52,737 nt of DNA from an uncultured Elusimicrobia bacterium (GTDB lineage Bacteria > Elusimicrobiota > Elusimicrobia > Elusimicrobiales > UBA9959): positions 1 through 52,737 of the forward strand of contig CAIPTO010000143.1 of assembly GCA_903867985.1 (NCBI GenBank), given 5' to 3'. Positions 1-52,737 of the stretch are shown piece by piece. Below the pieces are notes generated by a model that was given only the letters and a program-made list of their open reading frames with translations, searched no databases and was not told where the DNA came from. Both the position numbers and the translations under genes were made by a program. How positions within the stretch are numbered: the first letter of the stretch is position 1; each line of letters opens with the position of its first letter.

Positions 1-34
1 ATTCAACCGAAAATATCCGCTTCTTCTTGCCCAT
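1..34 (-). CDS. 5' end of a leftward gene, cut by the window edge
   Basis: On the minus strand an ATG at position 34 opens a frame (MGKKKRIFSVE...) that runs off the left edge. A purine-rich GAGAGG stretch lies about 7 nt upstream of the ATG, a reasonable ribosome binding site. The gene would diverge from the glycosyltransferase that starts at 158. Only 11 residues are visible, so no product can be named. Confidence 0.45.
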   Translation of the reverse strand, partial: MGKKKRIFSVE

Positions 35-157
35 GGCTGGTTCCTCTCTTATTTCTCATTATATCACGGCACTCTGGGAAACCAGTCAAAACCATACCTA
101 ATCTAGCCTTCAAATCTGTTCAGTTTTAGGGGCGCACTCCAGAGAGTCGACTATCCC

Positions 158-1921
158 GTGAATCCTAAACAAGAAAAATTCATCAGAAAGAATTGGCGGA
201 CGCTTTCAGCCCGCCAGATGGCGGCGTCTTTGGATCTTACCAGAATGGATGTGGAGCGCTTTGTCGTCCGACTGCGGGACGCGCCGCCGGCAGGGATAGC
301 AACCAGATTAGCCGTCGCGATAAAGGCCCATCTTGGCCCGGGACAGGAACGGCGCTGGCTTTACGCGATGTTCGCGGCGGCCCTCATTCTCCGGCTCTAT
401 TATCTGCACGTCCTGGGGAAAACGCCTTTTTTCGGACCTCTCACGTCCATGGTTGACGACGGCGTTTACAATCTAAGAGGGCGCGAGATCGCCGCCGGCG
501 ATTGGCTCGGCAGTCCTTCCTGGCTGATATATACCACACCTCTCTATCCTTATTTTTTAGGGCTCATTTATCGCATCTTCGGATACTCGATAGGAGCGGC
601 GCATTTCATACAGACATTACTGGGCTCCTTAACGCCGCTGCTCGTCTACGGCCTCACAAAAGAATCTTTTGATTCCAGGCGCGCGCCGGTATTGGCCGGT
701 ATCATAAGCGCCGTCTACATCCCGTTCATTTTTTACGAGAATATGCTTTTGGGCGAGAGCCTTGCCATATTCCTCGTTCTGTGCGGGCTTTACCTGCTCG
801 CTCTCGCCCTGAAACGGGCTGACGGGACACTGACCGCCGTCTTTCCGGCGGGCTTCCTGCTGGGACTGGCGGCGCTTCTTCGCCCCAATATCACCATACC
901 GGTCAGTTTCTGCGCTCTTTACCTGGGTCTTTTCCTGGCCTTCAAAAGAGACCGAAAATTTATTGGAGCGGCGGCCGCGATACTGCTGATGGCCGGACTG
1001 GCAGCGGGGATATCGCCAATCACGCTGAAAAACTACCGGCTTTACGGTGACTTTGTGCCGATCTCAGCGCATGGCGGAGTGAACTTATACATGGCCACCA
1101 ACCCGGAAAAGGGGGGAGGCTTTCGACCCTCCGCCGGGCTTGGCACAGGTATGAAGGAAATAATTGATAATTCAATACTTATCTCCGAGCAGGCCAAAGA
1201 CAGAGCGCTTAAGCCGTCGGAGGTCTCGGCGTACTGGACCGCCAGGGCCTTTGAGAATATCCGGAGTTCCCCGCTGGGTTTTTTGGCGCTCATGTCGCGG
1301 CGGGCGGCCTATTTCCTGAACCGCTACGAATACCCGGACACCATAAATATCCTCTTCGTCGCGGAATTTATCCCATTCCTCAAGCCCTGCGCGTTCGCGT
1401 ACGGCGTAGTGGCGGCGCTGGCAATCTGCGGTATTGTTCTCTGTGTACGCACGTGGAGCGCAGCCGCGTGGCTGCTCGCGATTTTTGCTTTTGGCTATTC
1501 GTTCTCGGTGTGCGTGTTCGGCGTCGTTTCGCGCTACCGCATACCTGTCGTACCGATCTTGATCATCTTCGCGGCCGGCGGTTTGGCGTTCGCGTGGGAT
1601 TCCTGGATCGACAAAAACTATTCCCGATTTTTCAGGTTTGCCGCGCTCGCCGCGCTGGCGGCGATGTTTGTGTTCTTTCCGATCCGGCAGCTGCGGTTCG
1701 CGGTGCCCTACAATACCCTTGGGGTTTATTTCGCGCAAAAGGGAGACTGGGCGCAAGCAGAGCTTTGTTATCAAAAGGCGCTCAAGATCTCGCCCGGTTT
1801 CCCGGACCCGTATCGCAACATGGCCGTACTATACCACGCCGCTGGTGACGATAAAAAAACACTGGCGTTCGAGGAGCGCTATCAGGCGTTAAAAAAGGTC
1901 GCTCTCGCCACCGGCAAATAA
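158..1921 (+). CDS. Membrane glycosyltransferase (GT39/ArnT-like) with HTH-like N-terminus and C-terminal TPR
   Basis: Polytopic membrane protein of 587 residues starting at GTG. Residues ~10-40 look like a short helix-turn-helix segment. Hydrophobic helices begin near residue 68. A loop after the first helix carries an Asp-Asp pair (D100, D101), as in the GT39/PMT/ArnT family, where an acidic residue of this loop is catalytic. The core has about ten further membrane segments. The last ~60 residues form about 1.5 TPR units (YNTLGVYFAQKGDWAQAELC). By family it would move a sugar from a polyprenyl-phosphate donor to an acceptor at the outer face of the inner membrane; donor and acceptor cannot be told. 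A terminator follows, so it is probably transcribed alone. Confidence 0.75.
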   Translation: MNPKQEKFIRKNWRTLSARQMAASLDLTRMDVERFVVRLRDAPPAGIATRLAVAIKAHLGPGQERRWLYAMFAAALILRLYYLHVLGKTPFFGPLTSMVDDGVYNLRGREIAAGDWLGSPSWLIYTTPLYPYFLGLIYRIFGYSIGAAHFIQTLLGSLTPLLVYGLTKESFDSRRAPVLAGIISAVYIPFIFYENMLLGESLAIFLVLCGLYLLALALKRADGTLTAVFPAGFLLGLAALLRPNITIPVSFCALYLGLFLAFKRDRKFIGAAAAILLMAGLAAGISPITLKNYRLYGDFVPISAHGGVNLYMATNPEKGGGFRPSAGLGTGMKEIIDNSILISEQAKDRALKPSEVSAYWTARAFENIRSSPLGFLALMSRRAAYFLNRYEYPDTINILFVAEFIPFLKPCAFAYGVVAALAICGIVLCVRTWSAAAWLLAIFAFGYSFSVCVFGVVSRYRIPVVPILIIFAAGGLAFAWDSWIDKNYSRFFRFAALAALAAMFVFFPIRQLRFAVPYNTLGVYFAQKGDWAQAELCYQKALKISPGFPDPYRNMAVLYHAAGDDKKTLAFEERYQALKKVALATGK

Positions 1922-1935
1922 AACCATCTTCCTGT

Positions 1936-1959
1936 AAAAAGGTAGCGCCTACCTTTTTT
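1936..1959 (+). terminator. Rho-independent terminator of the glycosyltransferase gene
   Basis: An inverted repeat (AAAAAGGTAG, loop CGC, CTACCTTTTTT) ends in a run of T, 15 nt after the stop codon. Confidence 0.8.
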
Positions 1960-2032
1960 GTCATGCAACCTCGTCTATATTAGACCATGGTTGCACTTCT
2001 AAATGGAATCTGCCTGTAAGACCTCGGGGGCT

Positions 2033-2057
2033 AAAAGGCCCAAATCAACATGGGTCT
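2033..2057 (+). promoter_or_regulatory. Hairpin element upstream of exported protein (copy 1)
   Basis: AGGCCCA and TGGGTCT pair over 7 bp (one G-T) around an 8-nt loop, preceded by AAA. It lies 103 nt before the start codon at 2161. Twenty of 25 positions match the element at 24961-24985, which lies a similar distance (94 nt) before another small exported-protein gene. The rest of the 1960-2160 gap shows no gene. Whether this acts as a DNA site or an RNA leader is unknown. Confidence 0.45.
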
Positions 2058-2160
2058 AAATAACTCACACTCGTGGGCACTCGGCCTCATACGGCGCTGC
2101 GCAATACTTTCATATCATTTAGTTGTGGAAGTTGGAAAGTTCTGATAGAGGAGTGACAAA

Positions 2161-2643
2161 ATGAAATTAACCATAAAGATACTAACCGCGATAATTTTTG
2201 TGGCGGCCATGGGCATATCCACCTCGGCCGGCATAATGGAAGACCAGGCTGTGGCGCAGTTAAGGTCTTTCGGTTCTTTTGAGGATGTTGAGACTGCGAC
2301 AAAAATTCCGGTGCCGGAACACACACCCGCCAGGGACATCTTTGGTGAAACACCCGCCTGCTCCATACTGAACGCGCAGTTCATCATGCAGCCGTTCATG
2401 AAGGACGCCCTTAGCATGCTAAAACCCTGCCTCGACGGTGTTTCAAAGATAACCGGGAATGTTCAGGTTTCTGCCGGTGCCGTAAAGAACGGCAAGGCAA
2501 TAGAGATAGTAGTGCTGGGCGGAAAGAACGACGCGGTAAAAGAACTTATCCGCAGCTCACTCGCCAAACGAAATAACGCGGTATTCGGCTATCCGGCCAC
2601 CGCAGTCGTGCACGTGGCGATCCCCCTGTTAAAACCGGTTTAA
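2161..2643 (+). CDS. Small exported protein of unknown function
   Basis: 160 residues with a clear signal peptide (K-rich start, hydrophobic segment, cleavage probably after STSA near residue 23). The mature part is about 137 residues with two Cys (in TPACS and LKPCL) that could form a disulfide in the periplasm. The C-terminal half alternates beta-like stretches and helices (IEIVVLGGKNDAVKELIRS), resembling a small alpha/beta fold; I do not recognise the family. A good Shine-Dalgarno (GAGGAGTG) precedes the ATG. It stands alone, with a hairpin element upstream and a strong terminator downstream. Confidence 0.8.
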   Translation: MKLTIKILTAIIFVAAMGISTSAGIMEDQAVAQLRSFGSFEDVETATKIPVPEHTPARDIFGETPACSILNAQFIMQPFMKDALSMLKPCLDGVSKITGNVQVSAGAVKNGKAIEIVVLGGKNDAVKELIRSSLAKRNNAVFGYPATAVVHVAIPLLKPV

Positions 2644-2657
2644 ATCCATAATTGAAG

Positions 2658-2687
2658 ACGGCCCGCTGAAAAGCGGGCCGTTTTTTA
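2658..2687 (+). terminator. Rho-independent terminator
   Basis: A perfect 10-bp stem (ACGGCCCGCT / AGCGGGCCGT) with loop GAAA, then TTTTT. It sits 15 nt after the stop codon of the exported protein and separates it from the convergent kinase gene. Confidence 0.92.
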
Positions 2688-2804
2688 TATACACATCCTG
2701 CGGAACACACCCTCACTGGGCAAGAGGAAAGCTTCAACTGAAACTTTCGGTGAAACATGTCCGGCGCCCCGTTATTTATCGTTGCGACATCACGGAAAAT
2801 TAAA

Positions 2805-4103
2805 TCAGGCGTCCCAGTAGGCTTCCTGGAGGTTGTCTTCTTTTTCCGGCAGAGCGCGCATAAGGCGGGGGGAATTCTGGGCCAAAACCTCAAAGCTCAC
2901 GCGATTGGCGTATTTTGAAATCTGGGACAGGGATGAATAGGTTAAAGAATTGATCAGGTTCTTTGCCGAATTGGGAACCTTGGCCTGATGATATTTTCTG
3001 GCGCTGAGATCATGCAGCACCGCCGCGAGCGCGCCATCGCCGGCGCCATTGGTGTTCTTAATGGTCTGGGGGCCGCCCATGAACGGGTTTATATGGCTGT
3101 ATATTTTGACCGGTCTGACGCAGTCGCTTTTTCGCATAGGGCGGCTGAATTCATATTTATTATAGTCCACTATAGACTTGGTGTGAAGTTTATGGGTGGT
3201 TCTTCTGGCGAATTGCTCGTCGACATGTCCCGCCAGGTAAAGGCCGTGCTCTCCCACGGTCAGCAAAACAAAATCAGCCAGCTCTAAAGCGCTTTCAGCG
3301 GCCAGAAGCGGGTCGCTTAAGCCGGTAAGCGCCACCGCTTCAAGATCGTTCATCGCGAGACATGTGACGTATTTTTTTACAAAATCCCGGAAAAAATCTT
3401 TTTTGGATTCAATTAAAAAGCTGGTCCCCAGCGTCATTACTACTGGAACCCGGGCCTTTAATGCAATTTCACACGCCTTGATAGTAGATCTGAAGATCGG
3501 ATCTTGTTCGTCGCGCAGGGTATAGGCGGAAATAAGGAGCGCCGAGGCTTTTTCAATGACTTCGCAGGGGATAAATTCCGGTGTCAGATCGTTCATGCAG
3601 CCCTTGCTTATGCCGAAGGTCCGCTCACCGTCGGGCGTCACAAAACACATCGCTCTGCCCATCGTGTTTTCGCACGGCTGAAGATAAGAAAGATCGACTT
3701 TTGAACTGGTGTTGCGGATGTATTTAAAAGCGTAATCGCCCACCGTAATACTGCGGGTAATGGCGCCTAGAGCGACGGCGCGTTCGTCCGACAAAACGGA
3801 GTAATTATTCAGAGTATTACCCACCGAGCCGCCGGCATATTCGCCCAGGATCTTACCTTTTGACTTCAACTCCCGGTAGATGGATTCCGCGTCCGGCTCG
3901 TTCAGGATCTGGGACTCGCCTTTTTTAAGGTTATGCTGAAGCAGAAATTCCGGCTCAACCCGGCACTCTATATCAACCAGGAGTTGGTCTATGCCGACAA
4001 GATAAAAAGGTTCGGCTTGTAAAAAATGCGGGTCAGCGCTTTCACGTCCCTTCTCGGTCACAGGGAAGTAATGCTCGTTTTTTCTCTTTCCGGGGAATTT
4101 CAT
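2805..4103 (-). CDS. gsk: Inosine/guanosine kinase
   Basis: Ribokinase/PfkB-family sugar kinase of 432 residues, nearly the length of E. coli Gsk (434). It would phosphorylate guanosine and inosine to GMP and IMP with ATP, a purine-salvage step in the cytoplasm. The C-terminal PfkB signature NTNGAGDGALAAVLHD holds the anion-hole Gly-Ala-Gly and catalytic Asp. The N-terminal substrate region GEYAGGSVGNTLNNYSVLS is also typical. The long N-terminal lead-in and the insert before the signature are features of the Gsk subgroup rather than of ordinary ribokinases. No Shine-Dalgarno is obvious before the ATG. It lies downstream of the L,D-transpeptidase gene on the same strand, separated by a hairpin. 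Confidence 0.88.
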   Translation of the reverse strand: MKFPGKRKNEHYFPVTEKGRESADPHFLQAEPFYLVGIDQLLVDIECRVEPEFLLQHNLKKGESQILNEPDAESIYRELKSKGKILGEYAGGSVGNTLNNYSVLSDERAVALGAITRSITVGDYAFKYIRNTSSKVDLSYLQPCENTMGRAMCFVTPDGERTFGISKGCMNDLTPEFIPCEVIEKASALLISAYTLRDEQDPIFRSTIKACEIALKARVPVVMTLGTSFLIESKKDFFRDFVKKYVTCLAMNDLEAVALTGLSDPLLAAESALELADFVLLTVGEHGLYLAGHVDEQFARRTTHKLHTKSIVDYNKYEFSRPMRKSDCVRPVKIYSHINPFMGGPQTIKNTNGAGDGALAAVLHDLSARKYHQAKVPNSAKNLINSLTYSSLSQISKYANRVSFEVLAQNSPRLMRALPEKEDNLQEAYWDA

Positions 4104-4156
4104 TATTAATGTAATACCAGCGCGGTTCGCGCGGAGCTATCCGGCGCTAAAACATA

Positions 4157-4184
4157 TGCCCGCCCGGCCTTATGCCGGGGGGCA
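4157..4184 (-). terminator. Probable terminator of the L,D-transpeptidase gene
   Basis: An 11-bp GC-rich stem with one bulged base (TGCCC-CCCGGC against GCCGGGGGGCA) and a 5-nt loop lies 15 nt past the stop codon. The following T-run is short (GTTTT a few bases on), so termination may be partial and allow some read-through into gsk. Confidence 0.5.
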
Positions 4185-4199
4185 GTGAAACTGTTTAGC

Positions 4200-4895
4200 C
4201 TACTTCCTGGGCGTAACGCCCTGCACGCAGATGGTGGTATTGGATTTGCCATTATCGCTGACCAGGCCGAAGACGGTAGTTGCGTCAGCTCTTGACAGGC
4301 GCACGCAGCCGTGGGAAGCCGGCTTACCCAACAGCGCCTCATTGGCCGCGCTGGTGGCGTGCACGGCTATATTTCCGTTGAAGAACACTGTGTGGGGCAT
4401 AGGCGCGTTGTTGTAGAGGCTGGAATAATGCATGGTCTCCAGCGTATCTGGGGAATAGCAGTTGCCGCTGCCGGGAGTGCCATGATCCGGCAGAAGGCCG
4501 GAAGAGATCTTAAATTCCTTATTAAGGGTGGGGGACTTCACCACCAGGCGCTGACGGGTAAGATCCACGGTCAGCCGGACCGCGGCGTTCTCTATTCTGA
4601 TCGGATCCGTTATCTGGAAACGCGTGTGCTGGAACTCAAAAGCCATGTCTACTTCCGCCGGGGTATGTTCGTCTATAAATTTAGCGGGGTCGGATAAAGC
4701 CTCGGACTGCAGGCTCATGACCTCTTCATCGGTGCCGGAACGCTGCAGCATGGTCGCGTCGGGCATCGCTGCGGGCGCCAGCGCGGACTCTGAAACTCCG
4801 AACGCGGACAACTCTTTGCCGTACTTTGCCAGGTCCATAGAAAAACAGGGATAGGAATTTAAGGACACCAGTAAGAAGGGTATAAGTAGTTTCAT
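4200..4895 (-). CDS. L,D-transpeptidase (YkuD domain), exported
   Basis: 231 residues with an N-terminal signal peptide (hydrophobic residues 3-15). The YkuD domain fills roughly residues 105-225. The catalytic signature is complete: H179 in AVHAT, then S194-H195-G196-C197-V198-R199, with C197 the nucleophile. The family makes 3-3 peptidoglycan cross-links or attaches proteins to peptidoglycan in the periplasm. Residues 20-100 are a low-complexity lead without a LysM repeat or other recognisable wall-binding domain. A GGAGGA site lies 10 nt before the ATG. The gene diverges from the acetate carrier; both promoters should lie in the 187-bp gap. Confidence 0.88.
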   Translation of the reverse strand: MKLLIPFLLVSLNSYPCFSMDLAKYGKELSAFGVSESALAPAAMPDATMLQRSGTDEEVMSLQSEALSDPAKFIDEHTPAEVDMAFEFQHTRFQITDPIRIENAAVRLTVDLTRQRLVVKSPTLNKEFKISSGLLPDHGTPGSGNCYSPDTLETMHYSSLYNNAPMPHTVFFNGNIAVHATSAANEALLGKPASHGCVRLSRADATTVFGLVSDNGKSNTTICVQGVTPRK

Positions 4896-5047
4896 GTATT
4901 AATTATCCTCCGCGCTTTAGATTTAAGAGTGCGTCATTTTTGCTGTCTATATAATATACCCGAAACCGCCGCGCTCCGCCTGAGCCGAAAGCCCCACATC
5001 CGCGCGGTCTTTGGACCTACGCTAAAACCGCGGGTTCGCCGAAGTGC

Positions 5048-5053
5048 TATAAT
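5048..5053 (+). promoter_or_regulatory. -10 element (TATAAT) for the acetate carrier gene
   Basis: A perfect TATAAT lies 29 nt before the start codon at 5083. I do not see a good -35 hexamer 16-18 nt upstream. A GGTC-TTTG-GACC palindrome at 5006-5017 could be an operator in its place. Confidence 0.45.
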
Positions 5054-5082
5054 ATGAACCATAAATTCACAAGGAGACCTCT

Positions 5083-5655
5083 ATGAGCGACAGTATAAAC
5101 CTGATCACCATAACCGACACCACGGCCAACCCCGCGCCGCTGGGCCTTCTGGGTTTTGGCATGACAACAATAATGCTCAATCTGCATAACGCCGGCTACT
5201 ACGCCATGGATACGATGATACTGGCCATGGGCATATGCATAGGCGGCCTGGCCCAGGTAATGGCCGGCGCCATGGAATGGAAGAAAAAAAACACTTTTGG
5301 CACAACGGCGTTCACTCTGTACGGCTTTTTCTGGCTGTCCCTGGTAGCCCTGCTGACGCTCCCAAAACTCGGCCTGGGCGAACCCGCGTCCCCGGTCTCC
5401 ATGGGCTTCTACCTGCTTGTCTGGGGCCTGTTCACGTCATGCATGTTCGTAGGCACGCTGAAACTCAGCCGCGCCCTGCAGGTGGTTTTCCTGTCCTTGG
5501 CTATACTCTTTTTTATGCTCGCGTATGCGGACTTCCGCGGAACGTCTAAAACTCTGGCCGGCTACGAGGGGATCTTCTGCGGCCTTTCCGCTTTCTACGC
5601 CGCCATGGCGCAGATCCTGAACGAGGTCTACGGGCGCCGCGTACTGCCGCTGTAG
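5083..5655 (+). CDS. satP: Acetate/succinate uptake transporter (GPR1/FUN34/YaaH family)
   Basis: 190 residues with six hydrophobic helices. The family signature [21 protein letters not shown]-like segment begins near residue 17, and the narrow-pore-lining motifs are conserved. The family (E. coli SatP, yeast Ady2) carries acetate and related short carboxylates across the inner membrane, probably as a hexameric channel-like carrier. AAGGAG lies 7 nt before the ATG. The gene is followed after 79 nt by yceH on the same strand but has its own -10 element. Confidence 0.88.
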
Positions 5656-5734
5656 GCCCGCCCGCAATATAAAAGTCCGCTGTTTTTTGTTTTTACGATG
5701 AAGCGACCGTATTGATCCGGAGGAAAACACAAAC

Positions 5735-6370
5735 ATGCTGATAGAATTAAATCCTGCAGAAGCCCGCGTACTTGGGTCATTGGTTGAGAAATCCCTTACG
5801 ACCCGCGAGCAGTACCCTCTTACTTTCAACGCGCTGCTCAACGCCTGCAACCAGAAAACCAGCCGTGATCCGGTTATGACGCTGGATACGGACACCATGG
5901 GCAAAGCGGTGCAGACCCTGCTGGAAAAGGGACTGGTGGAACGCCAACAGACGCCCGGGGAACGCGTTCCGAAATTCCGCCACTACATCGATAAACTTTT
6001 GAATAGCGCGGATCAAAAACTGATAGGCGCGATAACAGTACTGCTGCTGCGCGGCCCGCAAACTCCGGGCGAAATAAAAGGCCGCACGGACCGCCTTTGC
6101 GAATTCACAAGCACAGCCGAGGTGGAGGGGCTGCTGCAGGAACTCTGCGCCCGGGCCGAAGACCCTTTAGTGGCGCGTCTTCCGCGCCAGGCCGGACAAA
6201 AAGAGACGCGTTATCGTCATCTTTTCTCCGGCGCCGCCATAATCTCCGCGCCCGAAACCGCGGCCCCGCTACCCGCTCAGCCGGACCGGCTGACCCAGCT
6301 GGAAAAAAGGGTGGAGGTTTTGGAAGCGTTAGTTAAAACGTACGAAGCGCGTCTCACGAAACCGGAATAA
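5735..6370 (+). CDS. yceH: YceH-family (UPF0502/DUF480) winged-helix protein
   Basis: 211 residues, the usual length. The N-terminal family signature (EARVLGSLVEKSLTTREQYPL) and the CNQKTSRDPVM stretch are both present. Known structures show two winged-helix domains; the C-terminal end here is a short coiled coil (LTQLEKRVEVLEALVKTYEA), also typical. The molecular function is not established, though DNA binding is suggested by the fold. AGGAGG sits just upstream (CCGGAGGAAAAC). The lipocalin gene follows after 39 nt. Confidence 0.85.
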   Translation: MLIELNPAEARVLGSLVEKSLTTREQYPLTFNALLNACNQKTSRDPVMTLDTDTMGKAVQTLLEKGLVERQQTPGERVPKFRHYIDKLLNSADQKLIGAITVLLLRGPQTPGEIKGRTDRLCEFTSTAEVEGLLQELCARAEDPLVARLPRQAGQKETRYRHLFSGAAIISAPETAAPLPAQPDRLTQLEKRVEVLEALVKTYEARLTKPE

Positions 6371-6409
6371 AAGTAAAAACCGGGGAGCGCGGTATTTACG
6401 AGCGACAGC

Positions 6410-6919
6410 ATGAAAAAATATTTATTGGCGGCATGCGCGGCATTTCTCCCCGCTTGCGCCTCGATCCCCAAGGGGCTGCAGGCGGTTGACGGGTTTGACC
6501 TGGTCCGCTACCTCGGCACGTGGCATGAAATAGCCCGGCTTGACCATTCTTTTGAACGCGGGCTTGTTAAGGTAACGGCTGAATATTCCCTTCGCGCCGA
6601 CGGCGGGGTTAAAGTCCTGAACAAGGGCTTTGACCCTAAAAAAAATAAATGGAAAGAGGCCGAAGGAAGGGCGTATTTCACCGGCGGCAAAACTACCGGC
6701 AGTCTCAAAGTCAGTTTCTTCCGGCCCTTCTATGGCAGCTACCACATAATAGACCTTGATAAAGCCGGCTACCAATACGCGCTGGTTGCCGGCCCAAGCC
6801 GGTCCTATCTATGGATACTTGCCCGCAGCCCCGAACCGCCGGCAGCCACAATCGCAATGCTGGTTTCAAAAGCAAAAGAATTTGGTTTTGATACGAATAA
6901 ACTTGTTTTTGCCAAATAA
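6410..6919 (+). CDS. blc: Lipocalin family lipoprotein (Blc-like)
   Basis: 169 residues with a lipoprotein signal ending LPAC-AS (Cys ~16). The lipocalin GxW motif is present (RYLGTWHEIARLDHSFERG), followed by eight alternating strands and a final YLWILARSPEPP segment characteristic of bacterial Blc proteins. By family it binds fatty acids or lysophospholipids and is anchored in the outer membrane. The residue after the lipidated Cys is Ala, which fits outer-membrane sorting. It lies 19 nt before rlmN on the same strand, probably cotranscribed. Confidence 0.88.
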   Translation: MKKYLLAACAAFLPACASIPKGLQAVDGFDLVRYLGTWHEIARLDHSFERGLVKVTAEYSLRADGGVKVLNKGFDPKKNKWKEAEGRAYFTGGKTTGSLKVSFFRPFYGSYHIIDLDKAGYQYALVAGPSRSYLWILARSPEPPAATIAMLVSKAKEFGFDTNKLVFAK

Positions 6920-6938
6920 AAGCGGAGATGGATAAAAA

Positions 6939-7976
6939 ATGACAAAGCCGGATATCAGGGATTTCGCCAGGCAGGAGTTGGCGGGCGCTATGATCTCACT
7001 TGGGGAAAAAGGCTCCAAAGCCGACAGGATCTTTAACTGCCTGTATAAAAAGGGCGCGGAAAGTTTTGACGCCATGGCCGGAGTTCCGGACGAGCTCAAG
7101 AACAAGCTCTCCGCCAGATATTCTATCTCTCAAACACCCGCGCCGGAGCGCCGGGTTTCAAAAATAGACAAAACGGTCAAATTGCTTTTCCGGTTCCATG
7201 ACGGGGCGGTCGCCGAAAGCGTGGTCCTGTTCAATAAAGAAACGATATCAGCCTGCATCTCCTCCCAATCCGGCTGCGCCTGCGGCTGCCGATTTTGCGC
7301 GACAGGAGGGCTGGGACTGAAGCGTGATCTTAAGCCGTCCGAAATACTGACGCAATTCGCGGCGTGCGGACGGGAGGCCGGCGGCGCTCCGGACAGCGTG
7401 GTATTTATGGGTATGGGCGAGCCTTTTCTTAACTGGGCTAACGTTAAAAAAAGCGTCCTGATACTTTCCGACAATAAGGGACACAATTTTCCGCAAAGTA
7501 AAATCACGATCTCAACGGTGGGCGTCATTCCCGTGATCAGAGAACTGGCGGAGTCGCACCTCGGGATCAAACTGGCCATCTCCATAATAACGGCCTCGGA
7601 AAAACAAAGGGCGGAACTCACGCCTATGGAAAGCAAATATCCTCTGACCGATATAATTTCAGCCGCGCGGCACTACTGCGCCAAAACCGGAAAATCAGTT
7701 TTTTTTGAGTATATCTTCTTTGACGGCCTTAACGATTCCCCGCAGGACGCCCAAAAACTGCTGGAACTGATCAAAGGCGTGAACTGCAAGCTGAATCTGA
7801 TAATGTACAATCAGAATCCGGGGGGGGGCGATCTCAGGCCCGGGAGTATGGAAAAAGCCAAAGAGTTCCAGAAGATAACGGTGGCGGCCGGGGTGCGCAC
7901 GCATCTGCGGCGCGAAAAAGGTTCCGACATCGCCGCCGCCTGCGGCCAGCTGGCCTCGGGGCCAGAAGCTTCCTGA
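6939..7976 (+). CDS. rlmN: 23S rRNA A2503 / tRNA A37 C2-methyltransferase RlmN
   Basis: 345-residue radical SAM enzyme. The CxxxCxxC cluster motif is C113, C117 and C120 (SGCACGCRFCATG). The C-terminal REKGSDIAAACGQL stretch carries the methyl-carrying Cys (C335). It uses two SAM molecules to make 2-methyladenosine in 23S rRNA near the peptidyl-transferase centre and in some tRNAs. The MGMGEPFLNW motif, typical of RlmN/Cfr, is present; the length and QNPGGGDLRPGS region favour RlmN over Cfr. ATG at 6939 is preceded by GGAGATGG. Confidence 0.93.
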   Translation: MTKPDIRDFARQELAGAMISLGEKGSKADRIFNCLYKKGAESFDAMAGVPDELKNKLSARYSISQTPAPERRVSKIDKTVKLLFRFHDGAVAESVVLFNKETISACISSQSGCACGCRFCATGGLGLKRDLKPSEILTQFAACGREAGGAPDSVVFMGMGEPFLNWANVKKSVLILSDNKGHNFPQSKITISTVGVIPVIRELAESHLGIKLAISIITASEKQRAELTPMESKYPLTDIISAARHYCAKTGKSVFFEYIFFDGLNDSPQDAQKLLELIKGVNCKLNLIMYNQNPGGGDLRPGSMEKAKEFQKITVAAGVRTHLRREKGSDIAAACGQLASGPEAS

Positions 7977-8052
7977 ATCTATTAAAGCAATATTCTTAAC
8001 CGCCGATAAATCCGGCCCGTCAGCTTTTAATATACCGGACCGCTTCCCTTTT

Positions 8053-8105
8053 AGGCCCAGCGGCGGCTGGGCCCAATGCCTCGCGGCGGCTGGGTCCCGC
8101 GCCTC
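8053..8105 (+). repeat. Hairpin plus 2 x 23-bp tandem repeat
   Basis: Positions 8060-8082 and 8083-8105 are two adjacent 23-bp units matching at 19 of 23 bases (GCGGCGGCTGGG... each). The first unit, with AGGCCCA at 8053-8059, folds as a stem with an 8-nt loop, the same shape as the elements at 2033 and 24961. It occupies the 226-bp gap between rlmN and the receiver gene, 98 nt before the latter's ATG. No gene is visible in the gap. Confidence 0.5.
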
Positions 8106-8116
8106 TTATAGCGCTA

Positions 8117-8132
8117 TGTAACTTATGTTACA
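8117..8132. promoter_or_regulatory. Operator-like palindrome upstream of the receiver gene
   Basis: A perfect 6-bp inverted repeat TGTAAC-TTAT-GTTACA, the size and spacing of a dimeric regulator's site. It is 70 nt before the receiver start codon. The cognate regulator is unknown. Confidence 0.45.
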
Positions 8133-8202
8133 CTTGAATCATGGGGCGCTGTGTTCCGTCTTTATCGGCGGGCGGCGCGGGGGGGCACGGCGGAGGAGCT
8201 GC

Positions 8203-8559
8203 ATGCCCAGTAAAATACTTTTGGCGGACGACGATAAAAGCATTCTTAAACTTTACGCCCGGATATTCACCGGGGATAAGTATGCCCTGACTACGGCCCT
8301 GAGCTTCTCGCAGGCCGCAAGCCTGATCGAGACCAATCATTACGATCTGCTTGTGACCGACCTGATGTTCCCGGACGGCCTGGGCACTGAACTTATAAAA
8401 CTTTTTGAAAAAAAACGATCGGGGGCCAAAAGCCTGCTGGTGACCGGCGCCGCCGACGCGGATGAGAAACTGGAAAATTCCGGCATAACCGAGTATTTTT
8501 CCAAACCTTTTGAAGTTACGCGTTTTATGACGGCCGTCACAAAAGCGCTGACACCCTGA
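8203..8559 (+). CDS. Stand-alone response-regulator receiver domain protein
   Basis: 118 residues forming a single REC domain with no output domain. The acidic pocket is D9-D10, the phospho-acceptor is D53 (LLVTDLMFPDG), the Thr/Ser position falls at VTGAA (T81), and the conserved Lys is K101 (YFSKPF). Such single-domain regulators act by protein contact, as CheY and Spo0F do. A longer frame opens at 8125, but the ATG at 8203 has GGAGG just before it and begins directly with the first strand, so I use it. No histidine kinase is nearby. The aminotransferase follows 34 nt later. Confidence 0.88.
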   Translation: MPSKILLADDDKSILKLYARIFTGDKYALTTALSFSQAASLIETNHYDLLVTDLMFPDGLGTELIKLFEKKRSGAKSLLVTGAADADEKLENSGITEYFSKPFEVTRFMTAVTKALTP

Positions 8560-8593
8560 ACGCGCGTCTTTGAACCCGGGAGAATTAGCGATT

Positions 8594-10027
8594 ATGATAA
8601 AACTCCACAATATTAATTCAAAACTGCTCGAAGCTCATTACGCCGTGAGGGGCAAGATCGTCAACCGGGCCCATGAGCTGGAGGCGCAGGGCAGGAAAAT
8701 TATTTACTGCAACATCGGAAACCCGCAGGCGCTTAAACAAAAGCCCCTCACCTTCGCGCGCCAGGTCCTGAGCCTGCTGGAGTACCCGGCTTTGCTGACC
8801 CGCCCCGAAGCGGCCGGCATCTTCCCAGCCGACGTTATTGACCGGGCCAAACTGATCCTTGAAAAAAATCCAAACGGTCTGGGCGCCTATACCCAGAGCG
8901 CTGGACTTCCGTTCATACGCAAGGCCGTCGCCGATTTTATTAATAAACGGGACGGCATACCTGTGGATATGGACCGCATTCTGCTCACCGACGGCGCCTC
9001 AAAAGGCGTACAGGCGGCGTTCACCATGCTGACGAACAAGGAAAACGACGGCTATATGATCCCGATCCCGCAGTATCCGCTCTACAGCGCCACTATCGCC
9101 TTATACGGCGCCAGGCAGATAAATTATTTTCTGGACGAGGGCGCCAACTGGCAGTTGAGCGAGACGGAATTGAACGCAAGCATAGCCGCGGCGAAGAAGA
9201 GCGGCGTAAATCCTGTCGCTATAGCCGTGATAAACCCCGGAAACCCCACAGGCGCGGTGCTTTCGCAAGAGAACATCAGGATGGTCATCCGCTTCGCCAA
9301 AAAGCACGACCTGTCGATCCTGGCAGACGAGGTGTATCAGGAAAATGTTTACGGCAAAAATCTGAAATTCCACTCATTTGCGAAAGTGATGCATGAGATC
9401 GGGGAAAAGGACGTCACGCTTTTCAGTTTTCATTCTGTTTCAAAAGGTTTCCTCGGAGAATGCGGCCACAGGGGCGGCTATCTTGAAGTCAGGAATATGC
9501 CGGATGACGCTTACGCGGAATTGGTCAAACTGCAGTCTATCGGACTTTGTTCCAACGTGGCCGGACAGATAGTCACCGGCCTGATGGTAGCGCCGCCAGC
9601 GAAGGGTTCTCCGAGCTATGAGCTGTACGCCCGCGAGCGCGACGGCATCCTGGGAGACCTGAAAGAAAAAGCCGAGATACTCGGCAAAGGATTGAATGAG
9701 ATAGAGGGAATGAAAACCGATATTCCGCAGGGCGCGATGTACGCCTTCGTGAAATTCGAACTCCCGCACAAGAAAGGCGTCGAACTCGCCAGACTGACCC
9801 CGGAGGCGAGGCTTAAATATGAGGCGGGCCTGGATTCGGACTACTGCCTCAGCCTGCTGGAAGAAACCGGCATCTGCGTGGTGCCGGGCTCAGGATTCGG
9901 CCAGCGGCCTGGCACGCTTCACTTCCGCACCACTTTTTTACCTCCGAAGGAAGACATCAGGGCGCTGGTGGCCAGCATGAAGAAGTTCCATTCTTCATAC
10001 ATAGCAAAACTACTTAGCCACGCGTAA
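8594..10027 (+). CDS. Alanine-aminotransferase-type PLP enzyme (class I/II)
   Basis: 477 residues, close to eukaryotic-type alanine transaminase and longer than most bacterial class I enzymes (~400). The ALT-type N-terminus is present (YCNIGNPQALKQKPLTF), as are the PLP-contact motifs INPGNPTG (~213-220), ILADEVYQ (D245) and SVSKGFLGECGHRGG with K284 as the Schiff-base lysine. The likely reaction is L-alanine + 2-oxoglutarate to pyruvate + glutamate in the cytoplasm. Substrate range could be broader. A TTG at 8570 would add eight residues; I prefer ATG 8594, preceded by GGGAGA. Confidence 0.87.
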   Translation: MIKLHNINSKLLEAHYAVRGKIVNRAHELEAQGRKIIYCNIGNPQALKQKPLTFARQVLSLLEYPALLTRPEAAGIFPADVIDRAKLILEKNPNGLGAYTQSAGLPFIRKAVADFINKRDGIPVDMDRILLTDGASKGVQAAFTMLTNKENDGYMIPIPQYPLYSATIALYGARQINYFLDEGANWQLSETELNASIAAAKKSGVNPVAIAVINPGNPTGAVLSQENIRMVIRFAKKHDLSILADEVYQENVYGKNLKFHSFAKVMHEIGEKDVTLFSFHSVSKGFLGECGHRGGYLEVRNMPDDAYAELVKLQSIGLCSNVAGQIVTGLMVAPPAKGSPSYELYARERDGILGDLKEKAEILGKGLNEIEGMKTDIPQGAMYAFVKFELPHKKGVELARLTPEARLKYEAGLDSDYCLSLLEETGICVVPGSGFGQRPGTLHFRTTFLPPKEDIRALVASMKKFHSSYIAKLLSHA

Positions 10028-10046
10028 GAAAGGCGGAACTAGCCGC

Positions 10047-10075
10047 AGCCTTTCCCCGCATGCCGGGGGAAGGCT
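10047..10075 (+). promoter_or_regulatory. Hairpin covering the ribosome binding site of the next gene
   Basis: A 12-bp stem (AGCCTTTCCCCG / CGGGGGAAGGCT, one G-T pair) with a 5-nt loop ends 5 nt before the ATG at 10081. The 3' arm contains GGGGGAAGG, the only Shine-Dalgarno for that gene. It could mask translation or act as a partial terminator after the aminotransferase gene (TTATTT follows). Confidence 0.55.
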
Positions 10076-10080
10076 TATTT

Positions 10081-10803
10081 ATGAAAAAATCCGAAGTTTT
10101 AAAACTCATAAAGTCCTCAAGCCTGCCGGCGGATGTAAAAGAATATTGCGCGAATATCATGAGCGGCGGTCTGAGCTCTTCCCTGAAAACAGCGCTCAGA
10201 AAAAACTCCGGCGAAACGATCAGAAGCGTGGACGGGATTCTTACCGACGGGGCCGGCATACTGGCGTGTTCAAAAGAAGAGGTCCTCTTCGCCACCGGGT
10301 TTAATAAAAATAACAGATCACCGGCAAGATTCGAGTCCGCGCTGGCCGAGATACGGGCCGCCATCTTTCTTGAGGCCGAAGGCTTTACAGATCTCAATTT
10401 GATCGGGACCGGCGCAAAGAAAACCGCTGACATCCGCGGGACAAGGAATGGCAAGGACTATGTGTTCGAAGTTTGCTGCATCCAAACCACAATAGATCTT
10501 ACATCCGTTGATTATCTGGCCGATAATTCGGGGACCCTGAGAAAATTCAGCAAAAAACCAGTGGATTATCTTGAATTGAAATATGACAAGAAAGCGCGGC
10601 AGATGAAGAGTTCGCGCAAAGAATACGGCTGTGCCTGCGGCGGTCTGATATTCGCGGTAGATCCGTACAACCTTTCCGTTTCTGCCGATAAGGCCGGGAT
10701 TAAGGAACTCGCCCGCGGGCTGCACGAGAGAAAAAACAAACCTTCAAACACCCATATCTGCATACTTTCCGGCAGCGACGGCTGCGTTTTCCCCGACTGG
10801 TAA
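10081..10803 (+). CDS. Uncharacterised protein, possible PD-(D/E)XK nuclease-like fold
   Basis: 240 residues, family not recognised. The middle part reads like a restriction-endonuclease core: a helix with acidic residues (FESALAEIRAAIFLEAEGF, E85/E90), then D117 in TADIRG, a turn, and a hydrophobic strand ending in E130 (YVFEVCC). In the canonical motif the third residue after E-x is Lys; here it is Cys132, so activity is doubtful or the Lys has moved. A CACGG pair of Cys follows near 180. An upstream in-frame ATG at 10060 exists, but the Shine-Dalgarno favours 10081. There is no signal peptide. Neighbours do not indicate a pathway. Confidence 0.6.
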   Translation: MKKSEVLKLIKSSSLPADVKEYCANIMSGGLSSSLKTALRKNSGETIRSVDGILTDGAGILACSKEEVLFATGFNKNNRSPARFESALAEIRAAIFLEAEGFTDLNLIGTGAKKTADIRGTRNGKDYVFEVCCIQTTIDLTSVDYLADNSGTLRKFSKKPVDYLELKYDKKARQMKSSRKEYGCACGGLIFAVDPYNLSVSADKAGIKELARGLHERKNKPSNTHICILSGSDGCVFPDW

Positions 10804-10806
10804 CCA

Positions 10807-11223
10807 TTAAAAAGAATCTTCGCCGCGCCGCGACTGCTTTACACCGGACCGGCGTTTTTTTCCTTCAAGGCGGCGCTGTTTGGAACCGTACGAGGGTTTT
10901 GTGGGCCTTCTGCGCCTTGGGGGGCGCAGAGCGCGCTGCACCAGTTCGTTCAGCCTGACGCGCGCGGCCTGGCGGTTCTGCTCCTGAGTCCGGTACTCGC
11001 TGGCGACTATAAGTATGTCGCCGTCCACGGTCAGTTTTGAGCCGGCAAGCTGCCTCAACCGCTCAACCGCCGCCGGCGGCAGGCCGGACATGCGCGGAAA
11101 AAAACGGAGCTGCACAGCGGTGGAGACTTTATTGACATTCTGCCCGCCATGTCCCCCGCTCCTCACGAATTTCTCTTCAAAAGAGCCCGGAGCCGGGAAA
11201 AATTCCGGTTTCAATTCAGTCAT
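10807..11223 (-). CDS. arfB: Peptidyl-tRNA hydrolase ArfB (stalled-ribosome rescue)
   Basis: 138 residues, the ArfB/YaeJ length. The release-factor signature SGGHGGQNVNKVST carries the catalytic GGQ (G26-G27-Q28). The C-terminal tail is very basic (RPPRRRRPTKPSYGSKQRRLEGKKRR), as needed to enter the empty mRNA channel of a stalled ribosome. It hydrolyses peptidyl-tRNA on ribosomes lacking a stop codon. There is no codon-recognition domain, so it is not a class 1 release factor. It is convergent with the preceding gene and lies 17 nt after the unknown gene on its own strand. Confidence 0.93.
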   Translation of the reverse strand: MTELKPEFFPAPGSFEEKFVRSGGHGGQNVNKVSTAVQLRFFPRMSGLPPAAVERLRQLAGSKLTVDGDILIVASEYRTQEQNRQAARVRLNELVQRALRPPRRRRPTKPSYGSKQRRLEGKKRRSGVKQSRRGEDSF

Positions 11224-11240
11224 TAGTTTATATTACCAAA

Positions 11241-12056
11241 CTATACCCCGCGGTTAGCGTAGTATCTCGCGAGGACGGAAAGGCGCAGGGTTTCTTTTTC
11301 AAAATCTCCCTCCGTATCGTAGGGCAGCAGCGCGAGCGGCCTGCTTTCAAGAATGGCCGAGAGGCCGGCGTTCTTCAGCGCGCGGGGCGCGAAAGCCGCT
11401 AATTCCGCGCACATAATGCGGAAGTTGGTCTGGCTTGAATAGGTCTTTTTTTCTCTCAGACATGAGAAGTCAAAATCATTTGAGCTAAGGCTCAGGATTG
11501 CCGTCTTTAAAACGATGTCCGCGCAAAAAGACAGATCGGAAGTTTTTACTTCTTTTTTGATTTCTTTGGTCTTCCCCAGGCCTATGGGCAGGCCGGTGAC
11601 GGCCATTATGCCGAACCTTATGGCCCTTTCCTGTCCGGACGGACCCTCGGTAGTCTTGATCGTCTTTGTAGTCTCTTCCTTGACCGGCGCGGCGGATATA
11701 ACCAGAATGTCGTCATTTGCCGCGGTGCCGGCCAGGGAGTTGCCGTCGGTGTAATTGAAGATGCCGGCCGCAAAAACGGCTTTCCTGATACGCAGCGGCG
11801 GTTTAATTAAGGCCAGATCCGCGGCCGCCGTTTTCACGGCCTTTACCCCGTAGAGGGCGCAGCGCGCCAGGAGTTCATCAGCCGCGGCCTCGTTCAGGTT
11901 CTCGCCGATGAAGCCCCAGGAGTGCCTGGCGATGCGGCCGGCGTCGTCGCGGTTAACGCCGCGCGATTCAGAAATTATTTTTGCCGCCAATATAAAATCC
12001 GGCAGGCGCTCGTCCGCCGCGATCACCGAAAATATTCCGTCCTTTTCTTCCGTCAT
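11241..12056 (-). CDS. Conserved-looking protein of unknown function
   Basis: 271 residues with no signal peptide or clear membrane segment. Residues ~1-80 show an alpha/beta pattern (DFILAAKIISESRG... AADELLARCALYGVKAVKTAAADLALI), resembling small domains that begin many envelope or regulatory proteins. Residues 85-150 have short beta strands (ILVISAAPV). The rest is mostly helical with two Cys. I cannot assign a family. The start ATG lies 104 nt from the divergent nfeD gene. It probably shares a transcript with arfB. Confidence 0.65.
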   Translation of the reverse strand: MTEEKDGIFSVIAADERLPDFILAAKIISESRGVNRDDAGRIARHSWGFIGENLNEAAADELLARCALYGVKAVKTAAADLALIKPPLRIRKAVFAAGIFNYTDGNSLAGTAANDDILVISAAPVKEETTKTIKTTEGPSGQERAIRFGIMAVTGLPIGLGKTKEIKKEVKTSDLSFCADIVLKTAILSLSSNDFDFSCLREKKTYSSQTNFRIMCAELAAFAPRALKNAGLSAILESRPLALLPYDTEGDFEKETLRLSVLARYYANRGV

Positions 12057-12121
12057 AATTCCCCGCGCGGATATTGTAACAAATTAGAAAATGCCTGACG
12101 CCTTAGCGCCCGGCAAAGAGG

Positions 12122-12127
12122 TATAAT
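12122..12127 (+). promoter_or_regulatory. -10 element (TATAAT) for nfeD
   Basis: A perfect TATAAT lies 33 nt before the chosen start codon at 12161, inside the divergent gap. No convincing -35 is seen. Confidence 0.4.
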
Positions 12128-12160
12128 TAACTAGCGATAACTTTCGCAAAAGAGGTGGCT

Positions 12161-13594
12161 ATGTTCAAAAAGACTTCAGGCTCGGCTATTTTGGCATTGG
12201 CGATTTTAGCTTTCATTTCACCGGCTTGCCCGGCCAAAGAGCCGGCAAAACCCGCCCTTTTGGCCCAGGGCGCAAAGCTTGCGACGGTACCGTCCGCTAA
12301 CAAATATTCAAATCAAAACCAAAAGAAAGCGGCAAAGGAGCCGATCAATACTTACGAAATAACAACCGTCCTGGCCGCTCCTTACTCCGGCATAATAACG
12401 CCGGCCGCAGCCGAATTCATCAATAACGCCATAGACAAAGCCAATACCGACAAGTTTGACCTCGTCCTGATACAGCTGGACACCCCCGGCGGACTGGACG
12501 GTTCCATGCGCAATATAATCAAAAAAATCCTGGCCTCCAAGGTTCCGGTCGCGGTATATGTTTCCCCGCAGGGCGCGCGCGCCGCGTCGGCCGGAGTGTT
12601 CATAGCGATGGCTTCCGATATCGTGGCCATGGCGCCCGGAACCAATATAGGCGCGGCGCACCCCGTAATGCTCGCATCCATCCCGTCGGTTGGCGGCGGC
12701 AAAGAAGGAAAAGGTGAAGACCCGATGGAAGCGAAGATCCTCAACGACGCTTCGGCATATATGAAGTCAATCACTCAGCAGAAAAAGCGCAACGTCGAGT
12801 GGGCAATAAACGCCGTCACAAAAAGCGATTCCATCTCCGCCGAAGAGGCGCTTAAAGCCGGCGTCACAGATATCCTCGCCGGCAACATGGCTGATTTTTT
12901 TGTAAAGATAAACGGCCGCGAGCTGCCGGAGCTGGGCCGCATAAAGATCGGAACGCCCCGGGTGGAGACCGTAAACCAGACGCCGCGCCAGAGATTGCTC
13001 GCCACCATTGCCGACCCGAACATCGCCATGATTCTCATGAGTCTGGGCGCAGCCGGACTGTTTATAGAACTTTACAATCCGGGCCTGATATTGCCGGGCG
13101 TGGTCGGAACCGTGTCCCTGGTGCTGGGCTTCTACGCCTTTCAGACGCTGTCGGCCAACTTCGCCGGCATACTCCTGATCCTGCTTGGCTTTGTGTTTTT
13201 CATAGCCGAGATAAAAGTTCTCAGCTACGGCCTGCTCACCCTGGGCGGCGTCATTTCCATAATACTGGGCTCGTTGATGCTTTTCAATAATCCGTCACTG
13301 GGAGGGCTTGCCATCTCTATGCATATTCTCGGTTCAACTCTGATAACTCTGGTGGCCATAACGGCCCTGCTCGCCTGGATCGTCATCAAGGCGCAGCTTC
13401 GTGAAGTGGTAACCGGCATAGAAAGCCTTGCCGGCAAGAAGGGGCTGGCCAAGAGCGCCCTGACCCCGAAGGGCACAGTGCTGGTTGAAGGCGAGCTCTG
13501 GGAAGCCGAGAGCGTTTCCGGCGACCTCGCGGAGAACGCCGAAGTGATGGTGGTTTCCGTGCAGGGCTTCAAAATAAAGGTCCGCGGAGCCTGA
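12161..13594 (+). CDS. nfeD: NfeD-family membrane serine protease (ClpP-like, NfeD1b type)
   Basis: 477 residues in three parts. First comes a signal or anchor helix (residues 7-25). A ClpP-fold protease domain (~70-270) follows, with DTPGGLDGSMRNI and the catalytic-Ser region GARAASAGVFIAMASD. Four to five membrane helices (~285-400) come next, and the C-terminal ~70 residues are an OB-fold domain (GTVLVEGELWEAES). The family cleaves stomatin-type membrane partners and is linked to membrane quality control. No stomatin/SPFH gene is adjacent here, which is unusual because they are normally paired. A GTG two codons upstream is possible, but AGAGGTGG fits ATG 12161 better. Confidence 0.87.
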   Translation: MFKKTSGSAILALAILAFISPACPAKEPAKPALLAQGAKLATVPSANKYSNQNQKKAAKEPINTYEITTVLAAPYSGIITPAAAEFINNAIDKANTDKFDLVLIQLDTPGGLDGSMRNIIKKILASKVPVAVYVSPQGARAASAGVFIAMASDIVAMAPGTNIGAAHPVMLASIPSVGGGKEGKGEDPMEAKILNDASAYMKSITQQKKRNVEWAINAVTKSDSISAEEALKAGVTDILAGNMADFFVKINGRELPELGRIKIGTPRVETVNQTPRQRLLATIADPNIAMILMSLGAAGLFIELYNPGLILPGVVGTVSLVLGFYAFQTLSANFAGILLILLGFVFFIAEIKVLSYGLLTLGGVISIILGSLMLFNNPSLGGLAISMHILGSTLITLVAITALLAWIVIKAQLREVVTGIESLAGKKGLAKSALTPKGTVLVEGELWEAESVSGDLAENAEVMVVSVQGFKIKVRGA

Positions 13595-13608
13595 AATCCC
13601 GTTAAATA

Positions 13609-13637
13609 TTGAAATTGGGTCGCCGTTGTGTCATAAT
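13609..13637 (+). promoter_or_regulatory. Sigma70-type promoter of clpC
   Basis: TTGAAA (13609-13614), a 17-nt spacer and CATAAT (13632-13637) match consensus at 5 of 6 bases in each hexamer. Transcription should start near 13644, leaving a leader of about 165 nt. I see no CIRCE or CtsR-type operator. Confidence 0.6.
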
Positions 13638-13641
13638 ATAA

Positions 13642-13668
13642 ATTCTGCGCGCCGTTATAACGCAGAAT
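13642..13668 (+). other. Hairpin at the start of the clpC leader
   Basis: ATTCTGCG and CGCAGAAT pair over 8 bp around an 11-nt loop, right at the predicted transcription start. It could be an operator in DNA or a 5'-end stabilising hairpin in RNA. Confidence 0.4.
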
Positions 13669-13807
13669 ATTATAATTATATGCGGCGGACAGATCACGGG
13701 CCGTCAGGCAGCGGACAGCGACAGTTTTGCCTGATAGCGTTTCGCGGCCCGCGGCCTGAACCGGCCTGATTTACACTGATTTTCGATTTTGCCATGGAGG
13801 AATTAAC

Positions 13808-16276
13808 ATGGGGACAAGATTTACCGAACGGGCCCAGCGGGTCATATTAATAGCGCAGGAAGAGGCCAAACGTCTTAATCACGACTATGTAGGCACCGAG
13901 CATATCCTGCTTGGCTTGATAGCTTTGGGCGAAGGCGTGGCCTCGCAGGTCCTGGCCAGCCTCGGTACTGATCTGCGCAAGGTGCGCGCGGAGATAGAGA
14001 AGATCGTGGGCATCGGCGACAACATGATGCTTCTGGGTGAGATACCCTTCACGCCCCGCGCCAAAAAAGTTCTGGAATACGCCGTTGAGGAGGCCCAGCA
14101 TATGAGCCATTCCTACATCGGTACCGAACATATTTTAATGGGCCTTATCCGGGAAGAGGAAGGCGTGGCCGCCCGCGTCCTTGAAAATCTCGGCCTGAAG
14201 CTTGAGACCGTGCGGGAAGAAGTTCTCAGCATTCTCGGAGAGATGGACCAGAAGGAAACACAGAAGGAAACCGCCCAGAGCAAAACGACACATCATGCTG
14301 CGACGAAGAGCAAGACCAAGACCCCCACGCTGGATGAGTTCGCCCGCGACCTCACCCAGATGGCCAAAGAGGGAAAGCTGGATCCCGTGATCGGCCGCAC
14401 CAACGAGATGGACCGCGTCATCCAGGTGCTGGGACGCCGCACAAAAAACAACCCCGTACTGATAGGCGAGCCCGGGGTCGGCAAGACCGCTATCGTGGAA
14501 GGCCTCGCCCAGAAAATAGCCTCCGGGGAGATTTCAGACACGCTTATAGGCAAACGCCTGCTCAGCCTGGATTTAGCGTCAATCGTCGCCGGGACCAAGT
14601 ACCGCGGCGAATTCGAACAGCGCCTGAAGGGCATCATAGAAGAGATCCGTAAGGCCAAGAACAGCATCATAATGTTCATAGACGAGCTGCACACCGTCAT
14701 CGGCGCAGGCGCCGCCGAGGGCGCAATAGACGCGTCCAACATGCTCAAGCCGGCTTTGGCGCGCGGCGAGCTGCAATGCATAGGCGCAACCACTTTTGAC
14801 GAGTACAGGAAACATATCGAGCGCGATCCCGCGCTTGAGCGCCGTTTCCAGCCGGTCATAGTGGAGCCTCCGACCGTGGAAGAGGCTATAGAGATCCTCA
14901 GCGGGCTCCAGGAAAAATACGAGTCTCACCATAAGTGCAAATATTCCGCCGCCTCCATCATCGCGGCCGCCCAGCTTTCAGACAAATACATCACCGACCG
15001 GGCTCTCCCGGACAAAGCCATCGACCTTTTGGACGAGGCCGGTTCCCGCGCCAGGCTGAAGCTTTCCATAGCCCCGTCCGAATTCAAGGAAAAAGAGGCC
15101 GGCATAGAAGAGGTTACCAAGTCCAAGAACGCCGCCATTTACGGCCAGGAGTACGAAAAAGCCGCCAAGCTCCGCGACAAGGAAAAGGAGCTTAAAAAAG
15201 CGCTGGAGGACGGCAAGAAGAAATGGCGCGACGGTCGCGACAAGGTGGTCCCGGAAGTTACCGAGGAAGACATCGCCGCCATAGCCTCAAAGTGGACAGG
15301 CATACCGGTAACGCGCATGACCGAGAGTGAAATAGAAAAGCTAAAGCATATGGAAGGCGAGATACACCAGCGGCTGATCGGACAGGACGAGGCCGTCACA
15401 ATAGTCTCCCAGGCCATCAAGCGCAGCCGAACCGGCATGAAAGACCCTAAGCGCCCCATAGGAAATTTTATTTTCCTCGGTCCCACCGGCGTGGGCAAAA
15501 CCGAGCTGGCCCGCGTGCTGGCTGATTTCCTGTTCGGCAACGAGGAAGCCATGGTCCGCATAGATATGTCGGAATACATGGAAAAGTTTTCCGTCTCGCG
15601 CCTGATCGGCGCGCCCCCCGGCTATGTGGGCTACGAGGAAGGCGGCAAGCTGACCGAGCTCGTGCGCCGCAAGCCTTATTCCGTGGTAGTGCTGGACGAG
15701 ATAGAAAAAGCGCACCCGGACGTGTTCAATATTCTTCTGCAGATAATGGACGAGGGCACGCTGACCGACAGCCTGGGCCACAAGGTGAGTTTCAAGAACA
15801 CTATTCTCATCATGACCTCAAATGTCGGCGCACGCCTCATCTCCAAGGGGAAATCCCTGGGCTTCACGCCCAAGGAAGACCGCGCGAAAGATTACCGCGA
15901 GATGAAAGACACCGTTATGGACGAGGTCAAGCGCGTATTCAATCCTGAATTCATCAACCGCATAGATGAAATTATCGTCTTTAAGCCGCTGACGATAGTG
16001 GATATGGAAAAGATCCTGGAACTGAACCTTGTGAAGGTCGGCAAGAAGCTGGACGCCAAAGGCGTGAAGTTCACCATCACAAAGGAAGCTAAAACTCACC
16101 TCATCCAAAAAGGTTTTGACCCGAATTACGGCGCGCGGCCGATTCTCCGGACGGTTCAGCGCCTTCTGGAAGACCCGCTGGCGGAATTCCTTCTCACCAA
16201 ACAGGTGGAAAAGGGCGGAACGGTCAAAGTTGATTACAAGGGCTCAGGCGAGAATCTCGATCTGGGCGTGGCCTAG
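13808..16276 (+). CDS. clpC: ATP-dependent Clp protease ATP-binding subunit ClpC
   Basis: 822 residues, the ClpC length. It has two Clp_N repeats (residues ~1-145) and a first AAA+ domain with Walker A at 220-227 (GEPGVGKT). A short middle domain carries a UVR motif (~444-468, [18 protein letters not shown]), which separates ClpC from ClpA and ClpB. The second AAA+ domain has Walker A near 558 (GPTGVGKT). It unfolds proteins and feeds them to ClpP; no clpP is in the window. Unlike Firmicutes, no ctsR or mcsAB genes precede it. GGAGG lies 8 nt before the ATG. Three or more genes follow on the same strand. Confidence 0.95.
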
Positions 16277-16313
16277 CGTAGCGCGCCGCACTGTTTGACG
16301 GCCCGGAGCAAGC

Positions 16314-17390
16314 GTGAAGGATTTCCACCAGCCCCCGCATCATCAATACCACCATGTCGCGCCCCATCACGCGCACGGCGACCCCGCAGCCGCGCGCGCC
16401 CGCGGGCGACGCCGCCTTTTCCTTACTCTTTTTCTGCCCCTGCTCGGTTTCTTCATCTACAAGGGCGGCGGATATATATTCAACAAACTGAATCCGCCCG
16501 AAGACGACATCTTCCACAAGAAAACGGTAGCGAACCCCATCAAAGACGCGGAATGGGCCACAATGAGCGGCACGCTGGAGAACCTGGCCTATAACTACTC
16601 GGGACATGTGGGCATTTATATAAAAGACCTGAACTCCGATAAAATGTGGGAATATAATCCCGACAGACTTTTTCCCTCGGCCAGCCTCATAAAAGTTCCT
16701 ATCATGGTCGCGATTTGCGAGAAGATAAAACGCGGCGAAATTTCTCTGGACACGCAGATAAAGCTGACCCGCAACGACAGGGCCGGCGGCTCCGGCTCGC
16801 TTAAATGGGCGCGCGACGGCACAAGCCTGAGCGTCATGCGGATTATTTACAAAATGATCACCGAAAGCGACAACACCGCCACGAAGATGCTCATAGACTA
16901 CGCCGGCATCGGCTATTTTCAGCAGGCCTTTTCTAACCTTGGTCTGGTCTACACCAAGATCTATCCGGAGGGACTCAGCCTGACTTCCAGCCAGGTCACA
17001 CGGGAGAATTACACCACCGCGCGCGAGATGGCCACGCTGATGGAACGCATCTACAAAGGCGAAATGGTGGACCGGAATTTAAGCGAATTTATGCTGGACG
17101 TCCTCAAACACAACAAGAGCCGCAGCCGCCTCAGGAAAGGTCTGCCCATAGGCTGGGAGATAGGCCATAAGACCGGCCTGCTGCGCAAGTCCTGCCATGA
17201 CGTGGGCGTCGTATTCTCCCCGCGAGGCGACTATATTATAGCGGTGCTGACCAGTAACGTCCCTGATTATTCCAGCGCCAAGGGCTTTATCTCACGCGTG
17301 GCAAAGACCACCTACGAGTATTACAAGATAGACGCCGATTACGCCGAGTCCGGCAGGGCCGGGGACGCCTCACCGGTAAAATCATTGTGA
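16314..17390 (+). CDS. Serine hydrolase of the class A beta-lactamase fold, with His-rich N-terminus
   Basis: 358 residues from a GTG start (GGAG upstream). Residues 1-30 are strikingly His-rich (8 His), followed by RGRRR and one membrane helix (~35-50), so the catalytic domain should face the periplasm. Motifs: S124-L-I-K127, S185-D186-N187 and H285-K286-T287-G288. The class A Glu166 motif (ExxLN) is not seen: the omega-loop region reads SLTSSQVTRENYTTA. A peptidoglycan-related peptidase role is therefore more likely than antibiotic hydrolysis. It begins 37 nt after clpC. Confidence 0.8.
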   Translation: MKDFHQPPHHQYHHVAPHHAHGDPAAARARGRRRLFLTLFLPLLGFFIYKGGGYIFNKLNPPEDDIFHKKTVANPIKDAEWATMSGTLENLAYNYSGHVGIYIKDLNSDKMWEYNPDRLFPSASLIKVPIMVAICEKIKRGEISLDTQIKLTRNDRAGGSGSLKWARDGTSLSVMRIIYKMITESDNTATKMLIDYAGIGYFQQAFSNLGLVYTKIYPEGLSLTSSQVTRENYTTAREMATLMERIYKGEMVDRNLSEFMLDVLKHNKSRSRLRKGLPIGWEIGHKTGLLRKSCHDVGVVFSPRGDYIIAVLTSNVPDYSSAKGFISRVAKTTYEYYKIDADYAESGRAGDASPVKSL

Positions 17391-17433
17391 CGGGATCGCG
17401 CGCCAGCCGTCTGGCTTTATACAACACATATTT

Positions 17434-19266
17434 ATGGATACAAAAAAAATAGAGTTGCTTGCGCCGGCGAAGAATTTTTCAGCGGGCCTTGAGGCCGTAA
17501 ATTGCGGCGCCGACGCCGTTTATATCGGGGCTGAAGAATTCGGCGCCCGTCGCGCGGCGGCCAACACTCTCCACGACATAGAAAAGCTCGCCTCTTACGC
17601 GCATAAATACCGGGCTAAAGTTTACGCCGCAGTGAATACCATTCTCACGGATCTTGAGCTGGAGCGCGCCCAAAAACTTATCGGCCGCCTCTGGGAAGCC
17701 GGCGCCGACGCCGTCATCGTACAGGACATGGGCCTGCTGGAGCTGGACCTGCCTCCGATCCCGCTTTTCGCCAGCACGCAGACACACAACACCACTCCGG
17801 AAAAAGTCCTCTTCCTGGAAAAAGCCGGTTTCAGGCGGATCATCCTGGGGCGTGAACTCACCCTCGGGGAAATAAAGGCGATAAGGGCCAAAACGAAGGC
17901 GGAACTGGAATTTTTCGTGCATGGGTCGCTCTGCGTTTCGTACTCGGGCCAATGTTACATGAGCCACGCCTTAGGCGGACGGAGCGGCAACCGGGGGGAG
18001 TGCGCCCAGCCCTGCCGTAAACTTTACACGCTCAAGGACGACACAGGCAGGGATCTCGTAAAAAATAAACACCTGTTGTCCCTTAAAGATATGAACCTCT
18101 CGAAGCGCCTGGGCGACCTGCTGGACGCCGGGATAACTTCATTAAAGATCGAGGGCCGTCTGAGAGACGCGGATTACGCGAAGAACGTGGTTTCGTATTA
18201 CCGCCGGGAACTGGACAAGGTTCTGTCGCGTAAAAAACTGGGCAGGAGCTCTGTCGGCAAATCGTTCATCGATTTCACGCCGGACCTGAACAAGAGTTTC
18301 AACCGCGGTTACACGGAATATCTTCTGGACGGGGCAAGCGCGGGCACAGGAGCGCCGGATACTCCTAAGTTTATCGGAGAGCCGGTCGGCCGGGCGATAA
18401 AAGTGGATACTAAATCTTTCCGGCTGGACGGCGGAATCCCGCTTCATAACGGAGACGGCATCGCCTTTTTCGACGAGCGCGGCGTACTGGGCGGCACCCA
18501 TGTCAATATCGTATCCGCCGGCAAGATCATGCCGGTGAGCACGCGCGGCATCTCGGAGGGCGCGCCCATCTACCGTAATCTGGACAGGGAATTCATCCGC
18601 GTCCTTGAACGGGACAAATCAGCGCGCAAGCTGGGCGTCAGGATGAAGTTCGCCGAAACGCCGGAAGGATTCACGCTTAACGCCACGGATGAAGAAGGTT
18701 TTTCGGCCGGAATCTCGTGCATGCCAGGCAAGACCAAGGCAGAAAAACCAGAAGCCGCGCTGGAGACGATAAAGAGACAGCTTTCCAAAATAGGCGAAAC
18801 CGGCTTTTATCTCCAGGATCTTGAACTGGAACTATCCGCCCCGTACTTCATTCCCGTCAGCGTTCTGAACGACCTGCGGCGCAGGGTGCTTGAGCAGCTT
18901 GACGCTTCTCGGATTTCAGCGTATAAGCGGCAGGAGGTGAATTTCAAAAAGACTACGCATAAATACCCGGCCAAAGAATTGAACTTTACGTCCAATATTC
19001 TGAACTCTAAGGCCGTGGAATTCTACAAGCGGCACGGCGTAACGGAAATAGAGCGGGCTGCAGAATTCGGCGCAGAGATAGGCGACAGGCCGCTGATGAC
19101 CATGAAGTCCTGCCTGAGACACCGGCTGAACATGTGCCCCAAAACGGACGGTAAGGGCGGAAAGGCCGAACCGCTTTTCCTTGAAGACGAGGAAGGGCGC
19201 TTGTTCCGTCTTGATTTCAACTGCCCCGATTGCCTCGTGACCCTTAAAATCGGAAAACTAAAGTAA
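17434..19266 (+). CDS. U32 family protein (RlhA/YegQ-like)
   Basis: 610 residues. The N-terminal TIM-barrel-like U32 domain opens with ELLAPAKNFSAGLEAVNCGADAVYIGA and contains the family Cys/His cluster (CVSYSGQCYMSHALGGRSGNRGECAQPCR). Relatives work in tRNA/rRNA hydroxylation, such as RlhA (5-hydroxycytidine in 23S rRNA) and TrhP/TrhO-type tRNA U34 modification. The length is nearest to RlhA, with an extra C-terminal region ending in a CLRHRLNMC... CPDC group that may bind a metal or cluster. Despite the 'peptidase U32' label, protease activity is doubtful. It overlaps no neighbour; yaeQ follows after 9 nt. Confidence 0.82.
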   Translation: MDTKKIELLAPAKNFSAGLEAVNCGADAVYIGAEEFGARRAAANTLHDIEKLASYAHKYRAKVYAAVNTILTDLELERAQKLIGRLWEAGADAVIVQDMGLLELDLPPIPLFASTQTHNTTPEKVLFLEKAGFRRIILGRELTLGEIKAIRAKTKAELEFFVHGSLCVSYSGQCYMSHALGGRSGNRGECAQPCRKLYTLKDDTGRDLVKNKHLLSLKDMNLSKRLGDLLDAGITSLKIEGRLRDADYAKNVVSYYRRELDKVLSRKKLGRSSVGKSFIDFTPDLNKSFNRGYTEYLLDGASAGTGAPDTPKFIGEPVGRAIKVDTKSFRLDGGIPLHNGDGIAFFDERGVLGGTHVNIVSAGKIMPVSTRGISEGAPIYRNLDREFIRVLERDKSARKLGVRMKFAETPEGFTLNATDEEGFSAGISCMPGKTKAEKPEAALETIKRQLSKIGETGFYLQDLELELSAPYFIPVSVLNDLRRRVLEQLDASRISAYKRQEVNFKKTTHKYPAKELNFTSNILNSKAVEFYKRHGVTEIERAAEFGAEIGDRPLMTMKSCLRHRLNMCPKTDGKGGKAEPLFLEDEEGRLFRLDFNCPDCLVTLKIGKLK

Positions 19267-19275
19267 CGAGGAACG

Positions 19276-19800
19276 ATGACACTCAGATGCGAGCTTAATA
19301 TAAACGGGGGAACCAGGCGCATCCTGCTTGTAGCCAAAGAGGAAGAGCCCGCGGAACATGTGGCGCTGCGGCTTGCGGCCGCGATACTGTTTTTTGACCG
19401 GGAACCGGCTCTGGAGGCCGGCCCCAGCCATCCCGCCGTGATTGATGTGGGTTTTTATCCGGATTTGCTTGTAACGAACGACGCGGGCGGAGTGGATGTC
19501 TGGATAGAGTGCGGCACAGTAGCTGTAAATAAACTGACAAAGGTCGCCAGACGCGTTCGCGCGGCCAGGCTTGTGGTGCTCCGGGAGAGCCCTGAAGACG
19601 GAGTCCGTTTCAGGGAAGTCATAAAAAAAGAAATTCCCAAAGGCGACAAGATAGAAATCTGGGCCTGGCCTAAGGAGGATTTTGCGCGGTGGACCTCCGC
19701 ACTTAAAGAATCCACGCATGTTTTTGGCGAGGCTTCCGGCAAATCTCTGAACCTGGTCCTGAATGAAATCCCTTTCGACGTGCAGCTGATCTCATGCTGA
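19276..19800 (+). CDS. yaeQ: YaeQ family protein
   Basis: 174 residues, the YaeQ length. It shows the family pattern of a PD-(D/E)XK-like core: YPDLLVTNDAGGVDVWIECGTV, with Asp then Glu, followed by the basic KLTKVARRVRAARLVVL stretch. Relatives are structural members of the nuclease superfamily with no proven activity. It is probably translated with the next gene, since its stop codon overlaps that gene's ATG by 7 nt. Confidence 0.82.
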   Translation: MTLRCELNINGGTRRILLVAKEEEPAEHVALRLAAAILFFDREPALEAGPSHPAVIDVGFYPDLLVTNDAGGVDVWIECGTVAVNKLTKVARRVRAARLVVLRESPEDGVRFREVIKKEIPKGDKIEIWAWPKEDFARWTSALKESTHVFGEASGKSLNLVLNEIPFDVQLISC

Positions 19801-20321
19801 AGAACGATATCTGCCAAGAAGTCATGGGGTTTCTGGAAAATCTGCGGCGCGATCTCCCCGGCATTTTTTCCGGACGCCGCCCTGATCCCTCGCCCTCCCC
19901 TAAACCTCATATCCGCCCGGACGCCAGATCGTCCGGACACCCGACTCCTGACGCCGCCGGCATCGGCAGAAAAATGGCCGGGGGGATAATAAAGGGACGC
20001 ATCAAAAATATCGGCTCCTCCATGGGCCTGGAATACGGCCGCATTTTTATCAAGGACCAGAAAACATTATGGGCGAGCTGCTCCGGCAAAAGGAATCTGA
20101 ATTTTAACTGGCGTCTGGCCGCCGCTCCCCCCGAGATACTGGATTACGTGGTAATACATGAACTTTGCCACCTCAGGGAGATGAACCATTCAAAAAAATT
20201 CTGGGGGTTGGTAGGCGAGGCCTGCCCTGACTACAAGGCCCGAAAAAAATGGCTCAACGACCATTCGCGCGAGCTGCGCAACGGAAGAGAACTCCTGACT
20301 CCGGTAAACAGAGATTCCTGA
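19794..20321 (+). CDS. YgjP-like (DUF45) metallopeptidase-fold protein
   Basis: 175 residues. The zinc motif is H122-E-L-C-H126 with H132 as third ligand (HELCHLREMNHSKKFWGLV), exactly the spacing of the YgjP/DUF45 family. The upstream strand NLNFNWRLAAAPPEILDYVV is also typical. Full-length relatives (~230 residues) have a longer N-terminal domain; here residues 1-65 are a Pro/Arg/Ser-rich lead that does not resemble it. The gene may therefore be a shortened version. Function in the family is unsettled (protease or nucleotide hydrolase). Confidence 0.8.
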   Translation: MLKNDICQEVMGFLENLRRDLPGIFSGRRPDPSPSPKPHIRPDARSSGHPTPDAAGIGRKMAGGIIKGRIKNIGSSMGLEYGRIFIKDQKTLWASCSGKRNLNFNWRLAAAPPEILDYVVIHELCHLREMNHSKKFWGLVGEACPDYKARKKWLNDHSRELRNGRELLTPVNRDS

Positions 20322-20327
20322 ACAGCC

Positions 20328-21626
20328 CTACTCCATTTCTTCTTTTCCAGCCAAATAATCCGCAGCGCCCGCCGCCGGAGAAAAGCCTCCCTTCTGGCAA
20401 GAAGGCGCGTTTTTTCCGTCTTCGTGAAGGAAGCATCGCGATAGCACGAGGGTGGCCGCGCAGTAGCAGATAATTGTGATGAGAAAAGACATGGTGAAAC
20501 CGAAGTCCATCTGCAGGGTGCCGCTAAGCTTGGCGCCGAAGGCCCACAGCAGGCTCCAGCACGCGGTATACATGGCGCTGGCCAGGGGATGCGCCTCCTT
20601 TTTAAAACGCGATAACATAAACACGCTGTAGATTGGCGAACTGGCGTTCATCAACATGGTGCGGATAAAAGCCGCCGCGACCGTGGGCAGGATCAGCCCG
20701 GAGAAGCCCATGGTGGCCAGAAAGGGGATGGAGAGCGACTGAAGCGTTATCATCGCGCCCACCTGGCCTTTTTTCTTTACCAGCCACGGCCCGATAAGCC
20801 CTCCCGCCGCCATCGAAAGCGGCATGAGCGACATATAAAATCCCAGGCTCGATATCTGCAGGTTGAACCCCGTCTTAAAAAAAATGTTAAGGTACGGCAT
20901 TATCATGCCGGCGCCGAAGCCGATCATTATCTGGGGCAGGAATACCATGAACGCAGCCAGAGGTTTTACTCCGCCCAAGTCAAGCTTAATAGGCGCGCGC
21001 GCCTTTTGTGGCGGCTCTTCGATATAAAATACCGGCAGTATGGCCGCGGCCATCAACGCTACGCCGGTCAGCATCGTCACGCGATAAGCCGCCGCGCTTT
21101 CAGCTCCGCCTGACAGCAGCACCGCGGCCCAGTCGGTCAGCGAGCCGCCTATCAGGTTTCCGAGGAACCCGGCCAGCATTGAAAAAGCAAATTGAAAACT
21201 GAAAACCAGGTTCCGGTCTTTTTCAGTGGAATACCTGGCCATCAAAGGCCACGCGGTTATGGCCATAAAGGCGCCTGCAAAACCGGAAAGGAACCTGAAC
21301 GATATCAGCATGGCTTTCGATGGGAAAATAGCCAGGCCCAAAGCGGAAACCGAGGCGATGCCCAGCGCGATAATCAGGTTTTTTTTGAGCGGCAGATTGA
21401 CGCAAAGCAGCGCCAGCGGCACGGCCAAGGCCGCGGTCACGAACACCGGGATGGATTCCAGCGTGCCCAGGAACTCCCGGGTGTAGCCGAGTTTAAGTAT
21501 GTAAAGATTATATACCAGACCGAAAACGCTCTGTGAGACGGCCAGGATGAAGGTAATGTAAATAAAAAGTCTGGCGTTCTTCTGAAAATCCCTGAATCGC
21601 AGGAAATATTGCCTTAAGGAGTTCAT
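20328..21626 (-). CDS. Major facilitator superfamily transporter
   Basis: 432 residues with 12 hydrophobic helices in two sets of six. Cytoplasmic loops between helices carry the usual basic residues (MARYSTEKDR after helix 4). A longer frame extends upstream to 21818, but that part overlaps the ChaN-like gene and looks non-coding, so ATG 21626 is used although no Shine-Dalgarno is visible. It lies 31 nt after the ChaN-like gene, so the two may be cotranscribed. The substrate cannot be predicted; linkage to a haem-binding-type protein hints at haem or metal, but only weakly. Confidence 0.8.
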   Translation of the reverse strand: MNSLRQYFLRFRDFQKNARLFIYITFILAVSQSVFGLVYNLYILKLGYTREFLGTLESIPVFVTAALAVPLALLCVNLPLKKNLIIALGIASVSALGLAIFPSKAMLISFRFLSGFAGAFMAITAWPLMARYSTEKDRNLVFSFQFAFSMLAGFLGNLIGGSLTDWAAVLLSGGAESAAAYRVTMLTGVALMAAAILPVFYIEEPPQKARAPIKLDLGGVKPLAAFMVFLPQIMIGFGAGMIMPYLNIFFKTGFNLQISSLGFYMSLMPLSMAAGGLIGPWLVKKKGQVGAMITLQSLSIPFLATMGFSGLILPTVAAAFIRTMLMNASSPIYSVFMLSRFKKEAHPLASAMYTACWSLLWAFGAKLSGTLQMDFGFTMSFLITIICYCAATLVLSRCFLHEDGKNAPSCQKGGFSPAAGAADYLAGKEEME

Positions 21627-21657
21627 ATGGCTGCAAAATCCGGACGCTTGAAACCGG

Positions 21658-22686
21658 TCACTGGTTAGTTGCAGAGTGATCCATGTACCAAACATAATCC
21701 GCGAGGCCCGCGTCTTCGGCAGGCAAAACGGCGGGACATACGGCTGCGTCCTTCGGATAAAATGAAACCGCGCGCAAGCCGGGGGCCCGTGATCCCACCG
21801 AAGACGGGATCCCGGCATTGTAGATCACATGTCCGGAGCCGGCCACGACCATGCCCGCAAATCCGGGGTTGGCGTTAAGAAAATCGGCCAGGCGCGCGCC
21901 CATGGTTTCGTTCCAGGCGCACATCGCGGCGAGATAATTCTCAAAAGTGAACATGTCCCCCATGCCTTTTTTCCCGGAGCCCCCCTCCCTATTCCCGTGC
22001 CCTTCAAAAGCCTGCCTTACATATTTTATGTAAGCCTCGTTCTTTGTAATCTCCACCTTGGCCGGCAGATATCGCTTTTCCTCAGGGGAAAGTCCGTCCA
22101 GCCCGGCGCGCGCTATTTTGGCCACCACTTTTTTGGGCAGGTTAAGGGCAAGGGCTTTCAGTTTATTGGCGCGAATAAAATCAAAAAGCGGCTTGTAAAA
22201 GCTGAAACTGAATCCCCATTCATCCTTCCAGCCGGCCTTTAGAAGAAACTCCTCTTCGCCTATCTTTCCACCCGCGTAATCGTCCAGGATCGGCTGCAGC
22301 GTCATGTTCAGCATCTCAAACCCGACCGCGACTTTTTCGCCGCGCGCTTCGCCAAGCGCCTTGAGCGCCTCCAATTGAGCAAGGTGATCCTTAATCTGGT
22401 CATGGGTTTCGCCGGAGAAAACAACGTCCGCGGCGCGAATGACGGCTTTAAAGGCGGCCTCACCGCCCAGCGGGCCGCCGGAAAGGCCGTTGAAAACACA
22501 GAACCCCGGCGTCTCACCGGATACGGCCCCGCGCCGCACGGCGACTTCCGGCCTTTCAGCGGAAATTTTCACATTGTCCGTCAAAGCCGGACGGGCTGTT
22601 TTCCGGTCAAAAGAAACGGAGCTTCCGGCAAAAGCTCCGGAATTAAAAAACATGAAAAATGGCAAAACCGATAAGCGTGTTTTCAC
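21658..22686 (-). CDS. ChaN-like haem-binding family exported protein
   Basis: 342 residues from GTG, with a signal peptide (residues ~3-20). The ChaN/Tiki-fold motifs are visible: VVFSGETHDQIKDH (the GExH near residue 95), VAVGFEMLN, LNLPKKVVAKIARAGL, and MVVAGSGHVIYNAGIPS near the end. Some ChaN proteins bind haem between two subunits; others of the clan are metalloproteases. No lipobox Cys is seen, so it may be periplasmic rather than a lipoprotein. A TATAAT lies only 6 nt before the start codon. Confidence 0.82.
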   Translation of the reverse strand: MKTRLSVLPFFMFFNSGAFAGSSVSFDRKTARPALTDNVKISAERPEVAVRRGAVSGETPGFCVFNGLSGGPLGGEAAFKAVIRAADVVFSGETHDQIKDHLAQLEALKALGEARGEKVAVGFEMLNMTLQPILDDYAGGKIGEEEFLLKAGWKDEWGFSFSFYKPLFDFIRANKLKALALNLPKKVVAKIARAGLDGLSPEEKRYLPAKVEITKNEAYIKYVRQAFEGHGNREGGSGKKGMGDMFTFENYLAAMCAWNETMGARLADFLNANPGFAGMVVAGSGHVIYNAGIPSSVGSRAPGLRAVSFYPKDAAVCPAVLPAEDAGLADYVWYMDHSATNQ

Positions 22687-22692
22687 GATTTA

Positions 22693-22698
22693 ATTATA
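22693..22698 (-). promoter_or_regulatory. -10 element close to the ChaN-like start codon
   Basis: TATAAT on the minus strand ends 6 nt before the GTG at 22686. Transcription from it would begin at or next to the start codon, giving a leaderless message. The -35 region is not consensus. Confidence 0.35.
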
Positions 22699-22825
22699 GT
22701 ATATCCGTGTTTAACTTGCCGAACCACGAACGTCCGTTAATCTTTTTTGGTATCATATCCTGAGTGAACGCCGGAACTTCAAGTTAAAACCGAGTTTTTG
22801 ATTGCAATAAATCAGCGGAGGGCTA

Positions 22826-23779
22826 ATGCTTAAGAAATTACTTATCGGATTCGCGGTGTGCGCGTCAATATCCGGCGCAATGGCGGCTTCAGCCGAAAAC
22901 ATGGACTTCGACGGGGCGGGAATTAACGGCGCCGTGGACACTCTGAAATCCAGGCTGGAAATTACAGGTTTTCCCCAAGTTCCTCCGGCCGAAACTTTCC
23001 GATCCGCCGCGGAAAGAACCGTACACGCAAAAGGATTCGTCAGAAAAGACCTTCCGACTAACTACTGGAAGCATTTCAAGTACCCTGATATGAAGATTCC
23101 GAACACCCTGGACCTGCGCCCGAATCTGACCCAGATAGAGAACCAGGGCTCGTGCGGAAGCTGCTGGGCTTTCAGTCTTACGGCCACGCACCGCGACGGG
23201 CACGCCCTGGCTGGAAAAGATCCGGGACGCCTTTCGCAGGAATGGCTGGTAGACAATTCGACCGAGGCCGCGGGATGTAACGGCGGCTACTTCGATTCGG
23301 CCAACGAACTGGTGACCCCCGGCCAGCCGCTCTGGGCAGCTTGTCCCTATAAGCAGGGTTCGGGGAAATGTTCCGTGAACCTGCCGCCTGCCGCCCGCAT
23401 AACCGCCTGGTATATGCTGGGAGAGAAGGGCAAAAGTCCTACAACCCAGGAGATCGAGGCTTATATGGCCAGCTCCGGTAAATCTATATCCATCGGAGTT
23501 GCCGCGGCCGCCGGGCGCTGGGAAAGCTACTCCGGCGGAATTTACAACGCCTGCGTCTCCGGTCAATTGGACCACATGATAAACATCGTGGGCTGGGACA
23601 ACGAAGGCGCCGCTTTCGACGCCAGCGGAAATCTGCCCCCCGGCAAAGGTGTCTGGATCCTGCGCAACAGCTGGGGTAAATCCTGGGGAGAGAATGGCTA
23701 CATGCGCACAAAAATGACCGATCCTTCAGGCAACCGGTGCAACGCCGTGGCAGAAGAGGCCGCCTACTTCGACTTTTAA
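22826..23779 (+). CDS. Secreted papain-like (C1A) cysteine protease
   Basis: 317 residues with a signal peptide (cleavage near residue 22), a ~70-residue pro-region, and a mature C1 domain from about residue 92 (PNTLDLRPNLTQIENQGSCG). The catalytic set is complete: Q107, C113 (QGSCGSCWAF), H250 (LDHMINIVGW) and N281 (ILRNSWGKSWGENGYM). The CNGGYFDSA stretch gives the usual disulfide partner. It would degrade proteins outside the cytoplasm. C1A proteases are much commoner in eukaryotes than bacteria. GCGGAGGG precedes the ATG. It is monocistronic and convergent with rsmH. Confidence 0.93.
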   Translation: MLKKLLIGFAVCASISGAMAASAENMDFDGAGINGAVDTLKSRLEITGFPQVPPAETFRSAAERTVHAKGFVRKDLPTNYWKHFKYPDMKIPNTLDLRPNLTQIENQGSCGSCWAFSLTATHRDGHALAGKDPGRLSQEWLVDNSTEAAGCNGGYFDSANELVTPGQPLWAACPYKQGSGKCSVNLPPAARITAWYMLGEKGKSPTTQEIEAYMASSGKSISIGVAAAAGRWESYSGGIYNACVSGQLDHMINIVGWDNEGAAFDASGNLPPGKGVWILRNSWGKSWGENGYMRTKMTDPSGNRCNAVAEEAAYFDF

Positions 23780-23812
23780 GCGCTACAGCGCCTGCCATTC
23801 ATTTATATTAGA

Positions 23813-24901
23813 TTATTGTGCCGGCGCCGAAGAGCGCACGGCCCACCGGAGTTTCGCGCAGGAAGAGCGCGAGTTTTTCTTTTGTTCCTCTGGAGATGGG
23901 CGCAGGCAGGTCGGGGCTACACCTGAGTATATTCCGGCCTCCGCGCCTGCCGCAAAAGCCTTCTTCACCCTGCGGTCCTCGCCTGAATGAAAAGACAGTA
24001 TAGCCGCTCTGCCGCCCGGCTTAAGGCACCAGGGAAGCGCCTCCAAAAACCGGTCCAGCACGCTCAATTCCTCGTTCACGCCTATGCGCAGCGCCATAAA
24101 GGCGCGCTGCAGCGATCTTTTTATAGCGTTATCGGTTTCTTTTGAAGGAAGTTTTTTCAGCGCGGCGCGCACCGTGTCCGATAGCTGGGTAGTCGTAGTT
24201 ATCGGCGTCAGGCTGCTCTTGATGGAGCGCGCGATAGTTTCCGCGTGGGGCTCGTCGGCGTTCTCGGCCAGCAGAGCGGTCAGCGCTTTCACACTTATCG
24301 ATTTCAGCAGTTCCGAAGCCGGAACTCCCCGCGACGGATTAAGGCGGAGATCCAGCGGCCCGTCAAACTTGTAGGTGAAGCCGCGCCCGGGATTATCCAG
24401 CTGCATAGAAGAAACGCCAAGGTCGGCCAGGATAAAGTCAAACCCGCCGCCAGCCTCGCCCATCAGCCCCATGATACCGGCAAAGTTCATCCTACGGGCG
24501 ATAAAAATATCTTCTGAAAAACCTAAGCCCCGCAGGCGGGCCTCCGCGCGCGGCAGTTCTATCGGGTCCACATCAAGAGCAAAAAGCCTTCCTCCCGGAG
24601 CCAGACGCGAAAGAATCTCGCGCGCATGACCGCCGAAACCCAGGGTGGCGTCCAAACCGGTTTCACCGGGCTTGGGGTCAAGGATCTCAAGGATCTCTTT
24701 TACGCAGATAGGGATATGCATACCGGCAGGAGTGCGGCCGCGCGCGATGACGTGCTCAACATCTTCGGCATATTTTTCAGGGTTGAGCTCTTTATATTTG
24801 TCTTCAAATCGCCGCGGATTCCTGCCGCTATAGCGAATGCGGCGTTTATGGGGTTTCGGCGCTTCCGGCGAGCCCTGGGGTTCCTGTTGGTCCGGCGTCA
24901 T
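23813..24901 (-). CDS. rsmH: 16S rRNA (cytosine-1402-N4)-methyltransferase RsmH
   Basis: 362 residues. The SAM site GLDATLGFGGHAREIL, the FDFILADLGVSSMQLDNPGRGFT motif and the GGRAAILSFHSGEDRRVKKAF motif are all typical of RsmH (MraW), which methylates C1402 of 16S rRNA. Most RsmH proteins begin at the HIPVLLKEV-like strand; here about 58 extra basic residues precede it. An in-frame GTG or ATG further upstream (24952) is possible, but the ATG at 24901 follows a TATAAT by 7 nt. It is not in a dcw cluster: no ftsL, ftsI or mur genes are adjacent. Confidence 0.92.
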   Translation of the reverse strand: MTPDQQEPQGSPEAPKPHKRRIRYSGRNPRRFEDKYKELNPEKYAEDVEHVIARGRTPAGMHIPICVKEILEILDPKPGETGLDATLGFGGHAREILSRLAPGGRLFALDVDPIELPRAEARLRGLGFSEDIFIARRMNFAGIMGLMGEAGGGFDFILADLGVSSMQLDNPGRGFTYKFDGPLDLRLNPSRGVPASELLKSISVKALTALLAENADEPHAETIARSIKSSLTPITTTTQLSDTVRAALKKLPSKETDNAIKRSLQRAFMALRIGVNEELSVLDRFLEALPWCLKPGGRAAILSFHSGEDRRVKKAFAAGAEAGIYSGVAPTCLRPSPEEQKKNSRSSCAKLRWAVRSSAPAQ

Positions 24902-24908
24902 TATCTGT

Positions 24909-24914
24909 ATTATA
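24909..24914 (-). promoter_or_regulatory. -10 element adjacent to rsmH start
   Basis: TATAAT on the minus strand, 7 nt before the rsmH ATG, suggests a leaderless or very short-leader transcript. If wrong, translation could start at the internal ATG of the HIPICVKEI strand. Confidence 0.4.
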
Positions 24915-24960
24915 CACTTTTCAATAAAACCCGGCCCACAAGGACTACTCAACCATTCGC

Positions 24961-24985
24961 AAAAGGCCTAAACGGGCATGGGTCT
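24961..24985 (+). promoter_or_regulatory. Hairpin element upstream of exported protein (copy 2)
   Basis: AGGCCTA and TGGGTCT form a 7-bp stem (two G-T pairs) with an 8-nt loop, preceded by AAA. It matches the element at 2033-2057 in 20 of 25 bases and lies 94 nt before the ATG at 25080. Confidence 0.45.
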
Positions 24986-25034
24986 CTTGCCTGAATTTTA
25001 AAGGTCTTTAGCCTATTATATCCGGGATCGCACT

Positions 25035-25062
25035 TTGATAAAATTTGGTATACAAATATAAG
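25035..25062 (+). promoter_or_regulatory. Sigma70-type promoter of the 198-residue exported protein
   Basis: TTGATA (25035-25040), a 16-nt spacer and TATAAG (25057-25062). The start would fall about 10 nt before the ATG, close to the GGAG ribosome site, so a longer transcript from further upstream is also possible. Confidence 0.4.
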
Positions 25063-25079
25063 AGCAACAGGAGAAATAA

Positions 25080-25676
25080 ATGAAAAAAATAATTATATCC
25101 ATTGCGGCGTTGACATTTCTTGGCGCGACGGCATTCGCCTCCAACTATCCCCTCGATTATATGAACCAGAGCGCGGTAGCCATAACAGCCGGCCCGGCGA
25201 TCCTGGTGGAAGTTAACACCATGCAGAGCGGCTACAAGTATGTCATCGGATATAAGAAATCCGGCTTACTGGCCGGCAGGGCTGACCACGTGAACGCCTA
25301 TGTAAAGATCTACTACAAACTGACGGCAATTAACGGGCAGTGGTCCTCCCCGCTGACGGCGGAAAAACAGATAAAATTGACTCCCGAATGGAACGGCACC
25401 GGCTATGTCAGCGGCGAACTGTCGCAATACACCAGCTATGGCAACGACGGCCTCCTCTTTGTTCCGGACAGCGCGCTCTCACAAAACATGGTGGAAATTG
25501 AGAAGATAGAACTGGCATTCAACGTGAACGGCCAATGGGACTCCAACTACAGCGCTAATTACACCATCTCGACCAGCACACTCTACCGCGTGGGAGAAAG
25601 GTTTAAATCCGGCTACGTCTCTTCGAACATCGCAACTGACACCTGGAACTTTATAGTCAGCATGATGCGCAAATAG
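25080..25676 (+). CDS. Exported protein of unknown function, beta-rich
   Basis: 198 residues with a classic signal peptide (MKKIIISIAALTFLG... cleavage after AFA, residue ~20). The mature part is rich in Tyr, Ser, Asn and alternating strands (YKYVIGYKKSG, VNAYVKIYYKL, IEKIELAFNVNG), suggesting an all-beta, perhaps immunoglobulin-like, periplasmic or surface domain. It has no Cys. I do not recognise the family. AGGAG precedes the ATG. A strong terminator follows, so it is a single-gene unit. Confidence 0.82.
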   Translation: MKKIIISIAALTFLGATAFASNYPLDYMNQSAVAITAGPAILVEVNTMQSGYKYVIGYKKSGLLAGRADHVNAYVKIYYKLTAINGQWSSPLTAEKQIKLTPEWNGTGYVSGELSQYTSYGNDGLLFVPDSALSQNMVEIEKIELAFNVNGQWDSNYSANYTISTSTLYRVGERFKSGYVSSNIATDTWNFIVSMMRK

Positions 25677-25707
25677 CGGATTTAAAACCCCGGGGGTTTA
25701 TATTTAC

Positions 25708-25743
25708 ACGACGACAACCATCCTTTGGTTGTCGTCGTTTTTT
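25708..25743 (+). terminator. Rho-independent terminator
   Basis: A perfect 13-bp stem (ACGACGACAACCA / TGGTTGTCGTCGT) with a 5-nt loop, followed by TTTTT. It ends the transcript of the exported protein. The interval 25744-25877 after it shows no gene. Confidence 0.95.
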
Positions 25744-25877
25744 ACGGGGGGGAAATATCAGTTTTGTAACAGCCTGTTTAAGAGGTCCGCATGAAGCGCA
25801 ATCCTGAATTTTTATCCCTTCGGGGGAGCTGCGCGGGGGAAATATTTTTACCCGCGCGAAAAAACTTACACGTGCGG

Positions 25878-26234
25878 TTATTCTTTCCCGGCCGGCAACT
25901 TTCGCAGAAGCGGCGTCATCGCTTCAAAAGCCGCTTCCGCCCAGCTTTTGGCTATAGGCAACGCGGCGGGAAACCAGTAATGCACACCATCTCCGCCTTT
26001 TGCAGGATATTTTGTCACCAGCGTGCTGTCAAAGCAGGTGCAGAAAGGCGTAACGGCTTTATACGTAAGCTGGAGCACGCGCGGGATTTTTTCCCGGCCA
26101 TTGCGGGCGTCCGGCATGGTTATCCAAAAACAGCTTGCGCCGGAGTCTGAAATCTTCTTAACAAGCTTCTTCCAACCCGTAACGTATTTTACCGACAGAA
26201 GGCAACTGTCGGGCGCTCTGGCGTGGAAAGCGGG
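25878..26234 (-). pseudogene. N-terminally truncated SGNH-hydrolase-like remnant
   Basis: On the minus strand, directly after the TGA of the HTH gene and in the same frame, about 118 codons read as coherent protein. They include GWKKLVKKISDSGASCFWITMP, a helix-rich middle and GGDGVHYWFPAALPIAKSW. The DGVH group matches block V (DxxH) of SGNH/GDSL hydrolases. The block I GDS strand that carries the catalytic Ser is absent, since its place is taken by the HTH gene. The first ATG (26117) would yield only 79 residues; no ATG, GTG or TTG precedes it after the TGA. I read it as a decayed fragment. A functional short protein cannot be excluded. Confidence 0.5.
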
Positions 26235-26519
26235 TCAATCCCAGCCCATCTCGTCCATGGAATCCTTTCGCGGAGGCGTCTCTTCGGTGATGACCGGACT
26301 AGGGGGCGGCGCACTTTTTAAAACTTTGCGCGGAGGCGGAACAGCAGACTGCAAAGCGACAGCCGGCAACTCAAGCGCGGAGGCTGGAACGGCCCAATTG
26401 CGACCTATTCGGATTGCCGCCAGTTGCCCCTTCTTCACCCTCTTAAATACCGCTATGCGTGAAACACCCATTATAACTGCGGCCTCTGGTAAAGAAAGAA
26501 ATTCTTTTTTTTCAGGCAT
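26235..26519 (-). CDS. Small excisionase/MerR-type HTH DNA-binding protein
   Basis: 94 residues. Residues 5-48 form an HTH_17/excisionase-type winged helix (LSLPEAAVIMGVSRIAVFKR... AAIRIGRNWAVP). The rest is Pro-rich and disordered (PPPRKVLKSAPPPSP, ending DEMGWD). A longer frame opens at GTG 26552, but that codon lies inside an operator repeat. ATG 26519 has GAGG 9 nt upstream and is therefore preferred. Two copies of GTTAAC-N4-GTTAAC flank its promoter, which suggests self-repression. No recombinase or phage gene is adjacent. Confidence 0.78.
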   Translation of the reverse strand: MPEKKEFLSLPEAAVIMGVSRIAVFKRVKKGQLAAIRIGRNWAVPASALELPAVALQSAVPPPRKVLKSAPPPSPVITEETPPRKDSMDEMGWD

Positions 26520-26544
26520 AATCCAGTCCTCGCACAATATCCCA

Positions 26545-26560
26545 GTTAACACAAGTTAAC
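26545..26560. promoter_or_regulatory. Operator 1: GTTAAC-N4-GTTAAC
   Basis: Two 6-bp palindromes separated by ACAA, 10 bp centre to centre, so both face one side of the helix. The site lies just downstream of the -10 element, over the expected transcription start of the HTH gene. Confidence 0.7.
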
Positions 26561-26566
26561 TAGAAT

Positions 26567-26595
26567 ATTATACGCTAAAAAGCCGAAAGAAGCAA
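26567..26595 (-). promoter_or_regulatory. Promoter of the HTH gene
   Basis: On the minus strand TTGCTT (26595-26590), a 17-nt spacer and TATAAT (26572-26567). Operator 1 begins 6 nt beyond the -10 element. Confidence 0.6.
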
Positions 26596-26633
26596 ATTGT
26601 TATATACGGTAATCTTTAGAGCACGAACCATTG

Positions 26634-26649
26634 GTTAACACATGTTAAC
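26634..26649. promoter_or_regulatory. Operator 2: GTTAAC-N4-GTTAAC
   Basis: The same double palindrome with spacer ACAT, 89 bp from operator 1 and upstream of the promoter. The pair could allow looping or serve a divergent promoter. The remaining gap to 26840 holds no gene that I can see. Confidence 0.7.
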
Positions 26650-26840
26650 ATGGAACTTCAGCCACCCAACCATGATGGATAAAAATCCGGCAGGCCACCA
26701 ACCTCGACAATCCACCCACCGCCCTTGGAAAACCGGCAAATGAGACGGCTAAAGACGCGACATTATAATTAAATATCAGGACTAAAATTTATATACTATA
26801 TGGCATAAGGGCGCCGCGGCATACCGGCGGATCAACCACA

Positions 26841-27839
26841 ATGAAGATTTTAATATTAGGCGGAACGAGCTTTTTCGGCAGGGAAACCGCCATATCTCTT
26901 TCCGACGGCGGCCACGAAGTAACGGTATTCTCTCGGCGCTGCCCCGCAGACGGGCTGCCTCTTGACATCACGCAGAGCCGCGGAGACAGGACCGTGGAAA
27001 TAGACCTGGCCCGAATGGCCACTCAACCGTGGGACGTGATAATTGACAACATCTGCCACACGGCGGACGACGCCCAAAAAGCCGTGCGCGTATTCAACGG
27101 CAGAACAGGTTTATATATTTTCACCAGCTCCGCCTCGGTCTATTCCACCCTGCAGGGAGCCTCCGCCCCTTTCAGGGAGATACAGACCGAACTGCTTCCG
27201 GTCAGGACCGACATGAAGGACAAGCCTTATTACGCCTACGCCTCCGCCAAATACGCGGCTGAAAAAGTATTCGTGAACGCTTTTCTGGAAAAAAAGTTCC
27301 CCGTAGTAATAATCAGGCCGCCGGTAGTCATCGGCCCGGGCGACCCCACCCTGCGCGCCTATTCCTATTGGCTGCGGCTTAGCGACGGCGGCCAGCTTAT
27401 CCTGCCAAACCCGGCGGTTTCGGCCAGGTATATTTTTTCCAAGGATCTGGCCAGAGCCTTTGCACTACTGATCGACAGCCAAAACCTTTACGGGCAAACC
27501 CTCAACCTGGGCGACGCAACGGTTATAACACTGGAAGATTTCATAAAGATCTCCGCGCGCATACTGCATAAGGAGGCCAAAATAACGGTCCCCGACCACG
27601 CCTGGCTTAAATCCGGCGGTTTCAATTTTGCGGCCTCGCCTTTTTCCGGGGCTTCGGATTTTATAGTTGACATCTCGAAAGCGGAAAAGGCGCTGGGTTG
27701 GCGCTCCACTGAAATGCACGCCTGGCTAGAAGAGACCATCAACTGGTTCTTTTTAAAGTATCTGGGTCCGATGCCGGCAAACTACGCGTCCAGAAAAAAA
27801 GAACTGGAACTGGCTGACCGCTGGAAAGCGAGGGCGTAA
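26841..27839 (+). CDS. NAD-dependent epimerase/dehydratase (extended SDR)
   Basis: 332 residues. The Rossmann motif is GGTSFFGRETA at the N-terminus (a variant of GxxGxxG), with D/R-binding loops after strand 2 (VFSRR). The SDR catalytic set follows: Ser-Ser-Ala-Ser (FTSSASVYS), then YYAYASAKYAAEKV (YxxxK). The IIRPPVVIGPGDPT stretch and the C-terminal substrate domain are typical. It resembles the CSP41/isoflavone-reductase-like subgroup more than GalE. Likely a nucleotide-sugar enzyme, but the substrate is unknown. kdsC follows 11 nt later on the same strand, suggesting a shared sugar/envelope theme. Confidence 0.85.
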   Translation: MKILILGGTSFFGRETAISLSDGGHEVTVFSRRCPADGLPLDITQSRGDRTVEIDLARMATQPWDVIIDNICHTADDAQKAVRVFNGRTGLYIFTSSASVYSTLQGASAPFREIQTELLPVRTDMKDKPYYAYASAKYAAEKVFVNAFLEKKFPVVIIRPPVVIGPGDPTLRAYSYWLRLSDGGQLILPNPAVSARYIFSKDLARAFALLIDSQNLYGQTLNLGDATVITLEDFIKISARILHKEAKITVPDHAWLKSGGFNFAASPFSGASDFIVDISKAEKALGWRSTEMHAWLEETINWFFLKYLGPMPANYASRKKELELADRWKARA

Positions 27840-27850
27840 CGGAGATTATC

Positions 27851-28459
27851 ATGGATATAAATAAAAACATCGCGAGAGCCAAAAAAGTAAGGATCCTTTT
27901 GATGGACGTGGACGGGGTGCTCACCGATGGGAAGATGTATTATCTGCCCGGGCATAAAGGGGAAATGGTGGAATTTAAGGCGTTCCATTCGCTGGACGGG
28001 ATCGGCCTGCGGCTTTTGAACCAGTTCGGCATCATCACCGGCGTCATCACCGGACGGGAGTCGCCCGGCACCGAGGAGCGCGCCAGAACTCTCGGCATGA
28101 GCTACGCCTACCAGGGCTTCCTCTCCAAACTCGACCCGCTGAGAGAGATATTGAAAGACACAGGCTTGAAAGAGGAGAATGTGGCCTATGTCGGAGACGA
28201 CTGGACCGACATCCCCGTGCTCAAGCGCTCCGGGTTCGCCTGCGCCCCCGCCAACGCCCTGCCTGAAGTCAAATCGGCCGCTGATTTTATAACAAAAAAA
28301 GAGGGTGGTGCGGGGGCGGTGCGCGAAATCTGCGATTTTATACTTAAAAGCCAGGGGCACTGGCGGGAAATAATGAGGTATGTCGAGACGGCGCACTGGC
28401 CGTCTCCGGAAAAACCTCCTATGAAAATAATTCTGCATTCAAAGAAGGGGGAGAAATGA
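27851..28459 (+). CDS. kdsC: 3-deoxy-D-manno-octulosonate 8-phosphate phosphatase (KdsC)
   Basis: 202 residues of the HAD superfamily, C0 type. The nucleophile motif is DVDGVLTDG with D19 and D21. Motif II is VITGRES and motif III/IV is YVGDDWTDIPVL with the Asp pair. It removes phosphate from KDO-8-P in the cytoplasm to give KDO for lipopolysaccharide core. About 30 residues more than E. coli KdsC at the C-terminal side (HWREIMRYVETAHW) are also seen in other deep lineages. The stop overlaps the next gene's start (ATGA). Confidence 0.92.
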   Translation: MDINKNIARAKKVRILLMDVDGVLTDGKMYYLPGHKGEMVEFKAFHSLDGIGLRLLNQFGIITGVITGRESPGTEERARTLGMSYAYQGFLSKLDPLREILKDTGLKEENVAYVGDDWTDIPVLKRSGFACAPANALPEVKSAADFITKKEGGAGAVREICDFILKSQGHWREIMRYVETAHWPSPEKPPMKIILHSKKGEK

Positions 28460-28923
28460 AAAGGCTGATCATATTGTGCGCGCTGACGATATTGATATGT
28501 CCGCAGGCGCGCGCCACGGCGGACAGCGAACTGACCGAAGCGGCGCTCTCGACCGACACCGCAAAAACCGATGAGACCGCGGATATCGACGACGCGCAGG
28601 CCTACATCCAGGAAACTGACGAGGATTTGGCGGGCTTCGTGCAGGATTACGTAAAAAAAGACACGGTCCTGAAAGGCGCCTTTTTTCTGGAAGAAACGGT
28701 TTCCGGCAACATCCTTAAATTAAACCTGGAAACGGTTATAAAAACATCTTCCGCCGGACCAAATAATTCGAAAATCATAGAAGCCGTATTCAGGGACCTG
28801 ACCGGAAAAAGGCGCACCGTCCTGTTCCGCATCCAGAGTATAGGCTTCGGCGGGATAGATATATTTAAAATTGAACTTAAGAAAGAAGAAAAAACAAAGA
28901 CTTCCGATAAAATAAAAAAATAG
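28456..28923 (+). CDS. Exported protein coupled to kdsC, function unknown
   Basis: 155 residues with a signal peptide (cleavage near ARA, residue ~21). Residues 25-60 are acidic and Thr/Asp-rich. Residues ~65-140 have alternating strands (AFFLEETVSGNILKLNLETVI, IIEAVFRDL, RRTVLFRIQSI), and the tail is Lys-rich. It starts by a 4-nt overlap with kdsC, the place where lptC often sits. It is not an evident LptC because no N-terminal membrane anchor is retained, and the sequence does not match that family to my eye. Confidence 0.75.
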   Translation: MKRLIILCALTILICPQARATADSELTEAALSTDTAKTDETADIDDAQAYIQETDEDLAGFVQDYVKKDTVLKGAFFLEETVSGNILKLNLETVIKTSSAGPNNSKIIEAVFRDLTGKRRTVLFRIQSIGFGGIDIFKIELKKEEKTKTSDKIKK

Positions 28924-28944
28924 GCTAACCGGCAGAAATAAACT

Positions 28945-29628
28945 ATGATCCAATACTTTACCGCTTTCGGCGCGGGCCTTATGTCGTTCTTCACGCCCTG
29001 CGTTCTGCCGCTGCTGCCCGGATACCTCTCCATGCTCTCGGGCTTCTCCGCGAGCGCGCTGCTGAAAGGCGACTCCAGAGTGGCCGCCAAAAAAGTAACG
29101 CTCAACGCGCTGGTGTTTGTGGCCGGATTCTCGCTGGTTTTCTCGGCCATGGGAGCGGCCGCTTCAGTCTTGGGCGATCTCCTGGCGACCCATAAGGTGG
29201 TTCTTTTAAAAGTCTTCGGCGTGGTCATGATGCTGCTTGGAATACACATGACCAGCCTGGTCAGGTTCAATCCACTGAATTACCACAAACGCTTTTCAAT
29301 GCGGACACTGGGCGGAGGGTATACGGGCTCTTTGCTGATGGGGTTCGCTTTCGCGCTTGGCTGGTCGCCCTGCATCGGGCCGATACTGGCCGGAATACTC
29401 GCCATGGCTGCGGTTTCAGGAGAAACCTATAAAGGAGTGTCTCTGTTGATGACCTACTCAGCCGGGATGGCCGTGCCCTTCATTGCGGCAGCCTTCCTGA
29501 CGGCAAGATTCTTCGCTTTCCTTGCCAGGTACAAAAGCGCTCTGCGCCATGTGGAAATAGCCGCCGGAGCCATACTGATCGCAGCCGGTGCGCTCCTCTT
29601 TTTCGACCGGCTTATGTTCCTCCGCTGA
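28945..29628 (+). CDS. ccdA: Cytochrome c biogenesis protein CcdA (thiol-disulfide carrier)
   Basis: 227 residues with six membrane helices. The two reactive Cys are C19 in FFTPCVLPLLPG and C143 in LGWSPCIGP, placed at the start of helices 1 and 4 as in CcdA/DsbD-beta. It passes electrons from cytoplasmic thioredoxin to periplasmic thiol proteins for cytochrome c maturation or disulfide isomerisation. No thioredoxin-like partner is in the window. The ATG has no strong Shine-Dalgarno. It converges with pyrE across a hairpin. Confidence 0.92.
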   Translation: MIQYFTAFGAGLMSFFTPCVLPLLPGYLSMLSGFSASALLKGDSRVAAKKVTLNALVFVAGFSLVFSAMGAAASVLGDLLATHKVVLLKVFGVVMMLLGIHMTSLVRFNPLNYHKRFSMRTLGGGYTGSLLMGFAFALGWSPCIGPILAGILAMAAVSGETYKGVSLLMTYSAGMAVPFIAAAFLTARFFAFLARYKSALRHVEIAAGAILIAAGALLFFDRLMFLR

Positions 29629-29634
29629 GCGCCG

Positions 29635-29662
29635 ACCCGAATCCCTCAGCCGGAATTCGGGT
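29635..29662. terminator. Hairpin between the convergent ccdA and pyrE genes
   Basis: ACCCGAAT / ATTCGGGT make a perfect 8-bp stem with a 12-nt loop in the 33-bp gap. There is no proper T-run on the ccdA side, so efficiency is uncertain. Confidence 0.4.
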
Positions 29663-30240
29663 TATATCTTTCTTGACCCGGGTTTTATCAGAGGGGATAT
29701 TTTTTTAGCGCAGAGTGGGCAGTCGGCCGGGCTGTAAACCGTAAGGTCCAGCTTTATAAGGCTCGCCGAGGGGAAATAAAAAGACCGCGCGCCCATCCTG
29801 TTGACTATCGAAAGAGCGCCGAGCACTTCCGCGCGCGCCTTCTTGGCAGCTTCAAAGACTTCCATGGTGGATTTGCCGGTAGTGAACACATCTTCCACAA
29901 TGATCACCTTGGCGCCGGCACTAAGCGAAAACCCACGCCGGAGCGTCATCGAAGCGTTATCCCTCTCCATAAACAAAAAATCCACTCCGAAAGCGCGCGC
30001 GACCTCGTGCCCTATTATCAGTCCGCCGATAGCAGGCGATATGATCAGGTCCGGCTTGGCTCCCTTCCAACGCTTCTTCAGTTCAACGCCTATGGATGCG
30101 GCCTTGGCCGGACCTTTGAGCGCCAGCGCACACTGAACGTAATCGGGGCTATGTAATCCGGAAGAAAGTAAAAAATGCCCCTCCAGCAGCGCTCCGCACT
30201 TCTTAAGATGACCGTAAAATTTAGCATCCTGGGAGTTCAT
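29662..30240 (-). CDS. pyrE: Orotate phosphoribosyltransferase
   Basis: 192 residues. The PRPP-binding motif VIIVEDVFTTGKSTMEV is clear, and the catalytic-loop Lys/Asp/Glu region lies before it (FLFMERDNASMTLRRG). It joins orotate and PRPP to form OMP in pyrimidine synthesis. The C-terminal part ends with two Cys (DCPLCAKK) close together, as in the longer bacterial PyrE group. AGGTGA precedes the ATG. It is the last gene of the leftward pyr cluster. Confidence 0.93.
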   Translation of the reverse strand: MNSQDAKFYGHLKKCGALLEGHFLLSSGLHSPDYVQCALALKGPAKAASIGVELKKRWKGAKPDLIISPAIGGLIIGHEVARAFGVDFLFMERDNASMTLRRGFSLSAGAKVIIVEDVFTTGKSTMEVFEAAKKARAEVLGALSIVNRMGARSFYFPSASLIKLDLTVYSPADCPLCAKKISPLIKPGSRKI

Positions 30241-30281
30241 GTAAAAGTCACCTCTGGTTCAAGATTCAAGATTCCTGGATT

Positions 30282-30977
30282 TTAGCTCTTTACCCCGGCC
30301 CTATCAAGTTCCCCCAGTATTTCGCGGACGATGGCGACAGGATCAGGAGCATTGAGCACCGGCCTGCCCAGCACAATCATATCAGCCCCCGCGGACAAAG
30401 CCCCGGCCGGGGTAAGAGTGCGCTTCTGATCGTCATCCCCGCAGACAAGCCTGATGCCGGGAGTGATAATTTTGAGCGCCTTGCCGAAGCGATTCCGAAC
30501 GGCAGCCGCCTCCAGCGGGGAGCAGACGATGCCGTCGGCGCCGTTTTCCGCACCCAAGGCAGCAAGACGTAAAATATTTTTTTCTATACCTCCCACAAAA
30601 CCGGAACCGGCGAAAGCCTCCTCGTCAAAGCTGGTAAGCACTGTTATTCCCCAAAGCAGCGGGCGCTTTTTAAGCGAGGCCGCGGCCGCAAGCATGCGGG
30701 CCCCTCCGGAGAGATGCAGGGAAACGGAATAAACACCCAAGCGCTCCGCGCTTTCCACGGCGCTCCTGACGGTGTTGGGAATATCGTAAAACTTGAGGTC
30801 TAGAAAAACTTTCCCGCCGCACTCGTGCACCAGATCCACCGCCCGGGGACCGGCAAGCGTGAAAAGGCTTGAACCGACCTTATAAATAAGCGGCAGCCCT
30901 TTGAGCTTTTTAAGCAGAGCCGCCGCGGTTTTGAGGTCCGGCGTGTCCAGCGCGATTATCAATTTGGTTTTGCCCAT
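30282..30977 (-). CDS. pyrF: Orotidine 5'-phosphate decarboxylase
   Basis: 231 residues. The active-site motif VFLDLKFYDIPNTVRSA contains the Asp-Lys-Asp tetrad core. The phosphate-binding end TPAGALSAGADMIVLGRPVLNAP is also present. It decarboxylates OMP to UMP. The gene lies 14 nt after pyrD and 41 nt before pyrE, so the three are probably on one transcript. Confidence 0.94.
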   Translation of the reverse strand: MGKTKLIIALDTPDLKTAAALLKKLKGLPLIYKVGSSLFTLAGPRAVDLVHECGGKVFLDLKFYDIPNTVRSAVESAERLGVYSVSLHLSGGARMLAAAASLKKRPLLWGITVLTSFDEEAFAGSGFVGGIEKNILRLAALGAENGADGIVCSPLEAAAVRNRFGKALKIITPGIRLVCGDDDQKRTLTPAGALSAGADMIVLGRPVLNAPDPVAIVREILGELDRAGVKS

Positions 30978-30991
30978 ACTTTTTCGGGGCG

Positions 30992-32062
30992 CTACATTAA
31001 GGACGGCCCAAGGCCCCTGGCCCGGCGTTTCAAATCCGCCTGGTTTTTTTCCATGTGCCTAAGAATATCTTTCACCATGAAAGGCCCCTCATAAATGAGG
31101 CCCGAATAGACCTGCACCAGATTCGCGCCCAACTTAAATTTTTCAGCCGCGGACGGCCCGTCGAAAACCCCGCCAACCCCGATCAGCGGCACCCGCCCGG
31201 CCGCCAGTTCGGAAACTCTTTTTAACATCTCGTTGGAAATGTCGCGCAGCGGCTTGCCGCTAAGTCCGCCCTCATAGGAATGCCAGCGCGCGTGGAGATG
31301 CTCGCGCCGGACGGAGGTGTTCGTGACTATAAGCCCCAGACCCCGTTCCGCGGCGGTGGCCACCAGGCCGGAAAGATCCCCTTCTTCAAGTTCCGGGGAG
31401 ATCTTTATGAAAAGCGGCTTTTTGACCCGCTGATTGTTTATAAAATCAAGCGCGGGGTCCAGCAGGCGCGCCAGGCGTTCTTTCTGGTGCAGCACCCGCA
31501 GCTGCAGCGTGTTTGGAGAGCTGATATTAAAGACGAAATAATCGCCGAACGGGTAGAGCACCTTGAGCGCCTCCAGATAATTCTTCGGCGCGTCTTCCAG
31601 CGAGCAGTCCGCATTTTTTCCTATATTGATCCCCAGCGGCACACCCGCGGACCCCAGCTTTGAAAGCCGTCTGGCGGCCTCGTAGGCTCCGACATTATTG
31701 AACCCCATCCGGTTTATTATGCCATGGTGCTCGTTTAGACGAAAGACACGCGGGCGCGGATTGCCGTTCTGCGCGCGCAGGGTTATCGTCCCCATCTCCA
31801 AAAAACCGAATCCGAGTTTAGCCAATATAAGCGGCGCCTCGCAATTCTTGTCAAACCCGGCCGCGAGTCCCACCGGGTTCCTGAACCTGATGCCGGCCAC
31901 GGTGACGGGCATTTCTTTCACCCTGACCAGCAGCTCTAAAATCATCCGCGCCGGCTCTACGCCCTGCAGCGCGCTGACGCTTTTCATCACGGCGTCATGC
32001 ACCGTTTCAGGATCGAAGTTGAAGAGTATTCTGCGTAAAATTTGTCGGTACAAGAAGCCCAT
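30992..32062 (-). CDS. pyrD: Dihydroorotate dehydrogenase, quinone-dependent (class 2)
   Basis: 356 residues. The N-terminal helices (MGFLYRQILRRILFNFDPETVHDAV) are the membrane-associating extension of class 2 enzymes. FMN-contact motifs follow: NPVGLAAGFDKN, FLEMGTIT, INRMGFNN and FNISSPNT (the catalytic-base Ser in the SSPNT loop). The C-terminal end holds LIGVGGVFDG and VQVYSGLIYEGP. It oxidises dihydroorotate to orotate and passes electrons to the quinone pool. No pyrK electron-transfer partner is present, consistent with class 2. Confidence 0.95.
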   Translation of the reverse strand: MGFLYRQILRRILFNFDPETVHDAVMKSVSALQGVEPARMILELLVRVKEMPVTVAGIRFRNPVGLAAGFDKNCEAPLILAKLGFGFLEMGTITLRAQNGNPRPRVFRLNEHHGIINRMGFNNVGAYEAARRLSKLGSAGVPLGINIGKNADCSLEDAPKNYLEALKVLYPFGDYFVFNISSPNTLQLRVLHQKERLARLLDPALDFINNQRVKKPLFIKISPELEEGDLSGLVATAAERGLGLIVTNTSVRREHLHARWHSYEGGLSGKPLRDISNEMLKRVSELAAGRVPLIGVGGVFDGPSAAEKFKLGANLVQVYSGLIYEGPFMVKDILRHMEKNQADLKRRARGLGPSLM

Positions 32063-32171
32063 GGATTTTGCCGTTTAATGAGCGCGGCTCCCGATACGGC
32101 TACCGCACGCCATTGCCTTATAAGTTATTGCGAATAATCAGCGCTGATAAATTCTACATTTAAAACGCCCC

Positions 32172-33461
32172 TTAAAGGAAACGGCCGTCCCTGAACACGA
32201 AACGCCCGCCCACAATAGTCGCGGCTACGCGGCCCTTAAGCCGCCTTCCGACAAAAGGGGAATTGACGGACTTGGAATAAAACCGCGGGGGCACCCGATA
32301 TCGCGCTAGCGGATCTATAAGAGTCAGATCGGCGTCCATGCCTGGTGCCAACCTTCCCTTTTTTTTCAGGCCCAGTATGCGGGCCGGATTAGCGCTCATA
32401 AGCTCGGCAAGGCGAATCCTGGAGACTGAACCTTTATAAAATAATTCCGTGAGGGCCAGCCCCAGCGTGGTCTCAAGACCGATGACTCCGAAAGGAGCCT
32501 TCAAAAGTCCTTTCGCTTTTTCGGCGGCAGAGTGCGGAGCGTGGTCGGAGGCTATAACATCTATCGTTCCGTCGGCCAGGCCTTTTTTAAGCGCCGCGCG
32601 GTCGCTTCCCTCACGGAGCGGCGGCTTCATCTTGAAGGCGGCGTCTTTGACATTTTCGCAGGTAAGCGTAAAATAGTGCGGACAGGTCTCGGCTGTGACA
32701 TTAAAACCAGCCTTTTTGGCGGCGGTGACAAGGCGCGCGCTTTCGCGGCAGCTCACGTGCTGCAGGTGCAGCGGCCCGCCCGTGGAGCCGGCAAGCAGCA
32801 GGTCGCGCAAAACCATGAACACTTCAGCTTCGCGCGGGATACCAGGCACTTTCAGGCGGCGCGCGCGCGCGCAGTCGTGCATAATTCCTGAGCCGGTCAA
32901 AGCTAAGGACTCTGCGTGTTCCATCACCGGGGTTTTCAACTTTTTCGCCAACCGTAAAGCTTTTTTTAAAAGCCCGAAGTCGGCGACACAGGCTCCGTCG
33001 TCGGTAAAGGCCCGGGCGCCGGCGTTCTTCAGCGCCTCAAGGTCCGCGAGATCCCGTCCGGAGCGGCCGCAGGTGACGGCGGCGGAAAAATAAATATTCA
33101 CCGGAAGGCCCTCGGCTTTCGCCCGCAGGCGGCGGATAAGCGCCGGATTATCTACCGGCGGTTCCGTGTTGGCCATGGCCAGGATAGAGGTGAATCCGCC
33201 GGCGGCGGCGGCCCTGGCGGAGCTCTTAAGGTCTTCCGCCGTTTCCATGCCAGGTTCACGGGTGTGGACGTGCATGTCTATCAGCCCGGGCATAAGCCAG
33301 AGGCCGGAAGCGTCGTAAATCTCGAAGCTCCCGCGGGCCGTACCGGGATATCCGGTTCCCACGGACTTTATGAGCCCGTCTTCTATGAACAGGTTCAGTT
33401 TTTTTTCCAGCTTGCGGGCCGGGTCAATTACCAGCGCGTTTTGGATGAGCAATCTTGGCAT
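32172..33461 (-). CDS. pyrC: Dihydroorotase (type I)
   Basis: 429 residues, the long dihydroorotase type. Zinc motifs: DMHVHTREPGMETAEDL (HxH plus the Arg for substrate), the ALKKLKTPVMEHAES region, CRESARLVTAAKK preceded by HLQHVS, and ASDHAPHSAAEK with the catalytic Asp. It closes carbamoyl-aspartate to dihydroorotate. The sequence after the stop (32063-32171) shows no gene. Its first 38 nt overlap the end of the upstream membrane-protein gene in another frame. Confidence 0.94.
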   Translation of the reverse strand: MPRLLIQNALVIDPARKLEKKLNLFIEDGLIKSVGTGYPGTARGSFEIYDASGLWLMPGLIDMHVHTREPGMETAEDLKSSARAAAAGGFTSILAMANTEPPVDNPALIRRLRAKAEGLPVNIYFSAAVTCGRSGRDLADLEALKNAGARAFTDDGACVADFGLLKKALRLAKKLKTPVMEHAESLALTGSGIMHDCARARRLKVPGIPREAEVFMVLRDLLLAGSTGGPLHLQHVSCRESARLVTAAKKAGFNVTAETCPHYFTLTCENVKDAAFKMKPPLREGSDRAALKKGLADGTIDVIASDHAPHSAAEKAKGLLKAPFGVIGLETTLGLALTELFYKGSVSRIRLAELMSANPARILGLKKKGRLAPGMDADLTLIDPLARYRVPPRFYSKSVNSPFVGRRLKGRVAATIVGGRFVFRDGRFL

Positions 33462-34164
33462 CTTTATTTACTACCATACTTTTGCCGGGGGGAAAAGTGC
33501 GGGATTTTACGGCTCCGGCCGCGGTTGCCGGCAAAGAGATTTGAGGAGAAGCCTGCAGGGCAGTCACGCGAAAATCAAAAGCTCCCCCAACTTCCCTATA
33601 GCTGAGCAGCTGAAAAGACGCTATAAGAATCAGAGCGACCCAGGCCAGATCAAAGCCCCTGCGGGGGCGGAATCCGTTCAGTAATTTGAAGATGACCGCT
33701 GCGAGCAGGGTAAAACCGAACGCCGAATGGGCGGCGGCCACTTCAACCGCTGCCTCGGGGTTAACCTTTTTGGACATGCCGAAATAAAGCAGCCCTATCA
33801 CAGCGAGAAAAGTTAAAAATAAATAATGCCAGCCGCGGCTCTTCTCCTCCGATGAGAGGAAAGTCAGCTGACTCAAACCAGCCGAAGCGTAAAAACAGGC
33901 GAAGGAGACGAAGATATAGAAACCGCTCTTCAGCTGCAACGAGAACATCAGGCTCTCAACGCTCCAACCACCTAGGAAATACAGCATAGCCAGCAACATT
34001 CCGGCCCCGCTGAGCAGGAGAGCCAGCGGCGCGATAAATCTGATCCGCCCTCCGGGCTTATGCCACGCGTAAGCTTCGGTAAAGCCTAGGGCCAGCAGGG
34101 CGGCGCCCTGGGCCGCGTGCATCGCCGTAGAAGCGGTATTATAGCTGTCGAGGTTAAGCGTCAT
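33424..34164 (-). CDS. Membrane protein of unknown function, seven or so helices
   Basis: 246 residues with about seven hydrophobic segments, then a soluble C-terminal tail (~60 residues) rich in Ala/Thr/Pro. The first helix begins in STAMHAAQGAALLALGF. No family recognised. An upstream extension to 34242 would overlap the previous gene; ATG 34164 has AAGGAAAGGG before it and is preferred. The preceding gene's stop and this ATG overlap (ATGA), and the end runs 38 nt into pyrC, so the trio are likely translated together. Confidence 0.75.
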   Translation of the reverse strand: MTLNLDSYNTASTAMHAAQGAALLALGFTEAYAWHKPGGRIRFIAPLALLLSGAGMLLAMLYFLGGWSVESLMFSLQLKSGFYIFVSFACFYASAGLSQLTFLSSEEKSRGWHYLFLTFLAVIGLLYFGMSKKVNPEAAVEVAAAHSAFGFTLLAAVIFKLLNGFRPRRGFDLAWVALILIASFQLLSYREVGGAFDFRVTALQASPQISLPATAAGAVKSRTFPPGKSMVVNKDAKIAHPKRAGN

Positions 34165-34502
34165 CGGCCCTTTCCTTTTTTCTTGGTCTCTCTTAGAAAA
34201 TAATAGAGCCCGATAAGCAAACCCGCACCCGCGAGCAGCCATGCGGGGTGAGACACGGCTTGTTGGCCCTTAATCGGCTCCGCCGGGGCTGTTGCCGGGG
34301 ACGTGGACGCGGCGAACCGCGTCTCAGGACTTGCCTGCTTAGGCGACGGAACGGCTTGAGCCGCCTGGAGCTCGGCCATGAAAGGCGTCACCTTTTTTAT
34401 CTGTGGTTTGCAGGAGTCGGAAGACTTATCACAGCCGTCATCGGCCCGGACCCCTGAAACCTGAATAACGATAAGCGCGAAAAGAATAATTATTTTTTTC
34501 AT
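34161..34502 (-). CDS. Small exported or membrane-anchored protein, unknown function
   Basis: 113 residues: a signal peptide (residues 3-20), a short Cys-containing part (DGCDKSSDSCK), a Pro/Ala/Ser-rich linker, and a single C-terminal membrane helix (WLLAGAGLLIGLYYFL) ended by KKKGKGR. This is a type I topology with most of the chain in the periplasm. It is translationally coupled to the next membrane protein, so the two may act together. No family recognised. Confidence 0.72.
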   Translation of the reverse strand: MKKIIILFALIVIQVSGVRADDGCDKSSDSCKPQIKKVTPFMAELQAAQAVPSPKQASPETRFAASTSPATAPAEPIKGQQAVSHPAWLLAGAGLLIGLYYFLRETKKKGKGR

Positions 34503-34517
34503 ATAGCCGTCAGCGGG

Positions 34518-35066
34518 TCAATATCGGTTGAAAGATGATATTTCTTCCATCGTTTTTCTCTTGCGGGCCGGCGGCGCCTCATCGGCGTAGCCGACGCTCA
34601 ACATAACCTCGGCCTTGCAACCGGCAGGCAGGCCCAGCGCTTTGGCGGCGCCCTTGGCGTCAAACCAGCCGAGCCAGCAGGTGGCAAGCCCCTGCTCCTC
34701 CGCGGCCAGGACGAAATGTTCGGCGGCTATGCCTATGTCCACCAAACGGAAATTGGTATCCTGCACCTGGTTACCCAGCCAGGCGGAAAGCTTGCCTTTT
34801 TGCGACACGACCACTACGAGGACGGCGGCCTGCGCGGCAAACTTTATAGGGGCATGGATGCCGGAGAAGACGGCCGCGGCCAGCTTGTCCTTGACACCCG
34901 GATCATCCACGACAATAAATTTATAGGGTTGGGCATTGCAGGCCGAAGGAGCCAGGCGAACGGCCTCGAGGCAGGTAAGGAGCTTTTCCTTCTCAACGGG
35001 CAGAGGCCTATATTTACGCACACTGCGCCGTTTTGAAATAAGTTTAAGCAAAGGGGTTTCGAGCAT
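34518..35066 (-). CDS. Nitroreductase family FMN protein
   Basis: 182 residues. It opens with the nitroreductase motif KRRSVRKYRPLPVEKEKL, continues with APSACNAQPYKFIVV (FMN contact), and ends with the glycine-rich ATCWLGWFD... EVMLSVGYADE segment. These flavoenzymes reduce quinones, nitro-compounds or enoates using NAD(P)H in the cytoplasm; the physiological substrate is unknown. It is first in the leftward row that leads to the pyr genes. Confidence 0.88.
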   Translation of the reverse strand: MLETPLLKLISKRRSVRKYRPLPVEKEKLLTCLEAVRLAPSACNAQPYKFIVVDDPGVKDKLAAAVFSGIHAPIKFAAQAAVLVVVVSQKGKLSAWLGNQVQDTNFRLVDIGIAAEHFVLAAEEQGLATCWLGWFDAKGAAKALGLPAGCKAEVMLSVGYADEAPPARKRKTMEEISSFNRY

Positions 35067-35147
35067 AAAGAATATTGTATAAAAAAGAAGTTATAATTAA
35101 TAACATCTAAAAAGAGCGGGCGCCGCTTTTTGCTTTATGGAGCCATT

Positions 35148-35489
35148 ATGAATGACTGGATAAAAAACGCGCCGATGGCGGTGACCGTCTGCGACGAAAA
35201 CGGGACAATAACCGAACTGAACGGCAAGGCTGCAAAAACCTTTAAAAAATACGGCGGTTCGGGCCTGATCGGGGCAAATCTCCTTGACTGTCACCCGGAG
35301 CCTGCAAAAACCAGGCTAACCTCCATGCTGACTAACCCTTATACGCCGCCCAACGCCTACACCATTGAAAAGGACGGCGTCAAAAAGTTGATCTACCAGT
35401 TCGCCTGCCCAAAAGACGGAAAACCCGGGGGCCTGGTGGAACTCTCACTGGAACTGCCGGCCAATATTCCTCACTTTATAAGGAAGTAG
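35148..35489 (+). CDS. PAS-fold single-domain protein
   Basis: 113 residues covering one PAS fold: APMAVTVCDENGTITELNGKAAKTF at the N-terminus, then GANLLDCHPEPA and TIEKDGVKKLIYQFA. There is no kinase, cyclase or HTH output. Such stand-alone PAS proteins of the 'LLDCHPEP' type are common in anaerobes and are thought to sense a small ligand or redox state, but I know of no assigned function. ATG 35148 has GGAG 5 nt upstream; an in-frame ATG 18 nt earlier is less likely. TATAAT at 35092-35097 could be its -10. Confidence 0.78.
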   Translation: MNDWIKNAPMAVTVCDENGTITELNGKAAKTFKKYGGSGLIGANLLDCHPEPAKTRLTSMLTNPYTPPNAYTIEKDGVKKLIYQFACPKDGKPGGLVELSLELPANIPHFIRK

Positions 35490-35563
35490 CCCCGATGATT
35501 TTACGCCGGCCTCCGATTTAAGGCCCGGGCCGCTGTCCGTTATTTAAACCGCGCAAATCCATA

Positions 35564-35592
35564 TTGGCCTCGCGTTATAAATTCGCTACAAT
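35564..35592 (+). promoter_or_regulatory. Promoter of the ABC/LolA-like/barrel operon
   Basis: TTGGCC (35564-35569), 17-nt spacer and TACAAT (35587-35592), 57 nt before the first start codon at 35650. Confidence 0.45.
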
Positions 35593-35649
35593 TGATTAAT
35601 CGGCTAAATAGGACTTTAAAGCAGATCAGGTTTAAGCCCCGGGGAAAAT

Positions 35650-36330
35650 ATGGCAGAAACAGAATTTGTAGCCCGCCTCAATAATGTAACCAAAACCCAT
35701 ATGCTCGACAAAGTCGAAATACAGGCTTTGAAGGGCATCACGGTAGACATCCCCCGCAATAAATTCAACGTGATAATCGGACAATCGGGAAGCGGCAAAT
35801 CCACCCTTTTAAATCTTATCGGCTGCATTGACACGCCTACCACCGGATCAATTGAGGTGTGCGGCAAAAACGTGGCCGCGTTTTCGGACGACGAAATGTC
35901 GGATTTCCGCGCCAGGCACATCGGCTTTATTTTTCAAACCTTCAATCTTATGCCGGTTTTTTCCGCTTATGAAAATGTGGAGTATCCTCTTCTGATAAAC
36001 AAAATCCCGCTCAAAGAACGCGGCGAGCGCGTGCTCGCCACGCTTGAAAAAGTAGGGCTTGCCGACCAGAGGGGCAAATTCCCCAACGAGCTCAGCGGCG
36101 GCCAGCGGCAGCGGGTGGCCATAGCCCGCGCGCTTGTCAAAAACCCGGAGATGGTGCTGGCGGACGAGCCGACGGCGAATCTGGACCACAGAACCGGCAC
36201 TGAGATAATCGAACTTATGCAGAATATTCAGGCTAAGGAAAAGACGACCTTCATATTTTCATCTCATGACAAAAATCTCATCACCAACGCCGAAGACCTG
36301 TTTATGATCATGGACGGCGTGATACTATGA
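35650..36330 (+). CDS. ABC transporter ATP-binding protein (LolD/MacB-type)
   Basis: 226 residues. Walker A is GQSGSGKST (44-52), the Q-loop is FIFQTFNLMP, the signature is ELSGGQRQRVAIARAL, Walker B is MVLADEPTANLD and the switch His is in FSSHD. The MacB/LolD subgroup is shown by LMPVFSAYENVEYPL and the NLDH D-loop. It powers the permease encoded next, whose ATG overlaps this stop codon by 4 nt (ATGA). The downstream LolA-like and barrel genes suggest work at the envelope. Confidence 0.92.
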   Translation: MAETEFVARLNNVTKTHMLDKVEIQALKGITVDIPRNKFNVIIGQSGSGKSTLLNLIGCIDTPTTGSIEVCGKNVAAFSDDEMSDFRARHIGFIFQTFNLMPVFSAYENVEYPLLINKIPLKERGERVLATLEKVGLADQRGKFPNELSGGQRQRVAIARALVKNPEMVLADEPTANLDHRTGTEIIELMQNIQAKEKTTFIFSSHDKNLITNAEDLFMIMDGVIL

Positions 36331-37718
36331 AAACCCTTCAAATCGCGTACCGAAATATCTGCCGCAATAAACGGCGGTCGCTCATGACCGTCCTCGCAAT
36401 AGCGGTCAGCAGCGTTTCCGTCCTTCTTTTCGGCGGAAACATCTCCTCAATAATCTACACGCTTCAGACCGGCTATGTAAGAACTTCCGGGCACATTCAT
36501 ATCTACAAAAAAGGCTATTCCACCTACGGCGCCACAAATCCCGCCGCTTACGGAATGGAGGACTACGAGAAAATTACAGGGATCATAAATTCAGACCCCG
36601 CCCTGAAACCGCAGCTGCGGCTTGTAATGCCGTTTCTGGCATTTCAGGGAATAGCCGGCAATTTCACGGCCGACACGTCCCAGTCTTTTTTCGGTATGGG
36701 CATAGTGCCATCGCTGTTTGAAAAATTAATGACCTGGGATCAGTATCATCTGAAGGTAACAAAAACCGATGTCTCCACCGGGCTTAAGGACGAAGATCTG
36801 TCCGGCGGCGTCATCGGCTACGGCATGGCGGAGCGGCTGGACCTTTGCGGAGATCTGCATCTTGAAGATTGCATCGCTCCGCCGGCGAAAAAAGAAACCC
36901 CGGACTCCGCGCCCGCGGAAGATTTCAGCGCGCTCACGCGGGAAGACTTCCCCGCGCAGGCATCCGGCCAAAAAGATACCGCCGCGCGGCTTGACCTGCT
37001 CGCCGCCACTTCCGGAGGGGCTCCGAACGTTGTTTCAGTCAATCTGCGCAAGGCGATGAAAATGGGGACCAAAGCCTTTAATGAAGGGCTGATAATAATG
37101 AACCTCGACCTGGCGCAAAAACTTATCAGCGGGCGGGGAATAAAAAAAGTAACGGGACTGATGATCCAGCTTAACCGCACCGACAACATAGGGCTGGTCA
37201 AACAACGCCTGGAACAAATACTTCCCCAAAGCGACTACGAGGTAAAAACCTTCGGCGAGGTCCGCCCCATGTACGGGCAGACGATATCAATGTTTCTGAC
37301 GATATTCGGGTTTGTGGCGTTTATTATGGGCGTGATCGTCCTTTTTACCACCATAAACACAATGTCCATGAGCGTAATGGAACGAATTAGCGAGATCGGC
37401 ACGGCCCGCGCGCTGGGGCTGAGACGCTCCGCCATCATCCGGCAGTTCGTAGGCGAGGGGTTTCTTTTAGGAACAATGGGGTCGACGCTGGGCGCTGCAG
37501 CGGCCCTGGCCGTTAGCCTCATAATCAACCTGATGGAGATCACATGGACCCCGCCGGATTACGCCAATCCGATCCTTCTATCCATCCACATGTTTCTGCA
37601 GCCTTTTTTTCTGCCATGCTGCTGGCTGGGACTTATAGCGGTGGCGACAGTGTCTTCGGTAATTCCGGCCCGCAACGCCGCGCGCATGGCGATAGTGGAC
37701 GCGCTCAGGCATAATTAA
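36327..37718 (+). CDS. ABC transporter permease (FtsX/LolC/MacB fold)
   Basis: 463 residues. An N-terminal membrane helix (RSLMTVLAIAVSSVSVLLFGG) is followed by a ~260-residue periplasmic domain and three C-terminal helices (starting MFLTIFGFVAFIMGVIVLF). Between helices 2 and 3 is the FtsX motif MERISEIGTARALGLRRSAI. The periplasmic part contains a Pro/Ala/Lys-rich insert (~residues 185-215), after a DLCGDLHLEDC pair of Cys, not typical of LolC. Proteins of this fold couple ATP use to pulling lipoproteins or other ligands from the inner membrane. Confidence 0.88.
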   Translation: MKTLQIAYRNICRNKRRSLMTVLAIAVSSVSVLLFGGNISSIIYTLQTGYVRTSGHIHIYKKGYSTYGATNPAAYGMEDYEKITGIINSDPALKPQLRLVMPFLAFQGIAGNFTADTSQSFFGMGIVPSLFEKLMTWDQYHLKVTKTDVSTGLKDEDLSGGVIGYGMAERLDLCGDLHLEDCIAPPAKKETPDSAPAEDFSALTREDFPAQASGQKDTAARLDLLAATSGGAPNVVSVNLRKAMKMGTKAFNEGLIIMNLDLAQKLISGRGIKKVTGLMIQLNRTDNIGLVKQRLEQILPQSDYEVKTFGEVRPMYGQTISMFLTIFGFVAFIMGVIVLFTTINTMSMSVMERISEIGTARALGLRRSAIIRQFVGEGFLLGTMGSTLGAAAALAVSLIINLMEITWTPPDYANPILLSIHMFLQPFFLPCCWLGLIAVATVSSVIPARNAARMAIVDALRHN

Positions 37719-37731
37719 CAACGAGGTTTAA

Positions 37732-38505
37732 ATGAAATATTTGATTTTAACTTTGGTTTTTACTTTTCTCGCGCCGGTGACTCATTCTACGGAAACCGGC
37801 AAAACGGCTGACGAGATCATAAGTGAAGCCGACGCCGTGCGAAACCCGGACACCCCCTTCAGCATAGTCGTTTCCCTGGCGGAATACCGCAGCGGGAAAA
37901 AAGAGAACGCGATGGCGCTGAACGTCTACTCAAAGGAAAACGCCGCGTCCGGACAATACCGCACGCTGGCCCTTTTCCTGAACCCGCCCAAAGACAAGGG
38001 CAAAGTCATGTTAAAGAACGGAACCGAGCTCTGGTTTTATGATCCTGTCTCAAAATCAAGCGTGCGCATCTCCCCGCAGCAGAGATTGATGGGGCAGGCC
38101 TCGAACGGAGACGTGATGACGGTAAACATGCACAAAGATTACAAAGCCGAACTCGCCGGAGAAGAAACGATAACCGATTCGGCAAAAAAGAAGGTCCTGT
38201 GCCATAAGCTTAATTTAACGTCCCGCGGGGATTCCAACTATTACCGCGTGGAATATTGGGTTGACAAAGCCGATTCCCGCCCCTTAAAAGGGAAATTCTA
38301 TTCGGACAGCGACCGGCTCCTTAAAATAGTTTATTTCGGCGGCTACAAAACCGAGCTTGGAAGGGAGCGGCCGACAGAGGCCATTGTTATAGACGGGATA
38401 GATCCGAAACTTGTGACTAAAATGCTTTTCGCTAATTACACCGAAAGGAAAATACCCGAAGAATGGTTTCAAAAAGAGTATCTTCAACGTTTCAAAGGGG
38501 ATTGA
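37732..38505 (+). CDS. Outer-membrane lipoprotein-sorting (LolA-like) protein
   Basis: 257 residues with a signal peptide (cleavage near THS, residue ~18). The LolA/LppX-type half-barrel is suggested by alternating strands: ALNVYSKENA, YRTLALFLNPPKDKGKVML, ELWFYDPVSKSSVRIS, HKLNLTSRG, YRVEYWVDKADSRPLKGKF and KIVYFGGYK. The PPKDKGKVML...LWFYDP region is characteristic of the 'outer membrane lipoprotein-sorting protein' group found next to ABC or RND exporters. It would shuttle a lipid or lipoprotein across the periplasm. It is not the housekeeping LolA, which is shorter. It ends 43 nt inside the next gene. Confidence 0.83.
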   Translation: MKYLILTLVFTFLAPVTHSTETGKTADEIISEADAVRNPDTPFSIVVSLAEYRSGKKENAMALNVYSKENAASGQYRTLALFLNPPKDKGKVMLKNGTELWFYDPVSKSSVRISPQQRLMGQASNGDVMTVNMHKDYKAELAGEETITDSAKKKVLCHKLNLTSRGDSNYYRVEYWVDKADSRPLKGKFYSDSDRLLKIVYFGGYKTELGRERPTEAIVIDGIDPKLVTKMLFANYTERKIPEEWFQKEYLQRFKGD

Positions 38506-39920
38506 TTTTAGCGGCGGCTCTGGGGCTGTGCCGGCAAAACGGTTTTGCCGGGCAGGATGAAGACCTGGACCTGATTCCCGATTTCATTTCCGCGGCGCAA
38601 CCGGCGGCAGCGCCGTCTCCCGCCGCCGGAGGGAATTACTATAAATTTTTCATAGAGGATGAAGCCCAGACCAATGCCAGGCGGCACGGAGTGCTTCTGC
38701 CCCTGCCGGGTAAATATGTCCCCGCATGGTCTAACCGATTTACGTTTTACGGCAAAGCCGATGTCAGGCTGACTCCCTCCCTGAGTTTGAATATCGTGGA
38801 CCGGTTCAATCACCTGTCGGATATTCATTCCGATTTTCCTTCGGGAGCGGCGCAGAACGACCTTAACGAGGCCTATCTCAGCTGGAACGCTTATCGCGAA
38901 TACTATCTTGACGCCGGACGGATAAACCTGAAAAGCGGCGTCGCCGTCGGCTTTAACCCGACCGATTTTTTCAAGAAGAACGCGATCAGCCTGAGGACCT
39001 CGGAAGACCCCATCGTGCTTCGGGAAAACCGACTGGGCACCGTAATGGCCAGAGCGCAGGGCATTCTTCCGTTCGGCACACTGACCCTTGCCGCAGCCCC
39101 GGAAATATCGGATAAGCCCGGCAGATTTATAACCGACAGAACAAGCTTCGCACTGGCGCTCCAACGCACCAACGCTTATCCCCGCTACCTTGCCAAAATC
39201 AGCTCTTCCTATAAAGCGATAAGTTCCGATTTGCTTTATTACAGAGAAAATTCAACGTCCTATCTCGGAGCGAACGTCTCGCGCTCCATAGGTGACAGCT
39301 TTGTTTTTTACGGCGAGTGGAGCGGCGGCCGCCGGTACAGCCTTGCCACGGACGCGCTCATTTACGATGCTAAATTATACGGAGTGGACGGCTCTAAATA
39401 CGCCTATGTCGTGCCGGGAGATTCCAAGAGACGATTTCGCAATCAGGCTGCCGCCGGGTTTTCGTATACCGAAAGCTCGCGCAAGCGAAGCACTTTTGTT
39501 GAGTACCACTACAACGAAGCCGGGATGACCAATAAAGATTGGGACAACTGGTTTTTAGCCGGGTACGCGCAGCGATTGCTGAATTTCCCCGAACTCGCTC
39601 CGGTGTACGATCAGGTGAACACGGTTCTCTGGTCCATACGCGACTATGCGCAGCGCAACACGGAACCGATCACACGCCGGCAAATTTTTATACGCAACCA
39701 ATGGCAGGAGGCGTTTACGAAAAGGCTGGATCTGGCGAATCTTCTGCAGCTTAACGCCGCAGACCGCAGCTTTTTTCTGCAGTCGTCGGCGAAGTACAGT
39801 TTGACGGACAATCTGTTTTTAAACCTGTCGGCTTATTTTTATGCCGGCCCTGAACACAGCGAATATGGCAGCATAAACAAATGGAGCGCAATAAAACCGG
39901 GCATAACATATCTATTCTGA
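38463..39920 (+). CDS. Predicted outer-membrane beta-barrel protein
   Basis: 485 residues: a signal peptide (hydrophobic ~13-28), a short acidic/Pro-rich lead, then ~420 residues of alternating Tyr/Arg-rich strands with periodic turns (SLSLNIVDRFNH, EYYLDAGRINLKSG, NLFLNLSAYFYAG). It ends in Phe (GITYLF), the usual barrel C-terminal signal. The pattern resembles DUF1302-like or alginate-type barrels, without a plug domain. It overlaps the LolA-like gene by 43 nt in another frame, so the products are probably made in step. Confidence 0.82.
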   Translation: MVSKRVSSTFQRGLILAAALGLCRQNGFAGQDEDLDLIPDFISAAQPAAAPSPAAGGNYYKFFIEDEAQTNARRHGVLLPLPGKYVPAWSNRFTFYGKADVRLTPSLSLNIVDRFNHLSDIHSDFPSGAAQNDLNEAYLSWNAYREYYLDAGRINLKSGVAVGFNPTDFFKKNAISLRTSEDPIVLRENRLGTVMARAQGILPFGTLTLAAAPEISDKPGRFITDRTSFALALQRTNAYPRYLAKISSSYKAISSDLLYYRENSTSYLGANVSRSIGDSFVFYGEWSGGRRYSLATDALIYDAKLYGVDGSKYAYVVPGDSKRRFRNQAAAGFSYTESSRKRSTFVEYHYNEAGMTNKDWDNWFLAGYAQRLLNFPELAPVYDQVNTVLWSIRDYAQRNTEPITRRQIFIRNQWQEAFTKRLDLANLLQLNAADRSFFLQSSAKYSLTDNLFLNLSAYFYAGPEHSEYGSINKWSAIKPGITYLF

Positions 39921-39959
39921 CCTGAAGCCCGACTCGATGCTTATGGCTGACGAGATCTT

Positions 39960-40805
39960 ATGAAAAAACCGAATAATCTGATAATTCGCAATATAACATC
40001 CGCAGAGATGGCGTTTGTGGTGGCCTGGGCGGCTCGCGAAGGCTGGAATCCCGGCCTTCGTGACGCCGAGTGTTTTCTGGCTGAAGACACCAGCGGGTAT
40101 TTTATCGCTGAAGCTGACGGCAAGCCGGTCGGCTGTATTTTTGGAATAAATTTCAGCGCCGATCTGTGCATGGGCGGAGTTTTCATCGTAAATCCAGAAT
40201 ACCGCGGAGGAAGAATTGGCGTAGAGCTTCAAAAACGGGCAGCGCTGCACGCCGGGAAAAGAACTATCGGCTTTGACGCGGTGGAATATAAGGTGAAAAA
40301 CTACGGTTTCTTCGGGTTCAAGCCCGCTTATAAAATCGTCCGGTATGAAATGCTAGCGCGCCCCGCGGGGAAAGATATTGAAACGGTTGACCTTACCGCG
40401 TATCCGTTTGACAAATTTAATGCTTACGACCGCAAATTTTTTCCCGCTGACCGCTCCAGGCTGATGGGGGAATGGATAAAACAAAAGCCTGCGGGCGCGG
40501 CGCTGGGGATCATTGTAAATGGCGCACTAGCCGGATACGGAGTCATCCGCAAAGCGTATCATGGCTACCGCGTGGAGCCGTTGTACGCCGAAAGCCGCGA
40601 GATAGCCGAAAGCCTGCTTCTGACTCTGGTCGGCCGCGTCGAGCCCGGCGCTCCGGTTTATATCAACATTCCTTTGCCGAACAGCGACGCCTGCGCGCTT
40701 GCCCAAAAATACGAGATGAAACCCGCAATCATGCTGGTAAGAATGTACAACCGGATCATGACGGACACCACATCACTGACAAATATTTACAGCCAGATGG
40801 GTTAG
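39960..40805 (+). CDS. GNAT acetyltransferase, two-domain
   Basis: 281 residues. The N-terminal GNAT domain (residues ~5-140) has the acetyl-CoA loop VNPEYRGGRIGVELQKRA (a variant of RxxGxG/A). The C-terminal domain (~150-270) resembles the Acetyltransf_18 fold seen in YitH-like proteins, including GYGVIRKAYHGYRVEPLYAE. The acceptor is unknown. It is 39 nt from the barrel gene and may be unrelated. Its stop codon abuts a large palindrome. Confidence 0.85.
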   Translation: MKKPNNLIIRNITSAEMAFVVAWAAREGWNPGLRDAECFLAEDTSGYFIAEADGKPVGCIFGINFSADLCMGGVFIVNPEYRGGRIGVELQKRAALHAGKRTIGFDAVEYKVKNYGFFGFKPAYKIVRYEMLARPAGKDIETVDLTAYPFDKFNAYDRKFFPADRSRLMGEWIKQKPAGAALGIIVNGALAGYGVIRKAYHGYRVEPLYAESREIAESLLLTLVGRVEPGAPVYINIPLPNSDACALAQKYEMKPAIMLVRMYNRIMTDTTSLTNIYSQMG

Positions 40806-40887
40806 AATTAGGTGGAGAATTAGGTGACACACAACTTAATTGCCTGCAATTAAGTTGTGTGTCACTTTAATTGGTCACTTTAATTGG
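40805..40887. repeat. REP-like palindromic element with nested repeats
   Basis: The core is a perfect 20-bp stem with a CT loop (arms 40824-40843 and 40846-40865, GTGACACACAACTTAATTGC and its complement). Outside it, GAATTAGGTG occurs twice on the left (40805, 40817). GTCACTTTAATTG occurs twice in tandem on the right (40861, 40874). The flanks are approximate inverted copies, so the whole ~83 bp is an extended palindrome. It fills the space between two convergent genes and supplies the stop codons' surroundings; the radical SAM gene's TAA is inside it. Confidence 0.75.
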
Positions 40888-42346
40888 CGTCGCGCCTTAT
40901 TTGCCTTTGGCGGCCGGGGCGGCCGGAGTTGAGGTGCGACCTCAGGGCGTCGCGTTCGGCAGCAGCATTGACCGTGGACGCTGGCTGCTTTAAGACTTCT
41001 GTCAGATATGTCCTCAGCAGCTCACGCAAACGCGAGCGCGAGATGGCGTGGGTTTGCCGCGTCTGCCCGTAAAGCCAGCCGCTTAAATCCATAAAATTAT
41101 TAAAGGCGCCGGGGCCCGCGCATATCAATTTCGCGGTTTCAGCAAAAACGCCGCTATTCGATATCAAATCCCAGTAACGGGCGAACCGCCGCACCCGCTG
41201 CATCGTGAAAAAATCCAAAAGTTTGTTCTCGCGAAGTTCATAAGGGGGATAAGGACTGTAAACCATGCCCCATTGCGAGTCGTGCCGGGCTATCGGCGCG
41301 CCGCGCAGGCGCTTAAGGATTCCGACCTGTATCTCGTGAGGGTCCAGAGCCAAAAGTCTGTCGAACCCTGACGCGAACCCGGCCAGATCTTCCCCGGGCA
41401 AACCGACGATCAGATCAGCGTGCAGATATGCGGCAGTTTCACGGCGCAGGCGGCGGATGTTCTTTTCGGAGGCGTGGTTATCCTGCCGGCGATTGATGCG
41501 CGCCGCCACGGTTTCGTTAAAAGTCTGTATGCCGACCTCAAATTGCAGCGATCCCGCGGGGAATTTATTTATCAGAGCAAAGAGTTCGTCAGGGAAGCGG
41601 TCCGGGACCATTTCAAAATGCAGGAAAAGCCCGGGCCGAACGTTCTCAAGAAAAAAATTAAGGATCGCGCTTACCGCGCGGATATCAAGGTTGAATGTGC
41701 GGTCCGTGAACTTGAATCTAAGCGCGCCGCGGTCCATCAGAATGCGCCACGCGGCAAACAACCGCTCCAGAGGGAAAGCGCGCACTGCCGCGCTAAGGGA
41801 CGACAGGCAAAAATCACAGGCGAACGGACAGCCCCTGGAAGCCTCCGCGTAAATTACGCGATTAGAGATATCTTCATCCGTGTACAATTCATAAGGCAGC
41901 GCAAGCCTCTCCGGATCTGGCGGCGGGGCCGCTATGATTTTTTCGGCAGGCGGGCGCCCCGCAAGGATCTGTTCGCAAAGCCGGGCGAAGGCCAGATCCC
42001 CCTCGCCGGTTATCACAAAATCGGCGCAGTTGCATATCTCCTGTCCTTCGGTTTCATGACTAATTTCAGGACCCCCGAGGACGATAACCAATTCCGGGCG
42101 CAGCCGCTTAAGCTCCGCCGCCAGCATGGCGCATTCCCGCGCGCTCCACACATATACCCCTATGCCGACGATCTTAGGATTCTGCAATAAGACAGCCTCT
42201 ACCATCTCAGGCACCCGCAGGTCGGGCGTAAACTCCAATATTCTGGTCCTGGACTTGAGCTCTCCCAAGTTCGCCATCAAATACCGCAGCCCGAACGAGC
42301 AATGCCCGTAGCCCGCGTTTAAAGTTGTAAGGATAATCTCGGCCAT
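40880..42346 (-). CDS. B12-binding radical SAM protein (DUF4080 type)
   Basis: 488 residues. An N-terminal cobalamin-binding-like domain (~1-130, IVLGGPEISHE, GEGDLAF) is followed by a radical SAM barrel with C173-x3-C177-x2-C180 (SRGCPFACDFCLSS). A C-terminal extension (~370-465) matches the DUF4080 type. There is no DxHxxG-type His loop that I can identify in the N-terminal part, so corrinoid binding is uncertain. The substrate is unknown. The last residues (RRDAN) come from the edge of the palindrome at 40805-40887. Confidence 0.85.
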   Translation of the reverse strand: MAEIILTTLNAGYGHCSFGLRYLMANLGELKSRTRILEFTPDLRVPEMVEAVLLQNPKIVGIGVYVWSARECAMLAAELKRLRPELVIVLGGPEISHETEGQEICNCADFVITGEGDLAFARLCEQILAGRPPAEKIIAAPPPDPERLALPYELYTDEDISNRVIYAEASRGCPFACDFCLSSLSAAVRAFPLERLFAAWRILMDRGALRFKFTDRTFNLDIRAVSAILNFFLENVRPGLFLHFEMVPDRFPDELFALINKFPAGSLQFEVGIQTFNETVAARINRRQDNHASEKNIRRLRRETAAYLHADLIVGLPGEDLAGFASGFDRLLALDPHEIQVGILKRLRGAPIARHDSQWGMVYSPYPPYELRENKLLDFFTMQRVRRFARYWDLISNSGVFAETAKLICAGPGAFNNFMDLSGWLYGQTRQTHAISRSRLRELLRTYLTEVLKQPASTVNAAAERDALRSHLNSGRPGRQRQIRRDAN

Positions 42347-42434
42347 TTTTACCTGTAAGACCCGGCAAGCGACCGATAAAATAACACCTGACCGCGACTA
42401 CGGGCTGGGAACCAAAACACTTATCCGTAGTTCC

Positions 42435-44195
42435 CTATATAATATTCGTTCGCTGGAACTTGCGGGCTATTTCGGAGGGGGAGATGTAAAAAAGCGTCGG
42501 GCGGCCGTGTGGGCAGTGAAAACTGTCCCTGGCGCTCTTAAGGTCTTCTATCAGTCGCATAGCTTCCGGCGGTTTAATAACATCGTGCGCCTTCACCGAC
42601 TTTTTGCACGCCATCGTCGCAACCGTATTGCGCTTCAGATCTTCCGAAGCCTTCTCCGGCTCTCCGAGCACTTCCGCCATATAGCCCAAAAATTCACCGA
42701 GAGCTTCGGGCGTAAAATAGAACAAAGCCGGCGTGGAATGCAGGCGCAAAGTCGCTGCGCCGAACCGCTCTATCTCAAAGCCCGCCTTATCCAGCCATTC
42801 TTTCCACTTTAAAACAGCTTCTATCTGTGATCGGGACAGTTCCACCGACACCGGCAGCATCAGCGGTTGCACTTTTATGGCTCCCTTTGAAAATTCTTCA
42901 AGGTACTTCTCAAATAGTATCCGCTCCTGCGCCGCGTGCTGGTCCATCACCAGCAGCCCTCCGCCCGACTCAAATAAAAGATAGCTCTTGGCTATCTGCC
43001 CAAGATAAGAGATCGGCGGCAGGTACCAGTTCGGCGCCTCACCGTTATCCTGCGAGGCCGGCTCAAGCTGGAGGGTTTCCTGGCTAAACAGGTCAGCGCC
43101 CCCGCTTTTAATTTCGCCGCTCTGCCCGGTCCCCGTCTCGCAAGCCCCTGACGCTCCGCCTAAAGCGGGTTCGGTAAGGACAACAGAAGCCGTCTGCCTT
43201 TTAAGAATCTCATTATAAACGGTGCTGGAAACCTTGCGGAACACTTCGCCCTCGGAGGCGAACCTGACGTCTTTCTTCTGAGGATGGATGTTAACGTCGA
43301 AATCAGCCGGATTCAGGTCCAGAAAAATGACGCAAGCCGGGTGCTTATCACCGCGCATGGCGTCGTAGCCGCGGTAAAGCGCCTGTTGGATGACGCGCGA
43401 GGTCACTGGGCGCTTATTAACAAAAAAATGCTGGTTGATGCGCGTGGCCGAAAGGGAATCGGGCTTTGAAACCAGGCCGTATATTGAGACGCCAGGATTC
43501 CTGCCCTCTATTTTTATAAGCCCCTGGTTAATATTTTTGCCGAAGATGATGCCCGCGCGCTCTTTAAGGACGGCCCAGAAATCCTCTCCGCCGGGAGGCA
43601 TGGAAAATATCTCGGCCTCGTCTATGCTCAGCGTGAAACCGATGTTCAGGTTGGCCAGGGCCGCCTCCTCAACGGTGCGTATAAGATGGGCGCGCTCGGA
43701 GGACTCGCTCTTCATGAACTTGGCTCGGGCCGGTGTATTAAAAAAGAGATCGCTTATCTCCACCGTAGTGCCTTTCACCGGAGGGGTTTTGGTTTCGGAA
43801 AGTATACGCCCGCCTTCACCGGCGACGGCGTGCCCCGTTTCTGCCCCGGATCTAAAGCTGGTGATGACCAGTTTTGAAACCGCGAAAATGGAATATAGCG
43901 CCTCGCCGCGAAACCCGAAGGTGGCGATAGCGTCAAGATCTTCAAAAGTCCTGAGCTTACTGGTGGCGTGTCGACCGACCGAGAGCCTGAGGTCTTCCAG
44001 GTCCATGCCTTTGCCGTCGTCGTGCACGCGTATAAGCCGCTTGCCGGCTTTTTTTATATCCACGGCGATACGCGCAGCCCCGGCGTCCACGGCGTTCTCA
44101 AGGAGCTCCTTTAAAACGGAGGCGGGGCGCTCGATAACCTCGCCGGCGGCGATTTTAGCTATTACTTCTTCCGGCAGCAATTGTATTTCGGACAT
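42435..44195 (-). CDS. mutL: DNA mismatch repair protein MutL with endonuclease motif
   Basis: 586 residues. The N-terminal GHKL ATPase has IAAGEVIERPASVLKELLENAVDAG, DDGKGM and TFGFRGEAL. A Pro/Ser-rich linker (~330-395) precedes the C-terminal dimerisation/endonuclease domain. This carries DQHA-x2-E-x4-E starting at D418 and CPHGRP at C561, the metal-binding motifs of latent-endonuclease MutL proteins in organisms without MutH. It nicks DNA after MutS mismatch recognition. It is separated from mutS by an exported TPR gene on the same strand. No Shine-Dalgarno is evident. Confidence 0.95.
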   Translation of the reverse strand: MSEIQLLPEEVIAKIAAGEVIERPASVLKELLENAVDAGAARIAVDIKKAGKRLIRVHDDGKGMDLEDLRLSVGRHATSKLRTFEDLDAIATFGFRGEALYSIFAVSKLVITSFRSGAETGHAVAGEGGRILSETKTPPVKGTTVEISDLFFNTPARAKFMKSESSERAHLIRTVEEAALANLNIGFTLSIDEAEIFSMPPGGEDFWAVLKERAGIIFGKNINQGLIKIEGRNPGVSIYGLVSKPDSLSATRINQHFFVNKRPVTSRVIQQALYRGYDAMRGDKHPACVIFLDLNPADFDVNIHPQKKDVRFASEGEVFRKVSSTVYNEILKRQTASVVLTEPALGGASGACETGTGQSGEIKSGGADLFSQETLQLEPASQDNGEAPNWYLPPISYLGQIAKSYLLFESGGGLLVMDQHAAQERILFEKYLEEFSKGAIKVQPLMLPVSVELSRSQIEAVLKWKEWLDKAGFEIERFGAATLRLHSTPALFYFTPEALGEFLGYMAEVLGEPEKASEDLKRNTVATMACKKSVKAHDVIKPPEAMRLIEDLKSARDSFHCPHGRPTLFYISPSEIARKFQRTNII

Positions 44196-44275
44196 AACAA
44201 GGAAAAGGGGAACGGGGCCGTTCTACACGCCTTTTGCGACTCCGCGGCGTGCTTTATATCTATCCCGCAATACGC

Positions 44276-45691
44276 TCACTGTGTCGCCATAGAGTTAAGC
44301 CGCTTTTGAGCTTTTTGCGCCAGCGGGTTTTCGGCGTATTTCACTATAACTTGCGAAAAATACTCGCGCGCTTTCTCCAGATTCTTTCCCTTCTCGTAAG
44401 CTTCAGCAGCCGCAAACATTGCCTTAGGCGCCTGCGGGGCAGAGGGATACTCGGAAACTATCCTGTCGTAATTCTTGATCTCAAGATCGGAATCCTTCAT
44501 ATCTTTGCGCGCTATTTCCGCGGCCAGAAAGACAGCATCTATCGCTTTTTCATCTTTATATTTATCGGCAAGCCTGTTCAGGACAACCACTGCTTCGGCG
44601 GGTTTAGACAACTCCTCACGGAGCAATCTGGCTTCGGACTGAAACGCGGCGTAAGACTCCGGTTTATCAGGATAAAGCGCGATGATCGTCTCATATATCT
44701 CAACGGCCAGGGAATATTGTTCCCGCTTCTCGGCCAGCTTCGGCAGCCTGCCATAGGCGGTCCAGGCTTCTTCCGTGCCGGGGCAGGACGCGGCGATATC
44801 GCGATAAACGGCAATGGCCGCGTCATATTCCTTAAGATGGTCCGCCAACACCCCTCCCAGAGAATTCTTGGCCCTGGGCAGCAGCCGGCTGCCGGCGCTC
44901 ATCTGTATCATTTTCTCGTATGCAAGTCTGGAAGGGAGATATTCTTCATTTTTAAAATGAAGGTCAGCCAGGGCCAGAAGCATTTCGTCTTTTTTCCCGT
45001 ACGAAGGGAACCTGTTAAAAAAGTCCCTGAATTCCGCGGTCAGAGATTCATAGAAAATATCCCCTGCCTGTTCCGCGGTCTTTGCCAGCAGTTCGGCTAT
45101 CCCGTCGGTTTTTTCATCCGCCGGGCCTTTTGAAATTTCAACCAGCAATGGCTTTATCTTTTTGTCTATTTTTTTATCAAGCGTCTCGGCAAAAAGTTTG
45201 CCGGCCGCCGCGGCGGTGGACGCCTGCGGATATTCGCGCATGTGCCGCATCAGGTCTATTACCGCGGATTTATAATCACCCAGTTTCAGATGAAGATTCG
45301 CCTTCAGCAGCAGCGCCTCGCCGGCGTATTCACTTTCAGGGTTGCGGAACAGCCAGTCGGAAAGCTGCGGCAATATCAGCGTCAGGACATCCTCGTCCTT
45401 ATCCGCGCCTTTAATTTTAAGGAACTCCCATTCGGTCCGCGCCAGATCTGCCGTAATGGCGGTTTTAGACGGCGCCGCCGGGATCGTCCCGGCTTTTGCC
45501 TTGGGCTCCGCCGCGGGAAGCAAAGAAACGTCCGGCTTTTTCGCGGGGGCTGAAATTTCGTCGGCGGCAGTATCCTGCTGCGCCATTTTCCCCGCCTCCC
45601 CGGCTGCCGTGTTTTTGTCCTGGGCAAACGCGGCCATAACCGAGACCGCGAATATTCCTGATAAAACGACCAAAGATCCGCGCTTAATCAT
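44276..45691 (-). CDS. Exported TPR-repeat protein
   Basis: 471 residues with a signal peptide (cleavage near AFA, residue ~23), an Ala/Lys/Pro-rich linker to residue ~85, then about eight to nine TPR-like helical pairs to the end (GDYKSAVIDLMRHMREYPQA, EEYLPSRLAYEKMI, EYDAAIAVYRDIAASCPG, GKNLEKAREYFSQVIVKYAENP). Such YbgF/CpoB- or BamD-like scaffolds organise envelope complexes; there is no lipobox, so it is likely periplasmic. AGGAGA precedes the ATG. Its place between mutS and mutL is probably chance. Confidence 0.85.
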   Translation of the reverse strand: MIKRGSLVVLSGIFAVSVMAAFAQDKNTAAGEAGKMAQQDTAADEISAPAKKPDVSLLPAAEPKAKAGTIPAAPSKTAITADLARTEWEFLKIKGADKDEDVLTLILPQLSDWLFRNPESEYAGEALLLKANLHLKLGDYKSAVIDLMRHMREYPQASTAAAAGKLFAETLDKKIDKKIKPLLVEISKGPADEKTDGIAELLAKTAEQAGDIFYESLTAEFRDFFNRFPSYGKKDEMLLALADLHFKNEEYLPSRLAYEKMIQMSAGSRLLPRAKNSLGGVLADHLKEYDAAIAVYRDIAASCPGTEEAWTAYGRLPKLAEKREQYSLAVEIYETIIALYPDKPESYAAFQSEARLLREELSKPAEAVVVLNRLADKYKDEKAIDAVFLAAEIARKDMKDSDLEIKNYDRIVSEYPSAPQAPKAMFAAAEAYEKGKNLEKAREYFSQVIVKYAENPLAQKAQKRLNSMATQ

Positions 45692-45739
45692 ATTTTCATT
45701 CTCCTGTTAAAATACGCGCGGAATACGCGCGTCAACGGC

Positions 45740-48361
45740 CTATTTAAGCCGTTTTTTCCATCCTATTATAGTGTTCAGCGCCTGGAGGGGGCTCAGATTG
45801 TCCGGCTCACACAACTTTATCTCGTCAAGGACGGGATGTTCCGAGAAAATGGGCAGCATGGGCGCCATATTCTCCTCACCGCCTTCAACTTCAATATTAC
45901 CCTTGGTCTCAAGTATGCGAAGTATCTCCTTGGCGCGTTTTATGGACGCGTCAGGCAGACCGGCCAGCTGGGCCACATGAATGCCGTAAGACTTGTCAGC
46001 AGGCCCGGGGAAAATCTTATGCAGGAATACAACTTCGGTCTTGCCTACGGAGTTGGTCCATTCTTTAACCGAAACGTTATAGTTTTTTATACCGGAGAAT
46101 TTCTCGGCAAGCTCTGTCAATTCGAAATAATGCGTGGCGAACAGGACTTTGGGACCGCCTGAAACTTTATACAGATATTCCACCACCGCCCAGGCAATGG
46201 AAATACCGTCGAACGTTGAGGTGCCCCGGCCCACCTCATCCAGCAGTATAAGGCTCTTGGGCGTGGCCAGACTCAGGATAGAGGCTGTTTCGCGCATCTC
46301 TACCATAAAAGTAGATTCGCCGCGTGACAGCCTGTCCTGAGCTCCTATGCGGGTCATGATGCGGTCTGTCACTCCTATGGCGGCCGACCGGGCCGGCACA
46401 AAGCCGCCCATCTGCGCCATGATGACGATGAGCGCGCTCTGGCGCAGATAAACGCTCTTGCCGCTCATGTTGGGCCCTGTCAGAATTATTATCTGCGGAT
46501 CCTTGTCTCCGATATTCAGGTCGTTCGGCACGAAAGAGCCCGCCTGCAGGTAACGCTCGGCCACAGGATGCCGCCCCTCCTCTATGACAAGCTCGGACCC
46601 GGCTGACATTACTGGTCGCGTAAAATCATATTTAAGGGCGCTCTCGGCGAGGGCGTAAAAGACGTCCAGTTCCGCCGCGGCCAGAGCAAAAACGCGCAGC
46701 TCTTTCAAATTTCTGAGAAGGAGGTCACGGATCTCGCCGAAGAGGTGAGTCTCCAGTTTAAGCATCCGCTCTTCCGCGCCCAGTATCCGGGATTCCATGA
46801 CTTTCAGCTCTTCGGTGATGAAGCGCTCGGCGTTGACGAGGGTCTGCTTGCGCGTGTAATAGTGGGGGACTTTCGGCAGATGAGTCCTGGTAACTTCCAG
46901 ATAATAGCCGAAAACTGAATTATAGCCGACCTTAAGCGAGGGGATTTGCGTTTTCTCCCTTTCCGCGGCCTCTATGTCAGTCAGCACCTTCTGACTGTTC
47001 TTGCGCAGGCCGCGAAGCTCATCCAGCTCGGGACTGTAGTCCTCCTTGATAACCCCGCCGTCGGAAAGCCTGGCCGGCGGAGCCTCCGTAAGGGCGCGGT
47101 CCATAATTTCACGCAGGCTGCCGAGCGCGGGGGAAACTGTCTCCACCCTGCCGGCCAGCTCAGGCACGCATTCAAAAAATCGGGCGGAACTTAAGAGCAG
47201 CTTCAGGCGCGCCATCTGCCCCAGGGCCTTGCGGACAGCCGCGGCGTCCCGCGGAGTGACGCTCGCGTTTATAACGCGGCCCAGAACGCGCTCTATGTCC
47301 GGTATCTGGGAAAGGATATCGGACAGGCTCTCGCGGGCCTCACGATTCTGCGTAAGAAAAGCGGTGAACTGAGCGCGGATGTTTATATCGTGAAGTTCGG
47401 TCAGCGGTTCAAGGATCCATTTCTTCAGCATCCTGGAACCCATGGAGGTTTTGGTGGCGTCCAGCACGCCCCAGAGGGTTTTGGCTTCCTCGCCGTATTC
47501 CGAATTGACCAACTCCAGTGTCTTAATGGCCGACTCGTCCAATTGCATCCTGTTTGACGGCTCAAAAAAAACGGGGCTAAATGACTCTTTTAAGCCCGGC
47601 TGGTTTTCCCTGACATATGAAGAGATATTGAGCGCAGTTTTGAGCGCCAGCTTGTTATTCTGCCAGACGGCCCCCTTCTGCCAGGACGCGTCCAGCTCCC
47701 CGTCTTTTGCCGTGGAGTCGCGCCCACAAGAGCCGGGAGACGCCGGTACAGGCCATTCGCTCATCACTGCGCCGTCGGAGCCGAGCGCACGCTTGCGTAT
47801 CTCTGCGAGAGTCTTGGCGTCGGCTATTATCTCTGACGGCGAGACCCTGGAAAGCAGGGCTGCAAGCTGATAAAAATCCGGATCGTTCAGGTTTTGTGTG
47901 GAAAAAAACTCGCCGGTAGAGGCCTCAAGATACGACATCCCCCAGCCCACTATGTCTATTCCAACTGCCGCCAGATAATTTGCCGTCTTGGTCTGAAGAA
48001 GTTCGTCTTCCACAATGGTGCCGGGGGTGATCAGCCGGACCACCGAGCGTTTAAAAAGTTTGCTTTTTTTTGCCTCTTCCGCCGTAGGAGCTGTCTGCTC
48101 GCAAATGGCCACCTTGCGTCCGGCGGCCAGCAGTTTGGCGATATAATTGGATGAGGAATGGTATGGGATGCCGCACATGGGCACGCCGCCGCGGGAAGTA
48201 AGAACCACCCCCAGTATGGCGCTGGCGATCCTGGCGTCTTCGGCGAACATTTCATAAAAGTCGCCCAGCCGGAAAAACAGAATCGCGTGCGGATAGGAAC
48301 TCTTCAGCGCGGCATACTGCTGCATCAAAGGAGTTTCAGGGATAGATAAAGTCGGTTCCAT
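45740..48361 (-). CDS. mutS: DNA mismatch repair protein MutS
   Basis: 873 residues, full length. The mismatch-reading Phe-x-Glu is F35-Y-E37 (RLGDFYEMF). The Walker A is GPNMSGKSVYLRQ (~629-641), with the STFMVEM segment, DEVGRGTSTFDG and FATHYFELT following in order. A C-terminal tail (~800-873) contains the dimer/tetramer region and LSPLQALNTIIGWKKRL. It recognises mismatches and small loops and recruits MutL. The upstream 100 nt are repeats (48391-48513), with no promoter that I can recognise. Confidence 0.96.
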   Translation of the reverse strand: MEPTLSIPETPLMQQYAALKSSYPHAILFFRLGDFYEMFAEDARIASAILGVVLTSRGGVPMCGIPYHSSSNYIAKLLAAGRKVAICEQTAPTAEEAKKSKLFKRSVVRLITPGTIVEDELLQTKTANYLAAVGIDIVGWGMSYLEASTGEFFSTQNLNDPDFYQLAALLSRVSPSEIIADAKTLAEIRKRALGSDGAVMSEWPVPASPGSCGRDSTAKDGELDASWQKGAVWQNNKLALKTALNISSYVRENQPGLKESFSPVFFEPSNRMQLDESAIKTLELVNSEYGEEAKTLWGVLDATKTSMGSRMLKKWILEPLTELHDINIRAQFTAFLTQNREARESLSDILSQIPDIERVLGRVINASVTPRDAAAVRKALGQMARLKLLLSSARFFECVPELAGRVETVSPALGSLREIMDRALTEAPPARLSDGGVIKEDYSPELDELRGLRKNSQKVLTDIEAAEREKTQIPSLKVGYNSVFGYYLEVTRTHLPKVPHYYTRKQTLVNAERFITEELKVMESRILGAEERMLKLETHLFGEIRDLLLRNLKELRVFALAAAELDVFYALAESALKYDFTRPVMSAGSELVIEEGRHPVAERYLQAGSFVPNDLNIGDKDPQIIILTGPNMSGKSVYLRQSALIVIMAQMGGFVPARSAAIGVTDRIMTRIGAQDRLSRGESTFMVEMRETASILSLATPKSLILLDEVGRGTSTFDGISIAWAVVEYLYKVSGGPKVLFATHYFELTELAEKFSGIKNYNVSVKEWTNSVGKTEVVFLHKIFPGPADKSYGIHVAQLAGLPDASIKRAKEILRILETKGNIEVEGGEENMAPMLPIFSEHPVLDEIKLCEPDNLSPLQALNTIIGWKKRLK

Positions 48362-48390
48362 ATAGAATCAAAAATAAAAATTATTCTTTT

Positions 48391-48513
48391 GCCATAAGCC
48401 GTGGGCTATAGGCCATAGGCAGAAACACTAAGTAACGCCTAAAAGCATATGGCGGGCGCAGCGCCCTTATGGCGTATGGCGGTCATAGCGTTGTACGCTA
48501 TGGCCTATATATT
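48391..48513. repeat. Palindromic repeat cluster (left copy) running into dusB
   Basis: It contains GCCATAAGCCGTG, a GGCCATAGGC run, the hairpin GGGCGC-A-GCGCCC and CATAGCG-TTGTA-CGCTATG. The motifs GCCATAAGCCGTG and GGCGGGC...GCGCCC-TATGG recur, in opposite orientation, at 50191-50256. The last 16 codons of dusB are written in this repeat. Confidence 0.55.
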
Positions 48514-49474
48514 GTAGCAAAAGAGCCTTAGCCTCATTAAGCCCGGACGCCTTCATAAAGTTCCCGCGCAGAGCGGAGGAGTCAGGGAAGCCTTTAAGCC
48601 AGTAGCCGACAAGTTTACGGGCACGCACGACGCCTTCATCACCCCCATAAAGGGCGGTATTGAGCTCCAGAAATCGGATAAATAATTTTATACGCCCCGC
48701 GGGGTCTGATTTCACGTCACGGACGGAACTCTTCAGCCCCTCCGCTATCTCAATAAAAACAGCGGGGTTCTCCACAGCGGCGCGGCCAATGGCTACTCCG
48801 GCGCAGCCCGTCTCAAGTATCTTGGCGGCGTCCGAAGCGGTACGCGCGCCGCCGTTGCCGAAGACCGGAATTTTCACGGCAGCGGCGGTGGCCGCCATGG
48901 CCTCATAATCCACCGGACCGGTATGAAAACTGGAGGCGGCGCGGCCATGCAGCGTGATGGCGGAAGCGCCGGCACCCTCGATAACGCGGGCCAGACGCGG
49001 ACTTATCACGTCGCCAGGTGTCAGCCCGCAGCGGATTTTAACTGTAACAGGAATCTTAACAGCTTTTACGGCTTTTTTTACTATGGCTTCCAATACCAAA
49101 GGCTCTTTCATAAGAGCCGCTCCGGAGCCGGAGCGCAGCACTTTTTTCACGGGGCAGCCGGCGTTTATATCTATGATGTCCGCTCCCAGTTCCCCGGCAA
49201 GTCTGGCGGCGTCCCCCATGCTTTCCGGGTCGGCGCCGAAGATCTGCATGGCTATAGGATGCTCGGAAGGGCAGATCTCAAGCAGTTTGAGAGATTTTTT
49301 ATTTCCATACCGGATGCTCTCGGCCGAGACCATCTCGCTGACCACCAGCCCCGCGCCGCCCTCTATACAGAGCGAACGAAAGGCGGCGTTGGTAATGCCG
49401 GCCATAGGCGCGAGAGCCAGATTATTTTTCAGCTCCACAGAACCTATTTTCAGCGCTTTAATCAGATGTTTCAC
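48467..49474 (-). CDS. dusB: tRNA-dihydrouridine synthase DusB-type
   Basis: 335 residues from GTG. The FMN barrel opens with LALAPMAGITNAAFRSLC; the catalytic Cys is in DINAGCPVKKVLRSGSGAAL; the RNA/FMN contacts include TVKIRCG and ITLHGRAA, and VFGNGGARTASDA lies near the end of the barrel. It reduces uridines in the tRNA D-loop with NADPH. The C-terminus (YIGHSVQRYDRHTP) is encoded by an intergenic repeat and probably extends past the ancestral end. Its start overlaps the upstream gene's stop (GTGA). Confidence 0.92.
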   Translation of the reverse strand: MKHLIKALKIGSVELKNNLALAPMAGITNAAFRSLCIEGGAGLVVSEMVSAESIRYGNKKSLKLLEICPSEHPIAMQIFGADPESMGDAARLAGELGADIIDINAGCPVKKVLRSGSGAALMKEPLVLEAIVKKAVKAVKIPVTVKIRCGLTPGDVISPRLARVIEGAGASAITLHGRAASSFHTGPVDYEAMAATAAAVKIPVFGNGGARTASDAAKILETGCAGVAIGRAAVENPAVFIEIAEGLKSSVRDVKSDPAGRIKLFIRFLELNTALYGGDEGVVRARKLVGYWLKGFPDSSALRGNFMKASGLNEAKALLLQYIGHSVQRYDRHTP

Positions 49475-50196
49475 GGGTTATTGGAGTAGTAGCCGTCGTG
49501 CCCCGTTGTAAAATCGCGCGGGGCCCGCTTTGCCACTCTCTTTACCTCGGCGCGGGAAGCGCCGGTAGCCCTCATAACTTTAACCTGGAATTCGGAAGCC
49601 TGTCTCTCCCCGTCAAGCATCGCGTCCAGGCTCGTATACTTTATGGACATCGGGTTGGCCTCCACCTTTAAAACCTTCTCGGCGCCGGGCGGAGGCGGGG
49701 TGAAAATATTTTTTTTCACACCGCGAAACCTGGCGTAGGAATGAAAAGCCTGGTGCGCGATGATGCCGGCGCACCAGGGCATAGATCGAAAAGCATGCGC
49801 ATTGGAGATCGCGGCCACAGGCTGGCCAGCTTCCAGATAGAAATCCGTTTTATCATCGTTGCGGATTATATACAGCTGATTACGGATGAAGAGGAAAATA
49901 TCACGGTCAGCCATCCAGATAAGTTTCAAAGCCCCGGTAACCTGGCTTTTGAACTCCGGAGGCCCCTGAATATCCAGCGTGGAAAAAGCCCTGGTTTCCT
50001 CCTGCTCCGCAATGACCGCGGACTGCGCGGCGGGCGCGGGCTTGCCGAAGGTCAGTTCAACAGGCTCCTGTGCCGCGTACTCCTCGGTCTTATACCTGGA
50101 TATATACCAGAACACAGCCGCCCCCAGAGCGAGCAGGGGCAAAAGGGACAGAACCTTATGAGTTCTGAAAAAACTTTTGTGCTCAATTTCATCCAT
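49471..50196 (-). CDS. Membrane-anchored zincin-like protein with HQxxH motif
   Basis: 241 residues: a short cytoplasmic start, one membrane helix (~13-33), then a soluble domain. Residues 148-152 read H-Q-A-F-H in CAGIIAHQAFHSYARF, and E197/E202 follow in DGERQASEF. This is the layout of a gluzincin (HExxH plus a downstream Glu), but with Gln where the catalytic Glu should be (codon CAG). It could be an inactive relative, or the resemblance may be fortuitous. A TTG at 50268 would add 24 residues, but those are repeat sequence. The stop overlaps dusB. Confidence 0.7.
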   Translation of the reverse strand: MDEIEHKSFFRTHKVLSLLPLLALGAAVFWYISRYKTEEYAAQEPVELTFGKPAPAAQSAVIAEQEETRAFSTLDIQGPPEFKSQVTGALKLIWMADRDIFLFIRNQLYIIRNDDKTDFYLEAGQPVAAISNAHAFRSMPWCAGIIAHQAFHSYARFRGVKKNIFTPPPPGAEKVLKVEANPMSIKYTSLDAMLDGERQASEFQVKVMRATGASRAEVKRVAKRAPRDFTTGHDGYYSNNP

Positions 50197-50256
50197 AGGG
50201 CGCGGAGCCCGCCGCAAGCCATAGGCCGGCGCACGGCTTATGGCTTGTGCATAAAA
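50191..50256. repeat. Palindromic repeat cluster (right copy)
   Basis: On the minus strand it reads GCCATAAGCCGTG... then GGCCTATGGC and GGCGGGC...GCGCCC-TATGG, the same parts as 48391-48513 in inverted orientation. AAGCCATA and TATGGCTT form a stem. It covers the upstream region of the zincin-like gene. Confidence 0.5.
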
Positions 50257-50281
50257 TTTTACTGGCAAAACTTTATTTAAT

Positions 50282-50674
50282 CTATTTCACGCAAGACTTA
50301 TAGAAGGCCTGCAATTCGCTGTCCGGGTTCTGAAATTCAAGGAGATGTTTCTTGCAACCGCGCCGCGCGCAAATCTGAACCTGGCCTCCTTCTTTAAGGT
50401 CAAAAGCTACCATCTGCGCAGCGCAGATATCGCATTTTCTGGTGCTCTTGAGATCGGCTTTGCAATGGGGGCAGCGGAAACCGGCGATCTTACCGAGCGG
50501 GATCTTGAGGCCGGTCTCTACGGAGTAACTGCCGTAAGCCGCGCTCATGTGAAGCGGCGCGTTCTTGCCGGCGTAAGTCAAATGGACGAGAATAGAGGCC
50601 TTATTGTCCAACTTTTTTTTGGAATCCATCAGAGATTTGCCGCACTGGGGACACTTCACAGAAACACTTATCAT
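50282..50674 (-). CDS. Zinc-ribbon protein of unknown function
   Basis: 130 residues with four Cys pairs: C8/C11 (CPQC), C68/C71 (CPHC), C81/C84 (CDIC) and C102/C107. They suggest two zinc ribbons around a ~55-residue middle. No signal peptide is present, so it is cytoplasmic. The pattern recalls rubredoxin-like or nucleic-acid-binding ribbons, but I do not recognise the family. A GAGGAAA site precedes the ATG. The 155-bp gap upstream holds imperfect short repeats (TAAGGATTAAGAA, AATAAGGAT) and no gene. Confidence 0.75.
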   Translation of the reverse strand: MISVSVKCPQCGKSLMDSKKKLDNKASILVHLTYAGKNAPLHMSAAYGSYSVETGLKIPLGKIAGFRCPHCKADLKSTRKCDICAAQMVAFDLKEGGQVQICARRGCKKHLLEFQNPDSELQAFYKSCVK

Positions 50675-50829
50675 TATTTCCTCCGAAAACCATTATGCAA
50701 GGATTAAGAAATAAGGATCAAGTATTAAGAATTGCAGACGCCGGATTAAAATCTTGCTGCTTCCGCGATTAATCCTTATCGCCCGCTCCTTACGACTTAC
50801 CACTTACTCCTGACGTACATAATATCAAA

Positions 50830-52737
50830 TTATTCGTAGCGGAGCGCGTCTATGGGCGACAATAGCGAGGCCTTTTTAGCGGGCCAGAAACCGAACACCA
50901 CTCCGACCGTGGCGGAAAAACCGAAAGCCAGAGCAACCGAGAAAGGAGAAATGTAGATTGCCCAACCGGAAAACTTGGATAAAAGCATGGAAGCGCCGGC
51001 GCCTGTCATTATCCCCAAGAGACCGCCGATAACCGAAATGATGATCGCCTCTATCAGGAACTGCAGCAGCACCGCACGCCTGGTGGCGCCGATAGCCTTC
51101 CTGAGGCCTATCTCCTTGGTGCGCTCGCTGACGCTCACCAGCATGATGTTCATTATGCCGATCCCGCCGACTATCAGCGAGATGCCGGCAATGATGCCCA
51201 AAAGCGTACTGAACGTCTTGATGGTGCCGGTCAGCATGGTTTGAAGCTCCGCCATATTCATAAGAGACACATCGTCTTCTTTATACGCGGGCACGCCGTG
51301 CCGCTTGCGCATCAGGACTTTAATATTTTCCTGCACGGCATTCATTAATTTGAAATCCGAAACTTCCACCCAAATGGAATCCACATACTTCTTGCCGAGG
51401 AGAACCTTCATGGCGGTGTTAAGCGGCACAATAACCGTATCATCCTGGTCCTGAAAACCGGAGGCCCCCTTCATGGGCAGCACGCCGATGACAATAAAAT
51501 TTTTCCTGTTTATCTTAATGCTCTTACCCACGGGATTCTCGCTGCCAAAAAGCTGCGTGACCACGGTCTGACCGAGCAGCGCCACCTTTTTAAGCTGAGT
51601 GTTTTCATCTTCCGAGAAAAACCGGCCGTAATAAGGCTCGGCTGCGCGCATCGAAGCATAAATCGCGGTCACGCCTGTAACGCGGCTGCGGTAGTTCTTG
51701 GAACCGTAGACCAGCTGAGCAGACCCCTGAACATTGGAATCCGTCTTTGTCACGTTCGGAACCGATTTGGCCAGAGCTTTAGCATCATCCAGAGTCAACC
51801 GGCTTACCGCGCCCCGACCCAGTGACATTCCGCCCTGGCTGCGGCTGCCTGGCATCACCGCCAGTAGATTTGTGCCGAGCGATGACATTTGCTTCTCTAT
51901 GGACCGCTGCGCACCGGTGCCCACCGCGAGCATCGCGATGAGGGCGCCCACACCGATAATAATTCCCAACATAGTCAGGAGGGAGCGGGTCTTATTACTT
52001 ATTATGGAGTTTATCGAGGAACCCAGGTTCTCCGACACTTCGCGCCAGCTCAGGAAAAAAGACTTCGGAATACGCAACCGCGCCTCCGATTCTTTTTTGA
52101 CCGTCACTTTTTTAACAACATCTTCCACCACCAGGCCGTCCTTAACTTTTATGATCCTGTCGGCCCAGGCGGCTATATCCGGCTCATGAGTGACGATGAT
52201 AACCGTAATACCACGATCGTTAAGCTTGCGGAAGATCGCCATTATCTCATTGGACTGGTCGGAGGCGAGGTTCCCGGTTGGTTCATCGGCAAAAATTATC
52301 TTGGGGTCATTAACCAGCGAACGAGCTATTGCCACGCGCTGCTGCTGGCCGCCGGAAAGTTGGTTGGGCTTATGACCCACGCGATCGCCAAGGCCGACTT
52401 GCTCCAGATATTTACCAGCTTCGTGCGGGCGGGCCTTCTCGCCCAGATAAATTTGCGGCAGCGCCACATTGTCGGCGGCTGTTATCCTCGGCAGGAGGTT
52501 GAACTGCTGGAAAACGAACCCGATTATGCGGGCTCTGAGGTAGGAGAGCTCGACGTCGTCCAGTTCCGAGATTTCGCGGCCAAAAAGCTTGTAAGAGCCG
52601 GCGCTGGGCTTATCCAGAAGACCCAGGATGTGCATCAGTGTGGATTTGCCCGAACCGGACGGCCCCATTATAGCCACAAACTCTCCCTCTTTCACGGAAA
52701 GGTCCACGCCTTTTAAAACCGCGAGGGGTTCGTCGCC
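50830..52737 (-). CDS. macB: MacB-type fused ABC ATPase-permease, 5' end outside the window
   Basis: At least 635 residues, open at the right edge. The N-terminal ATPase has Walker [42 protein letters not shown] and [14 protein letters not shown]. It is followed by a linker, one helix ([20 protein letters not shown]), a ~240-residue periplasmic domain and three helices with [19 protein letters not shown]. MacB works with a MacA adaptor and TolC to expel macrolides, toxins or lipoproteins; the adaptor gene would be expected just outside the window. Confidence 0.9.

Follow-up and report, generated by a model that had tools for sequence, protein, structure and literature searches.

A probable antitoxin-type winged-HTH autorepressor with paired GTTAAC-N4-GTTAAC operators and no adjacent toxin gene in a family of Elusimicrobia

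Organization of the locus

The stretch of DNA analysed here (the window) comprises 52,737 nucleotides from an uncultured Elusimicrobia bacterium. It contains a gene for a small HTH protein with two copies of the double palindrome GTTAAC-N4-GTTAAC upstream, followed by a divergently transcribed epimerase-like gene. The range 26235-26649, which had been singled out in an initial annotation, takes in the HTH gene as well as both sites. The features of the locus are as follows.

26235 to 26519, minus strand: HTH gene, 94 aa, with ATG at 26519 and stop at 26235-26237; the orthologues have this start in common
26238 to 26258, minus strand: residues 88-94, MDEMGWD, the C-terminal tip; the Pro/Ala-rich tail that it closes has low model confidence
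26373 to 26501, minus strand: winged-HTH domain (residues 7-49), supported by AlphaFold, Foldseek and invariant alignment columns
26545 to 26560, no strand: proximal operator GTTAACACAAGTTAAC (spacer ACAA), at the position where the HTH transcript is expected to start
26567 to 26572, minus strand: predicted -10 box of the HTH gene, a perfect TATAAT read by eye
26590 to 26595, minus strand: putative weak -35 box TTGCTT, called from the sequence, with a 17-nt spacer to TATAAT
26634 to 26649, no strand: distal operator GTTAACACATGTTAAC (spacer ACAT), 89 bp from the proximal operator
26841 to 27839, plus strand, divergent: NAD-dependent epimerase-like gene (PF01370, 3e-15), a conserved neighbour

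A longer HTH reading frame (26235-26552, minus strand) opens at a GTG at 26552 inside the proximal operator, and the orthologues support the ATG at 26519 as the predicted start in preference to this GTG. Since TATAAT ends 6 nt before the proximal operator, this operator would cover the expected transcription start (about +1), and the distal operator lies 89 bp upstream of it (start to start), which is the arrangement the initial annotation had described. The putative -35 box fits the consensus at 3 of 6 positions. A generic scan for consensus promoters did not list the HTH promoter and returned one plus-strand site, for which shuffled sequences average 1.2. Of the family loci (see below), 12 of 50 have a perfect TATAAT whose end is 0-9 nt from the proximal site that follows, and a -10 box matching at least 5 of 6 positions precedes the proximal site in 18 of 50 as against 6 of 47 for the distal sites. 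The predicted promoter is called from its -10 box and from a conservation that is itself modest. No structured RNA in Rfam matched positions 25600-26900 at the gathering threshold.

Past the stop codon of the HTH gene, the same frame continues as an open 118-aa stretch (25881-26234, minus strand) which had no NCBIfam match, no Pfam match for its last 79 aa and one weak PHROG match (0.15); the three further genomes of the genus contain nothing that matches it. Perhaps the stretch is what is left of a gene.

Rarity of the operator

Exactly two exact matches to GTTAAC-N4-GTTAAC are present in the draft genome (147 contigs, 2,618,646 bases, 91.8% complete), and both are the sites in the window, at 26545-26560 and 26634-26649. 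Base composition of the window predicts 0.11 exact places, a chance origin of the pair was rejected, and the reversed pattern used as a control had no exact match in the same draft genome. Allowing up to one mismatch recovered the same two sites and nothing further (the control gave 1), so a hidden regulon of sites within one mismatch was rejected for this genome. In the window alone, up to two mismatches gave 3 sites, a count equalled by 10 of 100 shuffles; as this lies within chance, the case rests on the exact matches and the whole-genome count. The initial annotation had proposed such a genome search and regarded a site frequent throughout the genome as evidence against its reading, an outcome with which two exact matches do not agree.

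The HTH protein

The AlphaFold model has block means of 81-91 pLDDT across residues 11-50, a low-confidence tail, and no long helix after residue 49. The nearest structures found with Foldseek are BldC (the top match), RdfS, Xis and RacA (rank 9), all with weak E-values of which the best is 0.021. The protein falls just below the cut-offs of HTH_17 (23.8 versus 27) and TIGR01764 (25.6 versus 28.8), and an orthologue (L068) scores above both, at 32.4 and 34.3. By profile and fold, the protein belongs to the HTH_17 or excisionase-type (BldC-like) winged-HTH proteins. The term "excisionase-type" of the initial annotation is supported no further than this resemblance; beyond the family, its nearest relatives are for the most part antitoxin-like genes paired with Doc.

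Orthologues have in common the winged-HTH domain, a Pro/Ala-rich linker in most cases, and a tip ending in GWD. The GWD terminus occurs at 48 of 51 family loci versus none of 44 relatives outside the family, and G92, W93 and D94 are each present in at least 90% of the 49 alignment rows. The family loci lacking it are one whose gene is cut by a contig end (L110) and two from sister species (L095 and L098, in genomes G032 and G051), where the protein ends in DLDSSLL; the tip may have been lost once in these sister species. Conservation of the tip suggests a protein partner. A DNA pattern for genes ending in GWD found only the HTH gene, in three of the four genomes of the genus, and since it missed the HTH gene of the fourth (G002) this search was not exhaustive.

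Distribution of gene and sites

The family was scanned in 59 genomes, the window's own included. The HTH gene is present in 50 of them and an exact site, anywhere in the genome, in 49. Gene and site occur together in 48, gene alone in 2 (G018 and G038), site alone in 1 (G037) and neither in 8, such that the site is found in 48 of the 50 gene-bearing genomes and in 1 of the 9 others (Fisher 1.8e-7, with no correction for relatedness). The 49 site-bearing genomes have two exact sites (35 genomes), one (12) or three (2). In 45 of the 50 genomes, the 260 bp upstream of the gene include an exact site; in G007, G018, G024 and G038 that interval has one-mismatch sites only, and in G009 it has neither kind. 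At 47 of the 51 gene loci there are two sites, neither with more than one mismatch, at spacings of 52 to 136 bp; the 51 loci come from 50 genomes because G047 supplied two contigs. Where a pair was called in the count of 46 loci, 0-40 nt (mean 10) separate the end of the proximal site from the start codon downstream. Across the whole phylum (340 genomes), 58 have an exact site, made up of 49 of the 59 family genomes and 9 of the remaining 281; among the latter, the site occurs in 3 of 11 genomes with a relative of the HTH protein (E 1e-8) and 6 of 270 without one.

The initial annotation had named the HTH protein as the obvious candidate ligand and had read the layout as an autorepressed switch. 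The co-occurrence of gene and sites (48 of 50 versus 1 of 9 in the family; 6 of 270 outside it among genomes without an HTH relative) points to the same protein, and autorepression is the best reading of the locus. We infer from the sequence comparisons that the HTH protein binds the operators and represses.

Some occurrences depart from the usual arrangement. Single exact sites are also found in G007 (within a gene), on contig C132 of G014 and in G037. In G009, whose HTH gene has no site upstream, an intergenic GTTAAC-N4-GTTAAC-N4-GTTAAA run lies on contig C32 (L114, position 4242) between genes that we take to resemble a microcompartment shell protein and a PduL-type enzyme. One of the two G047 contigs (C325, L094) is nearly identical to the G043 locus, and since G047 also has its own copy this contig is perhaps misbinned.

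Spacing of the operator pair

Spacings between the paired sites cluster near whole helical turns in the family (52, 62-63, 74, 82-85, 93-94, 102-103, 115 and 136 bp), and spacings of 70, 81 and 86-89 bp occur too. Their periodicity peaks at 10.25-10.5 bp, with R of 0.62 at 10.5 bp (n=47, two from G047). Counting one value per genus and spacing gave R of 0.46 (n=29; null 0.005, 5000 draws), and the distinct spacings (n=19) gave a null of 0.0088. When loci were paired greedily into 12 tree-independent contrasts, each of 4 bp or more, the cosine averaged 0.22 for a 10.5-bp period and 0.34 for a 10-bp period, which gives weak support for possible looping between the operators. The pair in the window is out of phase, 89 bp being 8.48 turns.

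Doc-linked relatives outside the family

Relatives outside the family were sought by profile in named genomes, where the best 80 of 87 confirmed relatives were considered, and in the phylum as well. Contigs of family genomes were left out, and 33 of the best 80 were used (L156 and 32 of L163-L200); L156, which is assigned to Elusimicrobia by its label alone, was counted as outside the family. The resulting 44 loci are from other Elusimicrobiota, Omnitrophota, Patescibacteria, one genome labelled Proteobacteria and further bacteria. Directly after the HTH gene, a Doc/Fic-like ORF is found at 41 of the 44 loci, 39 of these having been called by a scripted motif and two (L201 and L169, whose motif begins YPF) by eye; the loci without one are L170, L178 and L191. 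Two of the Doc proteins pass PF02661, and one, the sole one tried, passes TIGR01550. Most of these relatives have the SRIAVFK region of the winged-HTH domain, and most have tails that resemble EYGETLKLLGKE; none ends in GWD. An antitoxin role for the Doc-linked HTH proteins is suggested by their gene pairing with Doc, and their C-terminal segment presumably binds Doc.

GTTAAC, the operator word, lies upstream of the family genes and of the Doc-linked relatives alike. At least two GTTAAC boxes are present within 150 bp upstream at 35 of the 43 outside loci with enough upstream sequence (fewer in the other 8), and by the same measure none of the other 63 palindromic hexamers exceeds 1 of 43. Since these loci were picked by protein and not by operator, they provide an independent link between this type of HTH and GTTAAC. 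Spacings between the boxes are mainly 10, 19 and 29 bp. The locus labelled Proteobacteria (L170, 4309 bases) has an exact GTTAACATATGTTAAC upstream, no Doc motif downstream and a tail other than GWD.

The family gene differs from these relatives in having no toxin gene next to it and a C-terminal segment unlike that of the Doc-linked proteins. A tblastn search found no Doc homologue in the window or in 56 stretches of family DNA. The wider spread of the Doc-linked form suggests that the toxin was lost in this lineage rather than gained by the others. This direction of change is tentative, as the HTH tree, built from 95 rows and 61 columns, has no root and little resolution and places two Doc-less outside relatives (L178 and L191) within the family group; labels cluster in this tree, the family group needs two changes, and its deep members adjoin the Doc group.

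Model for regulation at the locus

The reading that we regard as probable is that the gene encodes an antitoxin-type winged-HTH autorepressor with two operators at its own promoter, in a lineage that lost the toxin, kept the operator word and gained the GWD tail. The BldC/Xis-like protein would bind both GTTAAC-N4-GTTAAC operators around its own promoter. At the proximal operator, which is predicted to cover the transcription start, it would block RNA polymerase, and binding at the distal operator, 52-136 bp away across the family, would probably boost repression by cooperative contact. The wider protein family is one in which most other members found are encoded just before Doc/Fic genes and have GTTAAC boxes upstream of their own genes. 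In the lineage of the window, the toxin would have gone, and the antitoxin-type C-terminus would have been replaced by a proline-rich tail ending in G-W-D. The HTH gene is now a single-copy unit in a conserved gene order, and the recognisable sites in this genome are its own only.

It is possible, although we hold this only tentatively, that the operator pair also controls the divergent genes, namely a dUTPase where one is present and otherwise the epimerase and the genes that follow it. Such control is compatible with autorepression, the regulon then being the whole divergent region, and the epimerase-like gene is a possible second target of the operators. The epimerase cluster (c2) adjoins the HTH gene upstream at 45 of 51 family loci and is often followed by a HAD hydrolase (c0, 39 loci), presumably KdsC-like, and a DsbD-type membrane gene (c4, 33 loci; PF02683). 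In three genomes the HTH gene is found apart from the genes that normally flank it, yet sites still stand next to the dUTPase or the epimerase. In G002 (L231/L064) a single site lies 380 bp from where the epimerase begins; in G024 (L081) the full pair is next to the dUTPase, at 4.2 kb from the HTH gene; and in G034 (L118/L084), which has the HTH gene on another contig, one exact plus one one-mismatch site are next to the epimerase. However, the moved genes bear sites of their own (one in G002, one with a mismatch in G024, two in G034), and the sites persisting beside the old neighbours may only reflect recent moves. In addition, the distal site lies at a more variable distance from the divergent start (mean 153, sd 104, n=44) than from the proximal site (sd 18, n=46, of which L074 and L095 are mispaired). 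The sites left behind hint at a second role or at recent moves. A recurring AAAATTTATATACTA motif (reverse TAGTATATAAATTTT) precedes the epimerase at several family loci, for example at 26786-26800 in the window, and is perhaps the epimerase promoter.

An unlikely alternative is a role like that of RacA, in which the protein marks or tethers the origin or centromere region through the two sites and its C-terminal tip. In Bacillus subtilis, RacA has numerous sites and contacts DivIVA through a coiled coil. Its winged-HTH domain is MerR-like and, as a fold match at rank 9, resembles that of the window protein, whose conserved tip sits on a low-confidence tail. Many relatives share the origin-region setting: when ParA and ParB were sought up to 5 kb to each side or to the contig end, with a Pfam check on one member each, they were found downstream at 22 and 19 of 51 family loci, respectively, and a parS-like TTNCACGTGNAA occurs at 30 of 51, every time downstream of the HTH gene start. 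Neither the many sites nor the coiled coil of RacA is seen for the window protein. The family genomes usually have two sites (exactly two in 35 of the 49 that bear any), the window's genome has two exact sites rather than many around the origin, and no long helix is modelled past residue 49. Proximity to parAB is moreover not universal, as parAB and both parS-like sites of the window's genome are on another contig (C96) and the HTH gene and parAB of G034 are on different contigs; where it occurs, it may be inherited gene order.

It is very improbable that the HTH protein continues to act as an antitoxin, one that neutralises a Fic/Doc protein from another part of the genome. Fic-domain matches do occur in 44 of 59 family genomes, with three in the window's genome, but they are mostly in long frames (350, 370 and 437 aa for those three), and G002, G003 and G010 are among the genomes that have the HTH gene and no Fic match. 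The two short Doc ORFs examined (G036 and G039) follow an unrelated 75-aa ORF, AbrB-like by eye with no Pfam match, and have no GTTAAC in the 600 bp upstream; moreover, the antitoxin-type C-terminus is gone from the HTH protein. A further case, in G016, is a 332-aa frame.

Finally, that the protein is the excisionase of an element with the sites as its binding arms, as weak profile matches (TIGR01764 at 25.6 against a cut-off of 28.8; PHROG excisionases at 0.0014 and weaker) and the Xis and RdfS fold matches might suggest, is extremely improbable given that the gene is single-copy in a conserved order throughout the bacterial family, that its relatives stand before Doc genes, that the sites frame a promoter, and that a PF00589 search found no tyrosine integrase nearby, with none on the 52.7-kb contig of the window and six elsewhere in the draft genome. 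For tyrosine integrases, this agrees with the absence of nearby mobile-element genes noted in the initial annotation.

Comparison with known systems

The HTH-Doc pairs of Elusimicrobiota, Omnitrophota and Patescibacteria resemble the window gene in having an HTH with an SRIAVFK or SRIAVYK region and GTTAAC boxes upstream of the HTH gene. They differ in that they retain Doc and an EYGETLKLLG-type C-terminus and have boxes mainly 10, 19 and 29 bp apart, whereas the window gene lacks Doc, encodes a GWD tail and is accompanied by two 16-bp sites at a spacing of 89 bp. As for the head-to-tail binding of direct repeats that marks the BldC family, boxes at a 10-bp spacing fit a direct and an inverted reading alike, GTTAAC being itself palindromic.

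Passages of PMC5859096 describe BldC of Streptomyces as a small MerR-like winged-HTH protein without a classical dimerisation domain, a pleiotropic regulator that binds variable AATTXXXX(C) repeats about one helical turn apart. The window protein, for which BldC is the top Foldseek match, is likewise a small MerR-like winged-HTH protein without a classical dimerisation domain; its candidate site, unlike the variable ones of BldC, is fixed and unique in the genome.

That MerR-like HTH proteins can be predicted antitoxins is already known, and orphan antitoxins have been discussed in print. In the PIN-MerR toxin-antitoxin pairs, as passages of Makarova et al. (2009, PMC2701414) present them, the predicted antitoxin is a truncated MerR-like HTH, as here, and the toxin, unlike Doc, is PIN; the partners named for Fic/Doc in those passages are AbrB, Xre, Phd and YhfG. 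In the titles and abstract beginnings of the open literature searched, neither a GTTAAC-regulated HTH-Doc pair nor a toxin-free, GWD-tailed relative of one is described.

Implications

The locus would be an example of an antitoxin-like gene that has outlived its toxin and become a fixed part of the chromosome, with an operator word that can be traced over several phyla even as the gene next to it and the tail of the protein change. The operator code, an SRIAVFK-type HTH together with GTTAAC, could guide the search for Doc-linked pairs in uncultured phyla and their testing, and the conserved C-terminal tip is a further yield, as a lead to a partner. It is conceivable, although rather unlikely, that the toxin-stripped repressor with its GWD docking tip is a locus-specific adaptor through which a partner, such as a membrane protein or one that organises the chromosome, is recruited to a single chromosomal point. 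If this were true, that point would be the single operator place, which in many relatives is beside the centromere (parS-parAB) region, and a former antitoxin-type repressor would have become a household protein of a bacterial family.
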